Source of the DNA: an uncultured Flavobacteriaceae bacterium
GTDB taxonomy: Bacteria; Bacteroidota; Bacteroidia; Flavobacteriales; Flavobacteriaceae
Assembly: GCA_938029725.1 (NCBI GenBank)
Contig: CALHGE010000013.1
Coordinates: 1 to 64,000 of the forward strand
DNA: 64,000 bases
Reading direction: 5' to 3'
Position 1 is the first letter of the stretch. Each line of letters starts with the position of its first letter. Positions 1 through 64,000 of this stretch are shown piece after piece. The notes beneath the pieces were generated by a model, which saw only the letters and a list, made by a program, of their open reading frames with translations, was not told where the DNA came from and searched no databases. Both the position numbers and the translations under genes were made by a program.

Positions 1-2061
1 TTGCACTACACCACCATGAATCTGACCATCTACAATCATCGGGTTCATAACATTACCCACATCATCGCAGGCAACAAAACGCTTGACGGTAACTTTTCCG
101 GTATCGGAGCACACCTCAACAACTGCGATATGTGTTCCAAAGGGATAGGTAAAATTTGTTGGGTCATAGAAACTTGAAAAATCAAGTCCTGGTTCAACTC
201 CTTCAGGATAATCATGTGGTACATAAGCTGTTAAAGAAACATCTCCAAACGAAATTGATTTATCAGTTCCTTTTACCGTCCATTTGCCTTCAGCATATTC
301 CAAATCTTCTTCGGCAGCTTCCAGTTTATGCGCTGCTATTTTAGCTCCTTTCTCCAATACTTTTTCTATACTCTTTATAATCGCGCTACCACCAACAGAC
401 AAACTACGAGAACCATACGTTCCCATTCCGAAAGCCACTTGGTCGGTATCACCATGTACGATATCGATATCATCCATAGGTATACCTAATTTATCAGCTG
501 CGAACTGTGCGAATACGGTTTCATGCCCTTGTCCGTGAGAGTGCGAACCCGTAAATACAGATACTTTTCCTGTTGGTTGCACTCGAACATGACCTACTTC
601 ATAGAGCCCGGCACGAGCTCCTAAAGAACCTACTACTGCTGAAGGGGCAATACCGCAACCTTCTATATACGTAGATATTCCAACGCCTAATAATTTTCCA
701 TTCTTACGTGCTTCTGCTTGTTCTTTTCTGAAATCTTCATAGCCCAACATTTCGAGGCCACGCTTTAAACTTGCATGATAATTTCCACTATCATACTGCA
801 AAGCAACCTGAGTTTGATATCCTGGCTCTGTGGTTCCATTAAATGGAGCAATGAAGTTTTTTAATCGTAATTCCGCAGGGTCTATATTCATTTCCTTGGC
901 TGCTTTTGAAACAATACGTTCTAAAAGATAGGTAGCTTCAGGTCTTCCTGCTCCACGATACGCATCCACAGGAACGGTATGTGTAAAAGGTGCCGTTACA
1001 TTTAAATGAATCAGCGGCGTTGTGTAAACACCCTGAAAAAGCGTACCGTGTAAATAGGTAGGAACTGCCGGTGCGAATGTCGAAAGGTATGCGCCCATCG
1101 CACAGAATTCATCTGTGAGGTGCGCAACAATTTTTCCATCTTTATCAAACCCCATTTTAGAATGTACAATATGGTCACGACCATGTGCATCTGTCAGAAA
1201 GGCTTCTGTTCTATCGGACGTCCATTTAATAGGCCTTCCTATTTCTTTAGATGCCCACGTCAATAAGGCCTCTTCCGTATAATGATATATTTTACTTCCG
1301 AATCCACCACCAACATCATAGGATACTACACGCACTTTATGTTCCGGAATTCCTAAAGCAAAAGCGCACATTAAAAGCCTCACTAAATGTGGATTCTGAG
1401 TACTCGTATAAAGTGTCCATTTATCAGCATTTACATCGTAATCTGCTATATAACTTCTGGGTTCAATAGCATTCGGAGCTACACGATGATTTTTATAGTT
1501 CATCTCTGTAACATGATGCGCACTCGCCAAAGCAGCTTCTACTTCTGCCCTATCATTTCCAATACACCAATCAAAAGCTGCATTGTCTCCCCATTGGTCA
1601 TGTACCTTAGGTGCACCCGATTCCATTGCTTTTTTAGGACACGTAACCGCTGGCAATACATCATATTTTACATGCACCAATTCGGCAGCATCACGAGCCA
1701 ATTCTAAACTCTCTGCGATTACAATCGCAACTGCCTCACCTACGTGAAGAATTTTATCTTTCGCCAATAGCGGATGTAAGGGCTCACGCATGGTCTCACC
1801 ATCTTTGAAATCTACCTGCCATCCACATGGCACGCCGTAGGTACCACAAGCATCGCTACCGGTATATATGGCAACTACGCCTTCAGCTTTTTTAGCAGCG
1901 GAAGTATCAACACTTAAAATTTTAGCATGTGCATACGGACTTCTTACAAAAGCCGCTTGCGTCATACCTGGCAATTTAATATCGTCCGTATATTTTCCAG
2001 CTCCTTTTAGAAACCTAGCGTCTTCTCGTCTTTTAACGGATTTTCCTATATATGTTTCCAT
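1..2061 (-). CDS. Molybdopterin-binding large subunit of xanthine/CO dehydrogenase family (CoxL-like, form II), partial
   Basis: This is the catalytic molybdenum subunit of a molybdenum hydroxylase of the xanthine oxidase family. The reading frame opens with METYIGKSVKRRED at 2061 and stays open to the window edge, so 687 residues are visible and the C-terminus is missing; relatives are about 750-800 residues. The active-site loop reads AYRGAGR (residues 367-373, bases 943-963). This is the form II signature, not the AYxCSFR loop of genuine aerobic CO dehydrogenase (family knowledge), so CO oxidation is unlikely to be the main activity and the true substrate is unknown. The iron-sulfur subunit lies 3 bases upstream in the same direction. 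The FAD subunit (CoxM type) is not in view and may lie beyond position 1. Confidence 0.92.
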   Translation of the reverse strand, partial: METYIGKSVKRREDARFLKGAGKYTDDIKLPGMTQAAFVRSPYAHAKILSVDTSAAKKAEGVVAIYTGSDACGTYGVPCGWQVDFKDGETMREPLHPLLAKDKILHVGEAVAIVIAESLELARDAAELVHVKYDVLPAVTCPKKAMESGAPKVHDQWGDNAAFDWCIGNDRAEVEAALASAHHVTEMNYKNHRVAPNAIEPRSYIADYDVNADKWTLYTSTQNPHLVRLLMCAFALGIPEHKVRVVSYDVGGGFGSKIYHYTEEALLTWASKEIGRPIKWTSDRTEAFLTDAHGRDHIVHSKMGFDKDGKIVAHLTDEFCAMGAYLSTFAPAVPTYLHGTLFQGVYTTPLIHLNVTAPFTHTVPVDAYRGAGRPEATYLLERIVSKAAKEMNIDPAELRLKNFIAPFNGTTEPGYQTQVALQYDSGNYHASLKRGLEMLGYEDFRKEQAEARKNGKLLGVGISTYIEGCGIAPSAVVGSLGARAGLYEVGHVRVQPTGKVSVFTGSHSHGQGHETVFAQFAADKLGIPMDDIDIVHGDTDQVAFGMGTYGSRSLSVGGSAIIKSIEKVLEKGAKIAAHKLEAAEEDLEYAEGKWTVKGTDKSISFGDVSLTAYVPHDYPEGVEPGLDFSSFYDPTNFTYPFGTHIAVVEVCSDTGKVTVKRFVACDDVGNVMNPMIVDGQIHGGVVQ

Positions 2062-2064
2062 AGT

Positions 2065-2529
2065 TTATGAGTTTAGAGTTTCAGCAGCATGCTGTATCGA
2101 TTTGACGATATTATGATAGCCGGTACATCTGCAGAAGTTGCCTTCTAGTCCGTGCCGTATTTCTTCTTCCGTCGGATTCGGATTATTTTTTAGGATGTCA
2201 GCAGCGGTCATCACCATTCCGGGCGTGCAGAAGCCACATTGTAAACCATGGTTTTCTTTAAAAGCCTCTTGAATGGGATGCATTTCGTTTCCATTGGCCA
2301 TACCTTCTATGGTTTTGATTTCACAGCCATCTACTTGAACTGCTAAAAGGGTACAAGCTTTGGCGGCATCACCATCTACATGAACAGTACATGCACCACA
2401 CCCGCTGGTATCGCAACCAATATGTGTTCCGGTTAGGTTTAAGGTTTCCCTTAGGTATTGGGCTAGGCTTATTCTTGGCTCAATATCATGGGTATGCGTT
2501 TTACCATTAATTTTTACTGAAATTTGCAT
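2065..2529 (-). CDS. (2Fe-2S)-binding small subunit of molybdenum hydroxylase (CoxS-like)
   Basis: Electron-transfer subunit with two [2Fe-2S] clusters that passes electrons from the molybdenum centre to the flavin. The 154-residue length is normal for the family. The plant-type ferredoxin cluster is bound by C39, C44, C47 and C59 ([10 protein letters not shown]...AC). The second cluster, in the helical domain, uses C98, C101, C133 and C135 (CGFC and CRCTGYH). No export signal is visible, so it is probably cytoplasmic. It is the first gene of the coxSL pair and is separated from the large subunit by 3 bases, which implies one transcript. Confidence 0.95.
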
Positions 2530-2595
2530 ATGTAATATGATTTAAGTGTTCTCGATATTAGTGTCTTAGATTATCAAAAAAACAAATTTTGAAGC

Positions 2596-2704
2596 CCACT
2601 ACCACATGAAGTCATTCTGTTGTCTTCAAGACAGGCTAGGTCGAAATCTCTTTGAAAAGCACATTTTTTGTTTTCGACTACGCATACTATGACGGTAGTA
2701 TGTG
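2596..2704. repeat. Possible dispersed intergenic repeat with inverted segments
   Basis: The 295-base gap between the coxS-like and coxE-like genes has no coding signal but contains a structured stretch. The word tcgaaa at 2641-2646 is answered by ttttcga at 2671-2677. The outer words ctacc/gtcat (2600-2615) recur in inverted order in atgacggtag (2690-2699). The style (gtcattctg...gaaatctc...ttttcgactacgc) resembles short palindromic intergenic repeats common in flavobacterial genomes. That resemblance is from memory and untested. The gap must also hold the coxSL promoter, which I could not place. Confidence 0.3.
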
Positions 2705-2824
2705 ATTCAAACTTTGTGTCCTTCAATATAAAAATAAGCGTTGGTATTTACACAGAAAAATGAATAAAATATTTATTAATTCATTTTATTTTGGCAATAA
2801 ACTTACACATAACACAAAATATAA

Positions 2825-3997
2825 CTAAAATAACTGTCTATTTAACAAATTTCGTTTTTTGAGAAGTTGTTGTAAAACGGCTTTCAAACTATCTAAATTA
2901 TGTGCAGATGCAAGCACATCAATATACGGAAGCGCAGTTTTCATGCCGATAGCCTTTGGGGAAAAATCAGGACTCCCCGCCAAGGGGTTCAACCAAATGA
3001 CTTTTTTTGATTTTTTATAAATCGTTTTCATGGCTTCTTTCATGATCGCGGGTTCGCCGGTATCCCATCCATCAGATAAAATCAAAACAATTGTTTTTTT
3101 ATCCAACATTCCGTGACCGTAGTTTTGGCTAAAGTCTTTCATACAATAGCCTATCGTTGTTCCGCCAGACCACTGCGGTACGCGTTCTGAAATTATTTGA
3201 AAGGCCTTGTCAAACTCATTCGTATCCAATATCTCACTAACCCTATGTAACGCGGTACTAAAGACAAGCGTTTCTACCTTATCATAGGCATTTTGGAAAG
3301 CGTATATCAGGTGAATGAAAAAGCGACTGTATAAATCCATCGAGCGGCTAACATCACAGAGAAGCACCAATTTCAGTTTACGGTCTTTCTTTTCAGAGAA
3401 AATGAGTTGCTGCATTTCACCCCCTTTGCGCATGTTACTGCGAATAGTTTGTTTTAAATCTAACTTTTTATGCCTTCTAGATCTCTTCCGTAATCGGCTT
3501 TTCTGATGTGCCATTTTGCGGGCCATCTTTTGTAAAACGCGCATCATTAATCGCATCTCATCCTCGCTGAGATCTAGAAAGTTTTTTTTGGCAAGGACTT
3601 CCACATCACTAAAAGCGGATACTTCTTTTTCTTCTTTGTGTGCACTCAAATTCAACCAGTCTTTCAAAGCTTCAAATTGAGCTTCTGTAGTCTTTTTTTT
3701 AGGTTTTTGTTTTTCTTCTGAAAGTTCTTTGACCTTTGAATCTGTTGCTTTCTTTAATTGCTCTTTAAACTCATGATAGTATTCGTCAAATTTGGTTCGT
3801 TGGAATTGACTTTTGGCTAGAACTGATTTTAAAGCCTCCCGGAAATAATCTTCAGAATGAATGGGCAAAAACGAAATAGCTCTTAATGAATCTACTTCTT
3901 CCATAACCGTTATATTGAAGCTTTTTTTTCGTAAAAAACGGCATAGTAAAACAACGTTTGCCGAGAGTTCTGTTTGATATGTGATGGTGGTTTTCAC
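2825..3997 (-). CDS. VWA domain protein, CoxE-like
   Basis: A 390-residue von Willebrand A protein of the CoxE family, which works with a MoxR-type ATPase to mature or activate molybdenum hydroxylases (family knowledge). The N-terminal half is charged and lysine-rich, including a KKRSRRHKKL-type stretch around 170-180. The VWA domain begins near residue 208 with the MIDAS motif DVSRS (D215, S217, S219). No signal peptide is present, so it is cytoplasmic. Its start is 2 bases after the stop of the AAA+ gene, so the two are surely cotranscribed. It faces the same way as coxSL downstream, 295 bases away. Confidence 0.9.
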   Translation of the reverse strand: MKTTITYQTELSANVVLLCRFLRKKSFNITVMEEVDSLRAISFLPIHSEDYFREALKSVLAKSQFQRTKFDEYYHEFKEQLKKATDSKVKELSEEKQKPKKKTTEAQFEALKDWLNLSAHKEEKEVSAFSDVEVLAKKNFLDLSEDEMRLMMRVLQKMARKMAHQKSRLRKRSRRHKKLDLKQTIRSNMRKGGEMQQLIFSEKKDRKLKLVLLCDVSRSMDLYSRFFIHLIYAFQNAYDKVETLVFSTALHRVSEILDTNEFDKAFQIISERVPQWSGGTTIGYCMKDFSQNYGHGMLDKKTIVLILSDGWDTGEPAIMKEAMKTIYKKSKKVIWLNPLAGSPDFSPKAIGMKTALPYIDVLASAHNLDSLKAVLQQLLKKRNLLNRQLF

Positions 3998-3999
3998 TA

Positions 4000-4914
4000 C
4001 TAGCCGATTCTTGAAGTAACTCCAGTCCGCTCCAAAAGTTCAGAAAGTGAGTCTTGTGTATGACGCATGTCTTGCCAGTCTTTCAAAATCACACCTAAAG
4101 TATCTTCAACTACTTGTTTGTTTAAATGTGTTACATGCATACTAACCAAAGCCCTAGCCCAATCAATAGTTTCTGAAATACCTGGTGTTTTTTCGAGTTT
4201 CATATCACGTAATTCCTTCATAAAACCACAAATCTGTACGCCTAATTGCCGATCAATTTCTGGTACTTTTACTTTTACAATGGCTAATTCTTTTTCAAAA
4301 GTTGGGTAGTCAATCCATAAGTACAAACATCTTCTTCTAAGCGCTTCTGAAAGTTCTCGCGTCCGATTTCCTGTTAGGATAATTTGTGGTTTGTTACGTG
4401 CTTTTATTGTTCCGATTTCAGGAATAGTTATCTGCCAATCTGAGAGAACTTCCAACAGAAAACTTTCAAATTCTTCATCTGCCCTATCGATTTCGTCAAT
4501 CAATAAAACAACTTTATCAGAATGCGTGATTGCATTTAAAACAGGTCGCTTTAAAAGAAACTTATCTGAGAAAATGGTTTCTTCAAGTTCTTTGACATCC
4601 TGCCCTTTATTTTCGTGCATCTTTAGATATAACAATTGATGCTGGTAATTCCATTCATACAAGGCATGGGTACTATCGAGTCCTTCATAACATTGCAGTC
4701 TGATTAATTCCGTTTTCATCGCTTTTGCCATTACCTTCGCAATTTCTGTTTTACCTACCCCCGCTGGACCTTCGACCAACAAAGGTTTTTCCAACTTCAT
4801 TGCTAAAAACACAGACATGGCAATTGCCCCATCATCAATATAGCCTTGCTCTTGAAGCATTGTTTTGATTTGGGTTAGTTCCTGCCCTTCGGCAGGCAAG
4901 CTTGCTTTCTTCAT
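4000..4914 (-). CDS. MoxR-family AAA+ ATPase, CoxD-like
   Basis: A 304-residue AAA+ ATPase. Walker A is GPAGVGKT (residues 49-56), Walker B is LLIDEID (D140, E141), and a GNRTRELSEALRRRC segment carries sensor 1 and the arginine finger region. Proteins of this kind pair with a VWA partner and remodel a metal cofactor site; CoxD/CoxE of CO dehydrogenase operons are the model. The partner VWA gene follows after 2 bases. The gene is first in the leftward run and is divergent from the AhpD-like gene at 5015, so a promoter must lie in the 100-base gap 4915-5014. Confidence 0.92.
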   Translation of the reverse strand: MKKASLPAEGQELTQIKTMLQEQGYIDDGAIAMSVFLAMKLEKPLLVEGPAGVGKTEIAKVMAKAMKTELIRLQCYEGLDSTHALYEWNYQHQLLYLKMHENKGQDVKELEETIFSDKFLLKRPVLNAITHSDKVVLLIDEIDRADEEFESFLLEVLSDWQITIPEIGTIKARNKPQIILTGNRTRELSEALRRRCLYLWIDYPTFEKELAIVKVKVPEIDRQLGVQICGFMKELRDMKLEKTPGISETIDWARALVSMHVTHLNKQVVEDTLGVILKDWQDMRHTQDSLSELLERTGVTSRIG

Positions 4915-5014
4915 AAAGTATAGATTAGTCCTAAGGGATTAAGATACCTAAATTCGACTGTTGTGGCAAGTTTTGTATATTTCCTACGGAAACAGTGCCA
5001 TTAAATAGGAAAAA

Positions 5015-5620
5015 ATGAGTTGGATAAAGACTATCGATTACGATAAGGCAGAAGGAAAATTAAAAAAGCTCTACAACAGAGTAAAAGGACCAAACAACAA
5101 TGTAGACAATGTGCTAAAGATACATAGCCTTCGCCCACATACTTTAGAGGGTCACATGGTTTTATACAAAGCTGTCTTACATCATTCAGAAAACACCTTG
5201 CCCAAATGGTATTTGGAAGCTTTAGGGTGTTATGTAAGCCATCTCAACAACTGTGACTACTGTTTGGAACATCATTTTTCAGGACTCCAAAGACTTTTAG
5301 ATGATGCTGCCAAATCAAAACAGTTTTTAGAAGCTCTAAAACATCATAAATTAGATTCCTTCTTTGATGCAAAATTTTCTAGCGGAGCTACCTATGCCAA
5401 GAAGTTGACTTTGAATATTCAAGGCATTATAGAAGATGATTTTACCTATCTAAAAAAAGCCAAATTCACGGAAGGTGAAATACTAGAAATCAATCAAGTA
5501 GTCAGTTACTTCAATTATGTAAACCGAAGTGTCATCGGTTTGGGCGCCAGTACAACTGGAGATATTTTAGGGCTCTCCCCTAATCAAAATAGTGACCCTA
5601 ATAATTGGGGGCATTCGTAG
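5015..5620 (+). CDS. Carboxymuconolactone decarboxylase/AhpD-like peroxidase-related protein
   Basis: A 201-residue protein of the AhpD/carboxymuconolactone decarboxylase superfamily, close to the 'peroxidase-related' group. The redox motif NCDYCLEHH gives C80, C83 and H87 in the CxxCxxxH spacing used by AhpD. No signal peptide. It is divergent from the coxD-like ATPase and may share its promoter region. A role in peroxide removal near the molybdenum enzyme is plausible but is inference. The coding region ends 7 bases before the end of the convergent TonB receptor gene, and I see no terminator between them. Confidence 0.8.
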   Translation: MSWIKTIDYDKAEGKLKKLYNRVKGPNNNVDNVLKIHSLRPHTLEGHMVLYKAVLHHSENTLPKWYLEALGCYVSHLNNCDYCLEHHFSGLQRLLDDAAKSKQFLEALKHHKLDSFFDAKFSSGATYAKKLTLNIQGIIEDDFTYLKKAKFTEGEILEINQVVSYFNYVNRSVIGLGASTTGDILGLSPNQNSDPNNWGHS

Positions 5621-5627
5621 TTTGGTC

Positions 5628-7790
5628 TTATAAATTATCCAATTGATTCTTTTTAGTATCATCGCTAATGGTCCAAAAGAAGCCTACAAAGAAGAAAGCA
5701 TCTGCGGTTGGGCGAATCTCACGGCGGTTGAACATACCATCAATATCAGGTGCATCTGCATACTGATATCCGTTTACGTTTTTGAATCCCGCTATATTGC
5801 TTACGGAGAAGTATAAAATCTTTTGTTGCGATATCAAATAGGCCCAGTTCACACTTAGGTTGTTATAAGGCTTTGTTTTCTCAGCCAGAAATTCTATCGC
5901 ATTCGGATTATCATATGGTCTTCCAGAGCCGTAACTATAAGAGAAGCCTACTTGAGAACGCCAATCGGTTATGAAATACTTGGTGACCAGCGATAGGTTA
6001 TGCTTGGGTGCAAAATTAGGTGTAGCTCTTTCTTCAAAATTTCGATAATCACGCTCGGTATCTAAATAAGAATAAGACACCCAATAATCTAGATTTTTGA
6101 TACTTTGATTAGCTCTCCAGAAAATATCTAGTCCGGTAGCATAAGCACTTCCTAAGTTATTGAACTCAGAATCAAATTGTGGACGCTGCGTATCATACTT
6201 AATCAAGTTGTCGTAGTCCTTATAATAGGCTTCTGCTCTAAAGGTTTTACCGTCACCGGAATATTGATAATTTAAGATATAATGCGATGTTTTTTCAGTT
6301 GCTAAGCTTTGGTCGTACTTCAAATACTCCGTCAAAGGGTTTTGATAAAAATCTCCATAAGCTAAAGAGAATTGTGCTTTAGGGCCACTTTTATAAGCGA
6401 ATGATACTCTTGGCGACACTGTAAGGTCTTTTAATACACTTGAATACGCTGCCCTCGCTCCTACTTTCATTGCAAAACTATTACTAAAGAAGATATCAGC
6501 TTCGGTGAATGCACCTGAAAGCTTGTCTATATAATCGGAATCAAAAGTGAATCCATCTTCTGAGGCGAAAGTCTCCTTGTAATCCGTGATAAAATGTTCG
6601 ACTCCAAAATTCAATTGAAAGCGATTGTTAAAGTTCTTTTTCAATTTTACTTTTAAATGCGATGCTATTTCTTGGGTTTCGATGGAATTCGTAATAATAC
6701 CAATATCATTCTTATCTAAGGATACACTAGCTCCTGCTGTCAAAGTCCATTCCTTTTCCAAAAAGTGTTTGTATGAGGAGTTCGCATAGAGGTTATTGTT
6801 CTTTAATCCGAACCTGACAAACTCATCAAAATTCATATCCTCTTGTTCAATATCTAAATTCGCATGGCTAAAACCTGTGTAGAATTTGAACATGCTCTTT
6901 TCTTTTCTACTTCGAAAAATAGCCTCTCCAGAAATGGACTCGTAAGGTTTGTTCCAACGCGCTCCCCTATCATTAGGCACTAACCATTGATACGGAGCCA
7001 AATTGATATAAGAGCTGTTAACACTCAAAGATTGGTCTCCCCAAATTTCGGTATGCCCTACTCCTCCACCAACAGTCATTACTTGAATATCTGTTTGCTC
7101 TTGATCTGGCACATCTGTGGTGTTTAATAATAAGACACTCGAAAGCGCTTGACCGTATTCTGCAGAATATCCACCAGTACTAAAAGTTATCCCGTTAAAA
7201 AGAAAAGGAGAAAAACGACCTCTAGTAGGCATATTGTTTGCTGTAGCTGAAAAAGGCTGAAACACTCTTAGTCCATCAATAAATACTTGTGTTTCGCCAG
7301 CTTCTCCTCCACGCACAAAAAGACGTCCGTCTTCATTAACGGTGGTTGTACCTGGTAAGGTTTGTAAAGCTGCTACGAAATCTCCTGCTGCTCCGGCCGT
7401 AGTAACAATATCTAAAGGCTTTAGAACAGATACTTTAGAATTATCACCTGCTTGAAAGCTTCCAGCAGTTAAAGTCACTCCTGTTAATTGATTGATTGCT
7501 TCCGATAGTTGAATGTTTACATCCTTTAGATAAGAAACATCTCCGGCTTGCGTATAGGTATCAAAAGAGATCATAGATACTATTAGGTTCTGAGTTCCTG
7601 TTTCCGAAGTCTCAAAACTGAATTTTCCGTTTTCATCAGAAGAAGCGCCGTCGTAGCTGCCTTCCAAATAAATATTTGCTCCTTCTATAGGAATGTTTTT
7701 AGCATCTGTTACCGTTCCTGAAATACTAGTCTGTGCAAAAAGAAAGAAGGAATAGAAAAATAATATGCTTATTAAAATTACTGTTTTCAT
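5628..7790 (-). CDS. TonB-dependent outer membrane receptor with N-terminal CarboxypepD_reg-like domain
   Basis: A 720-residue outer-membrane transporter. A Sec signal peptide (about residues 1-20, ending FLFAQ) is followed by a carboxypeptidase-regulatory-like beta domain (about 22-105, SGTVTDAKNIPIEGANIYLEG...), a plug domain (about 115-225, with FVRGGEAGETQVFIDG), and a beta-barrel to the C-terminus. No SusD partner gene is adjacent, so it is not a typical glycan-utilisation SusC; a siderophore, metal or vitamin substrate is possible but cannot be read from sequence. It is monocistronic and divergent from the DUF2141 gene, with 234 bases between them. Confidence 0.9.
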   Translation of the reverse strand: MKTVILISILFFYSFFLFAQTSISGTVTDAKNIPIEGANIYLEGSYDGASSDENGKFSFETSETGTQNLIVSMISFDTYTQAGDVSYLKDVNIQLSEAINQLTGVTLTAGSFQAGDNSKVSVLKPLDIVTTAGAAGDFVAALQTLPGTTTVNEDGRLFVRGGEAGETQVFIDGLRVFQPFSATANNMPTRGRFSPFLFNGITFSTGGYSAEYGQALSSVLLLNTTDVPDQEQTDIQVMTVGGGVGHTEIWGDQSLSVNSSYINLAPYQWLVPNDRGARWNKPYESISGEAIFRSRKEKSMFKFYTGFSHANLDIEQEDMNFDEFVRFGLKNNNLYANSSYKHFLEKEWTLTAGASVSLDKNDIGIITNSIETQEIASHLKVKLKKNFNNRFQLNFGVEHFITDYKETFASEDGFTFDSDYIDKLSGAFTEADIFFSNSFAMKVGARAAYSSVLKDLTVSPRVSFAYKSGPKAQFSLAYGDFYQNPLTEYLKYDQSLATEKTSHYILNYQYSGDGKTFRAEAYYKDYDNLIKYDTQRPQFDSEFNNLGSAYATGLDIFWRANQSIKNLDYWVSYSYLDTERDYRNFEERATPNFAPKHNLSLVTKYFITDWRSQVGFSYSYGSGRPYDNPNAIEFLAEKTKPYNNLSVNWAYLISQQKILYFSVSNIAGFKNVNGYQYADAPDIDGMFNRREIRPTADAFFFVGFFWTISDDTKKNQLDNL

Positions 7791-7969
7791 GATTGATTGT
7801 TTATGCTAGATTGATTTCAGTATCGTTTGATGAAGCAAAAATGCAAACACAAGAAGGCTTTTAGAAAACCCTATGACTGAACTGTAAATTTTCAGGACCG
7901 AATTGAAACTAAAATATCGATTTACAATTCAGCTGTAAAAAACGACAACTCGGTAACATGCATTTAAAA

Positions 7970-7998
7970 ACTTGACAACAGTATCGCATCTTTGAAGC
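7970..7998 (+). promoter_or_regulatory. Candidate promoter of the DUF2141 gene
   Basis: A cttgac element at about 7972 and an imperfect -7 box (catctttg, compare TAnnTTTG) at about 7991-7998 lie 27 bases before the ATG. The spacing fits the Bacteroidota sigma consensus, but the -7 box has a mismatch at its first base. The rest of 7791-7969 must contain the promoter of the divergent receptor, which I could not pin down. Confidence 0.35.
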
Positions 7999-8024
7999 AT
8001 CAATAACAACTAAAACAACATCTC

Positions 8025-8444
8025 ATGAAAAAATTAGGGCTTATTATTAGTGCATTATGTATTGGCTTTACGGCAATCGCACAAGACAAAAAAGGAGTTA
8101 CTATAAAGGTGACTATTGAAAATGTACTTTCAGATGGCGGTACTATCTTAGCCTCTTTACATACTGCAGACACCTTTATGAAAGGCAATGGCATTTTAGA
8201 TGCAGGTGCGCCGGCAAAAGCAGGTGAAGTCACTATAAGCTTTGAGAATGTGGCCGCAGGTACTTTTGCTGTTATGGTAATGCACGATGCAAACGACAAC
8301 AAACAGATGGATATGGAAGCCAACGGCATGCCAAAAGAAAATTATGGTACCTCAGGAGAAATGGAAGCATTTGGACCGCCAAGCTTTGAGAGTTCTAAGT
8401 TTGAAGTTACCGATGAAGACCAAGAAATTAGAATTCGGTTTTAG
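8025..8444 (+). CDS. DUF2141 domain-containing exported protein
   Basis: A 139-residue protein with a clear Sec signal peptide (MKKLGLIISALCIGFTAIAQ) and a DUF2141 domain covering the rest: a beta-rich fold with the family's MHDANDNKQMD and GMPKENYG segments. It is expected in the periplasm or outer membrane space. Function of the family is unknown; the genes often sit near TonB receptors, as here. Codon use is normal for the window. A strong intrinsic terminator follows at 8474-8500. Confidence 0.88.
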   Translation: MKKLGLIISALCIGFTAIAQDKKGVTIKVTIENVLSDGGTILASLHTADTFMKGNGILDAGAPAKAGEVTISFENVAAGTFAVMVMHDANDNKQMDMEANGMPKENYGTSGEMEAFGPPSFESSKFEVTDEDQEIRIRF

Positions 8445-8473
8445 AATAAAATTCATCAATCAAAAAAACAAAA

Positions 8474-8500
8474 GGCGTACCGAAAAGGTGCGCCTTTTTT
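8474..8500 (+). terminator. Intrinsic terminator after the DUF2141 gene
   Basis: Stem ggcgtacc (8474-8481) pairs with ggtgcgcc (8487-8494) with one G-U pair across a gaaaa loop, followed directly by a run of six T. Confidence 0.9.
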
Positions 8501-8662
8501 GTTTTATATACTGCTGTCTTGAGGTTCATTCGTAAAGCAATTGCAAAAAGAAAAGCTACTACGTCTCTTTTTTCTTTCAAAGATTAAGAAAAAAATAACA
8601 CAAGGTGTAATTTTTGGTGCCACTTATTAAGTAGATTTAGCGCGATTAAAAACCAAACCACA

Positions 8663-9907
8663 ATGAACAAAAAGCGACTTCTAATTATAGGAATACCTGT
8701 TTTAACACTTATACTTGGCTACACTTTTTTAAAATCAGATACGGAGCAAGACACCGCGATCACCATAGAAGTGATAAAAGGAGAATTCATAAATGAAGTC
8801 ATCATATCTGGTGAGGCACAATCTACTAGCTTAAAAAATATCGACGGCCCTGCCAATCTTCGAAAATTCAGATTAAACAATATTAAAATACAAGATTTAA
8901 TTCCTGAAGGAACCCTAGTAAAAGCAGGAGACTATGTTGGAAGATTAGACCCATCTTCAGTCAATGAACAGATTATAGATGCCCGTCTAAATTTAGAAAG
9001 TGCAGAATCAAAATACTTACAAGAACAGCTTGACACGACCTTAACCCTAAAGCAAGAGCGAACAGCTATAAAAGATATTCAATTTAATATGCAAGAAGAT
9101 GAGCTAGAGCTAAAGCAATCTATTTACGAATCACCTACAACCATAAAACAGTTGGAAATAAAAATAGAGCGCGCTACTAGAGATTTAAAAGAAAAAAAAG
9201 AAGACTACAATATTAAAAAACGAAAGGCGGTTGCTAAAATGGTTGAAGTTGGTACTGAAGTTTCTAAAATTCGCACAAAACTAAACGATTTAATTGCGCT
9301 GCAGGCCTCTTTCAAAATTCATTCAGACGCAAGCGGAATGGTAACCTATGCCAAGAATTGGGATGGCAGCAAAAAGAAGGTGGGATCGGATATTAGCCCT
9401 TGGGATTTAACCATCGCTACATTACCCGATTTGACTCAAATGGAATCGAAAACGTACTCTAATGAGGTTGATATTCGAAAAATAAAGGAAGAACAGGAGG
9501 TATCTGTTGGTTTCGATGCCTTTCCTGATATTACTATAGACGGGGTGGTCACTACAGTTGCCAACGTAGGCGAAAATAAAAGAGGCTCAGATATAAAACT
9601 ATTTCAAGTATTGATAAAACTTAAAGATTCGAATGCGAACATACGACCCGGTATGACAACATCAAACCGTATTTTAATTCAAAAACAAGAAGATGTTCTT
9701 ATGGTGCCGTTAGAAGCTGTTTTCTCAAAAGATTCGATTAGTTATGTTTATACTGATTCGGGATTTTCAATTGAAAAAAAACAAGTTGAATTGGGTGAAT
9801 CAAATGAGGATGTTATTATAATAACAAAAGGATTACAAGAAAAAGATGTGGTCTATCTCAATAGACCAGAGGGACTTGAAGACAAAAGTATCGCACAAGT
9901 AAATTAA
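8663..9907 (+). CDS. Periplasmic adaptor (membrane fusion protein) of an ABC/RND-type efflux system, MacA/HlyD-like
   Basis: A 414-residue adaptor. One N-terminal membrane segment (about 5-22, LLIIGIPVLTLILGYTFL) anchors it in the inner membrane. A biotinyl-lipoyl-like half domain, a long coiled-coil hairpin (about 110-220, rich in E, K, L) and beta-barrel and membrane-proximal domains (to about 410) follow. It should link an inner-membrane transporter to a TolC channel. The permease gene starts 9 bases later and the TolC gene follows, so the three form an operon. No ATPase gene accompanies them. Confidence 0.9.
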   Translation: MNKKRLLIIGIPVLTLILGYTFLKSDTEQDTAITIEVIKGEFINEVIISGEAQSTSLKNIDGPANLRKFRLNNIKIQDLIPEGTLVKAGDYVGRLDPSSVNEQIIDARLNLESAESKYLQEQLDTTLTLKQERTAIKDIQFNMQEDELELKQSIYESPTTIKQLEIKIERATRDLKEKKEDYNIKKRKAVAKMVEVGTEVSKIRTKLNDLIALQASFKIHSDASGMVTYAKNWDGSKKKVGSDISPWDLTIATLPDLTQMESKTYSNEVDIRKIKEEQEVSVGFDAFPDITIDGVVTTVANVGENKRGSDIKLFQVLIKLKDSNANIRPGMTTSNRILIQKQEDVLMVPLEAVFSKDSISYVYTDSGFSIEKKQVELGESNEDVIIITKGLQEKDVVYLNRPEGLEDKSIAQVN

Positions 9908-9915
9908 TCTTTTCT

Positions 9916-11283
9916 ATGATTGACAAGATACTTTTAGAGACTATAAAATCAAACTTTACAGAAGCAGTTCGCGTAATTTCGGCAAACAAAGTACGTACCT
10001 TTTTAACTGCCTTGGGTATTATTTTTGGAGTTGCTGCCGTAATTACCATGTTAGCTATTGGTAAGGGCGCAGAGCGTGAAATTCTAGCGCAATTAGAGCT
10101 CGTAGGTGTAAACAATATTCTGATTACCCCCATACCAGATGAACCCAATGAAAATGATTCAGAACAAAATGAAGAATCTGGTGCAACAGAAATTGTCAGG
10201 TTTTCGAAGGGTCTCGATTTATTAGATGTTAAGAGCATTCAAAAAAATATTCCAACGGTAAAACAGATAAGTCCTGAAATAATCATGGAAACTTACATGA
10301 TTAAAAAGGGCAGGCAAAGCGCTGTTAAACTCATCGGAGTAAGCAATTCCTTTTTTGAAACATCAAACGTTCATATCGGACAAGGCAAAAATTTCACTAC
10401 GGCCCAAGCCATAAATGCACAGCCAGTGTGTATTATTGGTGAGAAAGTAGAAAAAAAATTATTTACCGGTGAGAGTGCTATAGGCAAACAAATAAAGGTG
10501 AAAGATGTATGGCTTAGAGTAATCGGAATAATAGAAGAAAAATTAATTTCAGCAACTGCACAAGAAAATCTAGGAATTCGAGACCTGAATCAAGATATTT
10601 ATATTCCCATAAAAACGTTTTTAGTGCGTTACAAAGATCGAAAGATAATTGTGGATCAGCCTAGACCTGAGGGAATGTTTATGATTGGCGGTGGTAATAA
10701 CGGACCTAAAAAAAGAACACCTCGCGGCAACTACCACCAAATTGATAGACTTACAGTTCAAGTGAATAATTCTAGTGAATTAAAAAGCACCGCCGAAGTA
10801 ATTAGTAAAATGCTTAAAAGAAAGCATAATGGAATGTTAGATTTCGAAATAACAATACCCATAAATTTATTGAAGCAGCAACAAAAAACAAAACAAATTT
10901 TCAACATTGTTTTGAGCATTATTGCAGGAATATCACTCTTAATAGGTGGTATCGGAATCATGAATATTATGCTTGCCTCTATTCTAGAACGCACTAAGGA
11001 AATTGGTATTTTAAAGGCTATTGGGGCTACCAAGCAAGATATTATTCTACAATTTTTATCAGAATCTATTTTGATCAGTTTAAGTGGCGGTGTTATAGGA
11101 TGTATTTTAGGCATTGTAGGTGCGTATATATTAGAATTAGCTACCGGTATTGAGACCATAGTTACTCTGGGTTCAATCGTACTGTCTTTTTTTGTCGCCA
11201 CACTTATTGGACTCATTTTTGGAGTTTTACCTGCGAAATCTGCAGCGAATAAAAACCCTATTGAGGCCATTAGGCATGAATAG
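9916..11283 (+). CDS. MacB-like ABC transporter permease (MacB_PCD/FtsX), no ATPase domain
   Basis: A 455-residue permease. The first membrane segment is near 24-48 (RTFLTALGIIFGVAAVITMLA). A large periplasmic MacB_PCD domain runs from about 50 to 325. Three more membrane segments lie near 330-355, 380-405 and 415-440, with the FtsX hallmark LLIGGIGIMNIMLAS and RTKEIGILKAIGA. There is no Walker A or ABC signature, so unlike MacB of E. coli the nucleotide-binding subunit is a separate protein that is not encoded nearby. The C-terminus (KSAANKNPIEAIRHE) is typical and complete. Confidence 0.9.
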   Translation: MIDKILLETIKSNFTEAVRVISANKVRTFLTALGIIFGVAAVITMLAIGKGAEREILAQLELVGVNNILITPIPDEPNENDSEQNEESGATEIVRFSKGLDLLDVKSIQKNIPTVKQISPEIIMETYMIKKGRQSAVKLIGVSNSFFETSNVHIGQGKNFTTAQAINAQPVCIIGEKVEKKLFTGESAIGKQIKVKDVWLRVIGIIEEKLISATAQENLGIRDLNQDIYIPIKTFLVRYKDRKIIVDQPRPEGMFMIGGGNNGPKKRTPRGNYHQIDRLTVQVNNSSELKSTAEVISKMLKRKHNGMLDFEITIPINLLKQQQKTKQIFNIVLSIIAGISLLIGGIGIMNIMLASILERTKEIGILKAIGATKQDIILQFLSESILISLSGGVIGCILGIVGAYILELATGIETIVTLGSIVLSFFVATLIGLIFGVLPAKSAANKNPIEAIRHE

Positions 11284-11344
11284 TTATCTCTAATCTTATT
11301 ATTTCAAAAGACTAGACAATTTCATCTTAATCAAAACAAATCAA

Positions 11345-12805
11345 ATGAGAAGAGTTCTGTTTCTACTAATTCTAATTGCACATACAATTACCCAAGGTCA
11401 ATCACAAAAAATAAAGCTTGCCGAAGCTATTAAAATAGCTCAGAAAAAATCACCGCAATACGTAAGAGCTCTAAATACTTATCAGGCAAGCTATTGGAGG
11501 TATCGAAATTTTAAAGCAGATTTTTTACCTCAATTAAGCTTGAATGCTACATTACCACAATACTCAAATGCGATCAGTAGACTTACTAATGATGAAGGAC
11601 AGGATATCTTTGTAAGACAAAATCAATCTATTATTGATGCTAATTTAAGAATACAGCAAAAAGTGCCTTTTACAGGTGGGCAATTCTTTGTTAATAGTCG
11701 CTTGGAGCGTGTTGACCGTTTTGGTGACGATAAAGCTACTAATTACTCATTTATACCCTTCTCCATCAACTATTTTCAAAATTCCCTCTTTTACAACCCG
11801 TACAAATGGAATCGAAAAATAGAACCGCTTCGATACGAGGAATCAAAGCGCAACATCATTGAGAACATGGAAAATATATCCTTGACCACCTGCCTTCGTT
11901 ATTTTGGCCTTTTAAAGGCGCAGGTAAGCCTAGACATCGCTAATAAAAATTTATCAAACCAAGATACACTGTTACAAATTACGAAAGGAAGGTTTAAAAT
12001 AGGGAAGGTTGCAGAGAATGAGTTACTGCAAATAGAATTGAGTCATTTAATTTCGAAAAATAATGTTACTACAAATACTATTCTATTGAAACGAACCTCT
12101 CAAGATTTAGCACGTTTCTTAGAGTTAAAAACAGAGTCAATCGAACTCGAAGTACCAGAAAAACTTGAAGATTTTGTTGTTGACGTAAAGAAAGCCATAG
12201 CGGAAGCTGAATCTAATAGAAAATCGGTTATCGAATTTAGAAGAAGGCGATTAGAAGCAGAACAAAACTTAGCGCAGGTAAAAGGAAGTAATCGCCTTGA
12301 AATAGATGTGCGAGCAAATTTCGGTTTGAATAGACGTGCCGAGGAGTATGATGCTCTTTTTCAAGATTATGACCAGCAACAAAATGTTTCTCTATCTGTC
12401 GGAATTCCAATTTTTGATTGGGGCGTGTCAAAATCTAGACGCAAAATGGCAGAAGCAGACTTAAGTTTGGTAGAAAATGATATTGACCAGGAAAAGCAGG
12501 CATTCGAGCAAGAAATATATCTGCACACGCTAAACTGGTCAAGTCAGAGAGATTTTTTGGCGACGGCTGAGAAAGCCCAAGAAATTGCACTCAAGCGATA
12601 TGAAATCACCAAAAAGAGATATATGTTGGGTAAAATAACGATAACTGATTTAAACATAGCCCAACAAGAAAAGGACAAGGCTATTGTTAACTATCTCAAT
12701 TCTTTAGAAAAATTTTGGGTTGATTACTATACCTTAAGAAGACTAACGCTTTATGATTTTACCACCGGCGAAAAAATAGAAATTGAAGATATTATTTTTG
12801 ATTAG
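11345..12805 (+). CDS. TolC family outer membrane efflux protein
   Basis: A 486-residue outer-membrane channel protein with a signal peptide (MRRVLFLLILIAHTITQGQS) and two OEP repeats rich in long coiled helices; the second repeat begins near 235. The DLNIAQQEKDKA segment near the C-terminus is typical of the family. It is the third gene after the adaptor and the permease and completes a tripartite export pathway except for the ATPase. The 61-base gap to the permease has no terminator. Confidence 0.9.
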   Translation: MRRVLFLLILIAHTITQGQSQKIKLAEAIKIAQKKSPQYVRALNTYQASYWRYRNFKADFLPQLSLNATLPQYSNAISRLTNDEGQDIFVRQNQSIIDANLRIQQKVPFTGGQFFVNSRLERVDRFGDDKATNYSFIPFSINYFQNSLFYNPYKWNRKIEPLRYEESKRNIIENMENISLTTCLRYFGLLKAQVSLDIANKNLSNQDTLLQITKGRFKIGKVAENELLQIELSHLISKNNVTTNTILLKRTSQDLARFLELKTESIELEVPEKLEDFVVDVKKAIAEAESNRKSVIEFRRRRLEAEQNLAQVKGSNRLEIDVRANFGLNRRAEEYDALFQDYDQQQNVSLSVGIPIFDWGVSKSRRKMAEADLSLVENDIDQEKQAFEQEIYLHTLNWSSQRDFLATAEKAQEIALKRYEITKKRYMLGKITITDLNIAQQEKDKAIVNYLNSLEKFWVDYYTLRRLTLYDFTTGEKIEIEDIIFD

Positions 12806-12949
12806 AGCGCTAGCTTATCAAATGTAAAATACAGTTTATTTTTATGATCTTTTGAGCATATCTTGTACATTAAGATACGTTCTTCTCTTTTTGAACGTTA
12901 TTTACTTGTAATCCATATCCTACTAGTATGGATAAAATATTACTTACAA

Positions 12950-14191
12950 ATGATACTTCCAAAACATCATGAGAATGAGGCACAACGGTTGGCTTCGCTA
13001 GACTCGTACTCCATATTGGACACACTTCCAGAAAAGGAATACGATAATCTCACAAAAATAGCTGCAGAAATATGTGGCACACCTATATCATTGATTAGTC
13101 TGCTAGATAGTGATCGACAATGGTTCAAATCTCATCATGGACTAGAAGTTTCGGAGACACCAAAGGACCATGCCTTTTGTGCCCACGCGATTAACGAGAA
13201 AGATGATATTTTTATCGTTCAAGACTCAAGAGCAGATGTACGTTTTCATGACAATCCTTTGGTAATAGGAGAACCTAAGGTGATATTTTATGCCGGTATT
13301 CCACTTCAAGGTGACGAAGGTTTACCCCTTGGCACACTATGCGTTATAGATCATAAACCTAGGCTTTTAAGTCAAAGTCAGGTTGAATCACTCAAAGCAC
13401 TCTCTGAACAGGTAGCTATGCTTCTACAACTGCGAAAAGCCAATGCTCAGCTAACTAAATTAAACCAAGAATTGAATGAGAAAAATGGAGAATTAGAGCA
13501 GTTTGCTTACGTGGCTGCCCACGATCTCAAATCTCCATTAAACAACATTTCAAGCACTGCAGGGCTATTATCAGATTGTTATGGATCAAACCTAGATGAT
13601 GACGGCAAAACTATGTTGTCTTTTATTGATAGTGCAGCAGAAAAACTGAGAGGTCTTATTGATGGTCTTTTGGAGTATAGCAAAAGTGAGAGCGTATTAA
13701 AAGAGAGAAAAACAGAAATTAATCTAGCCATTTTATGCACTGAAATTGAGGGGCTATTTTCTTTTGATTCTTCACTATCCATTACCTTAAAGTCAGCACT
13801 TAAAAACATATGTATTAATAGGGCTGCCCTTGATCAAATACTAATCAACCTTGTCGGAAATGCTATTAAATATAGCGACAAGAACGATGTGAAAATTGAA
13901 CTTGGAATCACCGAAGATAATACCCATTACCAATTTCACATAAAGGATAACGGCCCTGGTATTGACCTATCGCAACAATCCAAAATATTCCAAATATTCA
14001 AAACATTAGGCACTTTAGATAAATTTGGTAAAGTCGGAAACGGAATTGGGTTAGCCACTGTAAAAAAAATAGTAGAAAAAATGGGAGGCAGTATTCGAGT
14101 AGAATCAAATCAAAATCAGGGATGTAAATTCATTTTTAATGTTGAAAAAAATGTGGAGCATCACACAAACGAAATGGCTGTGGAGTATTAA
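12950..14191 (+). CDS. GAF-domain sensor histidine kinase
   Basis: A hybrid-free sensor kinase of 413 residues if started at 12950 (MILPKHHENEAQRLASL). A start at 12863 would add 29 hydrophobic residues that do not match the usual N-terminus, so I prefer 12950. A GAF domain (about 25-160; LDTLPEKEYDNLTKIAA...) is followed by a coiled linker, a HisKA domain with phospho-acceptor H191 (AAHDLKSPLNN) and an HATPase domain (N box LINLVGNAIKYS, G1 DNGPGI, G2 GNGIGLATVKKI). It has no membrane segment, so it should sense a cytoplasmic cue. No response regulator lies next to it. Confidence 0.9.
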   Translation: MILPKHHENEAQRLASLDSYSILDTLPEKEYDNLTKIAAEICGTPISLISLLDSDRQWFKSHHGLEVSETPKDHAFCAHAINEKDDIFIVQDSRADVRFHDNPLVIGEPKVIFYAGIPLQGDEGLPLGTLCVIDHKPRLLSQSQVESLKALSEQVAMLLQLRKANAQLTKLNQELNEKNGELEQFAYVAAHDLKSPLNNISSTAGLLSDCYGSNLDDDGKTMLSFIDSAAEKLRGLIDGLLEYSKSESVLKERKTEINLAILCTEIEGLFSFDSSLSITLKSALKNICINRAALDQILINLVGNAIKYSDKNDVKIELGITEDNTHYQFHIKDNGPGIDLSQQSKIFQIFKTLGTLDKFGKVGNGIGLATVKKIVEKMGGSIRVESNQNQGCKFIFNVEKNVEHHTNEMAVEY

Positions 14192-14466
14192 TCTCACTTC
14201 AATATTAGCCAGATTATTTAACTAAAGTAACTGCCCCATATGCACCTTGGCTTAGGTATATCGAATGGCTCAACATCTACAATCAACAGCAGGCTTACTA
14301 GCGAAAAACTATATGTAGATCAAAGAAAAAAAAGAACTATTTAAAGTTTGGCATTTACAATCAACTAAGCCCAGTTTTTTTTATGAGTTCAACGAAGCTC
14401 TTACTATGAAAACCTCCGACTAAAAACAAATGCTTCGGCTAGTTTTAATTCCAGTTGAATAGAATT
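14192..14466. other. Intergenic stretch without recognisable genes
   Basis: The 275 bases between the histidine kinase and the end of the dps remnant are AT-rich and contain stops in all frames I followed. I saw no promoter, RNA or repeat that I could defend. It may hold the decayed downstream flank of dps. Confidence 0.5.
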
Positions 14467-14945
14467 TTAGCTCTCCTCCGCCAACCAAGCCTTCATTAGC
14501 CAAACTGTTTTTCTTGTTCAGCTATAAAATCACTCATCAGACTATTGGTTTCTTCATCATTAGCTTCTGCTGAGGCCTTCAAAATTTTTATTTCGATAGC
14601 CCATACTTCTCATAAGAAATATACTATAACACGTATCGCCTTCTAATCACGGGTTACATTTTTTCCGACAGGCTCTGTAGAATGCGTACTATAGTCCGCA
14701 TAAGTATGCTCTGTTACGCCTACTAAGGTTAGAATTCGTTCTGCTACCAAAATTACCTTCATGTTGGTATCTGTGTATAATTCCTCGAATTTCACATGTA
14801 AATCGAAGAATCGTTTTCCTTTAATATTCCAATCTATGTTTCTTAAAATCAGCTAATAAGTTTAAAAAAATACTAATCTACTGTTGAGCTTATTACTTAA
14901 ATTTCCTGACTTCTGCGCACTTAATTCTATGCTATTTAGTTTCAT
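14467..14945 (-). pseudogene. dps: Decayed dps (ferritin-like DNA-protection protein) gene
   Basis: Read leftward from an ATG at 14945, the frame can be followed over about 160 codons of a Dps protein: MKLNSIELSAQKSGNLSNKL, then LRNIDWNIKGKRFFDLHVKF, VAERILTL, LKASAEANDEETNSLMSDFI, and an ending WLMKAWLAEES. Four in-frame stops interrupt it: TAA at 14862-14864, TAG at 14853-14855, TAG near 14643, TGA near 14609. A one-base deletion near 14499 shifts the last 11 codons. Spacing between blocks is conserved, so decay came from point changes. The ferroxidase HWN has become DWN. It sits divergently beside oxyR, the usual place and regulator for dps. Confidence 0.88.
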
Positions 14946-15040
14946 GATTTTCTATTTGCTATAAATTTAAAACATATTAATATTGATTTTAATAGATTTT
15001 ATTGATAGTTTTTATACCTTTATAGCTTAAATTATCAGCA

Positions 15041-15982
15041 ATGACAATTACCCAATTACAGTACGTTTTAGCTGTTGCGGAGTATCGAAATTTTACCCTT
15101 GCAGCACAAAAAAGCTTTGTAACTCAACCTACCTTGAGTATGCAGGTACAGAAGTTAGAAGATGAATTAGATATACTCATTTTTGATCGCAGCAAGAAAC
15201 CTATTGGAATAACGGAAGTAGGTGAAAAAATAGTAGCTCAAGCGAAAAACATTGTAAATGAAGCTTCTAGAATTACGGATATCGTTGATCAAGAAAAAGG
15301 GTTTATTGGTGGAGATTTTACTTTAGGAATCATTCCGACAGTAATGCCCACATTACTTCCTATGTTCTTAAAAACATTTATCAGAAAATACCCTAAAGTC
15401 AATCTAATTATAAAGGAACAAAGTACTGAAAGCTTGATTAGAAATATTCAAGACGGACATGTTGACGCTGCTATTGCCGCTACTCCCCTTGAAATTGAAT
15501 TTATAAAAGAACGCCCTTTATATTATGAGCCTTTTGTTGGTTACGTTCCAAAAAGCCATAGGCTGAGCGCTTATGAGAGTTTAAAGCCTGAAGACTTAGA
15601 TGTTTCTGATGTGCTTCTTTTACAAGATGGCCATTGTTTTAGAGATGGTGTTATCAATCTTTGTAAAGCCTCAAAAGACTTATCGAACGAACATTTTCAA
15701 TTACAAAGTGGAAGTTTTGAAACTTTAGTCAATTTGGCAGATGAAGATATGGGCATGACGCTTCTGCCCTATTTAAATACCTTAGAGCTAGATGACGTCA
15801 AGAAAAAGAATTTGAAATACTTTAACAATCCACCGCCAGCGCGTGAGGTGAGTTTAATTTATCATAAGAGTGAACTTAAAATACAAATAACTGAGGCATT
15901 ACGTGATGTAATTTCAGGAATCGTTAGAGGAGCAATCGCTTTTCAAGATGTGAAGATTATTAGCCCAATCAATAAAAAATAA
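15041..15982 (+). CDS. oxyR: OxyR, LysR-type hydrogen peroxide sensor and regulator
   Basis: A 313-residue LysR-type regulator with an N-terminal winged helix (MTITQLQYVLAVAEYRNFTL...) and a substrate-like sensor domain. The two redox cysteines are C199 (in DGHCFRD) and C208 (in NLCKAS), the same positions as the peroxide-sensing pair of E. coli OxyR, so it should form the activating disulfide on peroxide exposure. The gene is divergent from the dps remnant, with 95 AT-rich bases between them where an OxyR site would be expected. It is complete although its neighbour target is dead. A bidirectional terminator follows. Confidence 0.93.
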   Translation: MTITQLQYVLAVAEYRNFTLAAQKSFVTQPTLSMQVQKLEDELDILIFDRSKKPIGITEVGEKIVAQAKNIVNEASRITDIVDQEKGFIGGDFTLGIIPTVMPTLLPMFLKTFIRKYPKVNLIIKEQSTESLIRNIQDGHVDAAIAATPLEIEFIKERPLYYEPFVGYVPKSHRLSAYESLKPEDLDVSDVLLLQDGHCFRDGVINLCKASKDLSNEHFQLQSGSFETLVNLADEDMGMTLLPYLNTLELDDVKKKNLKYFNNPPPAREVSLIYHKSELKIQITEALRDVISGIVRGAIAFQDVKIISPINKK

Positions 15983-16010
15983 AACCCCAGCTTTTTGGCT
16001 GGGGTTTTAT
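15981..16010. terminator. Bidirectional intrinsic terminator between oxyR and the 65-residue gene
   Basis: Stem ccccagc (15985-15991) pairs with gctgggg (15998-16004), flanked by aaaa on the left and tttta on the right. It can stop transcription from both sides of this convergent pair; the small gene ends at 16011. Confidence 0.92.
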
Positions 16011-16208
16011 TTATGCTTTCAAATAAATTAGACTTACATGTAATTCTGGTTTATCGTTAATAAACTGCTGTAACCAGAGTTTGAGTTCTTCAATTTCTTC
16101 AGGTAGTAAACTTGAAACTGCTTTTTTTACTTCTTTGCAAAATAGCTTCGCGTCGAAGCTTACTTTTTTGAGTACTGTTTTAGTATACTCAAGCATTGCT
16201 CTAGCCAT
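16011..16208 (-). CDS. Small conserved hypothetical protein (65 aa)
   Basis: A 65-residue, probably helical and cytoplasmic protein (MARAMLEYTKTVLKKVSFDA...LLPEEIEELKLWLQQF). I recognise the opening MARAMLEYTKTVL as common in flavobacterial genomes but no function is known to me. It has its own terminator shared with oxyR and a 164-base upstream gap shared with the divergent PBP4 gene. No membrane segment or metal motif is visible. Confidence 0.75.
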   Translation of the reverse strand: MARAMLEYTKTVLKKVSFDAKLFCKEVKKAVSSLLPEEIEELKLWLQQFINDKPELHVSLIYLKA

Positions 16209-16372
16209 ATTTCAAAATGTTTAATTAATTAGTAGTTATTCGGGCTTTTTACTTCTCTAAAGTTAAACAAAAAAGCATATAAGTTATTGCTAGGGTTTTG
16301 TTAAAAATTAGATAAATTCATGTTAAGTCAATTTGTTCTCAATAGATTAGATATTTTCCTATTTTTAAACAA

Positions 16373-17638
16373 ATGAAAAAAACATCCATATACTTTGTAT
16401 TTTTCACCTTTATTATAGGGTGTTCAGGCACAAAACGCAGTGTTCAAAAAAGCACCCAAAAGATTTTAGCTTCCAAATTTTACAGTAATCAATTCACAGG
16501 TTTTTTGGTGGTAAATCCAGAAAATAAGGATACACTGCTGAATGTTAACAGTGAAAAGTATTTTACCCCCGCGAGCAATACAAAAATATTTACCCTATTT
16601 TCAGTTTTAGAGCTATTACCTGATCGTATTCCTGCTTTAAAATATATTGAGCAAAACGATACCCTATATTTTGAAGGAACAGGTGACCCAAGCCTCTTAC
16701 ACTCTTATTTCCAAAACAATAAAACCATTGATTTCTTATCGAATTATAAAAACCTTGCCTTACATCTAAACAATTTTGGGGAAGAAAAATATGGCCCCGG
16801 TTGGGCTTGGGAAGACTATCAATACTATTTTCAACCTGAAAAAGGACCGCTACCCATGTACGGTAATGTGACTACACTTTATAACACCCCAAGTTTGCAG
16901 GTCACTCCTGCTTATTTTAAGGATTCAATAGTGAGCATCGATTTTAAACGAAATAGAGCGCTAGAACAAAATCGCTTCTACTTCTCAGCTACGCGCAAGG
17001 ACACCGTTGAAACTCCATTTCGAACAGACGCCATACTTACCCAAATTTTACTAGAAAATGTTTTACAACGAAAAGTGAGATTTTCTACACAAATGCCCAC
17101 AGGAGAAAAAAAGCTTGTCTACAGCGTTTCTTCAGATTCGGTTTACAAAAGAATGATGCATGAAAGTGATAATTTTTTAGCAGAACAGCTACTCTTGGTA
17201 GCGGCTTCGACACTTTCGGATACCCTAAGTAGCACTGCCGTTCGCGACTATATCTTGTCTAATGCACTAGCAGATTTAGAACAAACTCCAAGATGGGTAG
17301 ATGGTTCGGGGCTTTCAAGGTATAATTTATTTACACCAGAATCTATAGTACATGTTTTAAGTAAGCTATATCGCACTATTTCAAGAGAACGTTTGTTTGA
17401 TTTTTTTCCTAAAGGTGGCAAAGGCACTTTGAAAGACTGGTACGCTGGTGACCCTGAGCCATATTTATTTGCAAAAACTGGAAGCGTAGGTAATACGCAT
17501 AATATAAGTGGATATCTTATCACAAAGTCTGGTAAAACATTGATTTTTAGTTTTATGAACAATCACTTTAAACACCCATCATCAGAAGTAAAAAAGCAGA
17601 TGGAACAAATTTTTGAAGAAATTCGAGATACGTATTGA
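16373..17638 (+). CDS. D-alanyl-D-alanine carboxypeptidase/endopeptidase, PBP4 family (peptidase S13), lipoprotein
   Basis: A 421-residue peptidoglycan hydrolase of the S13 (DacB) family that cuts D-Ala-D-Ala ends or cross-links. All three penicillin-binding motifs are present: SNTK (S68 nucleophile, K71), SDN (S265-N267) and KTG (K368-G370). The N-terminus MKKTSIYFVFFTFIIGCSG has a lipobox ending at C17, so it is predicted to be a membrane-anchored periplasmic lipoprotein, whereas many relatives have a plain signal peptide. It appears to be monocistronic. Confidence 0.92.
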   Translation: MKKTSIYFVFFTFIIGCSGTKRSVQKSTQKILASKFYSNQFTGFLVVNPENKDTLLNVNSEKYFTPASNTKIFTLFSVLELLPDRIPALKYIEQNDTLYFEGTGDPSLLHSYFQNNKTIDFLSNYKNLALHLNNFGEEKYGPGWAWEDYQYYFQPEKGPLPMYGNVTTLYNTPSLQVTPAYFKDSIVSIDFKRNRALEQNRFYFSATRKDTVETPFRTDAILTQILLENVLQRKVRFSTQMPTGEKKLVYSVSSDSVYKRMMHESDNFLAEQLLLVAASTLSDTLSSTAVRDYILSNALADLEQTPRWVDGSGLSRYNLFTPESIVHVLSKLYRTISRERLFDFFPKGGKGTLKDWYAGDPEPYLFAKTGSVGNTHNISGYLITKSGKTLIFSFMNNHFKHPSSEVKKQMEQIFEEIRDTY

Positions 17639-17720
17639 ATCGTTAGCTTAGCCAAAATCAAGGACTAAAACCATTTCGATTCAGCCTAGCTTAAGGGAGA
17701 TCGAAACGCACCATATGATC

Positions 17721-18224
17721 TTAAATTTGGACTTTTTCACTCACATGTTCTGAAAATTTTTCTAAAATCAGTTGTAATTTCGGAGCAATATACCTTTTAC
17801 AAAAAGGCTTCTCTTTATTTGAATAATAATAGCTCTGAAACATTTTATCAGAAGCTTTAAAGGCGCTGAAAAGAAATACATCAGTAAGCAACTTTTTATC
17901 AAATTCATCTTGTAGTTCTACCAAAATTTGTGCTATTTCTTCTATTTCTCTTTCTTGAAAAACATAAACTGCAGAACGATATTTTGCTCGCATTGAATGA
18001 TTAGAAGTACTTTCATGAGTATGTAAATGAATAGCAATTAAATCTTTTGATGAAATATGGTTTTCATCAAAATGAACGATTACTGCTTCCGAAAAAGTAT
18101 CATTTGGTCGATTCGCAGCAACAAAACCTTGTTCCACTTTACGAACTCCTTTAAGAGATTGAAAAACAGCTTCCGTACACCAATGACACCCTCCGCCTAA
18201 AGCGATTTTATGCAATACTTCCAT
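17721..18224 (-). CDS. msrA: Peptide-methionine (S)-S-oxide reductase MsrA
   Basis: A 167-residue methionine sulfoxide reductase that repairs oxidised methionine. The active site reads GGCHWC, with catalytic C13 and a second cysteine C16; most MsrA proteins have GCFWC, so the His in place of Phe is a minor variant. No signal peptide, so cytoplasmic. It is followed on the same transcript direction after the nudK-like gene (21-base gap), suggesting cotranscription. The 82-base gap to the convergent PBP4 gene carries a short inverted repeat (tttcgat ... atcgaaa, about 17677-17709). Confidence 0.9.
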   Translation of the reverse strand: MEVLHKIALGGGCHWCTEAVFQSLKGVRKVEQGFVAANRPNDTFSEAVIVHFDENHISSKDLIAIHLHTHESTSNHSMRAKYRSAVYVFQEREIEEIAQILVELQDEFDKKLLTDVFLFSAFKASDKMFQSYYYSNKEKPFCKRYIAPKLQLILEKFSEHVSEKVQI

Positions 18225-18245
18225 ATCGTATTTGTGATTGATACT

Positions 18246-18830
18246 TCAAGAAACTAAGCCATGAATTTGTGCATACTGTAATAACATAATAGTCTTGGCG
18301 TCTTTAATTTCTCCAGAAAGCATCATTTCAATAGCTACCGCCATTGGATACTCCAAAACCTCAATGTTTTCTGTTTCGTCTTCTGCTCCTCCTCCGGCTC
18401 CTATTTTCATATGGTCTTCATAAGTACCTACAAAAAAATAAAGAATTTCAGTTACCGAACCAGGAGACATATAGCATTCAAAAACTTTACGAACAGCATC
18501 AACTTTATATCCCGTTTCCTCCTCCACTTCTTTACGAATACAATCTTCAGGATTATCACCATCTAAAAGTCCTGCACAGGTTTCAATCATCATTCCGCCA
18601 TCATTTCCGTTTACATACGTAGTCATTCTAAACTGCCTCGTCAATACCACAGTAGCTTTCTCTTTGTTATAAAGTAAAATAGTGGCACCGTTACCTCTAT
18701 CATAAGCTTCGCGTTCTTGTGTTTCCCAGGTGCCATCTTCTCTGTGATAATCAAATTTAAACTTATTCAAAGTATACCAATTGTCTGATAACAAAGTCTT
18801 TTCAATGTTTCTAATGCTTCCGTTTTTCAA
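18246..18830 (-). CDS. nudK: NUDIX hydrolase, GDP-mannose pyrophosphatase type (NudK)
   Basis: A 194-residue Nudix hydrolase. The Nudix box spans residues 86-108 ([20 protein letters not shown] followed by TGY) and aligns without gaps to the box I remember for E. coli NudK, which cleaves GDP-mannose. Upstream sequence ([30 protein letters not shown]) also fits that subgroup. It precedes msrA by 21 bases on the same strand and is divergent from the M81 gene. Substrate assignment rests on similarity only. Confidence 0.88.
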
Positions 18831-18962
18831 AGAGATGTCTTTTAAATTGAAGATTAAAGATAGTATTTATGTTATAAATAAATAATCGTGAAAAGTTATT
18901 CTGTCCACATTTCTATTCTGGATATTCTTATATTTATAACCTTAGTAGATCAAGAAAATCAA

Positions 18963-20534
18963 ATGAAAAAATATGTAATCGCAGTAGCTATTGTCTTTAT
19001 GACTTTGGGCTGCAAACAAAATAAACAGAGTCAAGAAACTAAAAAAGAACTACCGAGAATTGCACTTGCAGGAATAGGAATCGAATCAAGTACTTTCTCC
19101 CCAGCGCAAACTCATGAAGACGCTTTTCATGCAAGAATTGGTGATTCAATTTTCGGGCGTTATCCTTTTTTTGATAAAGATTCTGATATTCGAAAGCGAG
19201 CCGAATGGATTCCAACATTATTAGGAAACGCATTGCCAGGTGGTATTGTCACCCGAGAAGCATATGAATCAATGGTAGATAAAACATTGAAAATACTCAA
19301 GAAAAATGGGCCTTATGATGGTTTGTTTTTTGACATTCATGGCGCAATGAGCGTGGTCGGATTGGAAGATGCTGAAGGCAATTTAATACAACGTATTAGA
19401 GAAGTTATCGGCACCGAAGTTTTGGTATCCACCTCTATGGATTTACACGGCAATGTTTCGAAGCGCTTGGCGGAGCATAGCGATTTGATTACCTGTTACC
19501 GCATGGCGCCTCACGAAGATGCGCTAGAATCAAAACAACGTGCGCTTAGCAATTTACTAGATCGCTTGGAAAGCGGTAAGGGAAAACCCAAATATAAAGC
19601 TTGGATTCCTGTTCCGGTCTTACTTCCCGGTGAAAAAACAAGCACACGCATCGAACCTGGTAAACGTTTGTACGCTAAGATTCCTTCAATTACAAATAAA
19701 GAGGGAATAATCGATGCGGCTATATGGATTGGTTACGCATGGGCGGATGAAAGCAGAAATCATGCTGTTGTCATGGTAACGGGTGACGACCGAGAAAAGG
19801 TAACTCTAGGAGCAGAAAAATTAGCGAATGCCTTTTGGGATGCACGCAATGAGTTTGAATTTGTGGCTCCTGTAGCTACACTTGAAGAAAGTTTAAAAAT
19901 GGCCCTTTCTGCTAAAGAATGGCCTTTTATAATTAGTGATATGGGAGATAACCCAACCGCTGGTGGAGCTGGTGATGTAACCTGGACATTAAATGAAATT
20001 TTAAAGCGACCAGAATTCAAAACAGAAAATGGCCCCTCATTGATTTATGCATCGATTCCTGGGCCAGAATTCGTGGAGGAAGCATTAGAACTTGGTGTTG
20101 GTGCAAAAATTAGCGCTATGGCAGGAGCTGCAGTAGATAATCGTTTTGCGCCTCCCTTAAAATTAACAGGCACTATAAAATCTATAAAAGAAGGAGATCG
20201 TGATGCAGAAATAGAAGTAGTCGTTCAAGTGGGTAGCGTACATATAATTGTCACTAAAAAAAGAAAACCATATCATAAAGAAAATGATTTTACTGCTTTA
20301 GGATTAGAACCGCGAGAAGCGAATATCCTAGTTGTAAAAATTGGCTATTTGGTACCTGAACTTTATGAAATGCGAAAAGGTTGGATTATGGCCCTTACTC
20401 CAGGGGGCGTTGATCAAGATTTAAATCGTCTGGGGTACAAAAATATCAAACGGCCTATGTTTCCTTTAGATAAAGGCATGTTGAGACCAGATTTAAGTGC
20501 TAGACTGCTTCTAGCCTCTGATAAATTGAAATAA
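18963..20534 (+). CDS. M81 family metallopeptidase, MlrC (microcystinase C)-like lipoprotein
   Basis: A 523-residue protein of the MlrC family when started at 18963, which gives a lipoprotein signal (MKKYVIAVAIVFMTLGCKQ, lipobox cysteine C17). An in-frame start at 18888 adds 25 residues before this signal and is unlikely. The zinc-binding motifs of the family are visible as DIHGAMS, DLHGNVS and MAPHED. MlrC degrades linearised microcystin in Sphingomonas, but most homologues have other, unknown substrates, probably small amides or peptides. Being a predicted lipoprotein, it would act in the periplasm. Confidence 0.88.
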   Translation: MKKYVIAVAIVFMTLGCKQNKQSQETKKELPRIALAGIGIESSTFSPAQTHEDAFHARIGDSIFGRYPFFDKDSDIRKRAEWIPTLLGNALPGGIVTREAYESMVDKTLKILKKNGPYDGLFFDIHGAMSVVGLEDAEGNLIQRIREVIGTEVLVSTSMDLHGNVSKRLAEHSDLITCYRMAPHEDALESKQRALSNLLDRLESGKGKPKYKAWIPVPVLLPGEKTSTRIEPGKRLYAKIPSITNKEGIIDAAIWIGYAWADESRNHAVVMVTGDDREKVTLGAEKLANAFWDARNEFEFVAPVATLEESLKMALSAKEWPFIISDMGDNPTAGGAGDVTWTLNEILKRPEFKTENGPSLIYASIPGPEFVEEALELGVGAKISAMAGAAVDNRFAPPLKLTGTIKSIKEGDRDAEIEVVVQVGSVHIIVTKKRKPYHKENDFTALGLEPREANILVVKIGYLVPELYEMRKGWIMALTPGGVDQDLNRLGYKNIKRPMFPLDKGMLRPDLSARLLLASDKLK

Positions 20535-20559
20535 GCCATGAAAACATAAAGGATAGACT

Positions 20560-20567
20560 TAATTTTG
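20560..20567 (+). promoter_or_regulatory. Candidate -7 promoter element of fabV
   Basis: TAATTTTG is an exact match to the Bacteroidota -7 consensus TAnnTTTG, 38 bases before the fabV ATG. No clear -33 element is present. Confidence 0.4.
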
Positions 20568-20604
20568 CAAAGCTTTACTAATAACTATCACAGAAAATAC
20601 TTTT

Positions 20605-21795
20605 ATGATCATAGAACCTAGAACGCGAGGATTTATTTGCACTACAGCACATCCTGTAGGTTGTGCAGAAAATGTCAAAACTCAAATTAAATATATACAA
20701 TCGAAAGGTCAAATAGAAGGCCCGAAAAAAGTACTTGTAATTGGTTCCTCAACAGGCTTCGGCCTGGCATCAAGAATAACCAGTGCTTTTAGTTCAAATG
20801 CAGCAACTATTGGTGTATTCTTTGAAAAACCGCCTTCCGAAGGAAGAACGGCATCAGCTGGCTGGTACAATACAGCTGCCTTTGAGATCGAAGCCCATAA
20901 AAAAGGACTCTACGCCAAAAGCATTAATGGAGACGCGTTTTCAAACGAAATCAAAGAAAAAACCCTACAACTAATTAAAGAAGATTTAGGTAAAATTGAC
21001 CTGGTTATTTATAGCTTAGCCTCGCCAGTTCGAACGCATCCTACTACTGGAATTCGCCATAAATCAACATTGAAACCTATTGGAAAATCATATACCAATA
21101 AAACAGTAGATTTTCATACAGGGGAAGTAAAAGAGGTAACTATTGAACCCTCTGTAGGTGAAGATATTGAAAATACCGTCACCGTAATGGGTGGTGAAGA
21201 TTGGCAAATGTGGGTGAACGCTCTACAAGAAGCCGATTTACTTTCTGAAAATTTCAAAACAGTTGCGTATTCTTATATCGGTCCAAAACTAACAGAAGCG
21301 GTGTATCGTAAGGGGACTATTGGTCGTGCAAAAGACGATTTAGAAAAAACTGCCTTTAGCATCACAGACTCCCTTAAAAACGTAAATGGAAATGCATATG
21401 TATCGGTAAATAAAGCATTAGTAACGCAATCGAGTTCTGCTATTCCTGTGATTCCTTTATACATATCACTGCTATACAAAGTTATGAAAGCGGAAGGTTT
21501 ACAAGAGGGCTGTATTGAACAAATACAGCGCCTTTTCAATACCCGATTGTACCTTGATGAAATTCCTACCGACACAAAAGGAAGAATACGTATCGACGAC
21601 TGGGAAATGCAAGCCAATGTTCAAGAGCAAGTAGCCGAATTATGGCAACAAGCATCAACAGAGACTTTGCCTGTAATAGGTGATTTAGAGGGCTATACTA
21701 CCGAATTTTTTAATCTATTCGGTTTCAAAGTCGAAGGTGTTGATTACACGAAAGAAGTGGATGAAATGGTCGCAATTCCTGGCTTAAGAGAATAA
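20605..21795 (+). CDS. fabV: Trans-2-enoyl-ACP/CoA reductase FabV (NADH)
   Basis: A 396-residue enoyl reductase that performs the last step of the fatty acid elongation cycle. It opens with MIIEPRTRGFICTTAHPVGC as FabV proteins do. The nucleotide-binding loop is VLVIGSSTGFGLASRI (43-58), and the catalytic pair is Y234 and K243 in the Y-x8-K spacing specific to FabV. FabV proteins are usually insensitive to triclosan (family knowledge). The bestrophin gene starts 7 bases later, so the two are probably cotranscribed. Confidence 0.95.
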   Translation: MIIEPRTRGFICTTAHPVGCAENVKTQIKYIQSKGQIEGPKKVLVIGSSTGFGLASRITSAFSSNAATIGVFFEKPPSEGRTASAGWYNTAAFEIEAHKKGLYAKSINGDAFSNEIKEKTLQLIKEDLGKIDLVIYSLASPVRTHPTTGIRHKSTLKPIGKSYTNKTVDFHTGEVKEVTIEPSVGEDIENTVTVMGGEDWQMWVNALQEADLLSENFKTVAYSYIGPKLTEAVYRKGTIGRAKDDLEKTAFSITDSLKNVNGNAYVSVNKALVTQSSSAIPVIPLYISLLYKVMKAEGLQEGCIEQIQRLFNTRLYLDEIPTDTKGRIRIDDWEMQANVQEQVAELWQQASTETLPVIGDLEGYTTEFFNLFGFKVEGVDYTKEVDEMVAIPGLRE

Positions 21796-21802
21796 TTTAT
21801 AG

Positions 21803-22843
21803 ATGTACGTAAAAAAGAATTTTGGCCTTCTATCGCTGCTGCAATTTACTGGTGTTCATTTGTTATGGATTTCGATTTGGGCTATCGCGGTATCCTTGAT
21901 TTATCACTACACGCCTTTAAGGCAATGGATGGTAATTCCTTGGCTTCCCTTATCTGTAATTGGTACGGCTGTAGCTTTTTATGTGGGTTTTAAAAATAAC
22001 AGTGCTTATGATCGTTTATGGGAAGCTCGTAAAATTTGGGGTGCAATCATAAATGGAAGTCGTACTTGGGGGTCTACAACTAAAGCCTTCCTCAGCAATC
22101 AATTCAGGTCAGAAAACTATAGCGAAGCTGAACTCGATGCGCATCGAAAAAAATTGATATATCGCCATATTGGTTGGCTGTATGCTTTACGTAGTCAGTT
22201 GCTCATACCTGCACCTTGGGAGCATATCAACCAAGGAAGGCATATGAGCCGTATGATTAAAAAACGAGTTAAGAATTTCGGCGTTGGTTTATTGGGTGAT
22301 GAAGTGAGTGAATTTGAATTAAAACAATTTCTACCTCATGAAGAATATGATAGACTCATACATTATAAAAATACGGCGACTCAAATTATTGACCAACAAA
22401 GTCAAGATTTGAAACAACTTCGTAAGGATGATATTATTGATGATTTTAGGCATATGGAAATGCAAAAATTACTTGGAGATTTCTATACCTTTCAAGGCCA
22501 ATGCGAGCGCATTAAAAAATTTCCCCTGCCTCGGCAATATGGAAGTATGAGTTTAGTTTTCGTCGGAATATTTATTTTCTTATTGCCCCTAGGTATGGTT
22601 TCTGAATTCGCCAAATTAGGTGATTTTGGCGTTTGGCTATCCATTCCGTTTACGGTTTTGGTAGGGTGGATTTATGTTATGATGGAATTGATAGGTGATT
22701 ATTCTGAAAACCCATTTGAAGGCTTGGGCAATGATATTCCGATGCTCTCTTTATGTAGAACCATCGAAATTGATTTACGAGAGATGTTAGGTGAAACCGA
22801 ATTACCAGAAGCTATTCAACCGATTAATGGTGTTTTAATGTAG
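21803..22843 (+). CDS. Bestrophin family ion channel protein
   Basis: A 346-residue inner-membrane protein of the bestrophin (UPF0187) family. Membrane segments lie near 12-35, 43-60, 252-275 and 284-305, and the family motifs FKNNSAYDRLWEAR and GDYSENPFEG are present. Bacterial members form pentameric channels; the ion carried here (cation or anion) cannot be told from sequence. It follows fabV by 7 bases, though no functional link is known. The 188 bases after it hold nothing I can support. Confidence 0.88.
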   Translation: MYVKKNFGLLSLLQFTGVHLLWISIWAIAVSLIYHYTPLRQWMVIPWLPLSVIGTAVAFYVGFKNNSAYDRLWEARKIWGAIINGSRTWGSTTKAFLSNQFRSENYSEAELDAHRKKLIYRHIGWLYALRSQLLIPAPWEHINQGRHMSRMIKKRVKNFGVGLLGDEVSEFELKQFLPHEEYDRLIHYKNTATQIIDQQSQDLKQLRKDDIIDDFRHMEMQKLLGDFYTFQGQCERIKKFPLPRQYGSMSLVFVGIFIFLLPLGMVSEFAKLGDFGVWLSIPFTVLVGWIYVMMELIGDYSENPFEGLGNDIPMLSLCRTIEIDLREMLGETELPEAIQPINGVLM

Positions 22844-23031
22844 TTGACAATCGGATTCCTATTCATCGGCATTTGTTTTTCTTAAAGAATTAGCAAGAAA
22901 ATTCATTCGCACTTTAATTAGAACAAGCGCTATGGCTATTAGATTTTAGTTATCCTAAGTAACTACGTATAGATTAGTTTAAAGGTAATTTAAACCAAAA
23001 CCCGTGGTCAATACCGCTAAATACTAGGAGG

Positions 23032-23685
23032 CTAAACCGTAACTGCCTGATTTAAATACCTTCGAAACGGCAGCATCTCTTTATAAACTGATATTAGTTT
23101 TATGGTAAAATCCTTTTGTAATACTTCTTGTGTTTTAAATTCATGAGCTACTGCAAAGGTTTTATTTCGTAATAGGTCAATATGCGGATGGTCGCTTGAA
23201 AAGCCTTTCGGAGCGTTGCTAAGCTTTACATCCTCCCAAAGTCCGCCAAAAGCTCGCTTGAATGACTTTTTATTCAAGATATGCTGCAACTCTTCCCCAT
23301 TGTAATCGATGGCATCGCGAATGCTTCGCAAACGTTTCGAATCAGGACGCCAAAGTCCCCCAGCAAACATGCAGCGTTCAATTCCGATTTCTACATAAAA
23401 ATCTCCCGTATTTGGGCGCTTGTCTAAACCGCCGCCGAAATGGTCTTTATAGATCGGTTTAGTGGGGTGAAACATTAAATTATTATTGATGCGATTAATG
23501 CCTTTCTTTCCAGGCGTATCATAATATTCTGTATCAATTGCAGCCAGCTTTGTGTTCATCTCGTCTAACCAAGCAATATGATCTTCACGTACTTCTTTGT
23601 ACCATTTTCGATTGGCATCCATCCATTCTTTGGTATTGTTCTTTTGAAGTTTTTTAAGAAAATTGATTTGGTTTTTAAAATCCAT
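23032..23685 (-). CDS. DUF2461 domain-containing protein
   Basis: A 217-residue cytoplasmic protein covered by DUF2461. The N-terminal FLKKLQKNNTKEWMDANRKW and central RDxR-type segments (INNNLMFHPTKPIYKDHFGG, FYVEIG) identify it. Function is unknown. It lies last in a leftward run with the 67-residue ORF (3-base gap) and the AIM24 gene. Confidence 0.88.
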   Translation of the reverse strand: MDFKNQINFLKKLQKNNTKEWMDANRKWYKEVREDHIAWLDEMNTKLAAIDTEYYDTPGKKGINRINNNLMFHPTKPIYKDHFGGGLDKRPNTGDFYVEIGIERCMFAGGLWRPDSKRLRSIRDAIDYNGEELQHILNKKSFKRAFGGLWEDVKLSNAPKGFSSDHPHIDLLRNKTFAVAHEFKTQEVLQKDFTIKLISVYKEMLPFRRYLNQAVTV

Positions 23686-23688
23686 CTT

Positions 23689-23892
23689 TTACTTGGTTAT
23701 TTGTTGATAGACTTTCATCTTGGCGAGGATCTTATCGCGAAAAAGCAAGCTGTCAACTTCATATGAAACATCATCGGCAAAGGTATAGGTAAATTTTAGT
23801 AGATTGTTTTGACACATCACTAAGAGCTTAGTTTTGAGCTTGTACGGAGGCACTCGGATTTTAAAACCTATTATCTCCTCCAACAATATCAC
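23689..23892 (-). CDS. Possible small protein (67 aa or shorter)
   Basis: An ORF that fills the 175-base gap between the AIM24 gene and the DUF2461 gene. From 23892 it would overlap the end of the AIM24 gene by 32 bases; a start at an internal Met (MCQNNLLKFTYTF, about 23817) avoids the overlap and gives 42 residues. The stop is 3 bases before the DUF2461 start, a spacing usual in operons here. The composition looks protein-like but I recognise no family, so it may be spurious. Confidence 0.4.
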   Translation of the reverse strand: MILLEEIIGFKIRVPPYKLKTKLLVMCQNNLLKFTYTFADDVSYEVDSLLFRDKILAKMKVYQQITK

Positions 23893-24658
23893 CCAAAGTT
23901 CCTAATATACTTCCTTCTCCTTTATCTTTTCCTCCTCTAGGAATAGAAGCCAAAACTCGTCCTGCCAATCTACTAAAAGGTAGCGACTGAATATAAACAG
24001 TACCCGGGCCTCGCAGGGTTGCAAAAAACAAACCCTCACCTCCGAAAACAGTGTTTTTGATACCCCCTACAAATTCAATATCATAATCTACGGTTTGACT
24101 AAAACCAACAATGCAGCCGGTATCCACTTTTAGAACTTCTCCAGCGGCAAGCTCTTTTTTTGCTAGGGTACCTCCTGCGTGTACAAATGCCATTCCATCG
24201 CCTTCTAATTTTTGCATGATAAAACCTTCGCCTCCAAACAGCCCCCTACCTAATTTTTTAGAGAACTCAATTCCTACAGAAACCCCTTTAGCGGCGCATA
24301 AAAAGGCATCCTTTTGACAAATAAACTTACCTTGCTTTTCTGACAAATCGATCGGCAGAATTTTTCCTGGATACGGAGATGCGAAACTAACTTTTTTCTT
24401 TCCTTGTCCGATATTAAGAAATGCAGTCATAAACAAATTTTCTCCGGTAAGCATTCGCTTTCCAGCGGAAAAAATCTTTCCAAGCACTCCTTTTTCTTGA
24501 TTTGAACCATCTCCAAAAATGGTATCCATCTTAATCTCCGTATCCATCATCATAAAACTACCCGCTTCAGCCACCACAGCTTCTTGAGGGTCAAGCTCTA
24601 TTTCGACGTATTGCATTTCTTCGCCGTAAATTTCGTAGTCTATTTCGTGTGCGTTCAT
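23861..24658 (-). CDS. TIGR00266/AIM24 family protein
   Basis: A 265-residue protein of the AIM24 fold (TIGR00266), a beta-rich domain related to tryptophan RNA-binding attenuator-like folds. Diagnostic stretches are VEAEAGSFMMMD-like (here VVAEAGSFMMMD), EGFIMQKLEGDG and LPFSRLAGRV. No signal peptide or membrane segment. The molecular role is unknown. It follows the 165-residue membrane protein gene by 65 bases on the same strand. Confidence 0.88.
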   Translation of the reverse strand: MNAHEIDYEIYGEEMQYVEIELDPQEAVVAEAGSFMMMDTEIKMDTIFGDGSNQEKGVLGKIFSAGKRMLTGENLFMTAFLNIGQGKKKVSFASPYPGKILPIDLSEKQGKFICQKDAFLCAAKGVSVGIEFSKKLGRGLFGGEGFIMQKLEGDGMAFVHAGGTLAKKELAAGEVLKVDTGCIVGFSQTVDYDIEFVGGIKNTVFGGEGLFFATLRGPGTVYIQSLPFSRLAGRVLASIPRGGKDKGEGSILGTLGDIVGGDNRF

Positions 24659-24723
24659 AGTTTCTAAATTAGTGATTGATGTTTATTCTATTATGTGTAG
24701 TGGTTCTCATCAAATTGTTACAA

Positions 24724-25221
24724 CTAGCTCATTTTAGAATTTACTAAGACCGCTAGTTCTTCTGGTCTTTGTGTTCCAATAAGACACTTTTTTCCATTCT
24801 TAAAGCGTATGGCTAGGCCTTTATTTCCTTTTACATTATACACCATACCGTTGTGAAGACTAACGCGAATACCGTAGCCTACAAAACCATAGCTTATAAT
24901 TTCCGCAGATTCTATTTCACTCCAATTCCATGCTTTCTTTACAATATAAAGATGTTTAACTACAATTTTGCGGTCGTCAACAGTAGTGCTCATAGTCATA
25001 AAAAAAACAAAAAGCAGAATCACGAACAAAATGACTAAGGCCGCCCAGCTATCATTAGTCATGATTAAAGACTTAGAAACCTTCCTAGCACTTTCGCCTG
25101 TATGTACTGGCCAGGGGATAAACAATTTAAATAGAATATAAAAGGTGGGTGCTAAAAGTATGCCCCATAACCACCATTGTGTGAACTTTTGTTTTTCTTG
25201 AAATAGAATATTGCCTTTCAT
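24724..25221 (-). CDS. Two-helix membrane protein with PH-like C-terminal domain
   Basis: A 165-residue protein with two membrane segments (about 17-36 and 59-80) and a C-terminal soluble portion (about 85-165) that looks like a small beta domain of the bacterial PH type (IVVKHLYIVKKAWNWSEIES...IRFKNGKKCLIGTQRPEEL). I do not know its function. It lies between the DUF4442 and AIM24 genes, all leftward, and could be part of one transcript. Confidence 0.7.
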   Translation of the reverse strand: MKGNILFQEKQKFTQWWLWGILLAPTFYILFKLFIPWPVHTGESARKVSKSLIMTNDSWAALVILFVILLFVFFMTMSTTVDDRKIVVKHLYIVKKAWNWSEIESAEIISYGFVGYGIRVSLHNGMVYNVKGNKGLAIRFKNGKKCLIGTQRPEELAVLVNSKMS

Positions 25222-25265
25222 AAATAACTTTAAATTAATTTCTATAAACTGCTTCTACTTCCTTT

Positions 25266-25721
25266 TCACTTCTTTAAACGCACGGTCCACTCGAACTTAA
25301 AAGTTGAGACCACAACACCAGCTGCGTTTACACCTACAGATTTCATCCATATGGTTTGCCCCTCTCCGGTAGCTATAGTTCTCGCCAGAGCATCTTTTAT
25401 CAAATGACCATCTTCACAAGTAAAGCGTATGCGACCCGTAGCCTTTTTTGAGAAATTAGCATTGTTGTTTTGTACAAGCATGGATATTTTTTTTCCACTT
25501 TCAGCAATTTGACTACTTACCATGGCGCCTGTAGCTAATTCTGCAGCCATACCTTGAACAGCCCAAAACATGGAATTAAACGGGTTTTGGTTTCGCCATG
25601 TATGCTTTACTGAGGCAACTGCCTTCGTATCATCCATAAAATTCAAGCGTACACCACTCCACCACGCTGATGGTAATTTAAAGAACATATAGGTATTGAC
25701 TTTGCCCGTGCTTACTGCCAT
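25266..25721 (-). CDS. DUF4442 hot-dog fold protein, possible thioesterase
   Basis: A 151-residue protein of the DUF4442 family, which has the hot-dog fold of acyl-CoA thioesterases. The WRNQNPFNSMFWAVQGMAAEL segment carries the usual Asn and Glu positions of the family. No substrate is known. It is the first gene of a leftward run and divergent from the DUF4870 gene, so a promoter is expected in 25722-25887. Confidence 0.82.
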   Translation of the reverse strand: MAVSTGKVNTYMFFKLPSAWWSGVRLNFMDDTKAVASVKHTWRNQNPFNSMFWAVQGMAAELATGAMVSSQIAESGKKISMLVQNNNANFSKKATGRIRFTCEDGHLIKDALARTIATGEGQTIWMKSVGVNAAGVVVSTFKFEWTVRLKK

Positions 25722-25827
25722 TTTCAGTTATTTAGACCCTAAAAATACTCAAAATAATCAAGATGCAATATGTTAATTTTTTGTTAATTATTAGTACTAT
25801 GCAACACATAGTACCATTTTAAAGACA

Positions 25828-25862
25828 TATATTTGTATAGACAGATATTATGTCTGTCTATA
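25828..25862 (+). promoter_or_regulatory. Candidate promoter and operator of the PadR locus
   Basis: The -7 element TATATTTG at 25828-25835 matches TAnnTTTG exactly. Directly after it lies a perfect 10-base inverted repeat, tatagacaga (25836-25845) and tctgtctata (25853-25862), centred where transcription should start. It ends 25 bases before the DUF4870 ATG. A repressor bound here would block transcription; the PadR protein encoded in the locus is the natural candidate, by inference. Confidence 0.6.
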
Positions 25863-25887
25863 TTCATCATCAAAAAAGGAACAAATC

Positions 25888-26361
25888 ATGACTGAAACAT
25901 TGACCAAGCACGAAAGAAATCTAGCAGCAGTTATACATGCTTCTGCTTTTTCTAAATTCTTTATTCCATTTGGAAATTTTATTCTTCCCTTAGTATTATG
26001 GACGGCCAATAAGAAGGAGCATGCATTTGTTGATTACAACGGAAAACAGGCTTTAAATTTTCAAATTAGCATACTCCTATATTCTATTGTATTAGGTATG
26101 ATTAGTGTTCCATTTTTTATAGGTTTTTTTCCTGATGTTTTTGACTTTGACCCTTTCGGATTTAATAATTTGAATAACTGGAACTTGAACTTTGATAGTG
26201 ATAATTTTCGCTTTGGGTCTTGGTTGCTGCCTTTAGGAATTGCAGGGTTACTGCAGGGCGCCTTATTTATAGTAAACATCGTGTATACTATTTTAGCAAC
26301 AATTAGAACCAATGAAGGTCAAACCTTTACCTATCCAATCACAATAAAGTTTATCAAATAG
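25888..26361 (+). CDS. DUF4870 domain-containing membrane protein
   Basis: A 157-residue membrane protein. The HERNLAAVIHASAFSKFF-type N-terminus, a short hydrophobic stretch near 25-40, and membrane segments near 62-85 and 110-138 fit DUF4870 (Tic20-like). Function is unknown. It is the first gene of a four-gene locus (DUF4870, PadR, PspC, GIN) seen in many flavobacteria and likely concerned with envelope stress. Confidence 0.85.
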   Translation: MTETLTKHERNLAAVIHASAFSKFFIPFGNFILPLVLWTANKKEHAFVDYNGKQALNFQISILLYSIVLGMISVPFFIGFFPDVFDFDPFGFNNLNNWNLNFDSDNFRFGSWLLPLGIAGLLQGALFIVNIVYTILATIRTNEGQTFTYPITIKFIK

Positions 26362-26553
26362 CACATCATACGAGGTATTCATCACACCTTTAAATCAGGA
26401 GTTTATTCATCAAAAAACAAAAATTTTTCATCATTAATCAAATGAAATCAATCAGGATGTTTATTTATCATTCAAAAAACGAACAGTTAATCTATGCAGA
26501 CAATCATTTCAAATACCACAAAGAAGACTCGGCATAAAAAGCAAAAAGAAGTT

Positions 26554-26883
26554 ATGAACGTAGAAAACACGAAAGCACAAATGCGCAAAGGAGTGTTGGA
26601 GTATTGTATACTGTCTATCCTTAACGGACATGACAAATATGCCTCCGAAATTCTTAGTACCCTCAAAGACGCCAAGATGCTTGTGGTTGAGGGAACCATA
26701 TATCCGTTATTAACACGGTTAAAAAATGCGGGGCTACTCAACTACCGTTGGGAAGAATCAACCTCCGGACCACCAAGAAAATATTACACCTTAACCGAAA
26801 CCGGTAAGCTTTTTCTAAAAGAATTAGATTCTACTTGGAACGAACTAAGAAGTGCAACAAATCTGGTAACACAAAACAAATAG
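26554..26883 (+). CDS. PadR family transcriptional regulator
   Basis: A 109-residue winged-helix regulator if started at 26554 (MNVENTKAQMRKGVLEYCIL). A start at 26494 would add a basic, low-complexity leader and is less likely. The wHTH region reads GVLEYCILSILNGHDKYASE, EGTIYPLLTRLKNAGLL and SGPPRKYYTLTETG, a textbook PadR pattern, and the C-terminal dimerisation helix is short. It probably controls its own locus through the palindrome at 25836-25862. Confidence 0.9.
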   Translation: MNVENTKAQMRKGVLEYCILSILNGHDKYASEILSTLKDAKMLVVEGTIYPLLTRLKNAGLLNYRWEESTSGPPRKYYTLTETGKLFLKELDSTWNELRSATNLVTQNK

Positions 26884-26961
26884 TCTAATCAACAGCCATA
26901 AAACTAGATCTTAGTATTGCTGCTCTTTAAACAGCATAACAGGATATAAAAACATCAAAAA

Positions 26962-28752
26962 ATGAACAAAACAGTCAACATAAATCTAGCGAACGTTCTC
27001 TTTCATATCGATGAAGGAGCATTCAATAAAATGCGCCTTTATCTCGAATCAGTAAAGCGCTCTTTCGCCAATACGTCTGGCAGCGATGAAATATTAGCAG
27101 ATATTGAAGCGCGCATCGCAGAACTTTTCCATGAAAAATTGGCAAATGAGCGACAAGTAATTACCGAAAAAGAAGTAGACGAAGTAATTACTATTATGGG
27201 GCAACCCGAAGATTACATGGTCGATGAAGACATCTTCGAAGATGAGCCAAAATCTGCGCGAAGAGATGAGCGAAAAAGAACGAAAAAATTATACCGTGAC
27301 ACCGAAATGAAATATGTGGCTGGGGTCTCTTCAGGCCTTGCACATTACATAGGTGTTGACCCATTATGGGTTCGTTTGTTATGGCTTATTTTAACCATAG
27401 GTTCTGGGGGAGGTTTTATTCTTCTCTATGCTTTATTATGGATTTTAATTCCTGAAGCGACAACTACTTCCCAGAAATTGGATATGCGGGGGGAGGATAT
27501 CAACATCAGCAATATAGAGCGTAAGGTCAAAGAAGGCTTTGATGATGTTGCAGAAAAAGTAAAAAACGTCAACTATTCTGAAGTTGGCAATAAAGTAAAA
27601 AATGGCAGCAAGACTTTTTTTGATACTATTGGAGATGTTTTTATGTTCTTCTTTAAAATTTTCGGAAAGTTCATCGGTATCATTCTTGTCATTATTGGAG
27701 CTGCTACAATTATAGGAATGTTTATCGGTATGTTAACCGTTGGAACGCTTGATTGGGTTAATTTACCAGGAGTAGACGGAATGATAGAAAATATCACCGA
27801 AGCACCAGTTTGGCTGCTATCAGTATTATTCTTTTTCGCCATAGGAATTCCATTCTTCTTTTTGCTTTACTTAGGGTTGAAAATATTGGTTAACAATTTG
27901 AAATCTATAGGAAATATTGCAAAGTTTTCATTATTGGGCTTGTGGGTAATATCGATTATTACCTTAGTCATATTAGGAGTTAGAGAAGCTGCTTCTCACG
28001 CTTTTACAGGAAGCGTAACAACCGAGAAAGAAGTCTATCTAGAGAATGCTTCAGACACCCTAAATATACAGTTAGTTAACTCTGAACTATATGATCAACG
28101 TGAACATCTGCGTATGGATGACATGATCATGATTTATGATAATGATGGAAACGAAGTATTACTTTCAGATGACGTGCGATTTACTATAAAAAAATCACAA
28201 GATTCTACAATGCGGGTTTCGATTCGCAAAGAGGCAAACGGACCTTCTTTTAATGCGGCTCGTGGAACAGCAGAAAAAATTAATTACAGCTATACCTTAA
28301 GAGGTAATACCCTTATGCTAAATGATTTCTTAACTGCTAATGATAAAAGTAAATTTAACGATCAAGATGTTCGTGTAAATCTATACCTACCTGTTGGCAC
28401 AGCCTTAAAATACACCCCTTCAAGTAGTCGTAATTGGACCGTTAGAGCTGAAACTGACAGGGCTACTGACGGACTTGAAGACTACATCTGGAAAATGGGT
28501 TTTGATGGAGAATTAAAATGTCAAGAGTGCCCAGAAGAAGATGATGAGGAGGACGACGAACCTAACAATAAAATCATTATTAATGAAAACGGAATTGATA
28601 TAGATATAAAAGATGGCGAAGAGTCTTTCAAAATGAAAATTGGAGAAGATGGCATCGATATCAAAGCAAAAGATGACAATGATACCAACGATAAGGTGAA
28701 TATCAAAATTAATGAGAACGGTATTAAAGTGAAAGCTAAGGATAATGAATAA
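26962..28752 (+). CDS. PspC domain-containing membrane protein with acidic repeat tail
   Basis: A 596-residue inner-membrane protein. The N-terminal 95 residues form a soluble acidic region (NINLANVLFHIDEGA...). A PspC domain (about 112-168; VAGVSSGLAHYIGVDPLWVR) with a membrane helix follows, then three to four more membrane segments between about 220 and 345, and a long C-terminal domain (about 350-520). The tail contains three copies of a 14-20-residue motif (NENGIDIDIKDGE, GEDGIDIKAKDDN, NENGIKVKAKDNE). PspC proteins act in phage-shock envelope stress, but the arrangement here is specific to Bacteroidota. Confidence 0.85.
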   Translation: MNKTVNINLANVLFHIDEGAFNKMRLYLESVKRSFANTSGSDEILADIEARIAELFHEKLANERQVITEKEVDEVITIMGQPEDYMVDEDIFEDEPKSARRDERKRTKKLYRDTEMKYVAGVSSGLAHYIGVDPLWVRLLWLILTIGSGGGFILLYALLWILIPEATTTSQKLDMRGEDINISNIERKVKEGFDDVAEKVKNVNYSEVGNKVKNGSKTFFDTIGDVFMFFFKIFGKFIGIILVIIGAATIIGMFIGMLTVGTLDWVNLPGVDGMIENITEAPVWLLSVLFFFAIGIPFFFLLYLGLKILVNNLKSIGNIAKFSLLGLWVISIITLVILGVREAASHAFTGSVTTEKEVYLENASDTLNIQLVNSELYDQREHLRMDDMIMIYDNDGNEVLLSDDVRFTIKKSQDSTMRVSIRKEANGPSFNAARGTAEKINYSYTLRGNTLMLNDFLTANDKSKFNDQDVRVNLYLPVGTALKYTPSSSRNWTVRAETDRATDGLEDYIWKMGFDGELKCQECPEEDDEEDDEPNNKIIINENGIDIDIKDGEESFKMKIGEDGIDIKAKDDNDTNDKVNIKINENGIKVKAKDNE

Positions 28753-28882
28753 ATACGATTCATCACATATATTTGACGGTTCGGTAATTTCTATTACCTA
28801 AAAAGAAACAAAAACAACAACTTTACATCATCAATAAAAACAATCAAAGCCTGAAACAAATTCAGGATAAAAAACAACAGTC

Positions 28883-29614
28883 ATGACAACATTAGTAAGA
28901 ATTGTAATTGCCCTAGTAATGACCCTATTTATATCTTCATGTGGGTTTGATATTCAGCTTGGAGATTTTGGAACGGGTAAAAAAGGAAATGGAGAAGTCG
29001 TTACAGATACCCGATCGGTTAACGAAGATTTTACAAAAATATCGGTATCTGAAGGCTTAAAAGTTTACCTAACTCAAGCGAATGAATTCAGTATTGAGGT
29101 AGAAGCTGATGAGAATATAATTGACCTTATAGAGACTGACATTAAAAACGGAAAACTTCGCATTCACTCCGACAAAAATATAGGTAAAGCAACCAAAAAT
29201 ATTTACGTTTCATTACCAAAAATAACTGCATTAAGAAGTTCGAGTGGTGCGCAGCTAACTACCCGAAATATAATTAAGGCGGATGAACTTGAAGTAGACG
29301 GCAGCAGTGGAGCCCTTTTGGAATTGGAGGTTGTAGCAAATGAAATTAATATCGACGCAAGTAGTGGGGCAAATTTAGACATTTCAGGCAGCGCAGATAA
29401 AGCTATCGTTGATGTAAGCAGTGGCGCTAATATAAATGCCAAAAACTTAGAAACTAGCTCTTGCAATGCCGACGCCAGTAGCGGCGGAAATGTACGAATT
29501 CAAGTATCAAAATCTTTAGTGGCGGATGCTAGTAGTGGCGGAAACATATCTTATTCAGGAGAGGCAAACGTAGAAAAAAAGAAATCAGTTTCTGGTAGTG
29601 TTCATAAATACTAG
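28883..29614 (+). CDS. GIN (DUF2807) domain lipoprotein
   Basis: A 243-residue putative auto-transporter adhesin head GIN domain protein. A lipobox (FISSC, C20) predicts a lipoprotein. The body is a right-handed beta-helix with repeated SSGA/SSGG turns (residues about 110-225: LRSSSGAQL, DGSSGALL, DASSGANL, DVSSGANI, DASSGGNV, DASSGGNI), one per coil. It ends the DUF4870-PadR-PspC locus and has its own terminator. Role unknown; probably envelope linked. Confidence 0.88.
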   Translation: MTTLVRIVIALVMTLFISSCGFDIQLGDFGTGKKGNGEVVTDTRSVNEDFTKISVSEGLKVYLTQANEFSIEVEADENIIDLIETDIKNGKLRIHSDKNIGKATKNIYVSLPKITALRSSSGAQLTTRNIIKADELEVDGSSGALLELEVVANEINIDASSGANLDISGSADKAIVDVSSGANINAKNLETSSCNADASSGGNVRIQVSKSLVADASSGGNISYSGEANVEKKKSVSGSVHKY

Positions 29615-29633
29615 AATTCAATTTTAGCTTGTG

Positions 29634-29669
29634 AGAAGCTCTTCAAAATTTTGTTGGGCTTCTTTTTTT
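29634..29669 (+). terminator. Intrinsic terminator after the GIN gene
   Basis: agaagctc (29634-29641) pairs with gggcttct with one G-U pair, with an inner caaaattttg palindrome, and is followed by a run of T. It fits the end of the PadR locus. Confidence 0.75.
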
Positions 29670-29713
29670 GATAAAAAAAAGTTTCTATATCTTAGAGGAA
29701 ATCTATTTTATCA

Positions 29714-30727
29714 ATGCAACTATTCTTAAAAAAACACCTCCTTAAACTAAAGCATACTTTTAGAATTTCAAGAGAAGCTCACGATACACAAGACACTTTG
29801 GTTGTTGGCCTTTCTTTAGACGGAAAGACCGGATATGGTGAAGCAACCTCCAATCCATACTACAAAATTACTGTAGAAAGTATGATGGCTGAAATCCAGT
29901 CCATTCAAAGCGAATTAGAAACTTTTGAATTCAGCACTCCTGAAATATTTCATGCCTTTTTGATTTCTAAAAGCTTGAGTAATTTCGCTATCTGCGCCTT
30001 AGATTTAGCAGCTCATGACCTATACGGCAAACTATTAGAGAAACCACTTTATAAGATTTGGAATACCACTACAGACTACTACCCTATCACCAACTATACC
30101 ATAGGTTTAGCGCCGATAGATGAAATGGTGGCTAAAATGAAGGAAACACCTTGGCCCATTTACAAAATTAAATTAGGTACTGAAGATGATGTAGCCATTG
30201 TAAGGGAGCTTCGAAAGCATACCGATGCCGTTTTTCGTATTGATGCAAATTGTGCTTGGTCGGCAGCAAAAACTATTCAGAACGCTACAGTACTCAAAGA
30301 CTTAGGAGTCGAATTTTTAGAGCAACCACTCAAGGCTAATGACTGGGAGGGTATGGAACGGGTTATGCATCAAAGCGTGCTTCCAGTAATTGCAGATGAA
30401 AGTTGTATTGTAGAAAGTGATGTAGAAAAATGTGGCCTACATTATTCGGGCATCAATATTAAATTGACCAAATGCGGAGGCCTCACTCCTGCCCTTCGAA
30501 TGATTAAAAAAGCAAAAGAAATGGGGCTCAAAGTTATGGTTGGTTGTATGACAGAATCGACAGTTGGTATTTCGGCAATCGCACAACTACTTCCACAATT
30601 AGATTATGTTGATATGGACGGGGCGATGCTTCTCAAGGGAGATATTGCAACAGGTGTAGTCATTTATGCAGATGGAAAAATAAATTTTCCCACTTTAGGA
30701 GGAAGCGGCATAAGCTTAAATCTATGA
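29714..30727 (+). CDS. Dipeptide epimerase (L-Ala-D/L-Glu epimerase type, enolase superfamily)
   Basis: A 337-residue enolase-superfamily enzyme of the dipeptide epimerase group. Catalytic and metal positions are visible: KIK (K151, K153), metal ligands D177, E203 and D228 (RIDAN, EQPL, DES), and the second-face lysine region KLTKCGGL (K250, K253). The likely substrate is L-Ala-D-Glu from murein recycling, but related members act on other dipeptides. Its last bases overlap the start of the next gene (ATGA), so the two are translationally coupled. Confidence 0.88.
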   Translation: MQLFLKKHLLKLKHTFRISREAHDTQDTLVVGLSLDGKTGYGEATSNPYYKITVESMMAEIQSIQSELETFEFSTPEIFHAFLISKSLSNFAICALDLAAHDLYGKLLEKPLYKIWNTTTDYYPITNYTIGLAPIDEMVAKMKETPWPIYKIKLGTEDDVAIVRELRKHTDAVFRIDANCAWSAAKTIQNATVLKDLGVEFLEQPLKANDWEGMERVMHQSVLPVIADESCIVESDVEKCGLHYSGINIKLTKCGGLTPALRMIKKAKEMGLKVMVGCMTESTVGISAIAQLLPQLDYVDMDGAMLLKGDIATGVVIYADGKINFPTLGGSGISLNL

Positions 30728-31764
30728 TCTATTCTGTAGATACCTTTCCAGGAAGAACGATTTCAGTTCGCGGAAATTCCTTTTTATATTTCGGAGGCAC
30801 TTCCTATCTGGGCTTACAGACTGACACAACTTTTCAAGAACTATTTATTCAGAACCTTAAAAAGTATGGAACTAACTATGGCGCATCTAGAAAAGCAAAC
30901 GTACAAATTACTGTTTTCGATGAAGCCGAAAACCACTTAGCAAAACTGGTTGGTAGTGAAAGTTGTATTACAATGTCATCGGGCTATTTGGCCGGGCAAT
31001 TAGTTGCGCAAACTCTAAATTCTAGCGGCAACGAATTTTTTTACGCGCCCGAGTCACATTCAGCGCTGCACATTCCTTCTAAAAAACATTTTAGTAGTTT
31101 TCGTGAGCTTAATAAAGCCGTTAGAAAGCACCTTAAAAAGAGCAAGCACATACCGGTAATTTTAATGGACTCTATTGGAATTTCAGAAAACATATATCCT
31201 CATTTCAATGCTATTAAAGAGCTTCCCTTAGAGAAAGTAATCCTCGTGGTAGACGATTCTCACGGCATTGGTATTATTGAAAAAAACGGAAGTGGCGTCT
31301 ATAACAGTATTAAGAATCTCAATCCAAAAGAGGTATTGATTTCTTGCTCCTTAGGTAAAGGTTTTGGAATACAAGCTGGAGCTATCTTAGGCAGCAAAAA
31401 ACGTATGGAACAATTTAAGAATAGTGCTATTTATGGTGGTGCTAGTCCCGCTGCACCTGCCGCATTGGCCACCCTGATCGAAGGGGCTACTCTTTTCAAA
31501 GAAAAACAAAAGCTTTTAGAAGAAAATATTCGGCTTTTTAGTAGCTCGTTAAAGAATCTTGAGGCATTTAATTATTTAGAAAACTACCCGGCCTTCTATT
31601 TTTCAAATCTAGAAATCGCTTCTTTCCTAGAAAAAAATAATATCTTAATTACCAATTTTAAGTATCCAAATGAAGATGCTCCAGTAATGAGTAGAATTGT
31701 ACTTTCAGCATCACATACAAAAGAAGATATTAAACTTTTAGCGCAATTACTGAACTCCCTATAA
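30724..31764 (+). CDS. PLP-dependent aminotransferase/AONS-like enzyme (fold type I)
   Basis: A 346-residue pyridoxal phosphate enzyme similar to 8-amino-7-oxononanoate synthase and glycine C-acetyltransferase. The PLP lysine is K212 in SLGKGFG, and DDSHGIG (D177, H180) supplies the cofactor-binding aspartate and histidine. It is about 40 residues shorter than BioF and starts directly at YFGGTSYLGL, so a role in biotin synthesis is uncertain. Coupling to the dipeptide epimerase suggests the pair acts on the same peptide or amino acid, which is inference. Confidence 0.8.
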   Translation: MIYSVDTFPGRTISVRGNSFLYFGGTSYLGLQTDTTFQELFIQNLKKYGTNYGASRKANVQITVFDEAENHLAKLVGSESCITMSSGYLAGQLVAQTLNSSGNEFFYAPESHSALHIPSKKHFSSFRELNKAVRKHLKKSKHIPVILMDSIGISENIYPHFNAIKELPLEKVILVVDDSHGIGIIEKNGSGVYNSIKNLNPKEVLISCSLGKGFGIQAGAILGSKKRMEQFKNSAIYGGASPAAPAALATLIEGATLFKEKQKLLEENIRLFSSSLKNLEAFNYLENYPAFYFSNLEIASFLEKNNILITNFKYPNEDAPVMSRIVLSASHTKEDIKLLAQLLNSL

Positions 31765-31896
31765 ATATATTTTATTAAAAATAAAGAGCCTGTAGTTTAG
31801 ATATTCATAATAATATGGCATTATAATTGAATTTTTGATAATTTTTTTGTAACTTTTTAGTGTTCCCTCATAACTATAACATTAAAATCTACTAGC

Positions 31897-32346
31897 ATGA
31901 AAAAACTACTCGGATTAGTTTTTTTGATGTTGATTCTTGTTTCATCAACTGAATTCACATCTTCAAAACTGCAGACCTCTGCAAATTCTTTAGAAGGAAC
32001 TTGGGAACTTGTTAATCGCTTTAACTACGACCAAGGTAATGTCACAGACACCCTATTAAACACAAATGGGTACCGGCAAATCAAAATATACAGCAAAGGC
32101 AAAGTAATGTGGACGCGTCACTCACCAGATGACCCTAACGAATGGTTTGGTTATGGCTCGTATCATAACACCGAAAATTCTTTGGAAGAACAACTAGAAT
32201 ATGGTTCAGCAATAATGATGATAATTCAAGATACCGTTAAGGTATTCAAATTTGAACTACAACTATATAAGGATAACTTCAGTCAAATATCTTTAGACGA
32301 AGCCGGAAACCCGACTTCTTCTGAAAACTACAAACGAATCGACTAA
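31897..32346 (+). CDS. Exported protein of unknown function (149 aa), lipocalin-like
   Basis: A 149-residue exported protein with a signal peptide (MKKLLGLVFLMLILVSSTEF...) and a body that begins LEGTWELVNRFNYD, the usual opening of small lipocalin-like beta-barrels. Alternating polar/apolar beta strands continue to the end (YRQIKIYSKGKVMWTRH...). No family could be named with confidence. It is followed by a very strong terminator and convergent trxB. Confidence 0.65.
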   Translation: MKKLLGLVFLMLILVSSTEFTSSKLQTSANSLEGTWELVNRFNYDQGNVTDTLLNTNGYRQIKIYSKGKVMWTRHSPDDPNEWFGYGSYHNTENSLEEQLEYGSAIMMIIQDTVKVFKFELQLYKDNFSQISLDEAGNPTSSENYKRID

Positions 32347-32361
32347 ATCTCTTATTAATCT

Positions 32362-32398
32362 AAAAAAATGCCGCTATGATACATAGCGGCATTTTTTT
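32362..32398. terminator. Strong intrinsic terminator between the 149-aa gene and trxB
   Basis: A perfect 11-base stem, atgccgctatg (32368-32378) and catagcggcat (32382-32392), with A runs on the left and T runs on the right, so it can serve both convergent genes (the trxB coding region ends at 32459). Confidence 0.95.
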
Positions 32399-32458
32399 GT
32401 AGAATTCTATTATAAAACTCGCTTGCATACAAGTGGTTTTCGTTAGCAGACGTAATCT

Positions 32459-33427
32459 TTAAGCCACTTCAGTAGCGGTCTCAACGGTTGCCAAGTAGCG
32501 TTCCGCATCTAAAGCTGCCATACAACCCGTACCAGCTGCAGTTACCGCTTGACGGTATTCTTTATCTTGTGAATCGCCACAAGCAAAAACACCAGGAAGG
32601 TTCGTTTTTGTAGTTTTTCCTTTGGTAATCAAATACCCAGTCTCATCCATATCTAACTGACCTTTAAAGATGTCAGTATTCGGCTTATGACCTATTGCGA
32701 TGAACAACCCTGTAATGGCGATATCTTCTTTCTCATTGGTCTTATTGTTTAGCATTCGTAAACCTTCAACCACTTGGTCACCTAAAACCTCATCAACTTG
32801 GGTATTGTAACGCACATCAATGTTCTTCAAACTATTCACACGATGTTGCATCGCTTTAGAGGCACGCATATGATCTTTACGCACCAACATGGTCACCTTA
32901 TTACAGATGTTAGCTAAGTATGAAGCCTCTTCAGCCGCAGTATCTCCAGCGCCAACAATGGCAACATCTTGACCCTTATAAAAGAATCCGTCGCAAACGG
33001 CACAAGCCGATACACCACCACCACGCAACTTTTGCTCACTTGGTATGTTCAAATATTTAGCAGTAGCACCTGTAGAAATAATAATCGTTTCAGCTTCGAT
33101 AACTTTATCTGAGTCATCGATGGTAGCTTTATGAATTCCTCCTACTTCTGTACTTAACGCTATAGCTGTTACCATTCCTATTCGTACTTCAGTACCAAAA
33201 CGTTCTGCTTGTTGCTGCAGTTGCACCATCATAGTAGGGCCGTCAATACCGTCTGGATATCCGGGAAAATTATCGACCTCTGTTGTTGTTGTCAATTGCC
33301 CACCTGGCTCCATACCTGTATACAAAAGGGGTTTTAAATCTGCTCTTGCCGCATAAATTGCAGCGGTATATCCTGCAGGACCTGAACCAATAATCAACGT
33401 TTTCACTCTTTTAATTTGCTCTGACAT
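32459..33427 (-). CDS. trxB: Thioredoxin-disulfide reductase TrxB
   Basis: A 322-residue low-molecular-weight thioredoxin reductase. FAD-binding GSGPAG is at 14-19, the redox motif CAVC at C142-C145, and the NADPH-binding GAGDTAAEEA follows near residue 156. It keeps thioredoxin reduced and supports MsrA, peroxidases and ribonucleotide reductase. It is monocistronic. Its 365-base upstream gap also holds the divergent LytTR gene promoter. Confidence 0.96.
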   Translation of the reverse strand: MSEQIKRVKTLIIGSGPAGYTAAIYAARADLKPLLYTGMEPGGQLTTTTEVDNFPGYPDGIDGPTMMVQLQQQAERFGTEVRIGMVTAIALSTEVGGIHKATIDDSDKVIEAETIIISTGATAKYLNIPSEQKLRGGGVSACAVCDGFFYKGQDVAIVGAGDTAAEEASYLANICNKVTMLVRKDHMRASKAMQHRVNSLKNIDVRYNTQVDEVLGDQVVEGLRMLNNKTNEKEDIAITGLFIAIGHKPNTDIFKGQLDMDETGYLITKGKTTKTNLPGVFACGDSQDKEYRQAVTAAGTGCMAALDAERYLATVETATEVA

Positions 33428-33792
33428 ATTCCTATTATTCTGTATATTTTATAAAACAAAAGTAGGTTTTTTGGTAAAAACCTTACAGTTAAGTTATTAA
33501 AAGTTTTTCAGGAATAATTGAACTTCAAAAAGAAGTTTAGCCTAATTTGAGAATCATGTTTTATTTTTTTTAATATTTTTTTAACAAAAAAACAGGATAA
33601 ACCTATCACTCGAATCGCCATAAAAAAACAGGGAACCACTCCATTTATCATTGAATTTACATAGCGCTATTCCACTTATAATCTAAGCCTAATGGGAGCT
33701 TTAATACTTTTTCAAGAGGAATTCATTTATCTTTGGCCTGAAAGTTGATTAACAATAACTGAGAACAACTAACCCTGTTATTTGCAAAGACT
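33428..33792. promoter_or_regulatory. 365-base intergenic region with LytTR promoter candidate
   Basis: The gap between divergent trxB and the LytTR gene contains TATCTTTG at 33728-33735, an exact match to the -7 consensus TAnnTTTG, 63 bases before the LytTR ATG. A poly-T/poly-A rich zone (33553-33595) marks the middle. I saw no small ORF or repeat of note in the remainder. Confidence 0.4.
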
Positions 33793-33798
33793 TTGAAA

Positions 33799-34509
33799 AT
33801 GGAAACAAACAAACTAAGAACAATTATTGTAGATGATTCCTCACTACAACGAATGGCTGTTGCCAAACTAATAAAAGATAACCCGAACCTTGACTTCGTA
33901 GCCGAATATAACAACGGCATGGAAGCTTATAAAAACGTTGAGCACAATTCAATTGATTTAATTTTTCTTGATGTCGAAATGCCAATACTTAATGGTTTTG
34001 AGTTTATCGAATCATTATCAAATATTCCACAAATTATCTTAATTACCAGCAAACCCGATTATGCTTTAAAAGCATTTGACTATAATGTTACGGATTACCT
34101 TTTAAAGCCGATAACAAAATCGCGTTTTGAGTCTGCTATAAAAAAAGCTCTTGTAAAGAATGAAAAAATAACATCTAGGAGTGAAGATGAAGCTCACATT
34201 TACGTTAATAGCAATCTTAAAAAAGTAAAGGTGGTTATAAACAATATTAAATGGATTGAGGGCTTGGGTGACTACATCAAACTAGTGACTGATGACCATA
34301 ACATACTTGTGTTATCAACTATGAAAGCATTCATAGAAAAATTACCGCAAGATAAGTTTCTTCGTATCCACAAAAGTTACATCGTAAATCTAGAAAAGAT
34401 AGAAAAATTTAGCAGTGCTAAGGTTGAGGTTTGTGGTCAACAAATTCCGTTAAGCCGCTATAAAAAATTACAACTCGAAGAGGCGCTGCTTAATACGGAG
34501 GCAAATTAA
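33799..34509 (+). CDS. LytTR family response regulator
   Basis: A 236-residue regulator with a receiver domain (about 5-120; phospho-acceptor D58 in FLDVEMP) and a C-terminal LytTR DNA-binding domain (about 135-235; IKWIEGLGDYIKL, FLRIHKSYIVNLEKIE). ATG at 33799 is preferred to the upstream TTG at 33793. LytTR regulators usually pair with a LytS-type kinase, but no kinase gene is adjacent. It abuts convergent galK (3-base gap). Confidence 0.9.
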   Translation: METNKLRTIIVDDSSLQRMAVAKLIKDNPNLDFVAEYNNGMEAYKNVEHNSIDLIFLDVEMPILNGFEFIESLSNIPQIILITSKPDYALKAFDYNVTDYLLKPITKSRFESAIKKALVKNEKITSRSEDEAHIYVNSNLKKVKVVINNIKWIEGLGDYIKLVTDDHNILVLSTMKAFIEKLPQDKFLRIHKSYIVNLEKIEKFSSAKVEVCGQQIPLSRYKKLQLEEALLNTEAN

Positions 34510-34512
34510 AGA

Positions 34513-35637
34513 CTACAGCATCGAGGTTCCGCCACTTGGCTGAACTTCAAATGCCTCTAAATCTATATCAAACGCTTCTTTATATGCTTCAGCCGATTTT
34601 TGCTTAAAGTCATCCACCCCGTTTTCGTGTACAATATTTAGCGTACAGCCACCAAAACCGCCTCCCGTTTGACGCGCACCTAAAACCGAAGTATTTCTTT
34701 TCGCAAAGTCAACCAAAAAATCAGATTCAGGGCAGCTCACTTCATAGAGTTTGCTAATGCCGTAATGGGCTTCGTATAAAATTCTTCCAACAGCTTTTAA
34801 ATCATTTTCCTTGAAAGCCTTCACCATTTCAAGTACTCTTTGGTTTTCATCTATGATAAAAGAACAGCGATTGTAAACCGTCTCTTTCATTTCTTGTTTC
34901 GAAACTTCTAACATGGCCCTAGTAACATCACGCAAAGAAGTGATATGTGCATTTTGTGTTTTCATGATGGCAACACCCTCCTCACATTCCTGTTTACGTG
35001 TATTGTATTCGCTTGAAGCCAAAGTATGTGCAACCTTGGTATTGAGCATAATGATCTTATACGGATGAATATCTATAGGGATATACTGGTATTCTAGCGA
35101 TTGACAATCTAAAAGAATTACAGTAGCTTCTTTACTCATTACAGACGCAAACTGATCCATAATTCCACATTGCGTGCCCACATAAGAATGCTCAGCGCGC
35201 TGCGATAATTCTACGATAGTCATTTTAGAAAGGCCAAGATTAAATAATTCATTCAAGCCAAAGGCAAGGCCGCATTCCATAGCCGCAGAAGAGCTTAATC
35301 CAGAACCCAAAGGAAGATTACTGTCTATCGTACAATCAAAACCTTTTAGCTTTTTTGTCAGTTTTGAAATTTCTTTTAAAACGCCCAGTATATAATTTTC
35401 CCATTCGGTATCACTTATCGAGATACTATTCAAGTCTAATGAGAAACCTTTGTACCCTACTGAATAGACATTGCATTTTGTATTAGATTCATTCTTCTGA
35501 AATTTGAAGGTGATTTTATTTTCAATTGCCGTAGGAAGAACGTAGCCCATATTATAATCGGTATGTTCACCTATAAAATTAATTCTACCAGGAGAAGCTA
35601 TCGTAAGTGTGGGATTGAAATTTTCTAAAAACTGCAT
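34513..35637 (-). CDS. galK: Galactokinase GalK
   Basis: A 374-residue GHMP-family sugar kinase. The galactokinase signature PGRINFIGEHTDYNMGYVLP (residues about 16-35), the GHMP ATP loop LPLGSGLSSSAAME, and the C-terminal GARQTGGGFGGC loop are all present. It makes galactose 1-phosphate, first step of the Leloir pathway; no galT, galE or mutarotase gene lies next to it. It is 12 bases after the FGE gene in the same direction, so it is probably part of the sulfatase operon and would consume galactose released from sulfated galactans. That link is inference. Confidence 0.94.
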   Translation of the reverse strand: MQFLENFNPTLTIASPGRINFIGEHTDYNMGYVLPTAIENKITFKFQKNESNTKCNVYSVGYKGFSLDLNSISISDTEWENYILGVLKEISKLTKKLKGFDCTIDSNLPLGSGLSSSAAMECGLAFGLNELFNLGLSKMTIVELSQRAEHSYVGTQCGIMDQFASVMSKEATVILLDCQSLEYQYIPIDIHPYKIIMLNTKVAHTLASSEYNTRKQECEEGVAIMKTQNAHITSLRDVTRAMLEVSKQEMKETVYNRCSFIIDENQRVLEMVKAFKENDLKAVGRILYEAHYGISKLYEVSCPESDFLVDFAKRNTSVLGARQTGGGFGGCTLNIVHENGVDDFKQKSAEAYKEAFDIDLEAFEVQPSGGTSML

Positions 35638-35649
35638 TAATATATTTTA

Positions 35650-36798
35650 TTATTCTTGAGATATTTCAAGCATATCTACCGTAGCCACGGTACGAAAACC
35701 TAAATGTTCAAGAGATGAATCTAAACTCGTAGCCATACGCGCCGAGATACGATAACTCGCACAGTAAGAAGCATTACACAAAAAAGAACCGCCTTTAATA
35801 ACCTTCTCCTTTGCATAAATATCGCTTTGATTAAATGCATTCTCGGCCCCTTTCGGGTTCATTAAAACCGTATTCCTTTTTGAAACTTCTTGATAGTATT
35901 TCGTGTTGTACCAGTCGCTTGTCCATTCCCAAACATTGCCCGCCATATCATAGAGCCCAAAGTCATTTGGTAAAAAGGACTTTACTGGAGCTCTAGCTTC
36001 AAAACCATCGGTTCTGGTATTGTTTACAGGAAATTGTCCTTCCCAAGTATTGGCCATAAGAGCAAGGCTGCTTTCATCATTGCCCCAGAAATATGTTGCA
36101 TTTTCGGCATTTCCTTTTGCAGCCCTCTCCCACTCCGCTTCGGTAGGAAGCCTTCTTCCTGACCACTTACAATACGCCTGAGCATCTTCATAAGAAATAT
36201 GAACAACTGGTTCATTCATTTTTCCATTAATAGCGCTTTCCGCACCCTCAGGGTGCTTCCAATTGGCTCCAATACTCCAATTCCACCATTGTGAAAAATC
36301 ATATAGGTTTGAAACAGGGTTTTTGGTTTTCTTAAAGATCAATGAACCCGGTTGCATAATACTATCATGGGGTTTAGGCGTTCCTTCAGGAAGTTGTTTT
36401 TTCATTTCTTCCCAATCAATGGCTTTTTCTGCTACCGTTTCATATCCTGTGGCATCAACAAATTTTTTGAAATTGGCGTTGGTAACTTCTGTAATATCCA
36501 TAAAGAATCCGTCAACAGCAACTTTATGAGCTGGCTTTTCGTGACTCATGGCCATTTCATCGTGAAGTACAGCTCCTTGAGTTATAACACCTCCTGGAAT
36601 CCAAACCATGCCTTTGGGGGTAGTAATTTCCTCGGGCTTTTCTTTTATAAGTTGCGAAATGTTTTTAACAACACTAGCTAAGCGTACTTCTGTTTTTTCA
36701 ACTCCACTGACTTTAATATTTGGATTTTTATCTTGTTTGCATTGAAAAATAAAGCCAAGAAATAGAATACAAATCAACAAATTAAGGGTGTACCTCAT
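35650..36798 (-). CDS. Formylglycine-generating enzyme (SUMF1/FGE), predicted lipoprotein
   Basis: A 382-residue FGE-sulfatase domain protein with an N-terminal lipoprotein signal (lipobox GFIFQC, C20). Unlike many SUMF1-domain proteins, it retains both catalytic cysteines: C341 and C346 in the block GGSFLCNASYCASYR, which matches human and mycobacterial FGE. Such enzymes convert the sulfatase active-site cysteine to formylglycine using oxygen and copper. The sulfatase gene lies 35 bases upstream on the same strand, and both have lipoproteins, so maturation may happen in the periplasm. A gene-count check for other FGEs in the genome is not possible here. Confidence 0.85.
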   Translation of the reverse strand: MRYTLNLLICILFLGFIFQCKQDKNPNIKVSGVEKTEVRLASVVKNISQLIKEKPEEITTPKGMVWIPGGVITQGAVLHDEMAMSHEKPAHKVAVDGFFMDITEVTNANFKKFVDATGYETVAEKAIDWEEMKKQLPEGTPKPHDSIMQPGSLIFKKTKNPVSNLYDFSQWWNWSIGANWKHPEGAESAINGKMNEPVVHISYEDAQAYCKWSGRRLPTEAEWERAAKGNAENATYFWGNDESSLALMANTWEGQFPVNNTRTDGFEARAPVKSFLPNDFGLYDMAGNVWEWTSDWYNTKYYQEVSKRNTVLMNPKGAENAFNQSDIYAKEKVIKGGSFLCNASYCASYRISARMATSLDSSLEHLGFRTVATVDMLEISQE

Positions 36799-36833
36799 TT
36801 TAAACTTTTATGGGAATTTCACAAGCTCCAAAT

Positions 36834-38411
36834 TTACTTTTTTTCTGAAAGTAATCCGTCTTGTAGTATTGGTATTTTAAAATCTTCCATTTCTGGAATT
36901 TCACGCTCTGCCTTAAATATCTCAGCAGCTCTTTTTACTATTTCTGGATGCATTTCTGCTAGGTTTGTTGTTTCGGTTGGGTCATCTTTCAAGTTGAATA
37001 ACTCTAAGGTGGGCTCCTTGTCATTTTTTAGATTTTGACGTACAAGCTTCCAATCACCCATTCGAACGGCAACTTGCCCGCCATAACTAGGAAATTCCCA
37101 ATACATAAATTCATGCCCTTCTTGATTTTTTTCTGAAAGTAATGCCGGTAGCATACTGATGCCATCTGTATCGTCAGAATTCTCATAACCCGCAATATCG
37201 GTAAAGGTCGCTAGCATGTCATAATGAGCTGAAATATGGTCACTTCTACTTCCTGCTTTTATCTTGTTTGGCCAAGAAGCAATCATCGGCACACGAATTC
37301 CTCCTTCATACAAAAAGCCCTTGCCTCTGCCATATTCTCCATCAAAAGGTTTCGCACTTTCGAAAAAAGCAGGGTCTGCACCGCCAGCATAACTTGGGCC
37401 ATTATCAGAAGTAAAAATCAGCAAAGTATTTTCATAGATACCTTCGTCTTTTAGTTGTTTGACTAATTTTCCAATATTCTCATCCAAATAGGATACCATT
37501 GCCGCATAGGCAGCTCGAGGGCTTTGATGTGGAAAATAACTTTTCTCCCCCAAATAGGGCTCCTCTTCTCCAAATTTTTTCTTGTAATAATTTAACCACT
37601 TTTCAGGCGCTTGCAAAGCTACATGAGGAATTGGTGTTGCCCAATACAAGAAAAAGGGCTGCGCTTTATTGTCATCTACAAAGCCAGTTAATTCATCAAA
37701 CATCAAGTCTGGCGCATAATCGGATAAGGTATAGGCGGCATAACTATCTGGGTTATGTATATCTGATCCTTTGGGCAATTTTGTATTTGGTGCGACGGTG
37801 TCATTCGCTAAATGAACCCGATTTCTGTTTTTATACAAATGCAGCGGGTAATAGGTATGTGCTTGACGTTGGCAATTGTATCCGTAAAAAAAATCAAAAC
37901 CCATATCATTAGGAATTGACTTTGTATGTGGAGCGCCTAGTCCCCATTTCCCAATAATACCTGTCTTATAACCAACTTCTTGCAACTTATCGGCCATGGT
38001 AATGGTACTTTCAGGCATAGAACCTTGGCCTTCTAAAGTAGAATCTTTTGCCATTGCGTAATAATTCCAAACATCGCCACGTTCTTTCCATTCGTTATTA
38101 CCACGAATATAGGCATGGCCAGCATGCTTTCCGGTTAGAAACATATACCGCGCTGGTGCACAAACTGGAGCACTTGAATAATGCTGCGTAAAAAGCATTC
38201 CTTCTTTTGCTAAAGCATCAATATGAGGCGTTTCTATTTTTTTTTGCCCGTAAGCGCCAATTTCTCCGTAGCCCAAATCATCGGCTAAAATGTAAATGAT
38301 ATTCGGTGGTGTAGTCTTGTTGTCAACAACAATTTCTTGTTCTGCATCTTTACAAGCCAAAAAGAACATGCCGACCAGCAGCAGGGAGCAGGATATTTTT
38401 TTTAACGCCAT
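36834..38411 (-). CDS. Type I sulfatase (arylsulfatase family), lipoprotein
   Basis: A 525-residue sulfatase. The calcium-binding DD is at 44-45 (YILADDLGYGE), and the maturation motif C84-A-P-A-R88 (in VCAPARYMFLTGKHAGH) marks a cysteine-type enzyme that needs formylglycine. Other metal ligands (TSDNG) follow near 340. The signal peptide ends in FFLAC (C20), predicting a lipoprotein. Sulfated galactans or other algal polysaccharides are the likely substrates; the SulfAtlas subfamily cannot be assigned by eye. The FGE gene follows, probably cotranscribed. Confidence 0.92.
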   Translation of the reverse strand: MALKKISCSLLLVGMFFLACKDAEQEIVVDNKTTPPNIIYILADDLGYGEIGAYGQKKIETPHIDALAKEGMLFTQHYSSAPVCAPARYMFLTGKHAGHAYIRGNNEWKERGDVWNYYAMAKDSTLEGQGSMPESTITMADKLQEVGYKTGIIGKWGLGAPHTKSIPNDMGFDFFYGYNCQRQAHTYYPLHLYKNRNRVHLANDTVAPNTKLPKGSDIHNPDSYAAYTLSDYAPDLMFDELTGFVDDNKAQPFFLYWATPIPHVALQAPEKWLNYYKKKFGEEEPYLGEKSYFPHQSPRAAYAAMVSYLDENIGKLVKQLKDEGIYENTLLIFTSDNGPSYAGGADPAFFESAKPFDGEYGRGKGFLYEGGIRVPMIASWPNKIKAGSRSDHISAHYDMLATFTDIAGYENSDDTDGISMLPALLSEKNQEGHEFMYWEFPSYGGQVAVRMGDWKLVRQNLKNDKEPTLELFNLKDDPTETTNLAEMHPEIVKRAAEIFKAEREIPEMEDFKIPILQDGLLSEKK

Positions 38412-38429
38412 ATTTTCTAATTTTATTAA

Positions 38430-39767
38430 CTACATCACTATGCTCTTACCTGGTGTAGGAATAGCATATAAGCCTTCTGCGTTTGGTTGTACAGGCGCTG
38501 GAGAGTTCCATGTCAAATCATCTGGTACCAATGCTAAATTTGACTGCATGGCCTCATCCCATTTCACCACTTTTCCAGAATAGGTAGCCATTCTTCCTAA
38601 TATAGCCGTCATAGTACTTTTAGCTCCGTTTTCAGCATTCGCAATCACGGTACCATTACGAATAGATTCAAAAAGTTTAATATGTTCTACTTGATATGGG
38701 TTTGGGTCATCTTTTCCTCTATGTTCAAATAGCGTTTTCCCAGCCCAATCTTTCATAGTTGTCGTATCGCCTTCAGTAGAGATAGTTCCTTTAGTGCCTT
38801 GAAAGAATTCAGATACTCTACTCATCGTTTCGGGTTGATGTCGACATTGACTAGCAATTACAGCACCGCTGGGGTAGGTGAATTCTACAAAATGGTGATC
38901 AAAAATCTCCCCATGATCTTTTCCTGTTCGTATTTGACGACCGCCCATGCCTTGCGCAGATATTGGATACTCACCAATGAACCAATTCGCTACATCAATA
39001 TTATGAATGTGTTGTTCTAAAATATGGTCACCGCACAACCAATTAAAATAGTACCAGTTTCGCATTTGATATTCAAGTTCTGTTTGACCGGGCTCTCGCT
39101 CACGTACCCAAACTCCTCCACTATTCCAATACACTTGACCCGAAACAATCTTCCCTATTTTGTCTTGTTTTAATTGATCGATCGCTGCTAAGTAATTATC
39201 TTGATAATGGCGCTGTAGACCAACAACAACGTTTAGCTTTTTATCTTTTGCTATTTTTGCGGCGGCTAAAACTTTACGAACACCTGGTACATCTGTTGCT
39301 ACTGGTTTTTCCATAAAAACATGCTTCCCATTATTTATAGCGTATTCAAAGTGTTGCGGCCGAAACCCTGGGGGTGTTGCCAAAATCACAACATCGGCTA
39401 GATCCATAGCCTTCTGTGCGCCATCAAAACCCACAAATCGATTCTTCTTAGGAACATTTATTTTTTTAGTCTCACCCATCTCCTTAGAAATATTCGTCAA
39501 ACTTGATTGAAGCCTATCTTCGAAGGCATCAGCCATTGCTACTAACTCAATATTATCATCAGCATTTAAGGCTTGTACAGCTGCCCCAGTGCCTCTTCCT
39601 CCACAACCTACCAAAGCAATTTTTAGTTTTTTATCAGCAAAGACATTCTCCATACCACTCATTTGCATATTTGGCAAAAGCAGAGTTCCTCCGGTAAATA
39701 GGGCTGATTTTTTTACAAAATCTCTTCTTGATTTTTTTGACTCCAGCACTTTTTTGTCCTTTTTCAT
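38430..39767 (-). CDS. Gfo/Idh/MocA family oxidoreductase with Tat-type leader
   Basis: A 445-residue NAD(P)-binding sugar oxidoreductase when started at 39767 (MKKDKKVLESKKSRRDFVKK); a further upstream ATG at 39860 adds 31 residues that do not look like a signal. A twin-arginine leader SRRDFVKKSALFTGGTLLL precedes the Rossmann fold (IALVGCGGRGTG, about residue 45) and EKPVATDVPG. Tat export is common in this family in Bacteroidota and implies a periplasmic enzyme. It sits 18 bases from the sulfatase gene on the same strand, consistent with glycan oxidation. Confidence 0.87.
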   Translation of the reverse strand: MKKDKKVLESKKSRRDFVKKSALFTGGTLLLPNMQMSGMENVFADKKLKIALVGCGGRGTGAAVQALNADDNIELVAMADAFEDRLQSSLTNISKEMGETKKINVPKKNRFVGFDGAQKAMDLADVVILATPPGFRPQHFEYAINNGKHVFMEKPVATDVPGVRKVLAAAKIAKDKKLNVVVGLQRHYQDNYLAAIDQLKQDKIGKIVSGQVYWNSGGVWVREREPGQTELEYQMRNWYYFNWLCGDHILEQHIHNIDVANWFIGEYPISAQGMGGRQIRTGKDHGEIFDHHFVEFTYPSGAVIASQCRHQPETMSRVSEFFQGTKGTISTEGDTTTMKDWAGKTLFEHRGKDDPNPYQVEHIKLFESIRNGTVIANAENGAKSTMTAILGRMATYSGKVVKWDEAMQSNLALVPDDLTWNSPAPVQPNAEGLYAIPTPGKSIVM

Positions 39768-40028
39768 CCTAGTAGTTTTATATCTCTTTGAGTATGAACT
39801 TGTTCGTAAGTTAAACAGAAAAAACCATTCCGTAAAAAGTGCTTTTACAAAATGACTCATATGTTATTTTACAAGTGAAATATTCAATAAAAAGGGGAAG
39901 TACTATCTGTATCTCAATCTGCCAATAGACTGACATATCGATACAATATTCGCTTTAAAATACGCATAGAAAGGAAAAACGGGCCTTACCAATAGCGATG
40001 GTTTGACACTAAAGAATGTTTTATCTAC

Positions 40029-42140
40029 TTAAAAATTCTCCATTTGTTTTAGCGCTTCATCAATCGTACGCACAGGTAGTTTACACGTACTATTCTGACA
40101 AACATAGATAAAAGTCTCGTCTTCAAAATAGCGGTCTTTAAACAAAGGAGCCTCACTCTCAGCTATACTGCCAACAATCAAAGCATTTGGAAATTGTTTT
40201 TCTTGAAGCGCTTTCACCAACTGCTCGGCATTTTTACCAACAACCGCAATTTCGAAATAAGGATAAGTAAGGTTTGACAACAAACTATTCCAATGCGCAT
40301 AGCCATTCGGATACGCTGTAATTCTTGGTAGTAAAGTCGTAAGCATCGTTTTTGATTTCCTCAAGTACTCGGTATTATACAAGATATGCCCCAACCGGAA
40401 AAGGTTATGTGCCATTACTGAATTAGCGGAGGGTATATCACCATCGTTCGTTTTAATAATTTTTGAAATAAGTTCTTGATTCTTGCTAAAAGTATACATA
40501 CCTGTAGCATCATCAGTAAAATCACGAGTAACTACCTCGGTTAATTCTCTCGAAAAATCTACATATTTAACCGCAGTTGTTGCACTATACAACTGTATGC
40601 TTGCATCAGCCAAAAATGTATAATCTTCCAAAAAACTAGCATTCTGTTTACTTCCTTCTTTATAGGAGTGTAGTAACTTTCCGTTTGAATAGCTCTTTGA
40701 TTTAATAAATTCATAGGCTGTGGTAGCCGTATTCAAAAATGAAGCTTCCCCAAAAGTTTGATAAGCCTCCGTTAGCCCTTTTATTAGAAGTGCATTCCAA
40801 GAAGTCAAAATTTTATCATCTGTATTCGGGCGTATTCTGCCTTCTCTTGCCTGAAGAAGCTTGCTTTTCCATACTGATTTCAAGGCAATAAAACCTGCAT
40901 CACTGATAGCGTTTTTAGCTAAAAAAGCTTTCTTGTTACCACTAGTATGCAAGATGTACTTATCATCCTCCCAAACATTTGATTTCTGAATATTAAAATA
41001 GTTGGCAAATAGGTCAAAATCAGTTCCTAATAAAGCTTTTAATTCTTCTTTGGTCCAAACGTAGAACTTGCCTTCTTCTCCATCGCTATCCGCATCCAAG
41101 GTGGCGTAATATCCACCTTTAGGGTTTTTCATTTCTCGATTCAAAAAGCGAACTGTTTCAAAAACTACATCCTTATAGGCTGCTTCTTCAAAAACAACAT
41201 ATGCTTTTGAATAGAGTCCGACTGCTTGAGCATTGTCATAGAGCATTTTTTCAAAATGAGGTACTTTCCATTCTGGATCAGTGCTGTATCTAAAGAACCC
41301 ACCGCCTATATGGTCATAGATACCGCCATTTGCCATTCTGTCTAAAGTATTTTTGACATGTTTTAGCGCTTCTTCATCCTTTGCCAAAACGGCATAATCT
41401 AGTAAAAAATTCAATCCATTAAAAGACATAAATTTTTGCGGGCCTAAATCACCTCCTAAATCCCTATCCCACTCGGGTTTCCAATTTTCTACACCGATCT
41501 GTAAAGCTTCTTTTGTTAGTTTTTCAAATGCTGAGGAAATCTCAAGTAGATTGGTTTCCTGTATTCCTTTTGATAAGCCATCTGCATAAGAATTTGCTTG
41601 CGCAGGATTTTCGTTGTACATCGTATTTACCTTCTGAAGTACTTCATTCCATTGTGATTTAGGAAGGTATGTACCTAGATAAAGAGGTTTTCCATTGGGC
41701 AGTGTAATCGCATTTAAAGGCCAACCACCACTTTGACCCAGTAATTGTATGGCAGTTTGATACACTTGATCCACATCAGGCCGTTCTTCACGATCCACCT
41801 TTATACTGATGTAATTCTCATTCATCATTTTTGCCACTTCTTCGTCTTCAAAAGTCTCCGCCTCCATTACGTGACACCAGTGACAAGATGAATAGCCTAT
41901 ACTCACCAATACCAATTTATTTTCCTTTTTGGCTTCTTCAAATATTTCAGGACTCCAAGCTCTCCATTTTACTGGGTTATGCGCATGTTGTAATAAATAG
42001 GGACTTGTCTCATGAATTAAATCGTTGGTGAACGCATGAGTGGCATCTTGTTTTCCATTCTCTTTACAAGAATAGAAAAGACTTAGTATTGCAAAAACAA
42101 CCAGTGGTGACCAAAATCGAAATTGCTTCATCAGCTTCAT
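40029..42140 (-). CDS. Thioredoxin-domain (DUF255) protein, SPATA20/YyaL-like, lipoprotein
   Basis: A 703-residue protein of the DUF255/SPATA20 group: an N-terminal thioredoxin-like domain with SCHWC (C86, C89) in [18 protein letters not shown], then an alpha/alpha barrel related to glucuronidase/epimerase folds (about 270-640). The leader [25 protein letters not shown] has a lipobox at C25, so it is probably a periplasmic lipoprotein. Function is unknown. A start at 42131 (MKQFRFW) is equally possible. Confidence 0.85.
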
Positions 42141-42467
42141 AACGTATGTATTTTTCAGTAAAGTGCTAAAATACTACAATGAGATAAAACAAGACATGAC
42201 CTCATTCATCAATTAAACGGGCCCTCTGATGATTATGATACCAACTTGCAACATACCTTGGCAAAACTATAAAGCTAAAAACGCACTGGTTCTAGACCAT
42301 GAAGGCATCCCGATAGGGTAAAGACCTAGAAAAGGACATCTCATCAAAAAATCAAAATAAAACAACATAACAAGCCTAATATTTTGCTACATAACACAAT
42401 TCAATCTTTACACAACAGGTATGTAAGAATTTACAACAATATATTTCATATAACGTAAGAATAATCC

Positions 42468-42475
42468 TATTTTTG
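42468..42475 (+). promoter_or_regulatory. Candidate -7 element upstream of hairpin-rich segment
   Basis: TATTTTTG matches TAnnTTTG exactly, with a partial -33 element (tttc at about 42444). It points toward a hairpin-rich segment with no protein gene and so may start a small RNA near 42482. Confidence 0.4.
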
Positions 42476-42481
42476 AACTTT

Positions 42482-42597
42482 GGTTATAAACACTGTTAGT
42501 CACACTTTGGCTAACTAGAGTTTAATTTGGTTGAATAGGTGGAATTCGTTGGGACATGAATTTCACAACTAAAAGAGGGCTAACGCCCTCTTTTATA
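42482..42597 (+). ncRNA. Candidate small RNA 1 ending in an intrinsic terminator
   Basis: From the presumed start the sequence folds into ttagtc/ggctaa (about 42497-42515, one G-U pair), gtggaattc/gaatttcac (about 42539-42566, one G-U pair) and a terminator hairpin aaaagagggc (42571-42580) with gccctctttt (42585-42594), loop taac, followed by ata-ttt. No ORF has a plausible start and neither neighbour gene explains the terminator, since the upstream gene is on the minus strand and reads away. It may be an independent RNA. The family, if any, is unknown to me. Confidence 0.4.
42571..42597 (+). terminator. Intrinsic terminator 1 in the 42-kb gap
   Basis: Ten-base perfect stem aaaagagggc / gccctctttt with a taac loop at 42571-42594, followed by ata-ttt. 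The symmetry of A and T runs means it could also work for minus-strand transcripts. Confidence 0.75.
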
Positions 42598-42600
42598 TTT

Positions 42601-42715
42601 ACAAGAAACTGTAGCGCTATATTACTATTGATAAACTCAATAGCAGTAGCCTATAGAGGATTAAGTGTTCTACTTGATCTGAGCGTCGTATTTGGGAGAA
42701 TACGGCGCTTTTTTA
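42601..42715 (+). ncRNA. Candidate small RNA 2 or second structured module with terminator
   Basis: Contains tactattga/tcaatagcagta (about 42625-42650, one bulge), gattaagt/acttgatc (about 42659-42679, one G-U pair) and a strong terminator: agcgtcgtatt (42682-42692) with aatacggcgct (42699-42709), loop tgggag, then six T. It follows the first terminator within 5 bases, so it is either a read-through extension or a separate transcript; no promoter of its own was seen. Confidence 0.35.
42682..42714 (+). terminator. Intrinsic terminator 2 in the 42-kb gap
   Basis: Eleven-base stem agcgtcgtatt (42682-42692) with aatacggcgct (42699-42709), one G-U pair, loop tgggag, directly followed by T residues to 42714. 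Confidence 0.85.
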
Positions 42716-43124
42716 TGCAAAATAATGAGCTTGAAAACTAGACGAAAAATAGTAGTATTACTATTAAGCTGTCAAAAGTTCTACTTTACCTAAGCGCTAG
42801 TAATTCAGCTTTAAATTCTTACAAAGAATATTCAATTATTTTTTAAATAATGAAGTTTTCACTCAATATTATCTAATCTATCGCGTTTAAAACTAAAAAA
42901 ACACCCTATCTCAAAAATAAAACTAAGCTATAATTGCACCCATCACGCCTTAAAACAAATTTTCAAATTTAACAAAACAATGATTGGATGTATGAAGAAT
43001 AACCTACCGGTAGTTTTTTTAAATTAAATTTTGCTAAAAACAATGAATTATAGCCAGATCATAGTAGATCTTGAAAAGTACACTAGATATAAAATACACC
43101 CAAATAAGTAAATCCCCACATCTT

Positions 43125-43412
43125 ATGGCAACTTTCAAATCAAAATCAGTTCAATCTGAAACATTAAATCGCACCGCAGAGCTGATGGTAAAAAAATTCT
43201 ACACGCTTCGTACAAAATTCCAAGCGGGATATTCAGGTAAACTGCGATGTGGAAAATATGAAGAAACCCGCGAATTTACGATTTCTCTGAACCATGCTAT
43301 TTTTAAAGCAAATCAACTTCTTACTATGAAGTTTGTTACGGAAAAGAATATTCAAGAATTAGAAGGAAAGTTTAAATCATTAAATCAAAAATACACCTAC
43401 TTACGGCAGTAG
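43125..43412 (+). CDS. Small hypothetical protein (95 aa), possibly helical and cytoplasmic
   Basis: An ORF from 43125 (MATFKSKSVQSETLNRTAEL) to 43412, 95 residues; an upstream TTG at 43071 would lengthen it to 113. It is basic, with no signal or membrane segment, and has a helix-rich C-terminus (ANQLLTMKFVTEKNIQELEGKF). I do not recognise a family. Codon use looks like its neighbours and the region is not antisense to any other gene, which supports it as real. Confidence 0.55.
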   Translation: MATFKSKSVQSETLNRTAELMVKKFYTLRTKFQAGYSGKLRCGKYEETREFTISLNHAIFKANQLLTMKFVTEKNIQELEGKFKSLNQKYTYLRQ

Positions 43413-43443
43413 TATAGCACGAATCACATAGACCATCTACTAA

Positions 43444-44817
43444 TCAAACAATTACATGTTGCCTTAGCACTTCGAAAACTTGTGTTGGTTCAAGGTTTTG
43501 AGGAAAATCATATGTTTTTCTATTTGAAATAAGTATCGGATAATCATCCAAATCATCAGGTATTCTGCCGTGAGAGCCCTTTACCAACTTCGCATTTAAC
43601 GGAATTATATTCATAACCGTTCTGAAACCTAATTTCTTTTTAATCAGCTTCCCAATGACTTTTGGTATCACAAATAAGTCTTTAGGGTCGGTAAGCATTT
43701 CTACAGGATCGTATCCTGGTTTTTTGTGAATATCTACCATACGCGCGTAATCTGGAGCTATCTTATCATCTAACCAAAAATAATACGTAAACCAAGAACG
43801 GGCATCAGCAACTACAACTAGGTCTCCACAACGCTCATGGTTCAAGTTTGCTTCGGTTAATTCTTCTTCTGAAAGTACTTTCTCGACTCCATTAACGCCT
43901 TCTAGTAGTTTTTTTACTTTCGATTGCAATGACTTGTCGTTCAAATAGATGTGTGCTATTTGATGGTCTGCTACGGCAAATGCCTTACTTTCACCAGCAT
44001 CTAAAAGTTCTAGCCCGCGTTCTTTGCGAATAGTAATATATCCTTCTTTTCTCAAAACACGATTCAAGTGAATTGGATTGTCAACATTGGTTATTCCGTA
44101 TTCAGAAAGTAATATGATATGTGCGTTCTGTTTCTGATAGTAGCTTACCAATTGCTTCACAACCGCGTCAATTTCAACTAGATCTTTGTCTATTTTATTA
44201 AAATCTAAACCATGTCGCTGTAGGTTATAGTCTAAATGCGGCAAATAAATCAGCGTAAGCGTAGGGTCATGCAATTCATCAGTTTTTATACTCGCATCAG
44301 CTATCCATTGGCTTGATTTGATAGTTGTTTTTGGGCCCCAAAAATGAAATAAAGGAAAAGTACCCAATTCTTCTTGTAAGGTATCGCGCAGTTCAGCTGG
44401 CTGTGAATAACAATCAGGAATCTTGCGACCATCAGCTAAATAGTTTGGACGCGGTGTAACACTAAAATCGACTGTTGAATGCATGTTATACCACCAAAAC
44501 ATATTAGAACATGTAAACTCTGGATTATTCATCTTAAGGCTGTCCCATATTTTTTCACTTTGAACCAATTTATTCGATTGCTTCCAAAATTTCACTTCGC
44601 ACTCGTCTTTAAAGTACCAGCCATTGCCAACGATACCATGTTCGGAAGGATACTTTCCGGTCAGGTAAGTAGATTGTGCTGAGCAGGTAACAGCAGGAAG
44701 TACGGGTGTTATAAAGGAAGACTTCCCTTGATCAAGAAATGATTTTATAAAGGGAGTGTGTTCACCAATTAATCGCTTGGTTAATCCTACTACGTTGATG
44801 ACTACGGTTTTATTCAT
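43444..44817 (-). CDS. eboF: EboF: nucleotide pyrophosphatase/phosphodiesterase family protein
   Basis: A 457-residue protein of the alkaline phosphatase superfamily, nucleotide pyrophosphatase/phosphodiesterase type. Catalytic Thr lies in PAVTCSAQSTYLTGKYPSEH, and late metal ligands occur in ADHQIAH and GSHGRIPDD. No signal peptide, so cytoplasmic. It is the last gene of the leftward ebo operon, 4 bases after eboE. In cyanobacteria eboF belongs to the cluster needed for moving the scytonemin precursor to the periplasm (established from that system, from memory); here the role is inferred by synteny. Confidence 0.88.
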   Translation of the reverse strand: MNKTVVINVVGLTKRLIGEHTPFIKSFLDQGKSSFITPVLPAVTCSAQSTYLTGKYPSEHGIVGNGWYFKDECEVKFWKQSNKLVQSEKIWDSLKMNNPEFTCSNMFWWYNMHSTVDFSVTPRPNYLADGRKIPDCYSQPAELRDTLQEELGTFPLFHFWGPKTTIKSSQWIADASIKTDELHDPTLTLIYLPHLDYNLQRHGLDFNKIDKDLVEIDAVVKQLVSYYQKQNAHIILLSEYGITNVDNPIHLNRVLRKEGYITIRKERGLELLDAGESKAFAVADHQIAHIYLNDKSLQSKVKKLLEGVNGVEKVLSEEELTEANLNHERCGDLVVVADARSWFTYYFWLDDKIAPDYARMVDIHKKPGYDPVEMLTDPKDLFVIPKVIGKLIKKKLGFRTVMNIIPLNAKLVKGSHGRIPDDLDDYPILISNRKTYDFPQNLEPTQVFEVLRQHVIV

Positions 44818-44821
44818 TCGT

Positions 44822-46015
44822 TTACAATATGTCTTTTAACCAATTGATTTCTCGAACAATAGACTCCGATAAATCTCTTTTTAATTCTTTTGGAAGCACA
44901 TCCCAAGTATAGGTTTCGATTTCTAGATGTTCTGTAATTGTATTCGTTTTCAAATAGTCAACCACCTTTAAAATATGGTCTTGTGTAGAATGTAATTTTC
45001 CGAATTGCTCGAGAAAAATGGGCACATGAAAATGCGCACGAAATTCTGTAAAGTCTTTTTTAGCTTCTAAAACTACAGGCAAATCGTTGTAGGTTTTCAC
45101 CTTTCCATTTAGCTGCTCTGTTACTTGATGCAGATAGGTAGGCTCATTAAACTGTGCTAAAGAATCCCACATATCTTGCGCATCTGCTTCATTATAAATA
45201 ATTTTTAGGGCCGCACTTACCTGAATTTTTCCAATATGTATGCCTGCATCCTTGAATTTCTTAAAGGTGTATTTCGGTTCTTCATAGGCCAATGAAAAAT
45301 GGCAAATATCATAACATATCGTTATATATCTCTTAATAGCGTGCTGTATGTGTTCTTGGGATAGCGAGGTTCGCTCTTTAAAAATTTGAGTAGTAATCGG
45401 AATCAAATAGCGCTCATAAAATTCAACAACCTCATCGCTATTTTCTAATAGGCCATCTGGTTCAGGTTCGATATCTAAATGCAGATATTTACCCGTTACA
45501 GCTTCTATTTCAAGTAATTGCAAAGCAACTTCAGCCAAATTTTTGGCGCCTATCTTAAAAGCTTTGTGCTTTTTATCTTCTGAATCATGCCAGTATTTAT
45601 AACTTATTGGCGAAGTAGAAATGCCACCCGACATTCCTTCAGGTAATAGTTCTGCTAATTGATCAAACAAGCGCTGAGTATATTTTACTCTTTTCTTGGT
45701 TGTCCAATCTGGGGCATGAACATTATCTTTTACGCGTTCATCATGGAAGTTTCCGTAAGGAAAACCGTTCATTGTAAAAATGTATACCTGGTTTTGTTGC
45801 AACCATTTCTTGAATTCAGATAGATGATTACCTTCATTCAATTCTTCACTAGCGATATTAGAAAGTCTTAGACCTAAGCCAAAAGGAGCATCGCTTGACA
45901 CTTCGCTTTTAATACTTGGCACATACTCTTTCAAACTATTAAATGTACTTGCCCAATTTGAGCCTGGGTGAATGTTTGTGCAGTAGGAAAGGTGATATGT
46001 ATTGTTGATTAGCAT
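44822..46015 (-). CDS. eboE: EboE: TIM-barrel sugar-phosphate isomerase-like metabolite traffic protein
   Basis: A 397-residue protein of the EboE group, a xylose isomerase-like TIM barrel. Typical stretches are LSYCTNIHPGSNW at the start, EPDGLLENSDE (metal-binding glutamate region), YDICHFSLAYEEP and VSAALKI. No signal peptide. It follows eboD by 15 bases and precedes eboF by 4. The substrate is unknown in any organism to my knowledge. Confidence 0.9.
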   Translation of the reverse strand: MLINNTYHLSYCTNIHPGSNWASTFNSLKEYVPSIKSEVSSDAPFGLGLRLSNIASEELNEGNHLSEFKKWLQQNQVYIFTMNGFPYGNFHDERVKDNVHAPDWTTKKRVKYTQRLFDQLAELLPEGMSGGISTSPISYKYWHDSEDKKHKAFKIGAKNLAEVALQLLEIEAVTGKYLHLDIEPEPDGLLENSDEVVEFYERYLIPITTQIFKERTSLSQEHIQHAIKRYITICYDICHFSLAYEEPKYTFKKFKDAGIHIGKIQVSAALKIIYNEADAQDMWDSLAQFNEPTYLHQVTEQLNGKVKTYNDLPVVLEAKKDFTEFRAHFHVPIFLEQFGKLHSTQDHILKVVDYLKTNTITEHLEIETYTWDVLPKELKRDLSESIVREINWLKDIL

Positions 46016-46030
46016 TTTAGAAATTAAGTG

Positions 46031-47182
46031 TTAGCAAATTTTATTCAAGGTGTTAACTGCTTTTTTCATACTATCCATATCTATTTCATGCACATCATGC
46101 TTCACTCCTATTCTTGTGATTAGGGTTATGCAAAGTTCACCTCCTAAATGTTCTTGAAATTCTTGAATTCCTACTAAAAGTGCGGTCATTTCACTTTCGG
46201 TTGAAACGGGCATCTGAAGATCAAAACCAATATTCTGCATGACCTGTAAAATTCGCCGAAGCATAGTTTCAGAAATCAATCCCATTAAGTGTGCATAAGT
46301 AACATCAAGTGCTATACCCTTTGCAACAGCCTCACCATGTCGTAAGGTATAACCCGACATTTGTTCTAATTTATGAGCAGCCCAATGTCCAAAATCTAAT
46401 GGTCGCGAAGATCCACTCTCAAATGGGTCTCCACCTTGAGCTATATGGTGCATATGCATTTCTGCACATTTATAGATCACATATTGCATGGGCTCCAAAA
46501 GGCGATCTTTAAGCTTTTCGGCATTTGATTCGATATACTCAAAGAAATTCGCATCTTTTATCAAGGCTACTTTTATAGCCTCCGCAATTCCAGAAATCCA
46601 ATCACGTTGTTCTAAGGTAAGAAGAAAATCAGAATCATTAATGATAGCGTATGGAGGGGCAAATGTTCCTAAAAAATTTTTCTTTTCGAAAATATTAAAG
46701 CTATTCTTTACTCCCACAGCGGAATCATTCTGTGAAAGCACCGTTGTAGGAATTCGTATGAGTTTAACGCCTCTATGGGCAATTGCAGCAGCATAACCCA
46801 CCATATCGATTAAGGCTCCGCCACCAATACCAACCACGAAAGAATGCCGATCTATGTGCTGGTCGTTGATTCCTTTTAAAACACGTTCTACACTAGAATA
46901 ATCGTTTTTACACTGCTCCCCTCCTTTAATCACGATACTTTCGGTGTATTCGATATTTTTCGAATGCGCCTTACAATACTTTGTTATTTCATTCAGTAAA
47001 TCTTGATGACTAGTACTCACCCCATCATCGATTACAAATAATAGTTTAACTCTTTTATCCTTTTTATATCCATCTAAAATATCCTTGAGCAAAGAGTTTT
47101 TGACAGCAAAGAGGTCTTGCGTAAAATGCAATTTATATGCATACGCAACGGAAAAGGATTGTTCTATAGGTTTCAACTGCAT
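46031..47182 (-). CDS. eboD: EboD: 3-dehydroquinate synthase-like protein
   Basis: A 383-residue member of the 3-dehydroquinate synthase/sugar-phosphate cyclase superfamily. NAD-binding GGGALIDMVGYAAAIAHRGVKLI and IPTTVLSQNDSAVGVK are present, and zinc-ligand regions (H in RPLDFGHWAAHKLEQ, H in LRHGEAVAKGIA) follow. It is a paralogue of AroB in an ebo context, so it probably cyclises a different sugar phosphate, not 3-deoxy-arabino-heptulosonate 7-phosphate. It starts 9 bases after eboC ends. Confidence 0.9.
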   Translation of the reverse strand: MQLKPIEQSFSVAYAYKLHFTQDLFAVKNSLLKDILDGYKKDKRVKLLFVIDDGVSTSHQDLLNEITKYCKAHSKNIEYTESIVIKGGEQCKNDYSSVERVLKGINDQHIDRHSFVVGIGGGALIDMVGYAAAIAHRGVKLIRIPTTVLSQNDSAVGVKNSFNIFEKKNFLGTFAPPYAIINDSDFLLTLEQRDWISGIAEAIKVALIKDANFFEYIESNAEKLKDRLLEPMQYVIYKCAEMHMHHIAQGGDPFESGSSRPLDFGHWAAHKLEQMSGYTLRHGEAVAKGIALDVTYAHLMGLISETMLRRILQVMQNIGFDLQMPVSTESEMTALLVGIQEFQEHLGGELCITLITRIGVKHDVHEIDMDSMKKAVNTLNKIC

Positions 47183-47191
47183 CTACTTGTA

Positions 47192-48070
47192 TTAGGTAAC
47201 GGCAAAGAGTTTTGACAAAAACATGGACAATGGCAATAACAATAATAGCAATAGCCCGTACCACCATTCAGAAAAGCCTGCAGCCAAAGCAGCATCCAAA
47301 ACTATTAGCGAAAGCACTCCCGCTATAACAGCTTTTTTTATGCGCTCAGGCGAATTCAACCGATAGGCCTCTAGTAAGGGTTTAAACACCAAAAATGCAA
47401 AAAGCAACAGAAACGGAAGCGTCTGCCAAAAATTTGGTGTTTCTGTTATTACAATAGTAACAACGGCTGAAATTACCGCAGCGTATAATACACCAGCCCT
47501 GATTATATGCTTCTTATTGTTTCCATGCACTTCTCCTCTGCTGATGAGTGTAATAGCAAAAATATAAACTAAAGGAATAATAGCGTACCACCAGGTATTC
47601 AGCTCACCTAAAACAGACAAGCCTAAAATCAAATTAAGTCCGCGACAGAACCCCATATTCAAGGGGCCTAGAAAGTCATTTTTCTTACTAAATCCATCAT
47701 ACAAAACAATAGATGCGGCAAGCGCTAAGGCTATGAAACCACTTAATTGATCTACTAAAAAAGCTAAAAGTATTCCTATTAGCAACAAAAAAACACCAAA
47801 AAAAGTGGCATATTTTAAAGGTATTAAGCCACTAGGAATAGGCCTTTCTGGGCGTTCAATTTTATCAATACTAAGGTCAAAAACATCATTCAAAACAACA
47901 CCTCCTGCATACAAGAAAACCGATGCAAAAACCAAAAGCAACAAAGGAAGCATTGGAGAAGAGACGGTTAAAATTCCCGCTAAAGCTGCACCTGCAAAAA
48001 TATCAGCAGCCGCGGTGGGTAAATTTGCAGGGCGCATTAACTGCAGATAGCCCCTTAGAATACTATTCAT
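47192..48070 (-). CDS. eboC: EboC: UbiA-like prenyltransferase membrane protein
   Basis: A 292-residue inner-membrane protein of the UbiA superfamily with eight or nine membrane segments. The first Asp-rich motif is NDVFDLSIDKIERPERPIPSG, the second region DGFSKKNDFLGPLNMGFCRG. In UbiA enzymes these bind the prenyl diphosphate through magnesium. Its ATG overlaps the eboB stop by 1 base (TAATG), so translation is coupled. It should be the membrane component through which the ebo product is lipid-linked or moved. Confidence 0.92.
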   Translation of the reverse strand: MNSILRGYLQLMRPANLPTAAADIFAGAALAGILTVSSPMLPLLLLVFASVFLYAGGVVLNDVFDLSIDKIERPERPIPSGLIPLKYATFFGVFLLLIGILLAFLVDQLSGFIALALAASIVLYDGFSKKNDFLGPLNMGFCRGLNLILGLSVLGELNTWWYAIIPLVYIFAITLISRGEVHGNNKKHIIRAGVLYAAVISAVVTIVITETPNFWQTLPFLLLFAFLVFKPLLEAYRLNSPERIKKAVIAGVLSLIVLDAALAAGFSEWWYGLLLLLLLPLSMFLSKLFAVT

Positions 48071-48981
48071 TAATGAATTTTATCTGTTTTTTCTATTTTT
48101 GGGTCTTGCCCTCTTAGCACACTGTTATTATTAAAAAGTTCAGTTTGATTCACACCTTTAGCATTTATCCAATCTGATTCCTTCATTTTTCCATTTTTAC
48201 CAAAAGCGTCTAGAGCATTTTGATAGCAGGTTTTAATCACGTGCTCTTTGGCAATTCCACTCTTTAGCATTAAGGCCGCAGTTTTTGGAACAGCTAGCGG
48301 ATCACTTACCCCCCAATCTGCTGAACTATCAACTATAATGTCAGTACTGCCATATTTTTTGACTACCGCTACCATGCGTTCATTTCCCATTTTAGTATTT
48401 GGATAAATGGTAAACGCGGCTAAAAAACCTCTATTCAATACTTCCTCAACGGTCTCTTCATTATTGTGATCAATAATTACCATTGAAGGGTCTAAACCAT
48501 GTTCAAGACAAACTTCCATACTTTTTATAGTACCCGCTTTTTTATCTCTATGTGGCGTATGAATCTGAACAACCATGCCCAACTCTTTTGCCAACTCTAA
48601 CTGAATTCTAAAATACTTGTCTTCGGCAGCAGTTTGATCGTCATATCCTATTTCACCAATAGCAACAACATTTTCTTTATGTACGTAAAGCGGCAATAAT
48701 TCAATAACCTGCTCAGCTAAAGCTTCGTTATTCGCTTCTTTTGAGTTCAAACCGATCGTACAATAATGCTGAATACCGAATTGACTTGCGCGAAAAGGCT
48801 CCCAACCTACTAGACTGCTATAGTAATCTTGAAAAGACCCCACCTTTGTACGCGGCTGGCCTAACCAAAATGAAGGTTCAATAAGTGCCACAATTCCAGC
48901 TTTTGCCATCGCTTCATAATCATCCGTTGTTCTTGAACTCATGTGAACATGAGGGTCAATAAACATCATTTTGTCTTCCAT
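48070..48981 (-). CDS. eboB: EboB: TatD family metal-dependent hydrolase
   Basis: A 303-residue TatD-like amidohydrolase if started at 48981 (MEDKMMFIDPHVHM), where the ATG overlaps the eboA stop codon by one base; a start 8 codons upstream (49005) would overlap eboA by 25 bases. The metal-binding HVH follows DPHVHMSS. Further ligands are in GEIGYD and QIHTPHRD. Cytoplasmic. Second gene of the ebo operon. Confidence 0.9.
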   Translation of the reverse strand: MEDKMMFIDPHVHMSSRTTDDYEAMAKAGIVALIEPSFWLGQPRTKVGSFQDYYSSLVGWEPFRASQFGIQHYCTIGLNSKEANNEALAEQVIELLPLYVHKENVVAIGEIGYDDQTAAEDKYFRIQLELAKELGMVVQIHTPHRDKKAGTIKSMEVCLEHGLDPSMVIIDHNNEETVEEVLNRGFLAAFTIYPNTKMGNERMVAVVKKYGSTDIIVDSSADWGVSDPLAVPKTAALMLKSGIAKEHVIKTCYQNALDAFGKNGKMKESDWINAKGVNQTELFNNNSVLRGQDPKIEKTDKIH

Positions 48982-49925
48982 TATTCTTCTTTTATGGTTT
49001 TCCAACTTAGGGCTGCATTTTCTATTTGCTGTATCAATTTATGATGTCCACTCAATAAATTCTGAGCATCTTGATTTTCTGAATAATAACAGCACAATGC
49101 CCCGGCTCTATTTTCAATGGTATTTTCACTTTTTAACAATCGTTCCATATCTTTCAAAAGTGACGCACCAATAAATTTTGAAACAGGGCGCCAAAAATCA
49201 GGATCGATATCACGCCCTGCGGCCCATCTTTCGTGCGCATAGTCAGAGATAATTCTGGCTAAGTCTTTATTTGCTCTTTGATCAATATCCAAAATGGCAC
49301 TTAAGTCTCCTTGCATAAATGCAGTCTTGAGATACATTTGGTTCCATTGTTGGTCGTCAAAATATTGAAAAGGGTACGGGTTATGGTGTGCAATAGCATT
49401 GAAAACAATCGAAATATTGGTTCGAAGTGCTTCCACAGCCGTTGATTTATAATTTTCAGGATTGGGCAGTAGTATTAAAAATTTTAAAAAAGTTTCCAAC
49501 TCACTAGTGTCTGCCACTTCTATTAGCTTAGCTACTTTTGGAGCAAAAAACTCCGTGTCTTCCTCTAAAACTTTGCTTAGCAAGTATATTCTAGTGATTT
49601 GATGGCTATTCGCTTTCTGAACCGCGAGGTACTTTATAACATCTGAGTTTTCTGTGTGAAGTTCTAAATCTTCTAGCAATTCAATTTTAGACGGAATCAG
49701 ACTATAGGTGAGGTACAAATCTTTTGCCGATTGATTACTGACCATCAAATTGATTTTTTCAGCTAACCATTTTAATGGTTCCTTCTCAACATAATCATTA
49801 ATGATCTCAAGTAAAACTTGGTCAATTTTTTCTAATTGCATATCGAGAATATTTGATTCTGCAAATCCTTTTAAAGCGCTAAAATTCACAAGTAAACTAG
49901 CTTGTTTCATACCATCGCTCATCAA
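48981..49925 (-). CDS. eboA: EboA domain-containing protein
   Basis: A 314-residue soluble, helix-rich protein (LYLTYSLIPSKIELLEDLEL, ITRIYLLSKVLEED, YPFQYFDDQQWNQMYLKTAF). These features match the EboA family, which has no catalytic motif I can name and is predicted to be a helical-repeat scaffold. First gene of the ebo operon; promoter is expected in 49926-50054. The stop TAA overlaps the next ATG. Confidence 0.88.
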   Translation of the reverse strand: MMSDGMKQASLLVNFSALKGFAESNILDMQLEKIDQVLLEIINDYVEKEPLKWLAEKINLMVSNQSAKDLYLTYSLIPSKIELLEDLELHTENSDVIKYLAVQKANSHQITRIYLLSKVLEEDTEFFAPKVAKLIEVADTSELETFLKFLILLPNPENYKSTAVEALRTNISIVFNAIAHHNPYPFQYFDDQQWNQMYLKTAFMQGDLSAILDIDQRANKDLARIISDYAHERWAAGRDIDPDFWRPVSKFIGASLLKDMERLLKSENTIENRAGALCCYYSENQDAQNLLSGHHKLIQQIENAALSWKTIKEE

Positions 49926-50054
49926 AAATAAAGCTAATTTTTAAATAACGAAAAGAATTAACTCTTCGTATAGCTCCGTATAAGTATAACTAATAAAATA
50001 GCCTGATTTTATTCTAAATATTATACTCTTGAATCATTTTTTACTTCAAAATTT

Positions 50055-51605
50055 TCACCCCTTTCTAAGTTCTTTTTTAAGGATTTTACCGGTAGCACTC
50101 ATGGGAAGTGTTTTGGTTATCTCGATTATTCTAGGATATTTATAGGCCGCGATATTGCCTTTGGTATATTTCATAAGCTCCTCTTCTGTAGCCGTTTGAC
50201 CTTCATTCAATACAATAAAAGCTTTTATCTCCTCTCCCATTTTAGAATCAGGAACTCCGATCACTGCTACCATAGAAACAGCAGCATGTTTCATCATAAC
50301 TTCTTCTACTTCGCGAGGATACACGTTAAGCCCACCACGGATGATCATATCTTTTGTACGATCAACAATGAAATAGTAGCCATCTTCATCTTGCACCGCA
50401 ATATCGCCAGAATGCAACCAGCCATTTACAATGGTCTTTGCGGTTGCTTCAGGGTTTTTGTAATAGCCCTTCATCACATTATGCCCTTTATACAAAAGCT
50501 CACCCTTTTCACCAACCGCAACCGTTTCGCCTTGCTCATTGACCAACTTCACTTTCACACCCCAAACAGGAGTACCAACTGATCCTATTTTTCTTCCGAC
50601 GTCTAGTTGGTTAAATGTTACTACCGGAGAGCCTTCAGACATTCCAAAGCCTTCTAGAATAACTATATCAAAACATGCTTCGAACTTTTCTAACACAGGA
50701 ACTGGCAATGAAGCACCGCCAGACAAGCAACTTTTTAAATTTGATTTTATAGTAGAGATATCAAAATCGTTTGTATCGAGGTAGTTATTGAGTCCCCAAT
50801 ACATGGTCGGTACTCCCGCGAATACGGTGACCTTGTATTTATCGAGTGTATTTAAAACTGTTTCCGCATCAAAACGGGCTAATAATATAGAAGTTGCCCC
50901 TTTGTATAATGCTGTATTCATCATCACCACCATGGCAAAAATATGAAACAAGGGCAATACAATTAGATGGGTATCTTCAGATGAACAATTGAATAAATCA
51001 GCACTCAGTACCGTATTTGCAAACAGGTTGGCGTGTGTCAATTCGGCGCCTTTTGGTCTTCCCGTGGTACCTGAAGTATAAATGATCACCGCAGTATCAG
51101 AAGATTTCGTTTCTACGGTATCAAAATGGGGAGATTGATCTTGCATTAGGCTTCCCAAAGTTTTGGTTCCTTCTATTGATGAAGGCATATCTCCCTTAGG
51201 CATAATCATTATAAAATGGGCACAGGCTTGTGTTTTTTGAAAACCTTCAAAGCCCATTTGCCCCATGGGTAAATCTTCTGTTCCTGTAAAACAGAAATAG
51301 GCCTTGGCATCACTGTTTTCTAAATGATAGTGAATTTCATCTGATTTCAACAAAACACTTAAAGGAACCACAATGGCACCAGATTTTAAAATTCCATTAT
51401 AAATAATAGGAAAATAAGGGAGGTTAAAACAACTGAGAGCAACCTTGTCTCCTTGCTTAATTCCTAAGTTTACCAATACATTAGCAACCTGATTGGCAGC
51501 GCCATTAATTTGGGCAAAACTGAGACTAGTGTCCATAAAAGTAAAAGCGGTTTTACTCGCATATTTTTGGGCACTATTTTCTAATAAGGCAGCAAGATTT
51601 AGCAT
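50055..51605 (-). CDS. Long-chain acyl-CoA ligase (AMP-forming)
   Basis: A 516-residue ANL-superfamily enzyme. AMP-binding motif IYTSGTTGRPKG is near residue 175, the A5 region GFGMSEGSP near 320, and the C-terminal catalytic lysine region SATGKILKKELRKG is complete. It activates fatty acids to acyl-CoA. It lies upstream of the ebo operon on the same strand, with a 129-base gap. The next gene upstream is a TesB thioesterase. Confidence 0.92.
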   Translation of the reverse strand: MLNLAALLENSAQKYASKTAFTFMDTSLSFAQINGAANQVANVLVNLGIKQGDKVALSCFNLPYFPIIYNGILKSGAIVVPLSVLLKSDEIHYHLENSDAKAYFCFTGTEDLPMGQMGFEGFQKTQACAHFIMIMPKGDMPSSIEGTKTLGSLMQDQSPHFDTVETKSSDTAVIIYTSGTTGRPKGAELTHANLFANTVLSADLFNCSSEDTHLIVLPLFHIFAMVVMMNTALYKGATSILLARFDAETVLNTLDKYKVTVFAGVPTMYWGLNNYLDTNDFDISTIKSNLKSCLSGGASLPVPVLEKFEACFDIVILEGFGMSEGSPVVTFNQLDVGRKIGSVGTPVWGVKVKLVNEQGETVAVGEKGELLYKGHNVMKGYYKNPEATAKTIVNGWLHSGDIAVQDEDGYYFIVDRTKDMIIRGGLNVYPREVEEVMMKHAAVSMVAVIGVPDSKMGEEIKAFIVLNEGQTATEEELMKYTKGNIAAYKYPRIIEITKTLPMSATGKILKKELRKG

Positions 51606-51684
51606 CGGTATGTATTTAAATTAGTTTTCTAAAGCGAATAACAATTTATAGATTCAATAGCTCTTGACCAAATCAATTTCTCAA

Positions 51685-52545
51685 TTAAATAGTTTGACGC
51701 ATCAAACCTTCTTGAGCAACTGAAGCAACCAAAACACCATTTCTATCGAAAACACTACCCCTAGCAAAGCCTCTAGAGTTAGACGCACTCGGACTATCCA
51801 TATGATACAACAACCAGTTTTGAATATCAAAATTGCGATGAAACCAAATAGCATGATCTAAACTGGCATAAAAAGTTTTGCCTTTGCTCAATTGCTCTCG
51901 ATGTGGCAAAGTTGCAGTAGTTAGTAAATTATAATCAGACGCATAGGCTAACAATTGATGCTGCATTCTCAAATCAATTTCGGCCTTTTCAGAAGTTCTC
52001 AACCAGGTATTAAAAAACGGGGAACCATTCTTTGCAAGTTGGGTTGTAAATTTCTCGACCGGCTTGAACTCAAACACTTTAGGCTGTACTGCTTTTAGTC
52101 GGTTATACGCATCAGGGAATGCTTCTTTTATCTCCTCTAATTGCTCAAGGCTAGTCGTTAATTTTTCTGGAGGAATTAAGTTTGGCATTGGAATCTGATG
52201 GTCGACACCATCTGCCTTTACTTGAAAGGAAGCTGCCATATTAAAAATAGCCTTCCCATTTTGCTTGGCAACTACTCTTCTAGTGGTAAAGCTACCTCCA
52301 TTTCGAATCGTATCAACTTCATATCGTATCGGGTATTTTAAATCTCCCCCTAGAATAAAATACCCGTGTAGCGAATGTACCATACGATCTTCAGGTACTG
52401 TTTGATATGCCGCATGCAAGGACTGCCCCAACACCTGCCCTCCAAAGACTCGACCCCATGGTGCTTGATAATTCTCTCCTTCGAAAATGGTCTCATCCAC
52501 TCTTTTGAGGGTCAACAGTTCTATCAAATCCTTTATTGCATGCAT
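51685..52545 (-). CDS. tesB: Acyl-CoA thioesterase II (TesB)
   Basis: A 286-residue double hot-dog acyl-CoA thioesterase. First half: APWGRVFGGQVLGQSLHAAY (about 27-46) and HSLHGYFILGGD; second half with LPHREQLSKGKTFYASLDHA and the active-site Asp of LDHAIWFHR. It releases free fatty acids from acyl-CoA. A gap of 79 bases separates it from the downstream ligase, so the two may be cotranscribed in a fatty-acid activation/hydrolysis pair. Confidence 0.92.
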   Translation of the reverse strand: MHAIKDLIELLTLKRVDETIFEGENYQAPWGRVFGGQVLGQSLHAAYQTVPEDRMVHSLHGYFILGGDLKYPIRYEVDTIRNGGSFTTRRVVAKQNGKAIFNMAASFQVKADGVDHQIPMPNLIPPEKLTTSLEQLEEIKEAFPDAYNRLKAVQPKVFEFKPVEKFTTQLAKNGSPFFNTWLRTSEKAEIDLRMQHQLLAYASDYNLLTTATLPHREQLSKGKTFYASLDHAIWFHRNFDIQNWLLYHMDSPSASNSRGFARGSVFDRNGVLVASVAQEGLMRQTI

Positions 52546-52587
52546 TTTTAATCCTTTTGGTTAAACCTTTATAGAGATTAAAAGTAC

Positions 52588-52636
52588 AGCTTAAAGACGA
52601 AATAGAATCGCTATGATTCTATTTCGTCTTTAAGCT
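52588..52636. repeat. Perfect 21-base inverted repeat between uspA-like and tesB genes
   Basis: Left arm agcttaaagacgaaatagaat (52588-52608) is exactly reverse-complementary to 52616-52636, with a 7-base loop cgctatg. It lies 11 bases past the stop of the UspA gene and 43 bases upstream of the tesB start. It may act as a terminator, but the T run after it on the minus strand is short (gtactttta), so a regulatory or recombination role is also possible. Confidence 0.85.
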
Positions 52637-52647
52637 CAGGTAAAAAG

Positions 52648-53550
52648 TCATTTTGAAAATGTCATTTCATTTTCTTTATCCTTCCGAGAAGAAGTATGTA
52701 TTCCTAATTCTGCAATAATCAATAAAGGCACTTGTGTATGAAACGCAATCCTTTTAATGACAGATTCGCGGGTCATTTTCTCCAAATAACTATGCTGATA
52801 GTTCAACATAGCAAGCAAATGAATATCAAGTTCTTCTGTAAATACTTCAAGCGTTTTAGATATTGAATTTAATTCAGAAACGGTATGTACATAATGTTGA
52901 ATATCGTTCAGATATTTGCGTAACATACTAAGGTTAAATTGCTGTAATTCAGTCAAGGCCTTTATTTCATACTGCACATGAACAATCCGAATGGTAGCAT
53001 TAAAGGTTTTGGCCATTTCTTTTAAAGGCTGCAGCTCAGATTTAGTATAGAACCTATTAAAACTAGTAGCAAATGCAATTTCATTCGGTTTTACAAACTC
53101 ATAATATTGTGGAACCGCCAAAATTGGACAATTCTTTATTGATTTAATAATACGAACGGTATTACTTCCCATAAAAACCTCATCAAAACCAGAAGCACCT
53201 TTTGTTCCGGCAACTACTAAATCAATCTTTTGTTTTTCAATAGCCTCTTTGACTTCGTCCACCAAAAAACTAAAAGAAGAACTAGTCTTAAAGCTGTGTC
53301 TAGGGTTTTTATAGGTTTTGCAAATTCGTTTAATTATATTTTGCAAACCTCGTTTTGAGGATAATTGAGCGGTATTCTCAAACATCCCTACTTGAACTGT
53401 TGCTGCCATAAAACGACTACTGGCTATTGCAGGCGTATACGAATTTAAGAGATGAAAAACACAGTCTTGATTTTTAAATAGTTCAAGCGCATATCGCGTA
53501 GCGTTCCATGCATTTTCAGAAAAATCTGTAGGTATGAGTATGTTTTTCAT
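52648..53550 (-). CDS. Universal stress protein, two UspA domains
   Basis: A 300-residue protein with a UspA domain at the N-terminus (MKNILIPTDFSENAWNATRY; ATP loop GTKGASGFDEVFMGSNTVRI near 117) and a second degenerate domain (about 160-290). Tandem Usp proteins are common in Bacteroidota. An Fnr-like palindrome (53607-53618) lies 57 bases upstream of its start, so it probably belongs to the low-oxygen regulon. Downstream of the Crp/Fnr gene on the same strand (90-base gap). Confidence 0.9.
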   Translation of the reverse strand: MKNILIPTDFSENAWNATRYALELFKNQDCVFHLLNSYTPAIASSRFMAATVQVGMFENTAQLSSKRGLQNIIKRICKTYKNPRHSFKTSSSFSFLVDEVKEAIEKQKIDLVVAGTKGASGFDEVFMGSNTVRIIKSIKNCPILAVPQYYEFVKPNEIAFATSFNRFYTKSELQPLKEMAKTFNATIRIVHVQYEIKALTELQQFNLSMLRKYLNDIQHYVHTVSELNSISKTLEVFTEELDIHLLAMLNYQHSYLEKMTRESVIKRIAFHTQVPLLIIAELGIHTSSRKDKENEMTFSK

Positions 53551-53606
53551 CCACTTTTTATTGTATTCTTTACGGTAAAAGTAAGCTGATAACTATGCCT
53601 AAACTA

Positions 53607-53618
53607 TGACATTTGTCA
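53607..53618 (-). promoter_or_regulatory. Fnr/Crp-type palindrome upstream of the universal stress gene
   Basis: TGACATTTGTCA, perfect palindrome arms TGACA/TGTCA around TT, 57 bases before the UspA-domain gene start and 23 bases past... upstream of nothing else on its other side except the end of the Crp/Fnr gene. Same spacing and nearly the same sequence as the other two sites. Confidence 0.75.
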
Positions 53619-53640
53619 GCTTTTGTGAAGAGAAGGAAAT

Positions 53641-54330
53641 CTAAAAACCTTTGATTAACTCTTTAAGTTGTTTTTCATCAACAACACCTATTTGCTTCCC
53701 TAAGGTTTTAATAAATCCCCTTTTTTTGAATTCAGAAATAATACGGATACAAGACTCTGTGGCAGTACCAACGACGTTTGCATAATCTTCACGAGAAAGG
53801 CTTAATTTCAGAAAGCCTTCTTCGTCTTCTCCATAATTTTTCTTTAGGTACAAAAAAGCTTCGGCCATACGCTGTTTTACTGTTTTTTGAGACATATTCA
53901 CAATAACATCATCAGCTTCTTTAAGATCATGAGCCATATGACGTAAAACTTCTACTGCAAAATTAGGATTCGTATTCAAAGCATCAGAAATAATTTCTTT
54001 AGGAATAAAACAAACTTCCATATCACTTACCGCCACAGCACTTAAATTTGTAGATTCTTCTGCAATTACCGAACGTTGCCCCATCACTTCACCCTTACTT
54101 ACAAGCTTTACAATTTGATCTTTGCCGTTGGAACTTAATTTAGAAAGTTTAGAAACCCCTCCACGAACACAAAAAACACCATCTAATTTTTCACCTTCTT
54201 CAAAAAGAGCTTCCCCTTTTTTGATAGTTTTAGAAATTTTAGAATCAGAGACTTTTTTCAATTCTGCTTTGCTCATTGCACGTAAAGAATTGAATTGTCT
54301 AACGATGCAATTTTCACACCTATTTTCCAT
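53641..54330 (-). CDS. Crp/Fnr family transcriptional regulator
   Basis: A 229-residue regulator: cyclic-nucleotide-binding-type beta domain (about 20-130), dimerisation helix (VIVNMSQKTVKQRMAEAFLYL) and winged helix (about 170-225) whose recognition helix ATESCIRIISEF keeps E192 and R196, the pair that reads TGA/TCA half-sites. Cysteines at 5, 8 (CENC), 54 and 107 are a possible iron-sulfur set; if it binds one it would be an oxygen sensor. It is divergent from ccoI, with a TGACA/TGTCA palindrome midway, so it likely controls both itself and the oxidase genes. Confidence 0.9.
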   Translation of the reverse strand: MENRCENCIVRQFNSLRAMSKAELKKVSDSKISKTIKKGEALFEEGEKLDGVFCVRGGVSKLSKLSSNGKDQIVKLVSKGEVMGQRSVIAEESTNLSAVAVSDMEVCFIPKEIISDALNTNPNFAVEVLRHMAHDLKEADDVIVNMSQKTVKQRMAEAFLYLKKNYGEDEEGFLKLSLSREDYANVVGTATESCIRIISEFKKRGFIKTLGKQIGVVDEKQLKELIKGF

Positions 54331-54386
54331 GAATTTCCGATTTATAGCTTCACCCCAAAGGTAGTTTCCCTGATTTAGTCACAACC

Positions 54387-54398
54387 TGACAAATGTCA
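54387..54398. promoter_or_regulatory. Fnr/Crp-type palindrome in the fnr-ccoI divergent gap
   Basis: TGACAAATGTCA, a perfect TGACA/TGTCA palindrome, lies 57 bases upstream of the Crp/Fnr start and 57 bases upstream of the ccoI start. It can serve both divergent genes. Confidence 0.8.
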
Positions 54399-54454
54399 TG
54401 TTTTAGAAAAACCCCATTGCGCACCTTTGTAAAAGAAATAAGCAAATACTAAGT

Positions 54455-56851
54455 ATGGATAGTAACAAATGCTACCATTGTGGAGATGATTGCATCAACA
54501 ATAGCATTAAAATTGACAAAAAAAACTTCTGCTGTAATGGATGTAAAACAGTCTATGAAATTTTCTCCAGCAATGATTTATCGTATTACTATGACCTACA
54601 ACCTGCCGCTGGATCTACGCCTAAAGTAGTTGAAGGAAAGTATGATTTTCTCGACATTGCTGCGGTTATAGAAAAGCTTACAGAATTTAATGATGGAAAT
54701 GTACAGATTGTCAATCTCCACGTTCCGCATATTCATTGTAGTTCATGTATTTGGGTTTTAGAAAACCTGAACACGCTAAATCCGTTTGTTATTAATTCTG
54801 AAGTTGATTTTCCAAAAAAGACAGTGCGTATCACCTATAATTCGGAAGGTATTTCGATAAAGAACTTGGTAATTCTACTTTCACGTATAGGCTATGAACC
54901 ATATATTTCATTAGATGATTACGATAATAATAAGAAATCTATAGATCGTAGTTTGATTTATAAATTGGGTGTCGCCGGCTTTGCTTTTGGCAATGTTATG
55001 TTTCTCTCTTTTCCTGATTACTTTGATTTGTCATCTAACGCAGCGTCTGGCGGGGAATTCTGGCTTAATGAGTATCAAGTAATTTTTCGTTGGTTGATGT
55101 TTGTTTTTTCACTTCCCGTAGTTTTTTATGCTGGATGGGATTATTTCATATCTGCTTATAAAGGAATTAGATCTAAAATATTAAATATCGATGTTCCGAT
55201 TGCTCTAGGCATTGTAGTGTTATTTCTTCGAAGTACCATTGATATTACATTCGATTTAGGTTCTGGTTTTTTTGATTCCCTAACAGGCTTGATATTCTTT
55301 CTTTTACTTGGTAAATTCTTTCAACAGAAAACCTATTCTTTTCTTTCTTTTGATCGAGATTACAAATCGTATTTCCCTATTGCAGTTACTCGGATAACCT
55401 CAGAAGAAAAAGAAGAAACGACACAGGTTCATGCTATTAGAAAAGGAGATAGATTATTAATTCGAAACGAGGAATTGATTCCGGTTGATGGCACTTTACT
55501 TTCTTCAACCGCTCGAATCGACTATAGCTTTGTAAGTGGAGAATCAGAACCCGTTCTTAAAAAAGTAGGAGAAAAAATATTCGCGGGTGGAAAACAACTC
55601 GATGGAACCTTAGAAATGATTGTACAGAAATCAGTTTCTCAAAGTTATTTGACGCAGCTCTGGAGTAATTCTGTTTTTCAAAAAGACAAGAATAGTAAGT
55701 TTCAAACCCTAACGAATAGTATTGGCAAACGTTTTACGATTACGGTATTGTCAATTGCCGCTATAGCAACAGCGTTCTGGCTCTATTATGATCCTAGCAA
55801 AGCGATGAACGTTTTTACAGCCGTATTGATCATCGCTTGTCCATGTGCGATTTCCTTGGCAGCTCCATTTACTTTGGGGAATATGTTACGCATTTTCGGT
55901 CGCAAGAAATTCTATTTGAAAGACACGCAAACGATAGAGCAATTGGCTCAAATCGATACTGCTATTTTCGATAAAACAGGAACCATTACAACTTTACAAA
56001 AAAGTACAGCTAGCTATGAGGGTATGCCTTTGAGTGATGCAGAAGAATCACTACTCAAAAACACCATTCGAGCTTCTAACCATCCATTAAGCCGCTCCTT
56101 ATATGATATACTTTCTCAACAGAACATCGTGACTTTAGATGAGTATGAAGAACATCTTGGAAAGGGCGTCGAAGGCAGTAAAGATGAAAATCACATCAAA
56201 GTTGGTTCTGCAGATTTCGTTGGAGGTGAGCTCCATTTTGATGCACTTACAACCTCAGTCTACATTAGTAATAATAATAATTACAAAGGTAGATATGTTT
56301 TCCATAATCAATACCGTGAAGGCGTTTCTGAAGTTTTCAAAGCAATGTCTAAAACACTTGATCTGGCAATTCTTTCTGGAGATAATGAAGGAGAAAAAGC
56401 GCGATTAGAAAAACTACTACCTAAACTAACACCACTCTATTTTAATCAAAAACCAGAACACAAATTAGAATTTATTAAATCATTACAAGAACAAGATAAA
56501 AAAGTAATGATGATAGGTGATGGACTGAACGATGCAGGGGCTTTAGCTCAAAGTAATGTGGGTATCGCTATCTCAGAAAATATAAATGTGTTTTCACCAG
56601 CTTGCGATGGTATTTTAGATGCGTCAAAATTTCAACAATTGTATCCATACATCAATGCCTCTAAAAAGGCAATGAAAATCATTAAGCTAAGTTTTATACT
56701 TTCTCTTTTATATAATATTATCGGACTCTATTTTGCAATTACAGGGCAGTTACAGCCTGTAATTGCCGCTATCTTAATGCCTTTAAGTTCGATAAGTGTA
56801 GTGGTATTTGCTACGGTAATGACTAGCATTCTAGGAAGGAAAATAGAATGA
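54455..56851 (+). CDS. ccoI: CcoI: copper-translocating P-type ATPase for cbb3 oxidase assembly
   Basis: A 798-residue copper-exporting P1B ATPase (FixI/CcoI) that supplies copper to cbb3 oxidase in the membrane. The N-terminus has a cysteine-rich zinc/copper segment (CYHCGDDC, FCCNGCKTVYEIF) and a heavy-metal-associated domain with CSSC at about 90. The core shows CPC (462-464), the phosphorylation motif DKTGT (D506) and GDGLNDAGAL (G688). Eight membrane helices are expected. It opens the oxidase cluster and has an Fnr-type site upstream. Confidence 0.94.
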   Translation: MDSNKCYHCGDDCINNSIKIDKKNFCCNGCKTVYEIFSSNDLSYYYDLQPAAGSTPKVVEGKYDFLDIAAVIEKLTEFNDGNVQIVNLHVPHIHCSSCIWVLENLNTLNPFVINSEVDFPKKTVRITYNSEGISIKNLVILLSRIGYEPYISLDDYDNNKKSIDRSLIYKLGVAGFAFGNVMFLSFPDYFDLSSNAASGGEFWLNEYQVIFRWLMFVFSLPVVFYAGWDYFISAYKGIRSKILNIDVPIALGIVVLFLRSTIDITFDLGSGFFDSLTGLIFFLLLGKFFQQKTYSFLSFDRDYKSYFPIAVTRITSEEKEETTQVHAIRKGDRLLIRNEELIPVDGTLLSSTARIDYSFVSGESEPVLKKVGEKIFAGGKQLDGTLEMIVQKSVSQSYLTQLWSNSVFQKDKNSKFQTLTNSIGKRFTITVLSIAAIATAFWLYYDPSKAMNVFTAVLIIACPCAISLAAPFTLGNMLRIFGRKKFYLKDTQTIEQLAQIDTAIFDKTGTITTLQKSTASYEGMPLSDAEESLLKNTIRASNHPLSRSLYDILSQQNIVTLDEYEEHLGKGVEGSKDENHIKVGSADFVGGELHFDALTTSVYISNNNNYKGRYVFHNQYREGVSEVFKAMSKTLDLAILSGDNEGEKARLEKLLPKLTPLYFNQKPEHKLEFIKSLQEQDKKVMMIGDGLNDAGALAQSNVGIAISENINVFSPACDGILDASKFQQLYPYINASKKAMKIIKLSFILSLLYNIIGLYFAITGQLQPVIAAILMPLSSISVVVFATVMTSILGRKIE

Positions 56852-57077
56852 AAGATAGCCCAACTAGGGCCCCTCCTTTTTTCAACGGGCGCCGCAGCTA
56901 AAGTTAGGAGTAATCTGCAGTCCGAAAAGGCATGAAGAGTTTCAAAGGCTAAGTTTCGACTAAATAAAAGTTAAGTTATAAAATCAATGATTTGCGCCGT
57001 TGTTCCCTTAAGAGGAATCTTTTTCCATTCTTGAAAAAGGAAGAGAACTATCCTTTTGACAAAAGAAAAAATAAACA

Positions 57078-57089
57078 TGATAAATGTCA
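57078..57089 (+). promoter_or_regulatory. Fnr/Crp-type palindrome upstream of ccoS
   Basis: TGATAAATGTCA, one mismatch to the other two sites (T for C at position 4), 51 bases before the ccoS ATG. It sits in the 288-base gap after ccoI and probably drives the ccoSNOQPG operon. Confidence 0.75.
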
Positions 57090-57139
57090 TATTTAATAGA
57101 AAATCGCGAACGTAGATTTACAATCAAATTCAGTTCCAC

Positions 57140-57355
57140 ATGAGTGTTATTTATATATTATTAACTATGAGTATTGCCATTGCAATTCTCTTTTTTATAG
57201 CATTTATTATTTCTGTTAAAAACGGGCAATATGATGATTCGTATACCCCATCTGTTCGCATGCTCTTTGAGGATGAGTTGGTGAAATCCAAGACAGAAAA
57301 ACCGTACAAAAAATATAGTGATAAGATCCTGAAAAAAGAAAAGAGAACCCAGTGA
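57140..57355 (+). CDS. ccoS: CcoS: cbb3 oxidase assembly protein
   Basis: A 71-residue protein with one N-terminal membrane helix (about 2-24; ILLTMSIAIAILFFIAFIISV) and a short charged tail. It is the usual size and shape of CcoS, which is needed for incorporation of redox cofactors into CcoN. It sits between ccoI and the CcoNO gene as expected. Identification rests on position and topology more than on motifs. Confidence 0.85.
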   Translation: MSVIYILLTMSIAIAILFFIAFIISVKNGQYDDSYTPSVRMLFEDELVKSKTEKPYKKYSDKILKKEKRTQ

Positions 57356-57428
57356 AGAGAAAAAACACAAACTGCGATCTCTTCACCCCTTTCTAACAAA
57401 AAAACCAACTAAACAAACAAGAACAACT

Positions 57429-59627
57429 ATGGAATTACAACAGTTCTATTACGATAATAAAATCGTAAAAAACTTTCTCTATGCGACCATGCTATGGGGA
57501 ATTGTAGGGATGTCCGTAGGACTCTTAATGGCCTTTATGTTTATGTTTCCAAATCTGACCGATGGTATTTCTTGGTTGAGTTTTGGTCGCTTAAGACCAC
57601 TGCATACAAACGCGGTTATTTTCGCTTTTGTAGGGAACGCTATTTTCGCAGGGGTATACTACTCCTCTCAACGCTTACTTAAAGCAAGAATGTACAGTGA
57701 TTTTCTTAGCAAGTTCAATTTTTGGGGATGGCAGGCAATCATTGTTTCTGCAGCAATTACACTTCCCTTGGGTTACACGAGCTCTAAAGAATATGCTGAA
57801 CTAGAATGGCCTATTGACATTGGAATTACAATCGTTTGGGTGGCCTTCGGTGTAAACCTCATTGGAACGATCATCAAACGAAGACAACGCCATATGTATG
57901 TGGCCATCTGGTTTTATCTAGCAACTTTTGTTACGGTGGCGGTACTTCATGTTTTTAATAGTCTAGCGCTTCCAGTTAGTGCGATGAAAAGCTATTCTGT
58001 GTATGCAGGTGTTCAAGATGCCCTGGTACAATGGTGGTACGGACACAACGCGGTAGCCTTCTTTTTGACTACTCCGTTTTTAGGGTTGATGTATTACTTT
58101 GTTCCTAAAGCGGCAAATCGACCTGTCTATTCTTATAAGCTCTCGATCGTTCACTTCTGGTCTTTAATATTTATATATATCTGGGCAGGACCACATCACT
58201 TGTTGTATTCTACCTTGCCAGATTGGGCTCAAAATCTAGGGGTTGCATTCTCTGTTATGCTGATTGCTCCTTCCTGGGGTGGTATGATAAACGGACTCCT
58301 AACCCTTCGTGGTGCTTGGGATAAAGTTCGAACGGATCCTGTTTTGAAATTTATGGTTGTTGCGATTACCGGATACGGGATGGCAACCTTCGAGGGGCCA
58401 TTATTATCTCTTAAAAATGTAAATGCTATTGCCCATTTTAGTGATTGGATTATTGCTCACGTACATGTTGGTGCTTTGGCATGGAACGGCTTTTTAACCT
58501 TCGGGATGATCTACTGGATGGTGCCTAAAATGTTCAAAACCAAATTGGCTTCTAAAAGTTTGGCAAATTTTCATTTCTGGATTGGCACTTTAGGAATTAT
58601 CCTATATGCCCTGCCCATGTATGTTGCAGGGTTCACTCAGGCTTTGATGTGGAAAGACTTCAACCCCGATGGTACATTAGTGTATGGAAATTTCTTGGAA
58701 ACCGTTAACGAAATCATGCCAATGTACTGGATGCGCGCCATAGGAGGTAGTATGTACATCATAGGTGCTTGTGTAATGGTTTACAACGTTATCATTACCA
58801 TACAACAAGGAAGCAAAGTAGAAGATGAACTTGCTGAAGCTGCTGCTTTGACAAGAGTTTCTAAGAAGCGAACCGCAGGAGAAACCTTCCATACCTGGTT
58901 AGAGCGCAAACCAATTCAATTGACAATTTTAGCTACTGTAGCCATTCTGATTGGAGGTGTTGTACAGATTGTACCTACCATACTTGTGAAGTCAAACATT
59001 CCTACCATAACCAGTGTCAAGCCATATACACCTTTAGAACTTGAAGGTCGTGACCTGTATATTCGTGAGGGCTGTGTGGGTTGCCATTCACAAATGGTGC
59101 GGCCGTTCCGTAGCGAAGTGGAACGCTATGGAGAATATGCGAAAGCAGGAGAATTTGTGTACGACCATCCATTCTTATGGGGCAGTAAACGCACGGGGCC
59201 TGATTTACTACGCATTGGCGGCAAATATTCTGACAACTGGCACCTGAACCATATGTACGACCCCCAAAGCACCTCTTCAGGTTCTATTATGCCTTCTTAT
59301 TCATGGTTGGTTAGAAACGAGCACGACCGTGACAATATACAAGGTAAAATGGAAGCTATGGCAACCCTAGGCGTTCCGTATACAGAAGAAGAAATTGAAA
59401 ACGCTATGAGTAACATGAATACGCAGGCGACACAAATTGAAAAGAATTTATACACTGATCCTGACTTTGCTAAAAGCTATGAAGCTGATAAAAAATATGC
59501 TGCTGAGAACGGAGAGGAATTCATTGAAATGAGAGACCGTGAAATTGTTGCTATGATTGCTTACTTGCAACGTTTAGGCACTGATATTAAAATAAAAGAA
59601 ACCGGTGAAATGGTACCAAAAAAATAG
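57429..59627 (+). CDS. ccoN: CcoNO: fused cbb3 cytochrome oxidase subunits I and II
   Basis: A 732-residue fusion. Residues about 1-480 are the 12-helix haem-copper subunit CcoN (haem and CuB histidines in HTNAVIFAF, GHNAVAFFLT, GPHHLLYST and HVHVGALAWNG). Residues about 520-732 are CcoO with a haem c motif CVGCH (C549, C552, H553) and a later MPSYSW methionine ligand. The fusion is typical of Bacteroidota. The enzyme reduces oxygen with high affinity. The hairpin region 59630-59689 lies between it and ccoQ. Confidence 0.94.
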   Translation: MELQQFYYDNKIVKNFLYATMLWGIVGMSVGLLMAFMFMFPNLTDGISWLSFGRLRPLHTNAVIFAFVGNAIFAGVYYSSQRLLKARMYSDFLSKFNFWGWQAIIVSAAITLPLGYTSSKEYAELEWPIDIGITIVWVAFGVNLIGTIIKRRQRHMYVAIWFYLATFVTVAVLHVFNSLALPVSAMKSYSVYAGVQDALVQWWYGHNAVAFFLTTPFLGLMYYFVPKAANRPVYSYKLSIVHFWSLIFIYIWAGPHHLLYSTLPDWAQNLGVAFSVMLIAPSWGGMINGLLTLRGAWDKVRTDPVLKFMVVAITGYGMATFEGPLLSLKNVNAIAHFSDWIIAHVHVGALAWNGFLTFGMIYWMVPKMFKTKLASKSLANFHFWIGTLGIILYALPMYVAGFTQALMWKDFNPDGTLVYGNFLETVNEIMPMYWMRAIGGSMYIIGACVMVYNVIITIQQGSKVEDELAEAAALTRVSKKRTAGETFHTWLERKPIQLTILATVAILIGGVVQIVPTILVKSNIPTITSVKPYTPLELEGRDLYIREGCVGCHSQMVRPFRSEVERYGEYAKAGEFVYDHPFLWGSKRTGPDLLRIGGKYSDNWHLNHMYDPQSTSSGSIMPSYSWLVRNEHDRDNIQGKMEAMATLGVPYTEEEIENAMSNMNTQATQIEKNLYTDPDFAKSYEADKKYAAENGEEFIEMRDREIVAMIAYLQRLGTDIKIKETGEMVPKK

Positions 59628-59629
59628 AA

Positions 59630-59689
59630 ACAAGAATCTAGCCCCAAGACCAACAGAGAATTCAACACGTCTTGACTCTTGATTCTTGT
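59630..59689. repeat. Palindromic intergenic element between ccoNO and ccoQ
   Basis: acaagaatc (59630-59638) pairs with gattcttgt (59681-59689), and inside it caagac (59645-59650) pairs with gtcttg (59669-59674), giving a two-step hairpin. It may stabilise or attenuate the transcript. Similar words (agaatcaagagccaagag) occur at the 62.9 kb element. Confidence 0.7.
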
Positions 59690-59714
59690 CTCCTGAAGCT
59701 ATAAAAAATAAACT

Positions 59715-59906
59715 ATGTTCAAATTCGTAAAAGGTTACCTAGAGAGTATAGATGGTGTGGCGACATACCCTATGATATCGTTATTGATTTTCTTTTTCTT
59801 CTTTGTAATTCTATTTCTGTGGGTATTTACTGCATCAAAAAAACATATAACAGAGATGAGCGAAATGCCATTAGATACTAATAACCAACAAAACCTAGAG
59901 CTATGA
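59715..59906 (+). CDS. ccoQ: CcoQ-like cbb3 oxidase small subunit
   Basis: A 63-residue protein with one membrane segment (about 17-42, ATYPMISLLIFFFFFVILFLW) and a polar tail. CcoQ is a stability factor of the oxidase. Its stop overlaps the ccoP start by 4 bases (ATGA), so the two are coupled. Assignment is by position and topology. Confidence 0.85.
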   Translation: MFKFVKGYLESIDGVATYPMISLLIFFFFFVILFLWVFTASKKHITEMSEMPLDTNNQQNLEL

Positions 59907-60859
59907 AAAATTCAATTTCATGGTTAAGAGTGGTAACACTATTCTTTTCCGTATTTGCCCTTATGGAATTCTTTATAGATTCTGGAGCTAAACCTGCCTT
60001 TATTGAATACCCTTTAGCCTCCCTATTCTTGCTATTGATATTGCTTGTTTTGATCGGTGTAGAACTGATACTTGCATCAGTAGAAAATGTACTATTTCAA
60101 ACACTTACAGAGCCTGCTAAAGAACGTTACCTCGCCAATAAATCAAAATCTTGGGAATGGAAATGGGCTATAGAAACTTATCAGAATCTTTTGGGCTCGA
60201 AACCCATGGAGGAAGAAGGAGAGATTACACTAGACCACAATTATGATGGTATTCGTGAGTTAGACAATAAACTGCCGCCTTGGTGGGTATATATGTTTTA
60301 TGCCACTATCATTTTTGCAGTAGCCTACTTGGTGCGGTTCGAAATTATGAACGACTATGACCAAGACCTAGAATATGAGCAAGAGGTAGCCGCAGCCCAA
60401 TTAGAAATAGAAGCATATAAAAAAACTGCAAAAGGTTTAGTTGATGTAAATACCGTAACCTTATTGACAGATGCGTCTGACCTGAAAGCTGGAAAAACAA
60501 TTTTTGAAACCAACTGTGTTGCCTGTCATATGGCAGACGGCGGTGGTGGTATCGGTCCAAATCTTACCGACTCAAACTGGATTCTTGGTGGAGGCATTAA
60601 AAACGTGTTCAGTACGGTATCAGAAGGTGGTCGAGATGGAAAAGGGATGGTTGCTTGGAAACAGATTTTAAAACCAGCAGAAATGGCACAGGTCTCAAGC
60701 TATATCTTGATTGAAATTAACGGAAAAACACCAACAAAAGCTAAAGCCGCCGAAGGTGAAATTTGGATAGACCCTAACCCAACTGAAAAAGAAATACCAG
60801 CAATAGAAAAAGATTCAACAACACTAGCTACTGATTTAACGACGGCAGCCTTGAACTAA
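59903..60859 (+). CDS. ccoP: CcoP: cbb3 oxidase subunit III, single haem c
   Basis: A 318-residue subunit with membrane segments near 8-25, 34-58 and 125-145 and a C-terminal cytochrome c domain. Only one haem motif exists, CVACH (C205, C208, H209), with the axial Met in QVSSY-preceding MAQ (about 253); proteobacterial CcoP has two haems, while one is usual in Bacteroidota. The middle region is a long acidic linker. It overlaps ccoQ and is followed by ccoG after 50 bases. Confidence 0.92.
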   Translation: MKNSISWLRVVTLFFSVFALMEFFIDSGAKPAFIEYPLASLFLLLILLVLIGVELILASVENVLFQTLTEPAKERYLANKSKSWEWKWAIETYQNLLGSKPMEEEGEITLDHNYDGIRELDNKLPPWWVYMFYATIIFAVAYLVRFEIMNDYDQDLEYEQEVAAAQLEIEAYKKTAKGLVDVNTVTLLTDASDLKAGKTIFETNCVACHMADGGGGIGPNLTDSNWILGGGIKNVFSTVSEGGRDGKGMVAWKQILKPAEMAQVSSYILIEINGKTPTKAKAAEGEIWIDPNPTEKEIPAIEKDSTTLATDLTTAALN

Positions 60860-60909
60860 TACGAAGGATAACTTCTCTTATAAAAAAGAGGGATTGAGGA
60901 AGGTGTAAA

Positions 60910-62328
60910 ATGGAGCAAGACCAAGACAATTTTAGGGATACCATAGGAACCATAAATGAGGAAGGAAAGCGCGCTTGGATTTTTCCGAAAAAACCAAGCG
61001 GAAAACTATGGACGTATCGCAAATACGTAAGTTATTTTTTATTAAGCTTTTTGATAGCCGCTCCCTTCGTTAAAATCAATGGCAACCAGTTTTTGATGTT
61101 TAATGTATTGGAAAGGAGGTTCAATATTTTCAGCCTCCCTTTTTGGCCACAAGACTTTTATTTGTTTGTAATTTTGATGATTATAGGGGTCGTATTTGTA
61201 GCGCTGTTTACCGTTGCTTTTGGTCGTATTTTCTGCGGATGGATGTGCCCTCAGACTATTTTTATGGAGATGGTTTTTCGTAGAATAGAATTCTGGATAG
61301 ACGGAGACCGAGGTGCTCAAATTCGATTAGACAGACAAGAGTGGAACGCTGATAAAATAAGAAAACGAATCACAAAATGGATTGCTTTTTTTATAATTTC
61401 ATTCTTGATTGCTAACGTTTTTTTGGCCTATTTAATCGGTAGCGATAGATTGATTCAGTACATCACAGAGGGCCCCTTACAGCATGTAAGCACGATGATT
61501 TCTTTATTAATATTTACAGCTGTATTCTATTTTATTTTTGCATGGTTTCGTGAACAAGTTTGTATTATAGCATGCCCTTATGGCCGAATGCAGAGCGTTT
61601 TATTAGATAATAAATCCATTATTGTAGCCTATGACCATAAACGAGGTGAAGGTGAAAACGGTAGAAAAAAATTTCGCAAAAATGAAGATAGAGAAGCTCT
61701 GGGCAATGGTGATTGTATCGATTGTTTTCAATGTGTAAATGTTTGTCCGACGGGAATTGACATCAGAAACGGAACACAATTAGAATGTGTGAATTGTACT
61801 GCCTGTATCGATGAATGTGATACTATTATGGACCGGGTAAAGCTACCAAAAGGCCTCATTCGCTTCGCTAGTGAAGATGAAATTACGAAGAAGGAAAAAT
61901 TTAAGTTCACACCACGCTTAAAAGGTTATGCTGCAATTTTGACTATTCTAGTAGGTGTTCTAATCGGTATGCTTTTCCTTAGAAATGATCTAGAAGCAAA
62001 TATTCTTAGATTGCCTGGGCAGTTATACGAACATAAAAAAGGGAATATTATCAGCAATGTATACACTTTTAAATTGGTCAATAAAACTACTCAAGATGTG
62101 AACGATGTAAACTTTAAACTGCTTTCGCACAAAGGAGTAGTAAAATTGGTTCGGAATGAAGATTTTCAAGTAGCAGCTCAAGACTTGGCAGAAGGCACTT
62201 TATTTATTGAAATAAATAATGCCGCAATTAAAAGCGACAAGGAAAAAATAAAAATTGGAGTGTATAGTGGTGATGAATTAATAGAAACGACGATAACCGC
62301 ATTTTTGGCACCAAGAAGTTATAAGTAA
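60910..62328 (+). CDS. ccoG: CcoG: cytochrome c oxidase accessory protein (4Fe-4S ferredoxin-like, RdxA/FixG)
   Basis: A 472-residue membrane protein. Four to five membrane segments; polyferredoxin motifs CGWMCPQ, CIIACPYGRMQS, CIDCFQCVNVCPTG and CVNCTACIDECD bind [4Fe-4S] clusters; a C-terminal immunoglobulin-like periplasmic domain (about 370-470). CcoG is thought to reduce copper(II) during cbb3 oxidase assembly. It follows ccoP in the operon. Confidence 0.94.
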   Translation: MEQDQDNFRDTIGTINEEGKRAWIFPKKPSGKLWTYRKYVSYFLLSFLIAAPFVKINGNQFLMFNVLERRFNIFSLPFWPQDFYLFVILMIIGVVFVALFTVAFGRIFCGWMCPQTIFMEMVFRRIEFWIDGDRGAQIRLDRQEWNADKIRKRITKWIAFFIISFLIANVFLAYLIGSDRLIQYITEGPLQHVSTMISLLIFTAVFYFIFAWFREQVCIIACPYGRMQSVLLDNKSIIVAYDHKRGEGENGRKKFRKNEDREALGNGDCIDCFQCVNVCPTGIDIRNGTQLECVNCTACIDECDTIMDRVKLPKGLIRFASEDEITKKEKFKFTPRLKGYAAILTILVGVLIGMLFLRNDLEANILRLPGQLYEHKKGNIISNVYTFKLVNKTTQDVNDVNFKLLSHKGVVKLVRNEDFQVAAQDLAEGTLFIEINNAAIKSDKEKIKIGVYSGDELIETTITAFLAPRSYK

Positions 62329-62487
62329 GGCCTTTGCACAAAGCATTACCTAAGCTGGTAAGGGGTTGAGTTCGCGATCCAAACTAAAAGATTGCATCGC
62401 GGCAAGCAATGATCAAATACATATATTCTTGCCCGAATTTATAATGAGCCTAGAGCGATAACAGGAATAATACTAAATAATCTATTT

Positions 62488-62934
62488 ATGAAAATAAACT
62501 GGGGAACAGCAATCGTAATAACATTTCTAGCCTTCATTAGCTTTATTCTATTCTTCGTAGTGAGCATGAGTATGGATGATCGAGCTAACCATGATTTGGT
62601 TACCGAAGAATATTATAAGGCAGAATTGGGCTACCAGAAAGAAATCGACGCCGAGAATAATGCTACTAAAAATTCGGTACCTCTTACTATAAAAAAAACT
62701 ACTGAAGGCTTGGTTTTAAAATTTCCTGAGGCTATCGATTATACATCCATAAAAGGAAAAGTATCGCTATATAGACCCTCTAACAAACACTTAGATTTTG
62801 ATTTAGACTTGGATCTATCAGAAACATATTTGCTCATACCTGAGAAACTTTTGTTAGCTGGTCGTTGGAATATTAAGGTGTTTTGGAACTACGAGGGAGA
62901 AGATTATCTATTTAAAGAGCGTATTACCTATTGA
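62488..62934 (+). CDS. FixH family protein
   Basis: A 148-residue protein with one N-terminal membrane helix (about 7-28) and a periplasmic beta domain that fits FixH, a copper-transfer partner of the CcoI pump. The N-terminal MSMDDRANHDLVTEEYYK region is typical. It lies downstream of ccoG after 159 bases without a terminator that I could see. Assignment moderate. Confidence 0.85.
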   Translation: MKINWGTAIVITFLAFISFILFFVVSMSMDDRANHDLVTEEYYKAELGYQKEIDAENNATKNSVPLTIKKTTEGLVLKFPEAIDYTSIKGKVSLYRPSNKHLDFDLDLDLSETYLLIPEKLLLAGRWNIKVFWNYEGEDYLFKERITY

Positions 62935-62965
62935 AAAGAGAAACCAGATTTTAGAAAAGAATCAA

Positions 62966-63082
62966 GAGCCAAGAGAAGATAGTAAAGAGGAATAAAAATA
63001 TAGAGGCGATTGGGAGAAGACCAATTATAATAGTATGATTTAGGTTCTTCTTTATTTTCACTGCTCTTTACGCTCTCTTGCC
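62966..63082. repeat. Imperfect long inverted repeat between FixH and SafE-like genes
   Basis: The left arm (about 62966-62998, gccaagagaagatagtaaagagg plus aataaaaat) and the right arm (about 63049-63082, tttattttcactgctcttta and cgctctcttgcc) are reverse-complementary with a few mismatches and gaps. An inner attgg/ccaat stem sits at 63009-63025. The whole could fold into one long hairpin, similar to a miniature inverted-repeat element. It lies where a short intergenic gap would be expected. Confidence 0.65.
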
Positions 63083-63100
63083 TTATTTAAAAAACAAACA

Positions 63101-63805
63101 ATGCTTTTAGCTGCACTACTACTGGGTTTAATGGGAAGTCTACACTGCATTGGCATGTGCGGTCCTATTGCCTTTATGCTTCCTGTAGATAGAACAAATA
63201 ACTATAAGAAATTCGGACAGATATTCATTTATCATTTTGGCAGATTATTGGCCTACGGTAGTATTGGACTGGTTTTTGGCTTGCTAGGAAAAGGACTTTA
63301 TATCTTCGGAATGCAGCAAAAGCTATCCATCGCAACTGGTATTTTGATGATTCTTATCGTGCTAATTCCTTATAAAACCTTTAGCAAATACAATTTATCC
63401 AAACCTATTTATAGGCTAATGTCAAGGGTTAAAAATCGATTGGGACAAGAATTGAAAAAGAAATCACCTGATACATTTTTAACAATAGGCTTTTTAAACG
63501 GATTTCTTCCTTGTGGTTTAGTATATATGGCGCTGTTTGGAGCAGTAGCTATGGGTAACCCAGCAGAAGGAAGCTTGTATATGCTTCTCTTTGGTGCGGG
63601 AACAATTCCTCTAATGACCGCCACTATTTATTTTAGCGAGTTTTTAAAAGGAGCTGCCCGTAAAAAAGCACAAAGACTAATTCCGGTTTTTGTTATTTTA
63701 ATAGGAGTACTATTTATTCTAAGGGGTTTAGGCTTAGGTATTCCCTACCTATCTCCGAAACCTACTGTAGAATTAGTAACCAGTGCCATAGAATGTCATG
63801 AGTAA
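63101..63805 (+). CDS. Sulfite exporter TauE/SafE family protein (CcoH-type location)
   Basis: A 234-residue membrane protein with about six hydrophobic segments. The opening LLLGLMGSLHCIGMCGPIAFMLP (C16, C20) and the later FLNGFLPCGLVYMALFGA match the cysteine-containing SafE/YtfC group found next to cbb3 oxidase genes, possibly in copper handling. It is not a sulfite exporter by function evidence. The start MLLAALLLGLMGS is the only credible one. Confidence 0.85.
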   Translation: MLLAALLLGLMGSLHCIGMCGPIAFMLPVDRTNNYKKFGQIFIYHFGRLLAYGSIGLVFGLLGKGLYIFGMQQKLSIATGILMILIVLIPYKTFSKYNLSKPIYRLMSRVKNRLGQELKKKSPDTFLTIGFLNGFLPCGLVYMALFGAVAMGNPAEGSLYMLLFGAGTIPLMTATIYFSEFLKGAARKKAQRLIPVFVILIGVLFILRGLGLGIPYLSPKPTVELVTSAIECHE

Positions 63806-63819
63806 AAACCCTAGTTCAA

Positions 63820-64000
63820 ATGAAACCAATACCTAATGATATCGTTTTAAGACCGCGGTTTCAATTCGAGTTGTCAGGCACTAAGGAAGAATTGTTGCAA
63901 TCTTTTGAAAAATCACAAGTTGAACCTTTCTTAGTACAACGATTAGATGAACATATATTTATTAAGTTCAACGAAAATAATCACCACTTTTGGTCACCAC
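63820..64000 (+). CDS. Hypothetical protein, partial (cut by window end)
   Basis: An ORF starting MKPIPNDIVLRPRFQFELSG runs open for 60 codons to the window edge. It begins 14 bases after the SafE-like gene, so it is probably the last part of the oxidase run. I do not recognise a family; the visible part is soluble and begins with alternating beta-like segments. Coding strand and frame agree with neighbours. Confidence 0.7.
   Translation, partial: MKPIPNDIVLRPRFQFELSGTKEELLQSFEKSQVEPFLVQRLDEHIFIKFNENNHHFWSP

Follow-up and report, generated by a model that had tools for sequence, protein, structure and literature searches.

Background

OxyR is a redox-sensing transcriptional regulator, and one of the systems closest to the locus described here is the OxyR regulon of Prevotella intermedia. 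In that species an oxyR mutant loses the induction of ahpC, ahpF and dps, so that there, too, an OxyR with redox cysteines has dps as a target (PMC7999485); from this dependence a dps target would be expected for the ancestor of the organism studied here. In Maribacter, Zobellia, Pelagihabitans, Cellulophaga and other Flavobacteriaceae, dps lies in the same place next to oxyR and in divergent orientation, mostly at 95-133 bp from it. The product, which in its functional form is a dodecamer that stores iron, oxidises it with peroxide and protects DNA, belongs to the Dps or mini-ferritin group of the ferritin superfamily (PF00210), and the closest solved chain is 3iq1_A, a 'DPS family protein', which is matched by the intact dps of a same-genus genome with an E value of 4.5e-48. 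As judged by titles and the openings of abstracts, we found no literature on the decay of dps or on ferritin-free Flavobacteriaceae.

In this work we analyzed a window of 64,000 nucleotides from an uncultured marine Flavobacteriaceae bacterium (contig CALHGE010000013.1, positions 1 to 64,000). A preliminary description of this DNA had proposed that dps has decayed in place beside an intact oxyR. The locus was characterized by comparison with its relatives, by genome-wide searches for ferritin-superfamily genes and by analysis of the region upstream of oxyR.

Methods

The assembly that contains the window (G000) has 3.8 Mb and a completeness of 92.15%. The genus set consisted of 14 genomes, including G007 (5.1 Mb, 99% complete), whose OxyR is 95% identical to that of G000, and G008, which carries an intact dps in the equivalent slot and whose contig starts within a macB-like gene; completeness is low in G005 (85%) and G001 (57%). 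The locus was also compared in 80 related named loci, and 50 of these were submitted to the whole-genome ferritin search, covering 49 genomes, of which at least four appear to be duplicates of genus genomes (G005, G008, G011, G012). A family-wide draw comprised 138 other Flavobacteriaceae genomes with a requested completeness of at least 95%, G007 being outside this draw.

The codon comparison used 16 of 30 dps frames, hand-picked and each of 159 codons without gaps. The codon model included 10 taxa, G000 among them, and the protein tree 20 taxa. Matches to PF00210 were sorted by bit score into ferritin-like (>110 bits) and Dps-like (about 59-103 bits), a split of our own. The families searched for iron storage and peroxide removal were PF00210, encapsulin, rubrerythrin, the monofunctional catalase and KatG. 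The pattern ATAGATWTTATYRATA was derived from the oxyR and katG sites, whose shared core was spotted by eye, and was searched with zero mismatches allowed.

Results

The dps remnant and the intact oxyR

The features of the locus are listed in Table 1. When read through its four stops, the dps frame matches the PF00210 four-helix domain (E 4e-10, 41.1 bits), and a tblastn search with the intact dps of G008 finds it in the window, 66% of 146 residues being identical (E 1e-56); the resemblance to Dps is not due to chance. In comparison with Dps proteins the copy of G000 is traceable throughout, but an intact open reading frame is lacking, since it is broken five times, by four stops and one frameshift, and two of the five ferroxidase ligands are lost. 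We assigned these inter-subunit ligands (H, H, E, D, E) after Listeria-type Dps, and the aligned 3iq1_A carries the same residues at the ligand positions. H50, E54 and E69 are retained in G000; the change of HWN to DWN that had been described is H38D, and D65I was found in addition. The first stop, described earlier as one base away from the expected CAA codon, does replace a conserved glutamine codon. In the 16 intact orthologues 93 of the 159 positions are invariant; three of them are unreadable in G000, and 21 of the other 90 have changed there, compared with 0-3 in each intact orthologue when this is left out in turn.

Table 1. Features of the oxyR-dps locus, in positions of the window
Feature	Position	Strand	Evidence or comparison
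TolC-like gene flanking the slot on the left	11345..12805	+	name from reading of neighbours
GAF-HisKA-HATPase histidine kinase, separating the tolC-like gene from the dps remnant	12953..14191	+	Pfam, comparison with G008
dps pseudogene (ferritin-superfamily mini-ferritin), 159 traceable codons	14467..14945	-	PF00210 match, G008 orthologue, codon comparison
dps terminal stop	14467-14469	-	exact coordinates confirmed
Frameshift, codon 147, directly after an A-run	14505..14508	-	original frame continues to the terminal stop
Nonsense codon 112, TGA	14610..14612	-	T or K in 16/16 intact orthologues
Nonsense codon 101, TAG	14643..14645	-	E or D in 16/16 intact orthologues
D65I, second ferroxidase ligand lost	14751..14753	-	codon comparison; ligand assigned after Listeria-type Dps
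H38D, ferroxidase ligand lost	14832..14834	-	codon comparison; ligand assigned after Listeria-type Dps, alignment with 3iq1_A
Nonsense codon 31, TAG	14853..14855	-	Y in 16/16 intact orthologues
Nonsense codon 28, TAA	14862..14864	-	Q (CAA or CAG) in 16/16 intact orthologues
dps start codon	14943-14945	-	exact coordinates confirmed
Conserved element resembling an OxyR box, in the dps-oxyR intergenic region	14988..15025	+	upstream-region comparison, shuffles
Core of this element, ATAGATTTTATTGATA	14992-15007	+	one of two exact pattern matches in G000
oxyR, intact, Cys199/Cys208	15041..15982	+	open frame, Pfam, alignment

An intact dps could look broken through an error of sequencing or assembly, given that there is a single assembly, that no locus of the same species was among the related loci found, in a scan that may omit the genome of the window itself, and that the frameshift comes after an A-run. 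All three kinds of stop codon are represented among the four separate nonsense codons, and this, together with 21 changed invariant residues that include two metal ligands, makes such an error extremely improbable; the flanking frames are open, and random read errors are not expected to fall in one gene alone or to cause such an excess of amino acid changes. Slightly less remote, though still very improbable, is that the broken gene works as a recoded protein, a truncated peptide or an RNA. A TTTATA-like element about 20-25 bp upstream of the dps start resembles, by eye, that of the relatives, which would be in keeping with residual function, but recoding would have to deal with all three stop codons and a frameshift, and the first stop is met already at codon 28. 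A function as RNA was rejected, since 12000-17000 yields nothing in Rfam that reaches the gathering score and the fold is not unusual (z-score -0.84). The flavobacterial -7 promoter element is TAnnTTTG; only 7 of the 30 intact dps genes have it upstream, so that its absence in G000 carries no weight. We regard the dps region of G000, on its sequence, as a true pseudogene.

OxyR contains the LysR-type HTH (PF00126) and substrate (PF03466) domains, both over the cut-off, and its best NCBIfam match is OxyR PRK11151, with 203.8 bits under a cut-off of 329. The redox pair GHC-x8-C at 199/208, which had been read from the window, is present in all 88 OxyR sequences compared, that of the window included. 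The decay of dps beside an intact OxyR is thus borne out.

Among the 27 window ORFs covered by the Pfam scans, about half of those listed, we recovered the MsrA and a TrxB-like Pyr_redox_2 protein mentioned in the preliminary description, and the AhpD-like protein was not among them. At 52648-54330 and 59903-63805 the window also carries genes for a universal stress protein, a Crp/FNR-type regulator, a FixP-type cbb3 oxidase subunit, FixH and a DsbD-like protein, a cluster that resembles low-oxygen respiration genes. A 65-aa protein encoded at 16011-16208 (minus strand) has no Pfam match. Of the 80 named loci, 79 encode a counterpart with 62-86% identity, always convergent with oxyR and in 77 at most 560 bp away from it; the remaining locus, L119, ends just past oxyR.

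Age and mode of the decay

In neutral simulations from three intact starting genes, a divergence of 0.12 substitutions per site changed about 22 invariant columns and produced 2.5-3.1 stops, as compared with 23 of 92 columns and 4 stops observed in G000. The decay would then amount to some 0.12 neutral substitutions per site and is probably not very fresh, which suggests that dps has been dead for some time; from the earlier reading of a recent loss, decay in place stands, and recency only in part. With the 16 intact Dps proteins the copy of G000 shares 61-69% identity, as compared with 77-84% between the Dps of G008 and the other 15. No acceleration is seen in OxyR, which is 92% identical between G000 and G008 and for which these two differ by at most 1.6 points in identity to G006, G010, G013 and G003.

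In the codon model of 10 taxa the dps branch of G000 was not separable from the background (free versus single omega, 2dL 0.09), and omega = 1 was rejected on this branch (2dL 10.3, in a fit stopped at 60 iterations), with 2dL of 26.1 for oxyR of G000 and 3.8 for dps of G008 as comparison values. This result is evidence that does not favour a neutral decay of dps; we put it down to saturated synonymous sites and to a branch that mixes constrained and dead phases. As a test of relaxed selection the model is uninformative for G000 versus the background, and the count of invariant columns and the neutral simulation were used instead.

The locus in related bacteria

In G008 the gene order is macB-like, tolC-like, dps (minus), oxyR (plus), 65-aa protein, peptidase S13, msrA and nudix. 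There tolC-like and dps adjoin, about 18 bp apart, whereas in the window the histidine kinase intervenes; the TolC-like left flank is common to the window, G008, G004, G011, G007 and L081. Within the genus oxyR was detected in 13 of 14 genomes. An intact dps stands beside it in G008, G006, G010, G013 and G003 and the broken one in G000; G007, G002, G004, G005, G009, G011 and G012 lack it there, the last with only 2.6 kb of upstream sequence. In the 80 named loci, a full-length dps is adjacent to oxyR in 30, an adjacent and damaged one is found in 2, dps lies 4.6 kb from oxyR in 5 Arenibacter, and none is present in the available sequence of 43, five of which have less than 4 kb upstream.

In the protein tree well-supported nodes set apart two losses, one in the clade of G007, L081, G004 and G005 (93% support) and another in G002 and G012, which fall into a clade (98%) with G013 and its intact dps; G009 and G011 would represent further losses, on weak nodes. 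Judged from this tree and from gene content, the loss of the oxyR-linked dps is recurrent among the relatives. Support for the position of G000 reaches no more than 51%, and with such a weak placement the inactivation may be shared with the G007 lineage.

The two damaged copies are those of Maribacter sp. 4G9 (L134), with a stop near codon 30 and an altered tail, and Maribacter litopenaei (L117), with an altered tail; both are damaged at the end that is affected in G000 too. The interval from the tolC-like gene to oxyR (12806-15040 in the window; also in L062, L081 and L096) is a variable slot, which holds the histidine kinase and the dead dps in the window, a propeller-like ORF in G007 and a transglutaminase-like ORF in L081 (the latter two named by eye). 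In the five Arenibacter, macAB-tolC-like genes lie between dps and oxyR. No dps remnant above chance was found in the slots of G007 and L081 (best E 0.058), where other open frames are present.

Other ferritin-superfamily genes

In the assembly of G000 the search for PF00210 found nothing over the cut-off besides the broken dps, which does not support the proposal of a second Dps elsewhere in the genome. A second match under the cut-off (E 0.13) is MiaE, a tRNA hydroxylase (PF06175, E 1e-42), and a match of G007 at a loose limit (E 0.04) looks by sequence like the same MiaE. At E 0.001 there is no PF00210 match in G007. The family was absent also from G005 and G001, which may be due to their incompleteness. 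The encapsulin and catalase families were found in 0 of 14 genus genomes, and rubrerythrin had no match in G000 or G007; six of the seven rubrerythrin matches in relatives are their PF00210 ferritins at identical places.

By comparison, a PF00210 gene is present in 48 of the 49 genomes reached through the named loci, the exception, G063, being apparently G005. The 22 searched relatives without an oxyR-linked dps include 15 with a Dps-like gene elsewhere, 6 with a ferritin-like gene only and 1 with nothing. In the family-wide draw 9 genomes have no PF00210 match, all of at most 2.2 Mb, and all 127 larger genomes have one, so that for Flavobacteriaceae genomes of 3.8-5.1 Mb the lack of any ferritin is unusual.

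An intact dps copy could lie in the missing 8% of the assembly, and if this part held a Dps or a ferritin the cell would not be short of iron storage in spite of the decayed locus. The completeness of 92.15% leaves room for it, and 21 of the 22 relatives just mentioned do possess another PF00210 gene; we nevertheless hold this to be unlikely, because no PF00210 gene passes the cut-off in G007, which is so close by its OxyR and 99% complete. G000 is apparently a mid-sized genome without ferritin or Dps, and the broken dps apparently its last ferritin-superfamily gene.

The OxyR-box-like element and katG

The box-like element ATAGATTTTATTGATAGTTTTTAT is located about 50 bp upstream of oxyR. The longer box of the window is matched at 17 or more of 24 positions in 75 of 88 oxyR upstream regions, as compared with 4% of 1760 shuffles, in carriers of dps and in dps-less loci alike, and in 85 of 88 the best match starts 48-53 bp ahead of the start codon. 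A limit of 15/24 was little informative, being reached by 87 of 88 regions but also by 41% of the shuffles.

G000 has two exact matches of the pattern ATAGATWTTATYRATA, one upstream of oxyR and one upstream of katG, and in each of the 12 katG upstream regions retrieved from the genus a related ATAGAT-to-AATA core can be seen by eye. Across the 14 genus genomes the pattern has 12 matches, 11 of them at oxyR or katG, and its backward control has 3; since it was drawn from these same sites, the weight lies on the near absence of other matches. The only one away from both genes is G008:C302:25871-25886 (L219). Six of the 14 genomes have no exact match, and only G000, G008 and G011 have it at both genes; the exact pattern thus misses known sites, and other OxyR targets may have been overlooked. 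A matrix built from the oxyR sites failed to score the katG sites (best -5.6 to 4.8 bits). The box ahead of both genes, a putative binding site of OxyR, resembles the ATAG-type consensus of E. coli. The katG gene of G000 is a 753-aa open frame without stops, and stop-free katG is present in 12 of 14 genus genomes, including all 9 of good quality. With an unbroken katG that bears an oxyR-like box, low peroxide stress in the habitat, the other condition suggested in the preliminary description, is less likely.

Discussion

We consider it probable that in the lineage of G000 the oxyR-linked dps, a member of a divergent pair widespread in these Flavobacteriaceae, was inactivated and has been decaying neutrally as the last iron store, with OxyR being kept for oxyR and katG. 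A ferritin would have been lost earlier, which would have left dps as the final iron-storage gene of the ferritin superfamily. OxyR and its upstream box would be kept because OxyR may still activate its own gene and that of the catalase-peroxidase, the control of katG being most likely the reason why oxyR was retained. Peroxide would then be removed by KatG, instead of by Dps oxidising iron with it, and the loss may have been tolerated because KatG is sufficient. This differs from the P. intermedia regulon (PMC7999485) in that dps is dead in G000 and exact matches of the box pattern are confined there to the regions ahead of oxyR and katG.

The dps event is in itself an ordinary gene decay that is recurrent in the family; the end state is less ordinary. 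Ferritin-superfamily genes are near-universal in the larger genomes of Flavobacteriaceae, and the decaying dps seems to be the loss of a last copy in progress. Since this copy coexists with relatives whose dps is intact, damaged or missing, the order of losses, ferritin and then Dps with OxyR and KatG kept, is testable in culturable relatives. More tentatively, and with the odds somewhat against it, these genomes may represent a marine flavobacterial clade of 3.8-5.1 Mb that has neither ferritin, bacterioferritin, Dps nor encapsulin, in which the OxyR regulon has shrunk to little beyond oxyR and katG and iron is buffered independently of ferritin. If true, this would be ferritin-independent iron buffering of a way not yet described for Flavobacteriaceae.
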